Virus record (IMG/VR): IMGVR_UViG_3300017751_007453
Coordinates: 1 to 22,501 of that record
Reading direction: 5' to 3' (one strand)
DNA from: a virus
Length of the DNA stretch: 22,501 bases
The position numbers were made by a program, and so were the translations under genes. The notes beneath the pieces were generated by a model that did no database searches, was not told where the DNA came from, and saw only the letters and a program-made list of their open reading frames with translations. Shown in pieces: positions 1 through 22,501 of the stretch. The number at the start of each line of letters is the position of its first letter. Position 1 is the stretch's first letter.

Positions 1-303
1 ACATAACCATAATCACCACCATACTCATCTACTTTCTCACCGATTTGTAATCCTGCTTCTACTATATCATCATCAAGAACCATTTTGCTAGCTGGTTCAT
101 CATGTTTTTGATCTAAACTTCCATCATCAGGATCAACATATGAAATATATCCTTCATTAGCTATTGAATTTGCTAACTCATCTGTATTGTAAAATTTCTT
201 TAATGCTTTCCCTAAATGCTCAGGATAACCATCATAGTGGTTGTATGTACAGGTGAAGTTTCTATCTTCATCTAAATAACCTATAAGTGCTCTTGTTGCC
301 ATG
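1..303 (-). CDS. Conserved phage protein of the MATR(S)xIG type, 3' end missing
   Basis: The gene starts with ATG at 303 and reads open to the left edge, giving the first 100 or so residues. It begins MATRALIGYLDEDRNFTCTY, followed by a YNHYDGYPEHLGKAL stretch. This matches a small protein type I recall from many T4-like and other phages (usually MATRSRIGI...H.DGYPE); no function is assigned to it. The rest is acidic (DPDDGSLDQ, LDDDIVEAG). A 28-base spacer separates it from the gene upstream, and a weak promoter candidate lies at 328-357. The stop codon is outside the window, so length cannot be judged. Confidence 0.8.
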
Positions 304-327
304 TTTTTTAATTTTTATTCGTTGATA

Positions 328-357
328 AATATTACAAATTATATTTAGATTGCCAAA
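328..357 (-). promoter_or_regulatory. Weak candidate promoter (TTTGG-N19-AATATT)
   Basis: TTTGG (357-353) and AATATT (333-328) lie on the minus strand with the same 19-nt spacing as the four stronger sites in this window. The -7 hexamer has one mismatch. It ends 24 nt before the ATG at 303, a plausible leader length. The TTTGG lies inside the coding end of the upstream gene, so chance is a real possibility. Confidence 0.3.
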
Positions 358-745
358 ATTTAATAAAGCTTTCACCTACCCCTAATTCTAGCACAACGGC
401 TTTATCAGGAACCCCAGGTAGTTTAGGGGCAGTTAAAATATAATCTATATTTTCATTTTTCCAAACCTTCATTTTTGTTTTAGCATTTGAACGATTTGAT
501 GTATTAAATACCATTACTACAGGTTGTTTATTATATGCTTTACCTTTTTCAGCTTTAATTTTAGGTGATTTCCATCCCTTAGGTGGGTGGTTTTCTACCT
601 TCCAACAACCATGTGCATTTTTTTTCTTATCATAATGCCATGTTTGTTTCCACCCTAATTCTGGTTTTGTTGGAACATCATAATATTCCAATACCCATTT
701 TTCTTTTACCACTGCTGGTGCTTCTGTTGGTCTACCTCTTCCCAT
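332..745 (-). CDS. Hypothetical basic phage protein with AT-hook-like N-terminus
   Basis: This 137-residue protein was not recognised. It starts MGRGRPTEAP, which contains the RGRP core of an AT-hook. A Lys/Trp/Pro-rich middle follows (GWKQTWHYDKKK, HPPKGWKSPK), and the C-terminal third looks like a compact folded domain ending in VLELGVGESFIKFW. No signal peptide or membrane helix is visible. The start sits two bases from the stop of the 46-residue gene upstream, so the two are probably co-transcribed. A DNA-binding role is suggested only by the N-terminal motif and the charge. Confidence 0.75.
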   Translation of the reverse strand: MGRGRPTEAPAVVKEKWVLEYYDVPTKPELGWKQTWHYDKKKNAHGCWKVENHPPKGWKSPKIKAEKGKAYNKQPVVMVFNTSNRSNAKTKMKVWKNENIDYILTAPKLPGVPDKAVVLELGVGESFIKFWQSKYNL

Positions 746-746
746 A

Positions 747-887
747 TTAAAACCATCTCCAAGTTAATCTAAATATAAACAGATATAAATTTAATTCTGT
801 CCAATCTTCTTCCGCAACATCATTCTTACCATAATAAGTGGCTCCGAATAACATTCCATCTCCAATACTTACAATTTGAAAATCCAT
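747..887 (-). CDS. Small hypothetical protein, 46 aa
   Basis: ATG at 887, TAA at 749-747. The product begins MDFQIVSIGDGMLFGATYYG, continues with an acidic stretch (DVAEEDW) and ends in an aromatic, hydrophobic tail (LYLFIFRLTWRWF). It fills the space between two other small genes with gaps of one and two bases, the packing expected of real phage genes. Function is unknown. The tail could associate with a membrane, but it is short for a full transmembrane helix. Confidence 0.6.
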   Translation of the reverse strand: MDFQIVSIGDGMLFGATYYGKNDVAEEDWTELNLYLFIFRLTWRWF

Positions 888-889
888 AT

Positions 890-1006
890 TTAAAATATTA
901 ATTGATAAATTATTACTAAAATTATTCCTACCATTGAAACAAAAGCTCCAATATAACTAGACCTAAGTTGTTGGTCTGTTTTTCCTTGAAATTTATTATT
1001 TTTCAT
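890..1006 (-). CDS. Small single-span membrane protein, 38 aa
   Basis: ATG at 1006, TAA at 892-890. A polar N-terminus of about 15 residues (MKNNKFQGKTDQQLR) precedes one hydrophobic segment (residues 18-38, AFVSMVGIILVIIYQLIF) that runs to the C-terminus, so the protein is probably a one-helix membrane peptide. The start overlaps the end of the SWIM-protein gene by 11 bases in another frame. The stop lies two bases before the next start. Position and hydrophobicity are the only clues to its role. Confidence 0.6.
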   Translation of the reverse strand: MKNNKFQGKTDQQLRSSYIGAFVSMVGIILVIIYQLIF

Positions 1007-1433
1007 TTTTCATTTCTTTTACGTGTTTACAATTACCCCTTGATCTCCAATAACCAGGACATGAACAATGATATTTACCTGATTCGGGATAATATTTTGT
1101 GGTATATTCACCTAACCCACTACCACTTATATGGGTTTTAATTACTGTTTCTGTTTTTTGTTTTTTAGGTTTTGGTTTAACCCAATTGATATCTTTTAAT
1201 GTTGTATTTGGATTTACTTTTTGCCAAGTAGGAACGATAAATTTATCATCCCCCAATGTAACTAATGATGGGGGGAGAATTTCATGTTTATATTCATATT
1301 TAAACATTTGAACATGAATAAATGATCCAAACCCTTTAGGATTGAAACTTAATGTTTCCCCCTCAGGTTTATAGATAATACGACTCCTTAAATTGCCATA
1401 TTTATTTTTATTTGTAAACTTCCAAAGTGCCAT
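996..1433 (-). CDS. SWIM zinc-finger protein
   Basis: This is a 145-residue protein. Its C-terminus carries a SWIM motif: Cys123-x-Cys125, nine residues, Cys135-x-His137, within YHCSCPGYWRSRGNCKH. SWIM fingers bind zinc and usually mediate DNA or protein contacts. The N-terminal 85 residues (MALWKFTNKNKYGNLRSRII...) are not recognised, and a Lys/Pro/Gln-rich linker (KPKPKKQKTE, about 86-95) joins the halves. It is the first gene behind promoter 1458-1487, which also has a TATAAATA box 13-20 nt before the ATG. It is probably a small DNA-associated or regulatory protein; no catalytic domain is present. Confidence 0.85.
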   Translation of the reverse strand: MALWKFTNKNKYGNLRSRIIYKPEGETLSFNPKGFGSFIHVQMFKYEYKHEILPPSLVTLGDDKFIVPTWQKVNPNTTLKDINWVKPKPKKQKTETVIKTHISGSGLGEYTTKYYPESGKYHCSCPGYWRSRGNCKHVKEMKNEK

Positions 1434-1445
1434 ATGCGTAACCTT

Positions 1446-1453
1446 TATTTATA
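1446..1453 (-). promoter_or_regulatory. T4-type late promoter box TATAAATA
   Basis: An exact TATAAATA on the minus strand lies 13-20 nt upstream of the ATG at 1433. This is the sequence read by the T4 late sigma factor gp55. It sits four bases downstream of the TATATT element of the host-type promoter, so this gene may have both early and late promoters. An 8-mer of this kind occurs by chance in such AT-rich DNA; its intergenic position is what supports it. Confidence 0.55.
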
Positions 1454-1457
1454 CCTA

Positions 1458-1487
1458 AATATACGAAAGAGAATTTGGGGAGCCAAA
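1458..1487 (-). promoter_or_regulatory. Host-type promoter, TTTGG-N19-TATATT
   Basis: The minus strand has TTTGG (1487-1483), 19 nt, then TATATT (1463-1458), preceded by TTTCG. The downstream extension reads TATATTTA, close to the Bacteroidetes -7 consensus TAnnTTTG. It lies in the spacer between the sugar-kinase gene and the SWIM gene. Predicted transcription would start near 1451, giving a leader of about 18 nt. Confidence 0.7.
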
Positions 1488-1489
1488 TT
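1472..1489. terminator. Short hairpin between sugar-kinase and SWIM genes
   Basis: A perfect 7-bp inverted repeat, AATTTGG / CCAAATT, with a 4-base loop lies three bases past the sugar-kinase stop codon. On the plus strand it is followed by TTTT; on the minus (gene) strand the run after it is only TCTCTTTC, so it would be a weak terminator for the kinase transcript. One arm contains the TTTGG of the promoter, so hairpin and promoter overlap. Confidence 0.45.
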
Positions 1490-1491
1490 TT

Positions 1492-2232
1492 TTATGGGGT
1501 AACTACACCTCTTTTACTAACAACTTTGGAAGCAATTTCATTAGCAAATAATATAGATAAAGGAATATTTTTAGTATCAAGATAACTTACTGAAAAAGCA
1601 GCTGTAAAGGTGTCACCTGCTCCACTAACATCAATTGTTTCTTGTGGTTTTGGTGATGGGTACACTATATCATTAAACATTGCCCCAGCTGATCCTAAAG
1701 TTGTAATTACATTTGATTTATTTATATCAGAGTTATTTAATGATTCTTCCTCATTTAATTTTACAAATGTGAAATGTCTAGTTACATCACTAGTTAATTT
1801 TCTTTTACTATCTAATATTGATAATTTTGAATGATGTGCTATTCTAGTTAAATCACCATTACTTAAATAACCTTTATCATAATCACTTACAATTACTAAA
1901 TCAGCAGTTTCTAGAAAATGAATATAATCTTTTGACCATTTAAAAGGTTTTATTTCATTATCACCTTCATCAAATCTAAAAAACATATGGTTTGTTTTTT
2001 CTTCAACATATCTGGTTTTAGTTGGATTTTTGAGGGGTGAAAAAGAAATTATACTACATTCTGGAAGTAATGCCTTAACATTAGCAACAGTATTTCCTGC
2101 CATACCGTTGTTTTTAACAGTTCTAATTGGGTTTAAAATTGGGACTGGTGCTTCAGGTGATAATCTATTTACTTCACAATAGATAAATTTATCAACACAC
2201 GTTTCCCCTACTATTACTATTTTCTTTTTCAT
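1492..2232 (-). CDS. PfkB-family sugar kinase resembling the HldE kinase domain
   Basis: This 246-residue protein is a ribokinase/PfkB-family ATP-dependent sugar kinase, expected in the cytoplasm. The closest family by motif is the N-terminal domain of HldE (RfaE), which phosphorylates heptose-7-phosphate at C1. Visible marks are RLSPEAPVPIL (23-33), the Asn-rich GMAGNTVANV (43-52), TKTRYV (71-76), SDYDKG (116-121), LNEEE (159-163) and the catalytic GAGD (204-207, Asp207 as base), with a terminal KRGVVTP. The HldE kinase domain is usually about 320 residues; here some 40-50 residues between the GG-like motif and TKTR are missing, so this is a compact version. Substrate is inferred from similarity only. 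The start overlaps the upstream gene by 41 bases. The matching nucleotidyltransferase-type enzyme is a separate gene at 10511-10984. Confidence 0.85.
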   Translation of the reverse strand: MKKKIVIVGETCVDKFIYCEVNRLSPEAPVPILNPIRTVKNNGMAGNTVANVKALLPECSIISFSPLKNPTKTRYVEEKTNHMFFRFDEGDNEIKPFKWSKDYIHFLETADLVIVSDYDKGYLSNGDLTRIAHHSKLSILDSKRKLTSDVTRHFTFVKLNEEESLNNSDINKSNVITTLGSAGAMFNDIVYPSPKPQETIDVSGAGDTFTAAFSVSYLDTKNIPLSILFANEIASKVVSKRGVVTP

Positions 2233-2389
2233 AACTTTCTTTTTGCATTTGAAAATCTAAACACATTAAAATACACATTTTCCTAAATTCTATAGGAAAC
2301 TGATAAGCCATTTCAGATAATATTTCATCTTCAATACCTGAGAAGTATTTTTCAGCGTAATTTTGGGTTTGGAACTTTTTATTCTTCAT
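2192..2389 (-). CDS. Small hypothetical protein, 65 aa
   Basis: The product begins MKNKKFQTQNYAEKYFSGIE and contains EMAYQFPIEFRKMCILMCLDF followed by a polar tail rich in Glu, Lys and Asn; it was not recognised. It is probably helical and soluble. Its ATG overlaps the last codons of the interrupted gene upstream (2379-2501), and its 3' end overlaps the sugar-kinase start by 41 bases. That overlap is long for this genome but leaves neither gene an obvious alternative start. Confidence 0.6.
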   Translation of the reverse strand: MKNKKFQTQNYAEKYFSGIEDEILSEMAYQFPIEFRKMCILMCLDFQMQKESYEKENSNSRGNVC

Positions 2390-2501
2390 CTCTATATAGG
2401 GGTTTTGATTTTTTTCTTTTTAGTGTTGGGTATTTTGATTTTGCCCATTTTAACCATTCTAGAGATTGTTGGTAATTTGCTTTTTGTTAATTTTTACTCA
2501 T
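2379..2501 (-). pseudogene. Small basic-protein gene with an in-frame TAA at codon 5
   Basis: From ATG at 2501 the frame reads MSKN, then TAA (2489-2487), then 35 more codons (QKANYQQSLEWLKWAKSKYP... to ...KPLYRDEE) and a second TAA at 2381-2379. The downstream part has the composition of a real small phage protein. Its stop overlaps the next gene's ATG (GATGAAGAATAA), the arrangement used throughout this genome. No ATG, GTG or TTG lies in frame after the first stop. One base change (TAA to CAA or AAA) would restore a 40-residue protein. It could be a recent nonsense mutation, an assembly error, a readthrough gene or a gene starting from an unusual codon. Confidence 0.45.
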
Positions 2502-2505
2502 AACA

Positions 2506-2643
2506 TTATTGTTTTCCTTGCCCTCGATAGGCTTTTTTATAATTAGTTGCGTTTTTACTTCTTGATGTTTTAGTTTTAGCGTGAACACCTGGACGCTTTT
2601 TTCTGCTGTTTCCCTTATGGGTAAAGGATACCATTTTAGCCAT
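2506..2643 (-). CDS. Very basic small phage protein, 45 aa
   Basis: ATG at 2643, TAA at 2508-2506. About a third of the residues are Lys, Arg or His. Key stretches are FTHKGNSRKKRPGVHAKTKT (residues 7-26) and a YKKAYRGQGKQ end. The balance resembles small nucleic-acid-binding or ribosome-associated proteins, and I recall similar RPGVH...YRGQG microproteins in phages without an assigned role. It begins one base after the lysin gene's stop and ends four bases before the interrupted gene's ATG. Confidence 0.7.
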   Translation of the reverse strand: MAKMVSFTHKGNSRKKRPGVHAKTKTSRSKNATNYKKAYRGQGKQ

Positions 2644-2644
2644 T

Positions 2645-3217
2645 TTATTCGAATTTTTCTTTTAAGTTATTAATTTCAATTACGTGTTGTAATGATGATA
2701 CATATGCGCTGGCTTCAGCATATTGCTTATCTAATAATTTATATAATTGTTTTTCTGTTTTACATTTATAGGCATATGTTGAATACCATAAAGCATAATC
2801 TGTAACTGATTCTTCCCAATTTTTATAATAAGCATGCCCATGTTGAGTTCCTTCAGCTAAATTAAGTCTAACACGAGCTTCTTTCATTCCAAATAAATTA
2901 TTATTTTCTTTAAAAATTCTAGACTCATAATGACCTGTTTCTAAAATTGATTGTGCTAAAACAATGTAGGGGAATTTAAAGTTTAATTCATCAATTTTTT
3001 CAACTAATTTTTCTTCACTAAATTCATTGAATTCATTTACAATTAATACTTTTTCAGTTTCAGTAATATATTTAATATCTTCAACATTCCTGGGGGCTGT
3101 TGTTAACCCTAAAAATAAAAAGATAGATAAAAACCCAATTGCAAACTTTAAAAAGGTTAATGGGTAATTTACTGATTTGTACTCTAAACTGGATTTGTCG
3201 AATTTGTATAACTTCAT
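2645..3217 (-). CDS. Membrane-anchored glucosaminidase-type lysin (GH73-like)
   Basis: This 190-residue protein probably cleaves the glycan strands of peptidoglycan as an endo-beta-N-acetylglucosaminidase. A basic N-terminus precedes one hydrophobic segment (about 20-39, TFLKFAIGFLSIFLFLGLTT), which acts as an uncleaved anchor or signal. The domain follows, with AQSILETGHYESRIF (88-102, Glu93 as likely catalytic acid), NNLFGMK (106-112) and YYKNWEESVTDYALW (130-144), the usual GH73/Bax-like landmarks. The C-terminus is helical. With its N-terminal anchor it could act as a signal-arrest-release type endolysin or as a tail- or host-envelope-modifying enzyme. No holin is obvious next to it. Confidence 0.85.
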   Translation of the reverse strand: MKLYKFDKSSLEYKSVNYPLTFLKFAIGFLSIFLFLGLTTAPRNVEDIKYITETEKVLIVNEFNEFSEEKLVEKIDELNFKFPYIVLAQSILETGHYESRIFKENNNLFGMKEARVRLNLAEGTQHGHAYYKNWEESVTDYALWYSTYAYKCKTEKQLYKLLDKQYAEASAYVSSLQHVIEINNLKEKFE

Positions 3218-3228
3218 AATATTTAATT

Positions 3229-3405
3229 TTAAAATTTATCTAAAAAATCTCCTTTAATATTTTTATTTTTTAATCGATTGTTTTTTTCATCATCTTTCAA
3301 CATTTTATTAGCTAAACGCTCTAAATGTTTTTCTTTTTGTTTATCATAATCATTAACAAGTTTATCATGTTTTGATCTTTTAATATTTCTTGTTTTTTTA
3401 GCCAT
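3229..3405 (-). CDS. Small highly charged protein, 58 aa
   Basis: ATG at 3405, TAA at 3231-3229. The product begins MAKKTRNIKRSKHDKLVNDY and is almost entirely Lys, Arg, Asp, Glu and Asn, probably one long helix (about 12-45) ending DFLDKF. The start overlaps the stop of the HNH gene in a TAATG junction, which implies translational coupling. Composition suggests nucleic-acid contact. No family was recognised. Confidence 0.7.
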   Translation of the reverse strand: MAKKTRNIKRSKHDKLVNDYDKQKEKHLERLANKMLKDDEKNNRLKNKNIKGDFLDKF

Positions 3406-4028
3406 TATATCCTTGATATTATATTTAATTCATCTTCACTATCATCTAATCCTAACTCTTTTAAACGTTGGAGATGGTAATCATCTACTTCCCATTCCAC
3501 TTTACCTTGATTTACTGGTTTATGATCTTCAATTCCTTTAATTTGTTTATCTGAAAATATATCTCCAACTGTTAAAAAATAATGATTATAACATAACAAT
3601 TCTATATTATCCAATTTATAATTTTTTTTATTACCATCTTTAAAATGTAATAATAAAGGCATTTTGTAATCTAATACTCTACGTTCTTCAAAACCACAAT
3701 TCCCACATTTTTCTTCTAAATACCCTTCAGTAATAAGTCTATACTTAATTTTATCTGGGGTAAATGATGAAGCATTTACTCTACCTTCAATAATATCTAA
3801 TAATGCTGGTTCTTTTCCTCCTGCTCTAAGAAATTTAGGTATTCCTACTCCTGACTGATTTTTATGTTGTTCAAATAAGTTTTCATGAGTATTACTCTCA
3901 TATATCTTTGCCCATTTTTTATAATGTACATAAGAACAACTCAAATATCTAGCAGCTGCCATATTTGATTTAGTCTTAGCCATTGCAGCTAAAATCATTT
4001 CTTTTGTAAGTGGTCTAGGTTTAGGCAT
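3405..4028 (-). CDS. HNH-type endonuclease with N-terminal helix-turn-helix
   Basis: This is a 207-residue protein. The N-terminal 45 residues (LTKEMILAAMAKTKSNMAAA... VHYKKWAKIY) look like a helix-turn-helix DNA-binding segment. A zinc-stabilised HNH domain follows: Cys108-x2-Cys111 (CGNCG), then LLLHFKDGNKKN (125-136, with His128 as the expected general base), LDNIELLC (139-146) and Cys146-x2-His149. In ordinary HNH nucleases the last pair is CxxC or CxxCH, so His149 is a mild variation. It cleaves DNA by family assignment and could be a free-standing homing nuclease. It overlaps the upstream zinc-ribbon gene by eight bases and is coupled to the 58-residue gene by TAATG. Confidence 0.8.
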   Translation of the reverse strand: MPKPRPLTKEMILAAMAKTKSNMAAARYLSCSYVHYKKWAKIYESNTHENLFEQHKNQSGVGIPKFLRAGGKEPALLDIIEGRVNASSFTPDKIKYRLITEGYLEEKCGNCGFEERRVLDYKMPLLLHFKDGNKKNYKLDNIELLCYNHYFLTVGDIFSDKQIKGIEDHKPVNQGKVEWEVDDYHLQRLKELGLDDSEDELNIISRI

Positions 4029-4272
4029 CTAAATTTTTATATGAATCAAATTTTGCTTTTTTAGCACTAGCTTCAGATGCTAATTTTGCTTGTTCAGGTG
4101 TCATAATTTGAATGTCATTCCATGTATGGTCACCTGTTCCATTTACAGTACTTACTGCTTTATATGCACCTATAGTTGAACAATTAACACAAACTTTATA
4201 CCCAAATTTGGTTAATCTCAATTCAGGCATATCTGCCCCACAAGATGTACATTTTATCATTTTATATTCCAT
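4021..4272 (-). CDS. Four-cysteine zinc-ribbon protein (DksA/TraR-like finger)
   Basis: The product is 83 residues. Cys8-x2-Cys11 and Cys28-x2-Cys31 (CTSCG ... CVNC) form a zinc ribbon, and the layout CxxCGAxMPxxRLxxxxxxxxCVxC resembles the finger of DksA/TraR proteins, which act on RNA polymerase. Unlike DksA it has no N-terminal coiled coil; the finger is first, followed by GTGDHTWNDIQIMTPEQA and an Ala/Lys-rich helical tail. A start at Met5 (4260) is also possible. It is the first gene behind promoter 4313-4342, so it may be early-expressed. A transcription-related role is inference. Confidence 0.75.
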   Translation of the reverse strand: MEYKMIKCTSCGADMPELRLTKFGYKVCVNCSTIGAYKAVSTVNGTGDHTWNDIQIMTPEQAKLASEASAKKAKFDSYKNLDA

Positions 4273-4312
4273 ATTGTATTTTTATATATTGTAACTAACA
4301 TATAACTATACC

Positions 4313-4342
4313 AATATACGAAAAGATTATGGCTACTCCAAA
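4313..4342 (-). promoter_or_regulatory. Host-type promoter, TTTGG-N19-TATATT
   Basis: TTTGG (4342-4338), 19 nt, TATATT (4318-4313) on the minus strand, with TTTTCG immediately before the hexamer and GG after it. It lies in the 71-base spacer upstream of the zinc-ribbon gene, giving a leader of about 34 nt. The downstream TATAGTTA only partly resembles a TATAAATA late box, so this site is probably not stacked with a late promoter. Confidence 0.7.
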
Positions 4343-4351
4343 TTTATTTGG
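4338..4351. terminator. Short inverted repeat at the end of gene 4344-4733
   Basis: CCAAA and TTTGG arms with a 4-base loop span the stop codon of the upstream gene. With a 5-bp stem and no U-run on the gene strand it is a weak terminator at best. The TTTGG arm is also the -33 element of the promoter. Confidence 0.25.
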
Positions 4352-4733
4352 GAGATTTGTATTTGATATAATTCCAAAGGTCATTGGAATCTTTAAGAAT
4401 AAACTGTTTATCACCAGGGCCCTCTAATGGTACTATACTACCATCTGGGTTGAATCTGTCATAAATATACCATATAATTATTTCTACTGCTTCCTCTCCA
4501 TATAACATTTTAAGGGTATTTTCAACAACAAACCATAAACCATCAGTTACTTTAGTTAAATCAATCCCCCCAGATTCAAATACTTCATTTTCAATTTTAT
4601 AAGAATTTTCTAACTTTTTAATAAAGCTATGAAAGACAAGTTCTTCAGACTCATCAATATTATCTTTGATATTAACATTGGTTCCAAGAATAATATTAAA
4701 TAATTTTTTTAAATCTTCATTACCCGTATCCAT
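4344..4733 (-). CDS. Hypothetical acidic phage protein, 129 aa
   Basis: This acidic, soluble protein was not assigned to a functional family. The first half is Asn/Asp/Glu-rich (MDTGNEDLKKLFNIILGTN). The second half looks like a folded domain: TDGLWFVVENTLKMLYGEEA (about 63-82), then IIIWYIYDRFNPDGSIV (85-101) and a short GPGDKQFILKD segment. No zinc, nucleotide-binding or membrane motif is seen. Its start lies two bases from the stop of the 52-residue gene, and its end carries the promoter for the next transcript. Confidence 0.75.
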   Translation of the reverse strand: MDTGNEDLKKLFNIILGTNVNIKDNIDESEELVFHSFIKKLENSYKIENEVFESGGIDLTKVTDGLWFVVENTLKMLYGEEAVEIIIWYIYDRFNPDGSIVPLEGPGDKQFILKDSNDLWNYIKYKSPK

Positions 4734-4735
4734 AG

Positions 4736-4894
4736 TTATAGTTTTTTCACACCAAATAATTCTACAAACTTATTAACATCTAATTTTTTGATTCTACTGG
4801 CAATTATTAATGCTTCATGTTTATTTGCAGCATAACAAGTTCCAACTGTTTCTTCTTTTTTATCGTTTAAGTAGTAGTATTTATATTGGGTCAT
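4736..4894 (-). CDS. Small hypothetical protein, 52 aa
   Basis: ATG at 4894, TAA at 4738-4736. The product begins MTQYKYYYLNDKKEETVGTC and contains a YAANKHEALIIASRIKKLDV helix region. It looks like a small soluble alpha/beta fold of the kind often seen as phage accessory proteins. The start overlaps the upstream gene in ATGA, and the stop lies two bases before the next gene. It was not recognised. Confidence 0.65.
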   Translation of the reverse strand: MTQYKYYYLNDKKEETVGTCYAANKHEALIIASRIKKLDVNKFVELFGVKKL

Positions 4895-5226
4895 AATTTA
4901 TATTTTGTTATTAGATTAGATAGTTGAGTACATCTTTCATACTCTTCATTTTGTATAAACATTTCATTTATTTTATTTAAAACATCTTTAAATTGAGGTT
5001 TATTTATTTCAATAATAACAGACATGTTAAAAATATTAAATAATTCAGCTTTGGGTTTTTTGTTTTTTAAAGCATCTATAATTGCTTTTAAACTTTCTTC
5101 TAGAATAAAATGGGAAAATTGTTCACTATTAGCTAAATTAAGTAAATCTTCATTATCTTCCCAAGTCAATTCTATATAAGTAACCTCTCTCTTTTCAGTC
5201 ATTTTTTTATCATCTTTTTCATCCAT
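4891..5226 (-). CDS. Hypothetical acidic helical protein, 111 aa
   Basis: The ATG at 5226 (MDEKDDKKMTEKREV) is preferred. The open frame extends ten codons further, but only to a TTG with no supporting signal. The charged N-terminus is followed by a helical body (EDLLNLANSEQFSHFILEES, LKNKKPKAELFNIFNMSVII) ending in CTQLSNLITKYKL. No catalytic motif or membrane segment is visible. It ends in an ATGA overlap with the 52-residue gene. A 39-base spacer with no convincing promoter separates it from the first glycan-module glycosyltransferase. Confidence 0.7.
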   Translation of the reverse strand: MDEKDDKKMTEKREVTYIELTWEDNEDLLNLANSEQFSHFILEESLKAIIDALKNKKPKAELFNIFNMSVIIEINKPQFKDVLNKINEMFIQNEEYERCTQLSNLITKYKL

Positions 5227-5265
5227 AATTTGAGGGGTATTTGGGGTTAGAATCAATTATAAATA

Positions 5266-6057
5266 TTAAAATTTTATTCCCCTAATAACATTCCCTTTAG
5301 GACTATGTGAATTATTTTCAAATAGTTGAGGATTCATCCCCCACTTATACCTAAATACCTCAGCAGCTGGTCCTTCAGTTGCTTTGAATTTATCTCCTTC
5401 TTTGCCATTTTTAGTAGCTGTACTTCCAAAATGGTATAAATGGGATTTATGAGTCCTAGAAAAACCTAAACCTATTAGATCTAATTTTAGGAAAAAATCC
5501 CAGTCACATATAAATGGAGATTGATACATTGTATCAAAACCACCAACAGCCATATAATATTTTTTATATATTGCAAACGGAAAAATACCTCCATCTAAAG
5601 TTAATGTGTCTTTTTTAATTGATTGTTCATACTCTATAAATGTATCATAATCAAATGATTTTGGGGTACGTCCAAAATCCATAACCGGAAAATTAAATAT
5701 GCCTGGACCTGTAGGTTCAATTTGATTTAGAGTTAATACACTTTTTTCTTTAATATCTTCTAATATGGTTATATCCCAATCTTTACCAAACACATTATCA
5801 TCATTTACTATAAAAATAATTTCATTAGTAGCATTCATAACTCCTAAATTAAGAGCTTGTTGCATTCCTTGATTTTCTCCTAAATCAAGTACATTAATTT
5901 TATCTTTATACTTATCTAATACTTCTTGGCTTTCTTCAATAAAACCATCTACAACAACAATTATCTCATTTTTATGTGATTGTTGATCAATTGCTGAAAG
6001 TAGACATAAATCTAAATAATCAGGATTTCTATATGTAGGGATAATTACGCTTATCAT
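5266..6057 (-). CDS. Family 2 glycosyltransferase
   Basis: This 263-residue GT-A enzyme is expected to transfer a sugar from a nucleotide-sugar donor in the cytoplasm, with inversion. MISVIIPTYRNPDYLDLCLL (1-20) is the classic GT2 start. EIIVVVDGF (31-39) follows, then LGENQGMQQALNLG (59-72) and the metal-binding DXD equivalent NDDN (85-88). A Gly-rich GGIFPFAIYKK and VGGFD...CDWDFFLKL lie in the acceptor half, with the latter giving the usual ED/WD-type catalytic region. Its start overlaps the methyltransferase gene by four bases (ATGA). It is the last gene of the glycan module in transcription order. Donor and acceptor cannot be told from sequence. Confidence 0.88.
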   Translation of the reverse strand: MISVIIPTYRNPDYLDLCLLSAIDQQSHKNEIIVVVDGFIEESQEVLDKYKDKINVLDLGENQGMQQALNLGVMNATNEIIFIVNDDNVFGKDWDITILEDIKEKSVLTLNQIEPTGPGIFNFPVMDFGRTPKSFDYDTFIEYEQSIKKDTLTLDGGIFPFAIYKKYYMAVGGFDTMYQSPFICDWDFFLKLDLIGLGFSRTHKSHLYHFGSTATKNGKEGDKFKATEGPAAEVFRYKWGMNPQLFENNSHSPKGNVIRGIKF

Positions 6058-6623
6058 GATTTATAATGTGGGTTTTTTGTAATAGCTTGACCTACATCAA
6101 CTCTATACTCTTCTATTACTTCTAATCCAAATTGTTTAATTACTCTTTGAGTATCGTGCCCATGAGCTCTATGGAAATAATCATCAAAAGCTATATATTT
6201 TGGGTTCATTCTTAATACGTTTTCTGTGTCTCTTAATATACCTTGATATGTGTGATCACCGTCTATAAAAATTAGATCATATTGATCTACCATCCCAGCC
6301 ATACCTACAAAATCTTCAGTTAATACACTATGGTCTAAATGAGAATATTTGAACCTATCCCCAAAAATACCATTAATATATTCTAATGATTTAGATACTG
6401 TTTCTTTACTTCTTAAGTCTATACTATGTAATTTACACTCATCAGGAGTATTAAATAACCACATAAGAGCACTAACCCCTCTATTAAATCCTAACTCTAA
6501 AATAGAAGATGGTTTTGCTATTTGTACCATTTTTGTAAAATTTTCAAAATGCCCATAATGCATTTCCCCCACTGTTTGGGGTGATAAATTACTTACATGA
6601 GTTTCAAATTGTTCTTTTGTCAT
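6054..6623 (-). CDS. SAM-dependent methyltransferase (Methyltransf_24 type)
   Basis: The protein has 189 residues and a class I Rossmann methyltransferase fold. SAM-binding motif I is ILELGFNRGVSALMW (41-55). HSIDLR (66-71) ends the second strand with the ribose-binding Asp. YDLIFIDGDHTYQGILRD (115-132) is the strongly conserved motif of the Methyltransf_24 group, and YIAFDDYF follows. Enzymes of this group often methylate sugars or glycan ends. Lying between two glycosyltransferases with a four-base overlap on one side and a one-base gap on the other, it probably O- or N-methylates the sugar made here. The substrate is inferred from context. Confidence 0.85.
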   Translation of the reverse strand: MTKEQFETHVSNLSPQTVGEMHYGHFENFTKMVQIAKPSSILELGFNRGVSALMWLFNTPDECKLHSIDLRSKETVSKSLEYINGIFGDRFKYSHLDHSVLTEDFVGMAGMVDQYDLIFIDGDHTYQGILRDTENVLRMNPKYIAFDDYFHRAHGHDTQRVIKQFGLEVIEEYRVDVGQAITKNPHYKS

Positions 6624-6624
6624 T

Positions 6625-7311
6625 TTATTTATTTTTATAATTTATATTTTCCCAATTAATTGTAGGAGATAATAATCCCTGCATACAGTGAGTTGATAAT
6701 CCTGGAATGGGGGTTATTACTAACCTTTGTCGTTGATTATAAAGATCAATAAATTTGTTGTGATCTCCACGAGTAGTTGTATGAATATCGTAATCTAGAT
6801 CAAATAATTGTTTTTTAATAATAAAACTACCACAAGTACTAGGTGATGTTCTCCAGTGGTGTGAGTCAGTTATTATAATTTTAGATACTAAATCATTATA
6901 GGTAGGAAAATATTTATCATTATGATCATATAAAGAAATATAATGTAATAAATCATATTTTTTAAATAATTCATTTATTTTATCTACCCAATCTTTTTCA
7001 TGTAAATAATCATTTTCTAGAAAATAAATTAAATCATTATTACTTATGTTAGTATTTTTAGCTATTTCCCAGGTTTTCCAAAATGATTTTTGATCTTCTT
7101 TTGCTTCTATTTCATGGGTTGTATAGTGATTTTGATAATTATAAATCCAATTATCTTCAATTTTACCATCAAAAACAACATGAAGGTTTACATTTTTATC
7201 CTTAATGGTTTCTAATAAATTTTTGAAACAATTTTCAAAGTTAAACCAAGATGGTCTTCCTCTATAATCAGTACCTTCAATATTATAATGTCTGTAAAAT
7301 ATATGAATCAT
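6625..7311 (-). CDS. Probable divergent glycosyltransferase
   Basis: This 228-residue protein resembles the GT-A fold only loosely. MIHIFYRHYNIEG starts a first strand, LHVVFDGK (43-50) a second, and DLIYFLENDYLHEKDW (93-108) occupies the place of the DXD metal site, with E-N-D instead of D-x-D. Further on are SPSTCGSFIIKK (acceptor-side region) and THCMQGLLSPTINWE near the C-terminus. There is no membrane segment. One-base junctions on both sides tie it to the methyltransferase and the acyltransferase. It could also be a GT-like protein without transferase activity. Confidence 0.6.
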   Translation of the reverse strand: MIHIFYRHYNIEGTDYRGRPSWFNFENCFKNLLETIKDKNVNLHVVFDGKIEDNWIYNYQNHYTTHEIEAKEDQKSFWKTWEIAKNTNISNNDLIYFLENDYLHEKDWVDKINELFKKYDLLHYISLYDHNDKYFPTYNDLVSKIIITDSHHWRTSPSTCGSFIIKKQLFDLDYDIHTTTRGDHNKFIDLYNQRQRLVITPIPGLSTHCMQGLLSPTINWENINYKNK

Positions 7312-7889
7312 TAATTTATTTTTTTAGTAGGAACACCTACATAAGTACCACTTTTAGTAATATGTTTTACCACTGCAGCATTTGAACCTATAATAACTCT
7401 GCTACAAACTATCATTTTTTCTTTAATAGACGAGTTAGTACCCATATAAACACAATCTTCTATAGTAACATTACCTGATACTATAGCTCCGGGCATTGCA
7501 CTAAAATAATTTCCTATTATAGTATCATGTCCAATTTGGTTACCTCTATTTAATAAAGTATGTTCACCTAGTTTTATATTAGTAGTTAAAATAGTATTCA
7601 TTCCTATAAAACTACCAACTCCAATCGTTATATCATCACCTATAACTTGAGCCGTTGGGTGGATAAAAGAAAAATATTTAGTATTAGAGGGTAATTGATT
7701 TACAATTTCTTCCCTATCTTTACTATTAGCAACTGCTATCATTATACTCTCCTCTTCTGGATTGAAATTTGAGATAGGTTGTGCAACATCATTTACATAT
7801 TGATTATCAACATAAAATGTTACTGGTTTCCCAATTTGGGCTGCTACTTCTCTAGCATGTCCTCCATATCCAAATATTGCTAATTTCAT
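7311..7889 (-). CDS. NeuD/PglD-type sugar O- or N-acyltransferase
   Basis: This 192-residue enzyme belongs to the left-handed beta-helix acyltransferases that move an acetyl group from acetyl-CoA to an (amino)sugar. The N-terminal nucleotide-sugar-binding region starts MKLAIFGYGGHAREVA (1-16, with the GYGGHA signature). After SFIHPTAQVIGDD (74-86) come hexapeptide repeats (TIGVGSFIG, KLGEHTLL, TIIGNYFSAMPGAIVSGNVT, VYMGTNSSI) to about 172, with the likely catalytic His121 in QIGHD and a final YVGVPTKK. In PglD the partner aminotransferase supplies the amine to be acetylated. The neighbouring DegT-type gene, overlapping by four bases, fits that pairing. Confidence 0.88.
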   Translation of the reverse strand: MKLAIFGYGGHAREVAAQIGKPVTFYVDNQYVNDVAQPISNFNPEEESIMIAVANSKDREEIVNQLPSNTKYFSFIHPTAQVIGDDITIGVGSFIGMNTILTTNIKLGEHTLLNRGNQIGHDTIIGNYFSAMPGAIVSGNVTIEDCVYMGTNSSIKEKMIVCSRVIIGSNAAVVKHITKSGTYVGVPTKKIN

Positions 7890-8530
7890 TGGTTATATAT
7901 TTTAAATTTTGATAAATCAGGATAAGGTAAAGTTAAATCTTCCTGGTGTTTTTTAGTTCCATCCATATTATAAAACTGCCCCATAAGTAATACACCACGA
8001 GCTGCTAGTTCAGGCATCATGTAAAAATTCCAACCTAACATATTAAATTCATCATCATGGTATGAACATTCATTCCTGCCTGAATATCTAGCTCGTTTAA
8101 ACCAATTATAAGCTTCTTCATTATCAGTTAATATAGCTCCACCTTTACTTAATTTAAAATGTTTATAGGGACCTGTAAATGATACACACATATGTGATTC
8201 AGGTATAAACATATCTGCTGTAAAAGTTAAAGCTGAGTCCCATACATTAGAACCCTCTAACTGGTAAGCTCCGGTTAAAGTTTCCCCGTTAACGGGTTTC
8301 CACTGTATTTTTAACCCAGCATGGATGATTTCACAGGGGACTGATGGGTATGTTCTTGAGGGACAAGTTACTGTTTTATTTTTGATATTATTTTTAATAT
8401 GGTTTTCATAATATAAAGCAAGAAATAAGCCATTGCTCATATTATCTACAGTTACGGCATATTTAGCTCCTGTGTAATCTGCTAATTGTTGTTCAAATAA
8501 TTCTGTAGTTCTATAAATTCCGTGTGCCAT
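7886..8530 (-). CDS. Shortened DegT/DnrJ/EryC1-type PLP aminotransferase
   Basis: The family transfers an amino group from glutamate to a keto-sugar nucleotide. Visible marks are FEQQLADYTGAKYAVTVDN (12-30), a SRTYPSVPCEIIHAG strand region (58-72), VWDSA (96-101, Asp98 near the PLP ring) and SFTGPYKHFKLSKGGAILTD (117-136), in which Lys123 aligns with the PLP-binding lysine. MMPELAARGVLLMGQF (171-186) matches the conserved helix. Length is 214 residues against about 370-400 for the family: the N-terminal 30 or so residues and most of the C-terminal domain are absent. The frame closes normally and is coupled to neighbours, so this looks like a compact form rather than a broken gene. The start overlaps the upstream gene by 49 bases. 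Confidence 0.75.
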   Translation of the reverse strand: MAHGIYRTTELFEQQLADYTGAKYAVTVDNMSNGLFLALYYENHIKNNIKNKTVTCPSRTYPSVPCEIIHAGLKIQWKPVNGETLTGAYQLEGSNVWDSALTFTADMFIPESHMCVSFTGPYKHFKLSKGGAILTDNEEAYNWFKRARYSGRNECSYHDDEFNMLGWNFYMMPELAARGVLLMGQFYNMDGTKKHQEDLTLPYPDLSKFKIYNQ

Positions 8531-9339
8531 CTTGCTTTGTTTAGTGATAAATCCATTATTTGTTTACCATAGTCATGATAATGACAAATACCTTCTATTA
8601 ATATATTTTTATGACTGCTATCTTGTATTCTATATTTATCAATTATTTGTAATAATATATGAAAATTGGTTGGGGGAACCAAATGATGTTTGGAGAGATT
8701 ATTACGAATCACACAATCTTTTAAGAAAAATTCACAAGTCCACCCTTCAATATGTTCCCAAACTCTACCACTATAATTTTCTAAATTTTGGATGAAATTG
8801 TAAGTATCATCAACATACTCTTTATCATAGAGATAATCTATTTTAGTTGTATCTATGAAATAAAAATTTGTTTGTGGATAAAAATATTCACCACTCAAAA
8901 AATTATCACTAGTTGGATACTTATTAAAGGCACCAACACCAACTCCTTCTAAATAATAAAAACTTTTATTTTTAGGTATTTCTAAGTGTAGGGTATATTC
9001 TTCTATAGTAACATCATGTGTTGATTTACAAATCCAATCTATGTTATTTTCTTTGCAATAATCTATAATAGCATTTTCTTGATCCGCAATTCCAAAAGAA
9101 TGTCCTCTATTTTCTTTTAAATCAATTAAAATGCAATCTGGAAAGTATTCCCTCCATAATTTTTCATTTTCTTTTTGAAAATTACCAGAATAATTAGTTA
9201 CTATAATAAGATTTTTGAATTCTAAAAGGATAGAGAAATTATAGTTAATATAAACTTCTAACCTATTTAAATCTTCATAACTACTTATGTAACCTATAGA
9301 ACAATAGTAACTTTTATTTATTAGTTTTTGTAAAATCAT
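8482..9339 (-). CDS. Probable divergent glycosyltransferase
   Basis: The product has 285 residues. The N-terminal half has GT2-like features: LIIVTNYSG (44-52), then DLKENRGHSFGIADQENAII (73-92), which corresponds to the N-x-G-x-(A/G) donor region, and DWICKSTHDVTIEEY (101-115), where the DXD site would be but with T-H-D-V. The C-terminal half (FYFIDTTKIDYLYD, EHIEGWTCEFFLKD) resembles an acceptor-binding region, and HYHDYGKQ is near the end. It overlaps both neighbours (26 and 49 bases), and no other early Met is available. Lack of a clear DXD leaves activity uncertain. Confidence 0.6.
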   Translation of the reverse strand: MILQKLINKSYYCSIGYISSYEDLNRLEVYINYNFSILLEFKNLIIVTNYSGNFQKENEKLWREYFPDCILIDLKENRGHSFGIADQENAIIDYCKENNIDWICKSTHDVTIEEYTLHLEIPKNKSFYYLEGVGVGAFNKYPTSDNFLSGEYFYPQTNFYFIDTTKIDYLYDKEYVDDTYNFIQNLENYSGRVWEHIEGWTCEFFLKDCVIRNNLSKHHLVPPTNFHILLQIIDKYRIQDSSHKNILIEGICHYHDYGKQIMDLSLNKARWHTEFIELQNYLNNN

Positions 9340-10366
9340 CTTTCCAAAAAGAGTATATTCCTTTATCTAATTCATAATTTTCCCAAATAAATCTATCTCT
9401 CATAGGTTGTTTTTTAGCCCAATTCCACATTTTAGCTAATCCTTCTTCTAATGTGGTTTTATATTCAAACCCTAAGATATCAATTGATTTTTGGTATGTA
9501 GGAACAGCATGTTTTACTTCATGTCTACCTTCTAAAAATAAAGTTTTAGGTCTTTTACCTGTATCTTTTTCTATAACATTTTTTAGAGCTTCATTTGCCC
9601 CCGCTATACTAATTTCTTCAATACCTCCTAAATTAATTATTTGCTTTGATGCTTTGGGTTCAATATGAGCATTAAATAAAGGTTCTAAAGAATCATCTAT
9701 ATAACTAAATGCTCTAGTTTGAGAACCATCTCCAAAAATAGATAAAGGTTGATCATGTAAATGTTGGAACATCCAAATACCTAATACATTTCTATACTTA
9801 TCCCAAATATTTTGTTTCATCCCATATACATTATGAGGTCTGATAATGCAATAATCTAATCCATGTTGTTCATTAGCAATTTCAATATCTCTCTCACAAC
9901 CCATTTTAGCAACACCATAAGGATCAATTGGGTTTCTACGCATATCTTCATGGAAAATTCCACCTTCACCATGACCATACACAGCCATTGTAGACGTGAA
10001 TACTAAACGTTTTATATCGTGTTTAATACATTGGGTAACTATACGTGATGTTGCTACTAGATTATTTTGGTAATTATGAGTTCTAATAAAAGGTGATAAA
10101 CCCTCAGCTGCGTAAGCTGCAAAATGATAAACATAATCAATTTTATGAGATTCAAATATATTTTCAATTGGGTGGTTAACTAAATCCATTTGCCAAAAAT
10201 TAACTTCTGGATTAATATTTTCTTCAAATCCCCCACTTAAATCATCAACCCCAATTACCTGGTATTCATCTCCTTTATTCTCAATAATCCAATCAGCTAA
10301 TCTACTTCCTAATAAACCTGCTACTCCTGTTATTAATATTTTCTTTTTATTTTTCACTTTTTTCAT
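9314..10366 (-). CDS. NAD-dependent nucleotide-sugar epimerase/dehydratase (extended SDR)
   Basis: This 350-residue extended SDR enzyme acts on nucleotide sugars, most like UDP-hexose 4-epimerases. Marks are the NAD-binding GVAGLLG (14-20), VDDLSGG (40-46), HFAAYAAEG (81-89), TSTMAVYG (124-131), the catalytic Tyr150-x3-Lys154 in PYGVAK, RPHNVYG, and GDGSQTRAFSYIDD with the substrate-binding Arg. ATG at 10366 is chosen because the 25 codons before it, although open, overlap a better gene (10369-10518) in another frame. Length suits the family. It is one of two such epimerases in the module (the other is 11753-12628); the two differ enough to act at different steps. Confidence 0.85.
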   Translation of the reverse strand: MKKVKNKKKILITGVAGLLGSRLADWIIENKGDEYQVIGVDDLSGGFEENINPEVNFWQMDLVNHPIENIFESHKIDYVYHFAAYAAEGLSPFIRTHNYQNNLVATSRIVTQCIKHDIKRLVFTSTMAVYGHGEGGIFHEDMRRNPIDPYGVAKMGCERDIEIANEQHGLDYCIIRPHNVYGMKQNIWDKYRNVLGIWMFQHLHDQPLSIFGDGSQTRAFSYIDDSLEPLFNAHIEPKASKQIINLGGIEEISIAGANEALKNVIEKDTGKRPKTLFLEGRHEVKHAVPTYQKSIDILGFEYKTTLEEGLAKMWNWAKKQPMRDRFIWENYELDKGIYSFWKDDFTKTNK

Positions 10367-10368
10367 AA

Positions 10369-10518
10369 TTATATTGCTTCTTTTTTTATAATTTTCCAAT
10401 TTAAAGGTTGACGATTTCTTTGATATTGATCCATTGTCCATTCTAACCTATCAGTTGTTAATTCTATTTGATATGATGATCCGTTAGGTAAAGTAATTTC
10501 AATTTTATATTTATTCAT
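10369..10518 (-). CDS. Small hypothetical protein, 49 aa
   Basis: ATG at 10518, TAA at 10371-10369. The product begins MNKYKIEITLPNGSSYQIEL, a likely beta-hairpin, followed by DRLEWTMDQYQRNRQ and WKIIKKEAI. It overlaps the cytidylyltransferase-like gene's end by eight bases and stops two bases before the epimerase ATG, so it explains the whole interval. It may be a small helper of the module, but no family was recognised. Confidence 0.7.
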   Translation of the reverse strand: MNKYKIEITLPNGSSYQIELTTDRLEWTMDQYQRNRQPLNWKIIKKEAI

Positions 10519-10984
10519 CCATTTTTAATTTACGTTCAAAATATTTAGCTGCATCAATTACTTCGGGATTTTGTTTAATAGTTTGCATTGTAATCATATC
10601 CTTCATTTTAGTGGTTGACCAACCATGTGCTCTAGTTGTATAAACTACTTTAGGAGGTAAATCATCACCTGTAAATGATTTACCAATATAATCTTCACCT
10701 AATATTCTAATATCAGGTTTAAAAAAATCTATTAATTCATATAATTCATCTTCAGTTTGATATACATAAACTTCATCAATGTATTTTATAGCCATTAATG
10801 TTCTATATCTTTCATGTATAGGGATTACTGGTTTGTATTTTGAATTCCTATGTAATGAAGGATCCCTTTGTAAAAATACGATAAATTTATCGCAGTGGTG
10901 TTTTGCTGCTTCAAATGTATAAACATAGCCCGGGTGTATTAAATCAAAATTCCCAGCTGTAAATCCTACTATTTCTTTTGCCAT
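10511..10984 (-). CDS. Cytidylyltransferase-family nucleotidyltransferase (TagD / HldE-C-like)
   Basis: This 157-residue enzyme couples a sugar- or polyol-phosphate to CTP or ATP, giving an activated donor. The nucleotide-binding motif is GNFDLIHPGYVY (11-22), a form of GxFDxxHxGH in which the second His is Tyr. ERYRTLMAIKYIDEVYVY follows, then PDIRILGEDYIGKSF and the C-terminal RAHGWSTTKMKD, equivalent to the R-x-x-G-x-STT motif of TagD and HldE-C. Overall it is closer to glycerol-3-phosphate cytidylyltransferase than to HldE, but both are possible. It lies between two small genes within the glycan module and would supply a donor for its transferases. The H-to-Y change could alter activity. 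Confidence 0.82.
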   Translation of the reverse strand: MAKEIVGFTAGNFDLIHPGYVYTFEAAKHHCDKFIVFLQRDPSLHRNSKYKPVIPIHERYRTLMAIKYIDEVYVYQTEDELYELIDFFKPDIRILGEDYIGKSFTGDDLPPKVVYTTRAHGWSTTKMKDMITMQTIKQNPEVIDAAKYFERKLKMDE

Positions 10985-10985
10985 A

Positions 10986-11126
10986 TTAAATATTTCTATA
11001 ACGTCTTTTATCAGACCATTTTACTTTCTTACTTTTACCTAATAAACTAAGTTTACTAACTTTATCATTAAAATTATTTCTATTATCATTAAGTTGAGTA
11101 TTACCATTATTTTGAGTATCTGCCAT
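10986..11126 (-). CDS. Small Asn-rich basic protein, 46 aa
   Basis: ATG at 11126, TAA at 10988-10986. The N-terminal half is Asn/Asp/Gln-rich (MADTQNNGNTQLNDNRNNFN) and probably disordered; the C-terminal half is basic (KSKKVKWSDKRRYRNI). It occupies the 143-base interval between the GT2 and cytidylyltransferase-like genes with one-base spacers. Nothing was recognised. Confidence 0.6.
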   Translation of the reverse strand: MADTQNNGNTQLNDNRNNFNDKVSKLSLLGKSKKVKWSDKRRYRNI

Positions 11127-11127
11127 T

Positions 11128-11751
11128 TTAAAGGGTATTATAATAATTGTTTTGTTTTACTTGTCTTTCTATATCTTTAGGATGATATAAAGCAAATTCT
11201 TCTGTTTCATGTAAATTAGACCATGTTTCATAACCCTCTAATACTTCATGTACCTTATTTTTCCATTGAATTTTTGGATGGTTTTTATAAATTCTCCATT
11301 GAAAATCAGGCCAATTTACCCAACCTTCTTCATTAATTCTCCAACCCCACTGTCTAACATATTCATCAGTTAAACCAAATACAGTATTAACTCTAGGAAC
11401 TCTAATTACTTCATTTTTAGGATTACTTTCAATAATTTCTGGGAGGTATTCAATTAAAGTTTCATGAGGAATTTCATCAGCATCAATTTGAAATACCCAA
11501 TCACCACTACATAAAGAAGTTAAATAATTTTTCCAATCAGCAAAATGACCTTCAAATTCTTTTTTATGCCAAATAAACTCTCCATTAATAGAATGAGATC
11601 GTAAATATTCTTCAACAGTATTAGTTCCATTTTTTGAATCAAATAATATTACTATTTCATCTTCATATCTTTTATTTTCTAGAAGGAAAGATACTAATCT
11701 TTGGATTTCCACAGCTTCATTACAAACTGTTATGGCATAACTTATATTCAT
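11128..11751 (-). CDS. Family 2 glycosyltransferase
   Basis: This 207-residue GT-A enzyme begins MNISYAITVCNEAVEIQRLV, the standard GT2 opening, with EIVILFDSKNG (32-42). After a GHFADWKNYL helix comes the metal-binding DXD as QIDADEIP (88-95). The Trp-rich region WGWRINEEGWVNWPDFQWRIYKN (about 134-157) and VHEVLEG resemble the WaaE/KdtX-type beta-glycosyltransferases that act on lipopolysaccharide core sugars. That comparison is by motif only. The enzyme is short and has no membrane segment. One-base junctions link it to the epimerase upstream and the 46-residue gene downstream. Confidence 0.85.
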   Translation of the reverse strand: MNISYAITVCNEAVEIQRLVSFLLENKRYEDEIVILFDSKNGTNTVEEYLRSHSINGEFIWHKKEFEGHFADWKNYLTSLCSGDWVFQIDADEIPHETLIEYLPEIIESNPKNEVIRVPRVNTVFGLTDEYVRQWGWRINEEGWVNWPDFQWRIYKNHPKIQWKNKVHEVLEGYETWSNLHETEEFALYHPKDIERQVKQNNYYNTL

Positions 11752-11752
11752 A

Positions 11753-12628
11753 TTATAGTGTTTGTATATAATCTAATAATCTATCTTTAGGTTCCCAACC
11801 TAAAATATCTTGAGTTGTTGTGTCTGTACACAAAGTTTTTCGGTAATTACCTGGTTGGTCATCAATGTATTTAATATTACAACCAAATTTATTTATAAAC
11901 ATTGAAGCTAAATCGTTTATAGAATAATTAACTCCTGTTCCTAACTCCCACGCTTTAATACTTGAAGATGTTTGGAAAAATTCTGGTGCCTTTTGAAATT
12001 GTTGTCTTCCAATCCTCCATAAACCATCTACAATATCATCTACATGAGTGAAATCTCTCCTTTGTTCTCCATTACCTACAATTTCTATAGGTAAATCTTT
12101 ATTAATTTTAGCTCTCCAAATACCAATTACATTACCATTTACTTCATCTAATGCTTCACCAGGACCATAAACATTATAAAATCTACATATTTCAGCATTT
12201 AAACCAAATGATTCTTTATATAAATTAATTACACCTTCTCCTAAATATTTGTACATAGCATAAGGTGAAGTAGCTGGGTTATGGTGTTTAGAAGATGAAC
12301 CAGCATAAACTAATTTAGCATTTATTCTAGAAGTAAATTTACAAACTTCTTCCGTCCCTTTTACATTTACTCTAAATGTTTCTGTTGGGTTTTCAAATGA
12401 GGGTTGTACTCGAGATTGAGCGGCTAAATGAAAAATTAAATCATAATCTTTATGAATTGTATCTATTTCTTCAATATCACCTTCAAAATACTCACAACCT
12501 TTTATCTTAGTTTTACCTGTAGAATAGTCATCTAAAGAGTGTACAATGTGATTATGTTCTTCATTTAATAGTTTTTTTATTAAATTAGAACCAATAAAAC
12601 CAGCTCCTCCTGTAACTAATATTTTCAT
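11753..12628 (-). CDS. NAD-dependent nucleotide-sugar epimerase (GalE-like extended SDR)
   Basis: The product has 291 residues. The N-terminus has GGAGFIG (7-13) for NAD, DDYSTG (33-38), GDIEE for the adenine pocket, HLAAQSRVQPSFENP (67-81), GSSSKHH in place of the usual S-S-A-(A/S)-VYG, and the catalytic Tyr123-x3-Lys127 (PYAMYK). RFYNVYGPGEA, GNGEQRRDFTHVDD and GWEPK mark the substrate half. It probably interconverts hexose nucleotides at C4 or acts as a related dehydratase. It overlaps the upstream zinc-ribbon gene by four bases. It is shorter than GalE (about 338 residues) but complete in motifs. Confidence 0.86.
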   Translation of the reverse strand: MKILVTGGAGFIGSNLIKKLLNEEHNHIVHSLDDYSTGKTKIKGCEYFEGDIEEIDTIHKDYDLIFHLAAQSRVQPSFENPTETFRVNVKGTEEVCKFTSRINAKLVYAGSSSKHHNPATSPYAMYKYLGEGVINLYKESFGLNAEICRFYNVYGPGEALDEVNGNVIGIWRAKINKDLPIEIVGNGEQRRDFTHVDDIVDGLWRIGRQQFQKAPEFFQTSSSIKAWELGTGVNYSINDLASMFINKFGCNIKYIDDQPGNYRKTLCTDTTTQDILGWEPKDRLLDYIQTL

Positions 12629-13089
12629 TTTTCTTCTCCTGTAAATATTCCTATATAGTCTAATGCTTCTATATAATCTTTTTCATCAAATTCTTTAATA
12701 GTATCCATATCCATTCTCCACTCATAAAATTCTCCTTCTTTATGAGGGTTGGGGTATTTTTCTTTTTCTTCTTCTTTAACAGGAACTGCTAAAACTGCAG
12801 CCCATTTCCATTCTAATGAATTTTTACCATTAGCAAATACCATTCCTTTAGTAGGCATATTAACTGTTGAAGGCATCCAAATTTTTCCATCTTCATCCTC
12901 TCCCATTAATTCTTTATAAAGATTAGGGAGAAGTTCCATCTGTTCATCAAAAAATCTAGTATCTTTTTTAAGTAATGAATTAGTTATAAAACCACAACCA
13001 TAACATTGGTAGTTTTTTATTTCATCGTTTACTTCCTGAACATAACAGGCATCAGATCCACATCTATCACATTTAATTAAATTATCCAT
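12625..13089 (-). CDS. Zinc-ribbon hypothetical protein, 154 aa
   Basis: An N-terminal zinc ribbon (Cys7-x2-Cys10 and Cys29-x2-Cys32, CDRCG ... CYGCGF) is followed by a domain of about 110 residues with ELLPNLYKELMGEDEDGKIW, VNMPTKGMVFANG and KWAAVLAVPV, then an acidic tail (EEEKEKYPNPHKEGEFYEWR). I recall similar proteins as unassigned conserved genes in T4-like marine phages; that recollection is unverified. It sits among sugar enzymes by a four-base overlap and a two-base spacer but has no sugar-enzyme motif of its own. Confidence 0.72.
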   Translation of the reverse strand: MDNLIKCDRCGSDACYVQEVNDEIKNYQCYGCGFITNSLLKKDTRFFDEQMELLPNLYKELMGEDEDGKIWMPSTVNMPTKGMVFANGKNSLEWKWAAVLAVPVKEEEKEKYPNPHKEGEFYEWRMDMDTIKEFDEKDYIEALDYIGIFTGEEK

Positions 13090-13091
13090 AA

Positions 13092-14381
13092 TTACTGTAT
13101 TGTTGGTAGTTTTTTTCCTTTTAATTCAGGCATTTTAAGTTGAACTTGAGTAGGAATATTTACATTTTCATCTAAAATATTTAAAAGTAAATCTTTCATA
13201 GCATCATAACTAAATTTTTTCTTTAATCTGTGACTTTGAGTTTTACTCTTTTTTATCCATTTTTTATAATTTTTCTTAACATCAATTAAAAAATGTCCTA
13301 AATGGTTATGGTCAACATCAAACCATTGTGAACCTTCAATTAACATATCTTTCTGTTGAGATGAAGGATGAAGAGGATTAACTTTCCCACCCATTAAAGC
13401 TGTTAGTTTAGGATTTAAAAAATCTGTTTGACCCGACCACCCTGAAGCTATAATTGGTTTTCCTGTTAATGCAAATTCCAATAAAGGTCTACCAAATCCT
13501 TCTCCTTTAGTAGCTGAAACCATCGATTTAATTTTAGGATGGTTATATAATTCATTCATTTCTTCATCTGAAAAATCCCCATGGATCAAATATACATTAG
13601 GTAATTTTGAAGAAGGTACTGATTTTCTTATAGAATGGATTCTTTTCATTACTTCACTCTTATCCATTTTGGAACCTTTCCCACAACTAACTTTTAGAAC
13701 TAATGCTGGGGCATTAGACTTATTTTTAAATACTTCATAAAAAGCTTTAATTAATAACCCAACATTTTTTCTATCATGTCCAATTTCTCCTTGTAACCAA
13801 TGGCCTACAAATAAATAAGCAAATTTTTCTGGGATTGAATTTATTGACTTAAATAAATCATCATTAGTCATAGGGGTATTTAGTGTTTTATATACATCTA
13901 AATTAGCTCCTTCAAATAATACTTTTACAGGGGTAGTTAATTTAAGGGTTTGTTTTTCACCTGTTTGTTGGTGTTGTACTTCATATGATGATGTCTCAAA
14001 AACATGTTTTGAATGGTTTGATGACGTCAATACTAAATTCATTTTATTACACCCTTCAATCCACTGTGGTGCACAAGCTGTTGTTTCAATACCAGCTGTT
14101 AAACCAATATTATAATCTCCTACAGGTTGGAATTCATTTGGAACTGTAATTTGACACCAAATATTGGGTTTAGATGTTAAATTTGGGATAATATGGTTTT
14201 TCATAAAACCCCATTCAGGAAAATCATCTAAAAATCCCCTTCTTGTATTCCCCCATCTTTGGGATAGAATTTTTACTTCATATTTATTAGATTCTATTAA
14301 AGCTTTAATAAAATCTCTTGATCTTGCTCCATATCCTGAATAGGTATCTATTGGTGCACTTATAACAAATGTACTTTTCAT
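13092..14381 (-). CDS. Family 4-type (GT-B) glycosyltransferase
   Basis: This 429-residue GT-B enzyme is expected to be retaining and to use a nucleotide-sugar donor. The N-terminal acceptor domain has a glycine-rich loop (DTYSGYGARSRDF, 12-24) and TAGIETTACAPQW (95-107). The C-terminal donor domain has LFVGHWLQGEIGHDRKN (190-206), VYLIHGDFSDEEM and the signature KGEGFGRPLLEFALTGKPII (292-311), the E-x7-E type element (Glu294 and Glu302) that contacts the donor sugar. It ends in a Lys-rich tail. It lies directly before the second GT4 gene with no spacing (13092-14381 then 14382-15812), suggesting that the two act in sequence. Confidence 0.9.
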   Translation of the reverse strand: MKSTFVISAPIDTYSGYGARSRDFIKALIESNKYEVKILSQRWGNTRRGFLDDFPEWGFMKNHIIPNLTSKPNIWCQITVPNEFQPVGDYNIGLTAGIETTACAPQWIEGCNKMNLVLTSSNHSKHVFETSSYEVQHQQTGEKQTLKLTTPVKVLFEGANLDVYKTLNTPMTNDDLFKSINSIPEKFAYLFVGHWLQGEIGHDRKNVGLLIKAFYEVFKNKSNAPALVLKVSCGKGSKMDKSEVMKRIHSIRKSVPSSKLPNVYLIHGDFSDEEMNELYNHPKIKSMVSATKGEGFGRPLLEFALTGKPIIASGWSGQTDFLNPKLTALMGGKVNPLHPSSQQKDMLIEGSQWFDVDHNHLGHFLIDVKKNYKKWIKKSKTQSHRLKKKFSYDAMKDLLLNILDENVNIPTQVQLKMPELKGKKLPTIQ

Positions 14382-15812
14382 TTAATATTCTAATTTGTGG
14401 TTTAAAACTCTAGGTTTATAATCTGTATCCTTGGAAAATGTGAATTTTTTTCTGGGCTTCCAAGTTGAAAATAACTCATCAATACCATCAATAAATTTTT
14501 CCCCCATTTGATGAGCAGTAAATCCTGCTTCATTACCCATCGCCCATTCTCTACCAGCGTTACCTATTTTTTGTCTATCTTCTTTAGACATTTTATATAA
14601 TTCAACAATTCTATCTCTTGCATCTCTAAAATCACATCTACTATCCCAAATATAAGGTGTTATAGGTGATCCTACCATTCCCATAGCTTTAGGATAAACA
14701 GGTAATGCCCATTCACCATGTTCTTTATAGGTTCCAAACTGATTAGATGGTATTTTTTCTGAATTTGTGTACCAATTACCTTTATCATCTACAAATCTCA
14801 TCTGATCTTGCATCCCCCCAGTTACATTAGCAATAAATGGAGTACCTGTTAGTAAAGATTCAGTTAAAGCTAATCCCCATCCTTCAGCAGATGATAATAA
14901 AATAACACCATCAGCCATATTATAGAGATAATTCATATGTTGGTGAGGAATCTTTTGATTTGAAATAACTACAGTTTCATCATCTTCACCTAACAAATAT
15001 TCTATAACAGATGGGAGGTCAGTTCCATGATCACTTACAGGATCTGTATGAAGTATAAATTGAACTTTTGATTTTTCTTCATCATTAAGAGTATCTATAA
15101 ATAACTTCCATGCTGCTAAAGCATCAGGGATTGATTTACGTCTAATATTTCTAGAATTAAAAAATAAAATAAAATCTTTATCTTTACCTTTAGTTATATA
15201 TTTTTTGAATTTTTTATATTCTTCATCTTTTTCTATAAGGGGAAAGAATTTTTTAGTATCTAAACCATGAGGAACGTACTTAATAATTTTTCCATTTGCT
15301 CTTTCACCTAAAACAATTTTATTAATTATAACTGTTTGTTTTGAAATCCCAAATAAAGCATCACATGAATCATAAAAATCTTCATTATATTGAGGTGCTG
15401 GTAAATCATCCCAGATGTTTAGATATACGATTGGGATTTTTACACGAATTTCTTCTTCCATGTTAAATAACCATTGAAAATATCTAGGATCTGTAATTAA
15501 GAAAATAGCATCTGGTTTTTCTATTTTAAGAATTTCTCTTAAAAGATTCTCATCTCCATAACCATCTACAGGATATAATTTACAGTAAGCATCTTCAATT
15601 TGTGCTTCTTTGTTAATGTCAGGACTTATATCTTGAATTTTTCCCTTATCAGGATGTTTAATCGAACCTGCTATTTGACACCAATTATAATGATGGGCAG
15701 TATTTAATATAAGTTCTCTTCCTATTTGAGCAACTCCTGAATGAACTCTAATGTCATCCGTTAGCAATAGTATTTTTTTCCTATCACCTGATTTAATATA
15801 ACCTTCTTTCAT
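14382..15812 (-). CDS. Family 4-type (GT-B) glycosyltransferase
   Basis: This 476-residue GT-B enzyme has an N-terminal domain beginning KKILLLTDDIRVHSGVAQIG (12-31), with a Gly-rich acceptor loop. PHGLDTKKFFPL (181-192) marks the domain crossing typical of GT4. FFNSRNIRRKS (217-227) holds the phosphate-binding Arg/Lys pair. SSAEGWGLALTESLLTGTP (307-325) is the donor-sugar E-x7-E element (Glu310 and Glu318). A long C-terminal part (about 335-476) follows, with WAMGNEAGF and a basic end. It differs clearly from its neighbour at 13092, so the pair did not arise by recent duplication. It is the first and largest glycosyltransferase of the module, starting six bases after the stop of the ribbon-helix-helix gene. 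Confidence 0.9.
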   Translation of the reverse strand: MKEGYIKSGDRKKILLLTDDIRVHSGVAQIGRELILNTAHHYNWCQIAGSIKHPDKGKIQDISPDINKEAQIEDAYCKLYPVDGYGDENLLREILKIEKPDAIFLITDPRYFQWLFNMEEEIRVKIPIVYLNIWDDLPAPQYNEDFYDSCDALFGISKQTVIINKIVLGERANGKIIKYVPHGLDTKKFFPLIEKDEEYKKFKKYITKGKDKDFILFFNSRNIRRKSIPDALAAWKLFIDTLNDEEKSKVQFILHTDPVSDHGTDLPSVIEYLLGEDDETVVISNQKIPHQHMNYLYNMADGVILLSSAEGWGLALTESLLTGTPFIANVTGGMQDQMRFVDDKGNWYTNSEKIPSNQFGTYKEHGEWALPVYPKAMGMVGSPITPYIWDSRCDFRDARDRIVELYKMSKEDRQKIGNAGREWAMGNEAGFTAHQMGEKFIDGIDELFSTWKPRKKFTFSKDTDYKPRVLNHKLEY

Positions 15813-15818
15813 CTACTT

Positions 15819-16013
15819 TTATTCTTTAATTTCTAAGTTTGTTTGGTTGTTGATTTGTTTTCTAAAATTTTCATCTGTAAGATACAAATAAATTGAACGA
15901 TCAGCAAGTTTTTGGAAAGAAAACTTACGTTTTACACATTCAATTTTAAAATTTTCAAACAAATCACTTTTTACTTTTACACTTGTTAGTGTCATATCTT
16001 TTGAATTTGCCAT
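15819..16013 (-). CDS. Ribbon-helix-helix DNA-binding protein
   Basis: This 64-residue protein has a short N-terminal strand (LTSVKVK, 9-15) and two helices (SDLFENFKIECVKRK and SFQKLADRSIYLYLTDENF), the order of Arc/MetJ-type repressors, which bind DNA as dimers. I recall similar TSVKV...F..FK proteins as widespread in T4-like phages. It is the first gene behind a TATAAATA box and lies just upstream of the glycan module, so it could regulate that operon or other phage genes. Autoregulation is a guess. Confidence 0.8.
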   Translation of the reverse strand: MANSKDMTLTSVKVKSDLFENFKIECVKRKFSFQKLADRSIYLYLTDENFRKQINNQTNLEIKE

Positions 16014-16036
16014 AATTTATTTATTTTATATTAATA

Positions 16037-16044
16037 TATTTATA
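16037..16044 (-). promoter_or_regulatory. T4-type late promoter box TATAAATA
   Basis: An exact TATAAATA on the minus strand lies in the 45-base spacer upstream of the ribbon-helix-helix gene, 24-31 nt before its ATG. No TTGG-N19-TATATT promoter overlaps it here, so a late-type promoter is the only one visible at the head of the glycan module. A second AT-rich run (ATATTAATATAAAATAAA) follows. Confidence 0.5.
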
Positions 16045-16058
16045 CATACGTATAATTT

Positions 16059-17003
16059 TTAAAATGTTGCTGAACATAAATGGGTTTTGTGGAAGGGACA
16101 CCAATTACAATTATTATTAGGGTTATTGGGGGTTGGTAAATGATCTACCTCAGCATATCCTTTTTGATTAAATGCTTTTGTAATAAATTCATTTAAAGCT
16201 TTAGTTGCTCTATTCATTTTTACTTTACCTGAAGCTGGAATGAATTGTTGTATTCTGGGTATTACATAATCTTCACTTTCATAAAGTCTACGTTTAACAA
16301 TAAAAAACTCAATATCTATATTTTCTAAAGGTACATTAAATGTTTCACTAAAGAATTTTTTATATAAAATTAACTGAAATTGTTTATCCTCATCTTTTTT
16401 AGCTTTTGCATTCCATCCAGATGTTGATGTTTTTATATCGAGTATATGGAATTTATTTGTGGGTTCATGGTATAGCACAACATCTAAGAAGCCTTGGTAT
16501 AATACGTTGTTATAACGTTTATTAGGCGATATCATAATGGGTACCTCACAACCTGCAAGATACCAACCACGTTTACTGAAATATTTTCCTCTATTTTTCT
16601 TTAAATAATTAATAATGGTAACCCCATCATCATAAAACTCTCTTAATTGTTCAGGGGTACTAAAATGTGTTTCTGAATTTTTCTTATATTGTTTAGCATA
16701 TTCTTCTCTTAAACATTCTTCAAACATACCCACAATATCTTCTCTATCAGCAGCTGCAGCACTTTTATCATACATTATTGTTAAATAATGTTGAACAGCT
16801 TCATGTAAAGCTGTACCAAATATAGTATGAATTGTTGGTGTATATTGTTTATGACCTTCTTTATATTGAAGTGACCATTTTTTAGGACATTGCCTAAACA
16901 TAGAAAGTTGAGAAAAAGAAACATTTTTCTGGTACCCATAATTTAAGGGTTCAGGTTTATAATTTCTAATTTGTTTTACTATTGATGGTATTTTTTTAGC
17001 CAT
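16059..17003 (-). CDS. PD-(D/E)XK nuclease with Cas4/AddB-type cysteines
   Basis: This 314-residue protein matches the RecB/Cas4/AddB nuclease group. With ATG at 17003 as residue 1, the landmarks are Cys39 (FRQCPKKW), His67 in GTALHEAVQHY, GFLDVV (Asp174), HILDIKT (Asp189-x-Lys191) and the Q-x5-Y motif QFQLILY (Gln208, Tyr214). At the end lie Cys299, Cys302 and Cys310 (CNWCPFHKTHLC). Cys39 plus these three could hold an iron-sulphur cluster as in Cas4 and AddB. Expected activity is metal-dependent cutting or resection of DNA ends, for replication or recombination. The ATG at 17003 overlaps the Nmad1 stop as TAATG, which is preferred over a GTG four codons upstream. Confidence 0.88.
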   Translation of the reverse strand: MAKKIPSIVKQIRNYKPEPLNYGYQKNVSFSQLSMFRQCPKKWSLQYKEGHKQYTPTIHTIFGTALHEAVQHYLTIMYDKSAAAADREDIVGMFEECLREEYAKQYKKNSETHFSTPEQLREFYDDGVTIINYLKKNRGKYFSKRGWYLAGCEVPIMISPNKRYNNVLYQGFLDVVLYHEPTNKFHILDIKTSTSGWNAKAKKDEDKQFQLILYKKFFSETFNVPLENIDIEFFIVKRRLYESEDYVIPRIQQFIPASGKVKMNRATKALNEFITKAFNQKGYAEVDHLPTPNNPNNNCNWCPFHKTHLCSATF

Positions 17004-17404
17004 TATTTCTTCCACTTGTTACGCCCTACTAACAAACCAATTATTCCGTAATTGGCTATGTCAATAAATGTATCTTCCATTCCTTCTCCTTTAACAAAAT
17101 TTTTACCATTAAGTAAAAGATTTTTTAATCTAGAGATCTTATCTGTAAGTCTAATTGCTAAACCTGTTAATGAAAATTTTTTATCATCTTTATTGTTTAA
17201 AATATCCCCACCTAAAGCAATATTATTTAGCCCATAATCCATATGCTTAGCAGCAAACATTTCATACATTTCTTCAGTAATTCTTTTAAATTCTTCAGAT
17301 AATTCTGGGTATTCTGTTTCAAATAATTCTACTGTTGGTGAAGTTACTACAGCTTCAACTTCATCTTCATTTCTTAGTTCGTATTCTTTAATTGAATTAC
17401 TCAT
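17003..17404 (-). CDS. DUF1599 / Nmad1 (nucleotide-modification-associated) protein
   Basis: This 133-residue mostly helical protein has the family's conserved residues: Lys53 and DYG (56-58) in AAKHMDYGLNNI, RLTDKISRLKNLL (85-97), and a GMEDTFIDIANYGIIGLL helix (108-125) whose Glu/Asp residues suggest a metal-bound, MazG-like nucleotide site. DUF1599 is known as nucleotide modification-associated domain 1 because it occurs near DNA-base-modification genes in phages. No base-hydroxylase or thymidylate synthase gene is in this window, so modification is only hinted at. Its acidic N-terminal 35 residues are extra. One-base overlaps couple it to both neighbours. Confidence 0.8.
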   Translation of the reverse strand: MSNSIKEYELRNEDEVEAVVTSPTVELFETEYPELSEEFKRITEEMYEMFAAKHMDYGLNNIALGGDILNNKDDKKFSLTGLAIRLTDKISRLKNLLLNGKNFVKGEGMEDTFIDIANYGIIGLLVGRNKWKK

Positions 17405-17625
17405 TAAATTACTTTTTTATTGTTATAATATAATTTTAAGGTATTTATTTTATCATCTGCATCTACTAACATAGCAAGAGCTTCTTCAGCATTTTTATAA
17501 AAATCTTCTGTCGAATGATCTCCAATACCTGTTGCTTTGTTTCCTAATAAATCTAATGATAATATTGCTTTTGCTTTATCAGCTTCAGCTGATTTCATAA
17601 GCATTTCATATAATTCCGGACTCAT
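17404..17625 (-). CDS. Small conserved phage protein, 73 aa
   Basis: The product begins MSPELYEMLMKSAEADKAKA and continues LLGNKATGIGDHSTEDFYKNAEEALAML; both stretches are helical, ending LKLYYNNKKVI. I recall similar GIGDHST...NAEEAL proteins in T4-like marine phages without known function. It overlaps the gp62 gene by four bases and the Nmad1 gene by one, placing it firmly in the replication operon. Confidence 0.75.
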   Translation of the reverse strand: MSPELYEMLMKSAEADKAKAILSLDLLGNKATGIGDHSTEDFYKNAEEALAMLVDADDKINTLKLYYNNKKVI

Positions 17626-18035
17626 ATTTTGAATAATTTGGTTATTTCTTTTTTTTCTTTTCCTATAGAAATAAGAATATTTTTTACTTCATTTTTACCT
17701 ATGATATCAATATAATGATCTGCTTCATGGGATCCAACTTCAAAATAACTAGCTATTGTTTCAACTAATTCTTTATTTTTTGATTTTTTGGATGATTTAA
17801 TATACTTATTCCATACTTTTTTCTTAGGAATCATATTACAATAAAAATTATAAATTCCTATTTTATCTGTAGGGTGCATTCTTTGAGCAATATTAGAAAT
17901 TTCTATATTACTTTGTCCCATAGATATAAATCTGTGAACCATGTAAGAATTCCAACTCTCCCAATCTTTTTCACAAAATTGAGAGGCTGGAGTCTTCTTA
18001 ACTGTTATTTCATCTAACCAGTCCCAAAGCTTCAT
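17622..18035 (-). CDS. 62: Sliding-clamp loader small subunit, T4 gp62-like
   Basis: In T4, gp62 joins gp44 to load the gp45 sliding clamp for DNA polymerase. This 137-residue version begins MKLWDWLDEITVKKTP and has a YMVHRFISM helix (31-39) and a basic MIPKKKVWNKYIKSSKKS region (68-85), both features of the cyanophage-type gp62. T4 gp62 is longer (187 residues). The assignment is helped by gp44 three genes upstream in the same transcript; in T4 the two are adjacent. Confidence is moderate because gp62 diverges quickly. Confidence 0.78.
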   Translation of the reverse strand: MKLWDWLDEITVKKTPASQFCEKDWESWNSYMVHRFISMGQSNIEISNIAQRMHPTDKIGIYNFYCNMIPKKKVWNKYIKSSKKSKNKELVETIASYFEVGSHEADHYIDIIGKNEVKNILISIGKEKKEITKLFKI

Positions 18036-18292
18036 TAGGCAATAGTATAATCTTTATATTCTTCTCTTAAATCCGGAGGTAATGTATCTACAAGAATTTT
18101 ACTTGTTTTAGGATCAAAAAATACAGGAATAGGCATTACCGCATCTTCCTCCGCTCCCACTACAAATTTAGAAACTTTACGAAGTACTACTCCTTGCTGG
18201 AAAACAACCCCACCATCAGGGGTTTCGACTGATGTAGTATTTTTTAAATCTACATTCAATTGCATTTGTTGTTGTTGTTGTTGTTGTGACAT
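18035..18292 (-). CDS. Poly-Q-started hypothetical phage protein, 85 aa
   Basis: The protein starts MSQQQQQQQMQ, with seven consecutive Gln codons all CAA, then a compact domain: LNVDLKNTTSVETPDGGVVF, GVVLRKVSKFVVG, VMPIPVFFDPKTSKIL and an LPPDLREEYKD end. I recall related T4-like phage proteins with paired CxxC motifs where this one has ETPDGG and FFDPKTSK. If that is right, the zinc site has been lost here; this is unverified. Position between gp44 and gp62 suggests a replication link. Confidence 0.75.
   Translation of the reverse strand: MSQQQQQQQMQLNVDLKNTTSVETPDGGVVFQQGVVLRKVSKFVVGAEEDAVMPIPVFFDPKTSKILVDTLPPDLREEYKDYTIA
18266..18286 (-). repeat. CAA trinucleotide repeat (7 units)
   Basis: Seven perfect CAA units on the minus strand encode the poly-glutamine start of the 85-residue protein. 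Such runs can slip during replication and vary in number between relatives. Confidence 0.9.
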
Positions 18293-18313
18293 TTTAATTT
18301 AATTTATTATTAT

Positions 18314-18697
18314 TTATATCCATTTGTTTCTTTTAAAGTAGGCAAACATTCCTCCTATTGTAATTATTGTTAATCCTGTAAAAACCCAGAATCCATTATC
18401 ATCTGATATTAAAGGTACATCATCAAAATTCATTCCCCAAAGTCCAGTATAAAATGATAAAGGTAAAAATATTGTAGACCATATAGTTAATAGATTTAAT
18501 CTACGATTCATTAGATCGTTATGTCTTTTTTCAACCATAGCTTCTAGTACTTCAAATATTTGGATTAGATCTAAATATTCTCCTTTTAATAATTCTCTTT
18601 TTAAGTTATAAAAGTCATTTGTATCATATTCTTTATTTTCGAATATTAACATTTCATAACGTTCTAAAGTATTTTTTAGTTGTTTTCTTGTCGCCAT
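18314..18697 (-). CDS. Miniature CorA-like (GMN motif) membrane protein
   Basis: This 127-residue protein matches the C-terminal part of CorA-family magnesium/cobalt channels. A long charged helix (about 5-65) corresponds to the stalk helix. RLNLLTIWSTIFLPLSFYTG forms transmembrane helix 1, followed directly by the signature GMN (LWGMNFDD). A short loop leads to helix 2 (GFWVFTGLTIITIGGMFAYF) and a basic end. CorA is about 316 residues, so almost the entire cytoplasmic sensor domain is missing. ATG at 18697 is chosen over an in-frame TTG five codons earlier. It overlaps the preceding membrane-protein gene by 22 bases. It might form a small ungated channel or modify the host's CorA. Confidence 0.8.
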   Translation of the reverse strand: MATRKQLKNTLERYEMLIFENKEYDTNDFYNLKRELLKGEYLDLIQIFEVLEAMVEKRHNDLMNRRLNLLTIWSTIFLPLSFYTGLWGMNFDDVPLISDDNGFWVFTGLTIITIGGMFAYFKRNKWI

Positions 18698-18879
18698 AAA
18701 TCTAAAGTCCAAAGTAATGATTCAATAAAATATAAAACACCTACTAACATCATACCATAATGTGTCCAAACACCACTATGACCATAAGTAAAGTCTTGGT
18801 ATATTGAAGGTATAGCAGATCCCATAATTGAAATACTAAAAAGTAATCTTACATACTTATTATTTAAAAATCTTTCCAT
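18676..18879 (-). CDS. Small membrane protein with two helices, 67 aa
   Basis: The product has two hydrophobic segments, YVRLLFSISIMGSAIPSIY (about 9-27) and GMMLVGVLYFIESLLWTLDL (about 42-61), joined by a short polar loop with HSGVWTHY and ending in a charged WRQENN tail. It was not recognised. It is coupled to gp44 by a one-base overlap and to the mini-CorA by 22 bases, so it may be a partner of the mini-CorA in the membrane. Confidence 0.7.
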   Translation of the reverse strand: MERFLNNKYVRLLFSISIMGSAIPSIYQDFTYGHSGVWTHYGMMLVGVLYFIESLLWTLDLWRQENN

Positions 18880-19784
18880 TATAGATTAATTAATTGGTTA
18901 ATTAAAGCCATACAATTTATTTCTTTATCAATTCTAAAATTGGATTGATATGAATATTCATTAATATGATAAGCCACTATTCCTTCTTTACCAGGGGCAA
19001 ATTTATCAGCATTATCATAAAGGTAACGATATAATTCTTCAAAATCTTGAATATTAGCATCTGCAATAATTTGTCTAATTGTTTTCCAAGATTTTTTACC
19101 TGTTAATTCTTTAAGCACTTGAATCATATAATTAGATGATACAAGTACTGATTTATCAATTACTACTTCACTATCTTGAATTGATAGTTGGATAGTATTA
19201 AGCATTTTACGAATATCAGGATAATATTGGTTTACAATAATTTTTAAATCATCAGCACTACAATCAACTTCTTCACTTTTAAACACATCCATAAGATGGT
19301 AAGCAATATCTTGTTTTGATGGGGGGACAACTTTAAGTGTTTGGCATCTTGACTGTAAAGGATCAATAATACGCTCTACATAATTACAAGTTAAGATAAA
19401 CCTAGTAGTACGCGAAAACGTTTCAATGACATTACGGAGAGAAGCCTGCGCTTGAATAGTAAGAAAATCAGCTTCATCTAAAATGACCACTTTAAGTGGT
19501 TTAAAACTAGCTGATGACGCAAACCCCGAAACTTTATCTCTAATTGTTTCAATGCCACGTTCATCCGAGGCATTAATATAAAGATGCTCACAATCAAGAT
19601 TTTTAACAATAAGTTTTGCAAGAGTTGTTTTTCCCGTTCCGGCAGGTCCATAAAATATTAGATTTTGAATATCATTTTGACCTAGATATTGTTTAATACT
19701 TTTTTTAATATGATCATTTCCTACATAATTTTCTAAATTAATAGGACGATACTTTTCTACTAAAAGACTATGATTTTTATTCAT
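18879..19784 (-). CDS. 44: Sliding-clamp loader ATPase, T4 gp44-like
   Basis: This 301-residue AAA+ ATPase opens and loads the sliding clamp at primer ends; T4 gp44 has 319 residues. VEKYRP (9-14) opens the domain as in RFC and DnaX subunits. Walker A is GPAGTGKT (46-53), Walker B VVILDEAD (99-106), sensor 1 lies around FILTCNY (129-135), and the arginine-finger SRC motif is at 145-147. The lid and collar domains follow to the end, with DIRKML as sensor 2. Its own promoter (19790-19819) ends six bases before the ATG, so its transcript may start at or very near the ATG. Confidence 0.95.
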   Translation of the reverse strand: MNKNHSLLVEKYRPINLENYVGNDHIKKSIKQYLGQNDIQNLIFYGPAGTGKTTLAKLIVKNLDCEHLYINASDERGIETIRDKVSGFASSASFKPLKVVILDEADFLTIQAQASLRNVIETFSRTTRFILTCNYVERIIDPLQSRCQTLKVVPPSKQDIAYHLMDVFKSEEVDCSADDLKIIVNQYYPDIRKMLNTIQLSIQDSEVVIDKSVLVSSNYMIQVLKELTGKKSWKTIRQIIADANIQDFEELYRYLYDNADKFAPGKEGIVAYHINEYSYQSNFRIDKEINCMALINQLINL

Positions 19785-19789
19785 ACGTG

Positions 19790-19819
19790 AATATAATAAC
19801 TTTTATTTAAATAACCAAA
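19790..19819 (-). promoter_or_regulatory. Host-type promoter, TTTGG-N19-TATATT, at gp44
   Basis: TTTGG (19819-19815), 19 nt, TATATT (19795-19790) on the minus strand, filling the 36-base spacer between the 90-residue gene and gp44. Spacing equals that of the other three sites, although the bases before the hexamer (GTTAT) differ from TTTTCG. The hexamer ends only five bases before the ATG, predicting a leaderless or nearly leaderless gp44 message. Confidence 0.6.
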
Positions 19820-19820
19820 T

Positions 19821-20093
19821 TTAAACACCTTGTCTAAACTCTCCATACATACTATATACTTTTGGAGCTTCTTTTTTAACTTCAACTTCTGATGATTGAA
19901 TAGCATATAATTTACTATTCATAGGATCTAATCTAAAAGCACCATTAAAGTTTGTTTGATGGAAAAATGCTTCTAGAGTATCTGTTAAAGTACTAAAAAC
20001 TTCTTTAGTTGGATCACCAACTAGAGACCACCTGTCTCCAGGAGGTACTCTAGTAGCGATCAACTCATTATGTTCTACAACCTTTTTATCCAT
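19821..20093 (-). CDS. Hypothetical phage protein, 90 aa
   Basis: This small soluble protein includes LIATRVPPGDRWSLVGDPTK, an STLTDTLEAFFHQT helix and FRLDPMNSKLYAIQS, ending KVYSMYGEFRQGV. The first part resembles a small beta fold, but no family was recognised. The start overlaps the GroEL stop by one base, and its stop lies next to the gp44 promoter, so it is the last gene of the chaperone transcript. Confidence 0.75.
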   Translation of the reverse strand: MDKKVVEHNELIATRVPPGDRWSLVGDPTKEVFSTLTDTLEAFFHQTNFNGAFRLDPMNSKLYAIQSSEVEVKKEAPKVYSMYGEFRQGV

Positions 20094-21724
20094 TACATCA
20101 TTTGCATTTGTGGTTTTGGATCATTTTGTTCAGGATGATCTACAACTACACATTCAGTTAATAAAATAGTTCCTGCAACTGATGCTGCATTAGCAAGTGC
20201 GGTGCATGTTACTTTGGTTGGATCAATAATACCATCTTCCCTCATATCAACTACATCGTCTTTTTTAAGATTATACCCTGCCCAGTAATCATTACCAGAT
20301 TCACATAATCTATTTGCTAACATTTCTGCTTGAGTATTATCATAACCAGCATTTGATAAAATTTGGACAAATGGTTTTCTACATGCTTTTTTTACAATCT
20401 GGTATCCTAATGAATTAGTACTTAACCCATTTGAACCATATAATAAAGCTGCTCCACCACCAGGTACAATACCTTTGTCTAATGCTGCTTTGGTTGCATG
20501 TAATGCATCATCAACTCTATCTTTCTTTTCTCCAATTTCAGTTTCGGTTAACCCACCTACATGAATAATAGAAACACCACCAATCATTTTTGCTAAACGA
20601 TTTTGTAAATGTTCAACAATATATGGAGTATCTTCTTTATCAATTTGAGATTGAAGATCATTTACTCTATTATTAATAGCATCTTCTTCACCTTTACCAT
20701 CTACAATTGTAGTTTGTTCTTTGGTAACAGTAACTGTTCGAGCTTGACCAAACCAATCATAAGAAAATTTATCAAGTTTCATTCCTTTATCTTTATCAAA
20801 AACAGTTCCACCTGTTAAAGTAGCAATATCTTCAAGTAATAGCTTTTTTCTGTCTCCAAAATCAGGAGCTTTAACAGCAGCAACTTTAAGAATACCTCTT
20901 GCTTTATTAACAATAAGTGTTGCTAAAGCCTCTCCATCAATATCATCAGCAATAATTAGTAATGATTTATTGGCATTTGAAACTCCCTCTAAAATTGGAA
21001 GTAATTCTTTAACTTGGGTAAATTTATGATCTGCAATTAAAACATAAGGATCTTCTAGGGTACAGCTCATATCTGAATTATTGGTAACAAAGAAATGTGA
21101 TTTATAACCTCTATCAAACTGCATTCCTTCCACAGTTTCAAGATAAGTTTCACCTGATTTGCTTTCTTCAATATGAACAACACCTTCTCTACCTACTTTT
21201 TCAATAGCAGTAGCAATTAATTTACCTACTTCAACATCATTATTAGCTGATATAGTAGCAATTTGTTGTAATTGTTCTTCGGAAGAAATTTCTTGAGAGA
21301 TTGATGATTCAATTACACCAATAACCTCTTTAACAGCACCTTCAATTTGTCTTTTAATTTCAACTGCATTTTCTCCATTGTTTAGATGTTTAAGACCTTC
21401 TCTAATCAATTCACGAGCTAATAATGTAGAAGTGGTTGTACCATCTCCTGCTTTATCTGCTGTTCTCAATGCAGCTTGTTTTACCATTTGTGCACCTAAG
21501 TTTTTAACTAACCCATTTACAGTAATATTTCTAGCTACTGTAACCCCATCTTTAGTATGGGTTGGTTTTTGTACATTATCATAACCTGATTGGTCAATTA
21601 ATACATTTCTACCATTAGGTCCTAATGTGCAAACTACAGCATCAGCTAATGTATTAATTCCTTCCATTAATTCAGCCCTAGCTTCAGGACCAAAATGAAC
21701 TTCTTTTTTAAAATCTACTGGCAT
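20093..21724 (-). CDS. groEL: Phage chaperonin GroEL (Hsp60)
   Basis: This full-length 543-residue chaperonin folds proteins inside a double ring with GroES and ATP. Conserved elements are TLGPNGRNVLID, the nucleotide-binding DGVTVA and AGDGTTT, the apical ELLPILEGV and ALATLIVN strands and helices where GroES and substrate bind, VAAVKAPDFGDR, DIATLTGG, the KKDRVDDALHATKAA helix with the ATPase Asp, and DPTKVTCTALANAASVAG near the end. The apical RGY is kept, but the following Tyr of E. coli (Y203) is Phe here. The tail is MQMM instead of repeated GGM. It follows GroES by ten bases. It probably folds capsid or other phage proteins. Confidence 0.97.
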   Translation of the reverse strand: MPVDFKKEVHFGPEARAELMEGINTLADAVVCTLGPNGRNVLIDQSGYDNVQKPTHTKDGVTVARNITVNGLVKNLGAQMVKQAALRTADKAGDGTTTSTLLARELIREGLKHLNNGENAVEIKRQIEGAVKEVIGVIESSISQEISSEEQLQQIATISANNDVEVGKLIATAIEKVGREGVVHIEESKSGETYLETVEGMQFDRGYKSHFFVTNNSDMSCTLEDPYVLIADHKFTQVKELLPILEGVSNANKSLLIIADDIDGEALATLIVNKARGILKVAAVKAPDFGDRKKLLLEDIATLTGGTVFDKDKGMKLDKFSYDWFGQARTVTVTKEQTTIVDGKGEEDAINNRVNDLQSQIDKEDTPYIVEHLQNRLAKMIGGVSIIHVGGLTETEIGEKKDRVDDALHATKAALDKGIVPGGGAALLYGSNGLSTNSLGYQIVKKACRKPFVQILSNAGYDNTQAEMLANRLCESGNDYWAGYNLKKDDVVDMREDGIIDPTKVTCTALANAASVAGTILLTECVVVDHPEQNDPKPQMQMM

Positions 21725-21734
21725 TTCTTTTTTT

Positions 21735-22031
21735 TTATTTATTAATTTTTGCTAAAATTTGATTTTCTGGACCTACCCAATATTCTTCACCTTCATAAGG
21801 GAGTTTTGTAAATCCTTGTGTTGGTAATACTACAATATCACCTACTTTACTAATGGTTTCAATAAATGAACCCATAAGTGTATTTTGTCCAGGGCCTACA
21901 GATATAACTTCACCCATTTGATTTTTATCATTACCCATATCTGGAACAATAATATTACCATGTTGGGTTTCTTCTGCTTCGATAGGTTTTACTATCACAG
22001 CATTAAATAATGCTTCTAAATTTTTACTCAT
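21735..22031 (-). CDS. groES: Phage co-chaperonin GroES (Hsp10)
   Basis: This 98-residue protein forms the lid of the GroEL cage. It begins LFNAVIVKPIEAEE (8-21), the standard first strands. The mobile loop around TQHGNIIVPD holds the hydrophobic triplet IIV that docks on GroEL (IVL in E. coli). GEVISVGPGQN (40-50) and KVGDIVVLPTQGFTKL (62-77) complete the barrel, with a final ILAKINK. It is clearly a normal GroES rather than the diverged gp31 of T4. It overlaps the upstream gene by four bases and precedes groEL by ten, the usual bacterial order. Confidence 0.95.
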   Translation of the reverse strand: MSKNLEALFNAVIVKPIEAEETQHGNIIVPDMGNDKNQMGEVISVGPGQNTLMGSFIETISKVGDIVVLPTQGFTKLPYEGEEYWVGPENQILAKINK

Positions 22032-22324
22032 AATCCTTTGTAATTTTGTAATTTTCTTAATTCAATTAATAATTCATCCCATCTTTCAACATACTCTTTA
22101 ATAGTTACATAATGTTCTTTTTCATTATTTAGTTTTTCTTTAGCTATTTTTTGTAAAGCTGCTCCAAAAGAACTATAATGTCCTTGTGGTTTTTCATAAT
22201 CTTTACCTTCACTACCTTTTTCTAAATATTTTGCTTGAGGAGTAATAACTTCATACACTGTATAACAGTATGAATCTTTACCTATAAAATAGGGTTCTAA
22301 TAGGGGGTCTGTAATTCTTGCCAT
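22028..22324 (-). CDS. Conserved hypothetical phage protein, 98 aa
   Basis: The product begins MARITDPLLEPYFIGKDSYC, with YTVYEVITPQAKYLE, then GHYSSFGAALQKIAKEKL and a helical C-terminus (TIKEYVERWDELLIELRKLQ). I recall similar proteins in phages as unassigned conserved genes. It heads the chaperone transcript directly behind the promoter at 22354-22383 and overlaps groES by four bases. No catalytic motif is visible, and nothing in it suggests chaperone activity. Confidence 0.8.
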   Translation of the reverse strand: MARITDPLLEPYFIGKDSYCYTVYEVITPQAKYLEKGSEGKDYEKPQGHYSSFGAALQKIAKEKLNNEKEHYVTIKEYVERWDELLIELRKLQNYKGL

Positions 22325-22340
22325 ATAACTTTTTTATTTT

Positions 22341-22348
22341 TATTTATA
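22341..22348 (-). promoter_or_regulatory. T4-type late promoter box TATAAATA
   Basis: An exact TATAAATA on the minus strand lies 17-24 nt before the ATG at 22324 and five bases downstream of the TATATT of the host-type promoter. The stacked arrangement matches that at 1446-1468. It would let the chaperone genes be expressed both early and late. Confidence 0.55.
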
Positions 22349-22353
22349 ACGTC

Positions 22354-22383
22354 AATATACGAAAACATATAATATAAACCAAC
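22354..22383 (-). promoter_or_regulatory. Host-type promoter, GTTGG-N19-TATATT
   Basis: GTTGG (22383-22379), 19 nt, TATATT (22359-22354) on the minus strand, with TTTTCG right before the hexamer and GA after it. It drives the hypothetical-groES-groEL block. The predicted start is near 22347, with a leader of about 23 nt. Confidence 0.7.
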
Positions 22384-22403
22384 CTAAGGGCGCAATTTAG
22401 GTT
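22381..22403 (-). terminator. Hairpin after Hsp20
   Basis: Perfect 7-bp arms AACCTAA and TTAGGTT with a 9-base loop (ATTGCGCCC) start within the Hsp20 stop codon. It is followed by GGTTTATATT rather than a solid U-run, so termination may be partial and chaperone genes could also be read from upstream. Its 3' arm overlaps the TTGG element of the next promoter. Confidence 0.5.
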
Positions 22404-22501
22404 ACTTAATTTTAATTGTTTTTGTTTTGGCTTCTTCAGCTAATGGGATAAAAATATTTAATAATCCATTTTCTAAAGTAGCATCTATTTTTCCCAGATC
22501 A
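22402..22501 (-). CDS. hsp20: Small heat-shock protein Hsp20, C-terminal end only
   Basis: Only the last 32 codons are present; the 5' part lies beyond the window. They read GKIDATLENGLLNIFIPLAE and then EAKTKTIKIK. This is the end of an alpha-crystallin domain (the A-x-x-E-N-G-x-L-x-I-x-I-P signature) followed by a C-terminal IKIK, the I-x-I motif used for oligomer contacts. Hsp20 is a common gene of T4-like cyanophages and their relatives. It is an ATP-independent holdase and would feed clients to the GroES/GroEL pair encoded next to it. Confidence 0.88.
   Translation of the reverse strand, partial: DLGKIDATLENGLLNIFIPLAEEAKTKTIKIK

Follow-up and report, generated by a model that had tools for sequence, protein, structure and literature searches.

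A probable two-part promoter signal at the groES operon and other genes of a phage related to Flavobacterium phage immuto, with late genes probably served by a separate box

We analyse a 22,501-nucleotide stretch of viral DNA (IMG/VR record IMGVR_UViG_3300017751_007453, positions 1 to 22,501; here called the window), which carries a groES/groEL operon near one end and an ORF with a SWIM-like motif near the other (Table 1). ORFs were called with a simple script that takes the longest ATG ORF. It gave 38 in the window, of which 19 have a match among the ORFs of Flavobacterium phage immuto and 32 a match on a 158-kb contig (G001) with largely the same order. The immuto genome is annotated with T4-type gp20 and gp23 and with a family A DNA polymerase. 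Because groEL and many of the other ORFs match this Flavobacterium phage, we infer that the host of the window phage is likely a member of the Bacteroidota. The 145-aa SWIM-like protein gave no match in a Pfam search and none among the phage records. The window also encodes a gp44-like clamp-loader ORF, though a search of four relatives found none of the gp45 clamp families.

Table 1. Coordinates of the genes and promoter features in the window (position 1 is its first letter).
Feature	Coordinates	Strand	Remark
SWIM-like ORF, 145 aa	996..1433	-	near-terminal C-x-C-x10-C-x-H motif, judged by eye
TATAAATA (late box of the sequence-only reading), here predicted start region and A-rich leader	1446..1453	-	
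CGTATATT, -7-type core before SWIM-like ORF, TTT directly ahead	1458..1465	-	exact in 7/9 distinct orthologous upstreams
Inverted repeat AATTTGG-CTCC-CCAAATT around the -33 box	1472..1489	-	7-bp stem, terminator-like
TTGG, -33-type element of SWIM-like ORF promoter	1483..1486	-	17 nt ahead of CG
CGTATATT, third promoter	4313..4320	-	orthologues: 21/33 distinct exact, 27/33 with one mismatch
TTGG, third promoter	4338..4341	-	
ATATTTATA, candidate late box	5258..5266	-	~30 nt ahead of ATG of MDEKDD...
gp44-like clamp-loader ORF	18879..19784		Pfam AAA and DNA_pol3_delta2
groEL	20093..21724	-	58.7% identity to Flavobacterium phage immuto GroEL
groES	21735..22031	-	48% to immuto ORF annotated GroES
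98-aa ORF, first in groES operon	22028..22324	-	no Pfam match
TATAAATA, groES-operon leader	22341..22348	-	exact 12/51, 21/51 with one mismatch
CGTATATT, groES-operon promoter	22354..22361	-	exact in 47/51 distinct orthologous upstreams
TTGG, groES-operon promoter	22379..22382	-	same distance in 44/51 distinct orthologous upstreams

A sequence-only reading of this DNA had described two places where a TATATT element is closely followed by TATAAATA, the letters of the T4 late promoter box. Direct reading of the window confirms both stacks, at 1446-1463 and 22341-22359, and places them on the minus strand, which had been left unstated and on which the long ORFs are encoded. At the first, TATATT (1458-1463) is separated from TATAAATA by TAGG (a 4-nt gap); at the second, TATATT (22354-22359) is separated from it by GACGT (a 5-nt gap). 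Each stack lies directly upstream of a gene start, the SWIM-like ORF in one case and the groES/groEL operon in the other, as a promoter would. By itself neither box is informative, because TATAAATA occurs 9 times in the window against 9.28 expected and TATATT occurs 75 times over both strands. The combination TATATT-N4/5-TATAAATA is found twice, the mean in dinucleotide shuffles being 0.033, and two or more copies appear in 0 of 300 shuffles.

The element is longer than that reading had recognised. TTTCGTATATT is present in three copies in the window, all on the minus strand, and TTGG-N17-CGTATATT likewise occurs three times (0 in 300 shuffles); the third promoter, with its core at 4313-4320, has no TATAAATA and had been missed. 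The motif does not appear among the 20 direct-repeat families listed for the window. With CGTATATT itself as the search word, the consensus of the promoter family is TTGG-N17-CGTATATT-TA-N-G-TAT-N-A. Over the 67 promoters of the window, G001, a second related genome (G002) and immuto, TAT(A/T)A stands at offset 4 in 34, and exact TATAAATA follows only 4, two of which are the window's own stacks. Since TAT(A/T)A recurs at one spacing, the first half of TATAAATA belongs to the promoter itself.

How well is each part kept at orthologous sites? A scan of viral contigs for TTTCGTATATT-N3-6-TATAAATA gave at least 119 stretches, but this search was conditioned on TATAAATA, and the test was therefore redone free of that condition. 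We compared 51 distinct upstreams (80 loci) for the groES operon, 9 (13 loci) for the SWIM-like ORF and 33 (39 loci) for the third site; these are related sequences, so that the counts are not independent events. At the groES operon, TATATT is kept in all 51, CGTATATT is exact in 47 with TGTATATT in the other 4, and TTGG stands in register in 44, being replaced by GTGT (5), GTGC (1) or GAGG (1) in the rest, while TATAAATA is found 3-7 nt after CGTATATT in only 12. For the SWIM-like ORF the corresponding numbers are 7/9 for CGTATATT, 6/9 for TTGG and 3/9 for TATAAATA (6/9 with one mismatch). At the third site none of the 33 distinct upstreams has TATAAATA in the equivalent position, and TTGG could be scored in all but 12 of the 33 rows, which have fewer than 21 nt left of the box. 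The motifs, their conservation and their location are direct results of the computation, and so is a marked strand bias: in the 80 GroEL loci (821,515 bases) the gene strand has 121 copies of CGTATATT and the opposite strand 9, and TTCGTATATT is distributed 43:0, 13:0 and 10:0 in three genomes.

The boxes also differ in the genes that they precede. In three genomes we took the ORFs preceded by a gap of 25 nt or more and counted the boxes in their upstream regions against 200 shuffles, with early/middle and structural classes assigned by gene content only, in regions hand-drawn from the annotated immuto gene matches. CGTATATT lies upstream of 50/153 early/middle ORFs (shuffle mean 0.39, maximum 3), in 47 of the 50 at 26-40 nt ahead of the start codon, and of 3/104 structural ORFs. 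TATTTATA shows the reverse preference, with 46/104 structural ORFs (shuffle mean 3.3, maximum 8) and 13/153 early/middle ORFs. TATAAATA is at chance level before early/middle ORFs (5/153; shuffle mean 5.1) and precedes 11/104 structural ORFs, where the shuffle mean is 4.2 and 11 is the maximum of the 200 shuffles. Along G002 (reversed coordinates), the CGTATATT promoter copies fall into two clusters, 2-19 kb and 117-168 kb; the stretch between them, which holds the structural and replication genes, has none.

Putting these results together, we consider it probable that both sites are single early/middle promoters in which TATAAATA is incidental, and that late genes are expressed from a separate (A/C)TATTTATA box. 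Where transcription starts, which polymerase acts, when it does so and which sigma goes with which box are inferred in what follows. In the phages related to immuto, the proposed layout is TTGG at -33, 17 nt, and CGTATATT, with CG at -14/-13 and TATATT at -12 to -7; TA-A/G/C-G-TAT usually comes next. The Bacteroidota -33 element is TTG, and the phage promoters have TTGG 17 nt ahead of CG at 3/3 window sites and 44/51 groES-operon orthologues, which places TTG at the host distance of ~19 nt. For the -7 element, the excerpted text of PMC9723704 gives TAnnTTTG at -12 to -5 for sigmaA of F. psychrophilum. The reader of these promoters would then probably be the host RNA polymerase with the Bacteroidota primary sigma, and CG ahead of TATATT may act like an extended -7 element. 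Combining the site coordinates with the -7 position in the excerpt of PMC9723704 puts the predicted starts near 1451 and 22347, with A-rich leaders of ~18 and 23 nt; a start set by TATAAATA, at the distance excerpted in PMC2988020, would instead give leaders of ~7 and 11 nt. A-rich leaders are favoured by Bacteroidota ribosomes (PMC6847099, in the part of the text consulted), and TATAAATA, lying over the predicted start point and leader, would then be one chance spelling of TAT(A/T)A plus an A-rich stretch.

The phage element shares with Bacteroidota sigmaA promoters its two-part form, the TA and TT of the -7 element and the -33 TTG at ~19 nt. It differs in the near-invariant CG before TATATT, in GG after the -33 TT, and in the last base of the -7 element, which is A in 94% of sites where the host has G; the base after TATATT is T in 80%. 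The excerpts of the cited literature do not mention CG as a host promoter element. The Flavobacterium-type ECF promoters with a CGT box (SM6, as excerpted in PMC9723704) likewise have CGT in the -10 region, but the phage element goes on as ATATT and has TTGG in a sigmaA-like register, a distinction drawn by description only. Among bacterial and archaeal genomes the phage element is also very rare: a search of genome_contigs for TTTGG-N14-16-TTTCGTATATT-N-ACG yields only 13 stretches, several without a second copy. Three of the 13 (L445, L448, L451) have several in-register copies each in AT-rich DNA, and several are probably phage.

The sequence-only reading had gone further, taking TATATT as a host-type box and TATAAATA as a T4 late box so that both genes would be expressed early and late. 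Its early half stands in so far as the sites are promoter-like with a -33/-7 geometry compatible with the host, early use itself being predicted; its late half does not hold up. In its favour, the stack is not a chance event, TATAAATA is the T4 box and follows CGTATATT in those viral stretches, and relatives encode a gp55-like candidate. T4 late promoters belong to structural genes and have no conserved -35 region. Their TATA box is 8 bp long and lies one turn ahead of the start (PMC2988020, as excerpted). At the orthologues of the window promoters, by comparison, no conserved TATAAATA stands about one turn ahead of the start, TTGG is kept in register, and the core belongs to early/middle rather than structural genes. 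The late-box reading of TATAAATA therefore fails, because TATAAATA is unconserved at orthologues and structural genes use TATTTATA; before early/middle ORFs it is at chance level, and the count of viral stretches had TATAAATA built into the search. We regard a dual start at these two sites as very improbable.

A different question is whether the host polymerase reads CGTATATT unaided. The promoters might be read by a phage-modified polymerase, with an activator or an appropriated sigma as in T4 middle transcription. The full motif is so rare in genome_contigs that reading it may take a phage factor and not plain host sigma; nearly all of its occurrences are in phage, and its -7 element lacks the host G. 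A second phage group (L002, L008, L056, L017, L059, L060, L071) bears on the same question: it has CGTATATT with GGA at -27 to -20, almost no TTGG, and CGTATATT copies every few hundred bases, and is possibly an activator-dependent promoter class. In L002, GGA is at this position in 32/32 sites and TTGG in 0/32, as if the upstream contact were exchangeable around a retained CGTATATT. Against a modified polymerase, TTGG-N19-TATATT has the geometry of a host promoter (its -7 part compared with the excerpt of PMC9723704, its -33 TTG with general background), and PF04542, the sigma region 2 family, is matched in only 3/8 records, once each. On balance we think this explanation unlikely, though a good deal less so than a dual start, and prefer reading by the host polymerase with its primary sigma. 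TATAAATA follows 20/32 of the L002 sites and may matter there. Its frequency points to constraint on the start region, but it does not rescue the late reading of the window because the L002 sites are also of the CGTATATT class. The remaining suggestion, that the repeated block is a terminator, operator or leader element and not a promoter, draws on the 12/67 sites whose upstream 46 nt contain hairpins no weaker than those of the top 2% of shuffles. These are a minority, and the motif is strictly oriented, 26-40 nt before starts, with TTGG in register; we find this the least credible of the alternatives, and early/middle promoters remain our preferred reading of the repeated block.

Hairpins as a general basis of the -33 element were considered and rejected, the mean stem being 4.73 against 4.47 in shuffles with the same 12 sites standing out. 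Terminator-like hairpins do enclose or abut the -33 box at those 12 promoters, for example at 5034 and 14934 of G002 (reversed), and at some of them the T-run leads into CGTATATT, an interlocked terminator and promoter. The window's own inverted repeat at 1472-1489 is weak by this measure, its folding energy being equalled in 6/100 shuffles.

Which signal, then, serves the late genes? Directly after the candidate sigma gene described below, ATATTTATA is exact in 46/46 distinct sequences (80 loci) with variable flanks, and the same site has TATAAATAT in 0/46 and TATAAATA in 11/46. Words counted in this way before 39 late genes of T4, as a control, come to 10/39 for TATAAATA and 5/39 for TATTTATA. 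Taken with the structural-gene counts, these results make ATATTTATA the most likely late signal of these phages; it reads as the T4 box in reverse complement and differs from that box at two of eight positions. Like T4 late promoters, the clade's structural genes have a single AT-rich box of 8-9 bp, 11-38 nt before the start codon, without -35 conservation, and an alignment of 64 late sites, each with one mismatch or none, has no upstream element in common. They differ from the T4 system of gp55, gp33 and gp45 in having TATTTATA and not TATAAATA, in that gp45 was not found, and in that the similarity of the clade's sigma to gp55 is through family profiles only. In the window, ATATTTATA alone is not enriched. 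Its copy at 5258-5266 is shared at the corresponding place in G001, and lies inside a middle-type gene block ahead of a small ORF.

The reader of the late box would most likely be a phage sigma that carries a region-2 domain. An ORF with sigma region 2 lies directly ahead of the structural module: PF04542 is above its cut-off in 1/8 records, and the late-sigma family PHROG 234 (phrog_234) matches 3/8 records with E-values of 6.4e-5, 9.6e-5 and 0.008. The G001 candidate scores 24.6 bits against PF04542 (cut-off 24) and E 0.0009 against PHROG 234, and the immuto candidate, immuto26A_153, is 43.9% identical to the ORF of G001 and 44.6% to that of G002. Compared directly with T4 gp55, the candidates show no significant similarity (a probability of 1.1% in hhalign; in hmmsearch, E 0.019 with one target), and a profile search of PDB sequences with the candidate gave 0 matches. 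A structure model of low to moderate confidence (mean pLDDT 63.6) finds mostly sigma factors among its top Foldseek matches, the best at E 0.04 and none below 0.001. Direct homology to gp55 was dropped on these comparisons, and since they are weak the term gp55-like denotes a candidate only. The sequence-only reading had called on a gp55-directed polymerase and had named the lack of a gp55 homologue as grounds for its rejection; with this candidate in the relatives, those grounds do not arise. A profile search for the gp45 clamp families PF09116 and PF02916 gave 0/4 records, and the ATATTTATA genes may or may not follow the T4 late mechanism. A search for phrog_12791 gave 0/8 records, with no match in the control either.

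More speculatively, a T4-related Bacteroidota clade may have re-coded both promoter classes, with CGTATATT taking an exchangeable upstream partner (TTGG at -33 or GGA near -40), late TATTTATA being read through a divergent sigma of the region-2 type with no recognisable gp45, and true dual starts lying perhaps at CGTATATTTAT overlaps and not at the window's sites. We offer this tentatively, as somewhat less probable than its contrary. Our literature search, judged largely by titles, found no description of promoter signals in T4-related Bacteroidota phages: the text string CGTATATT returned no phage-promoter paper among the matches listed, ATATTTATA with phage and promoter nothing relevant by title among the matches listed, and a T4-like late promoter with a Flavobacterium sigma factor no match. 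Marine Bacteroidetes phages with GroEL have been described, their promoters not, in the excerpt of PMC5332604. Distinct early and late signatures would sort many uncultured contigs into expression classes from sequence, and would offer a concrete test of a specificity change in a gp55-type sigma; they would also caution against transferring TATAAATA from T4. In the structural region of immuto, the early core runs into the late box, forming the overlap CGTATATTTAT, at positions 90657, 128568 and 130564 (L220/L221). These three sites precede genes that include a PhoH gene, with TTG near -33 only at the first, and appear to be better candidates for dual promoters than the two sites of the window.
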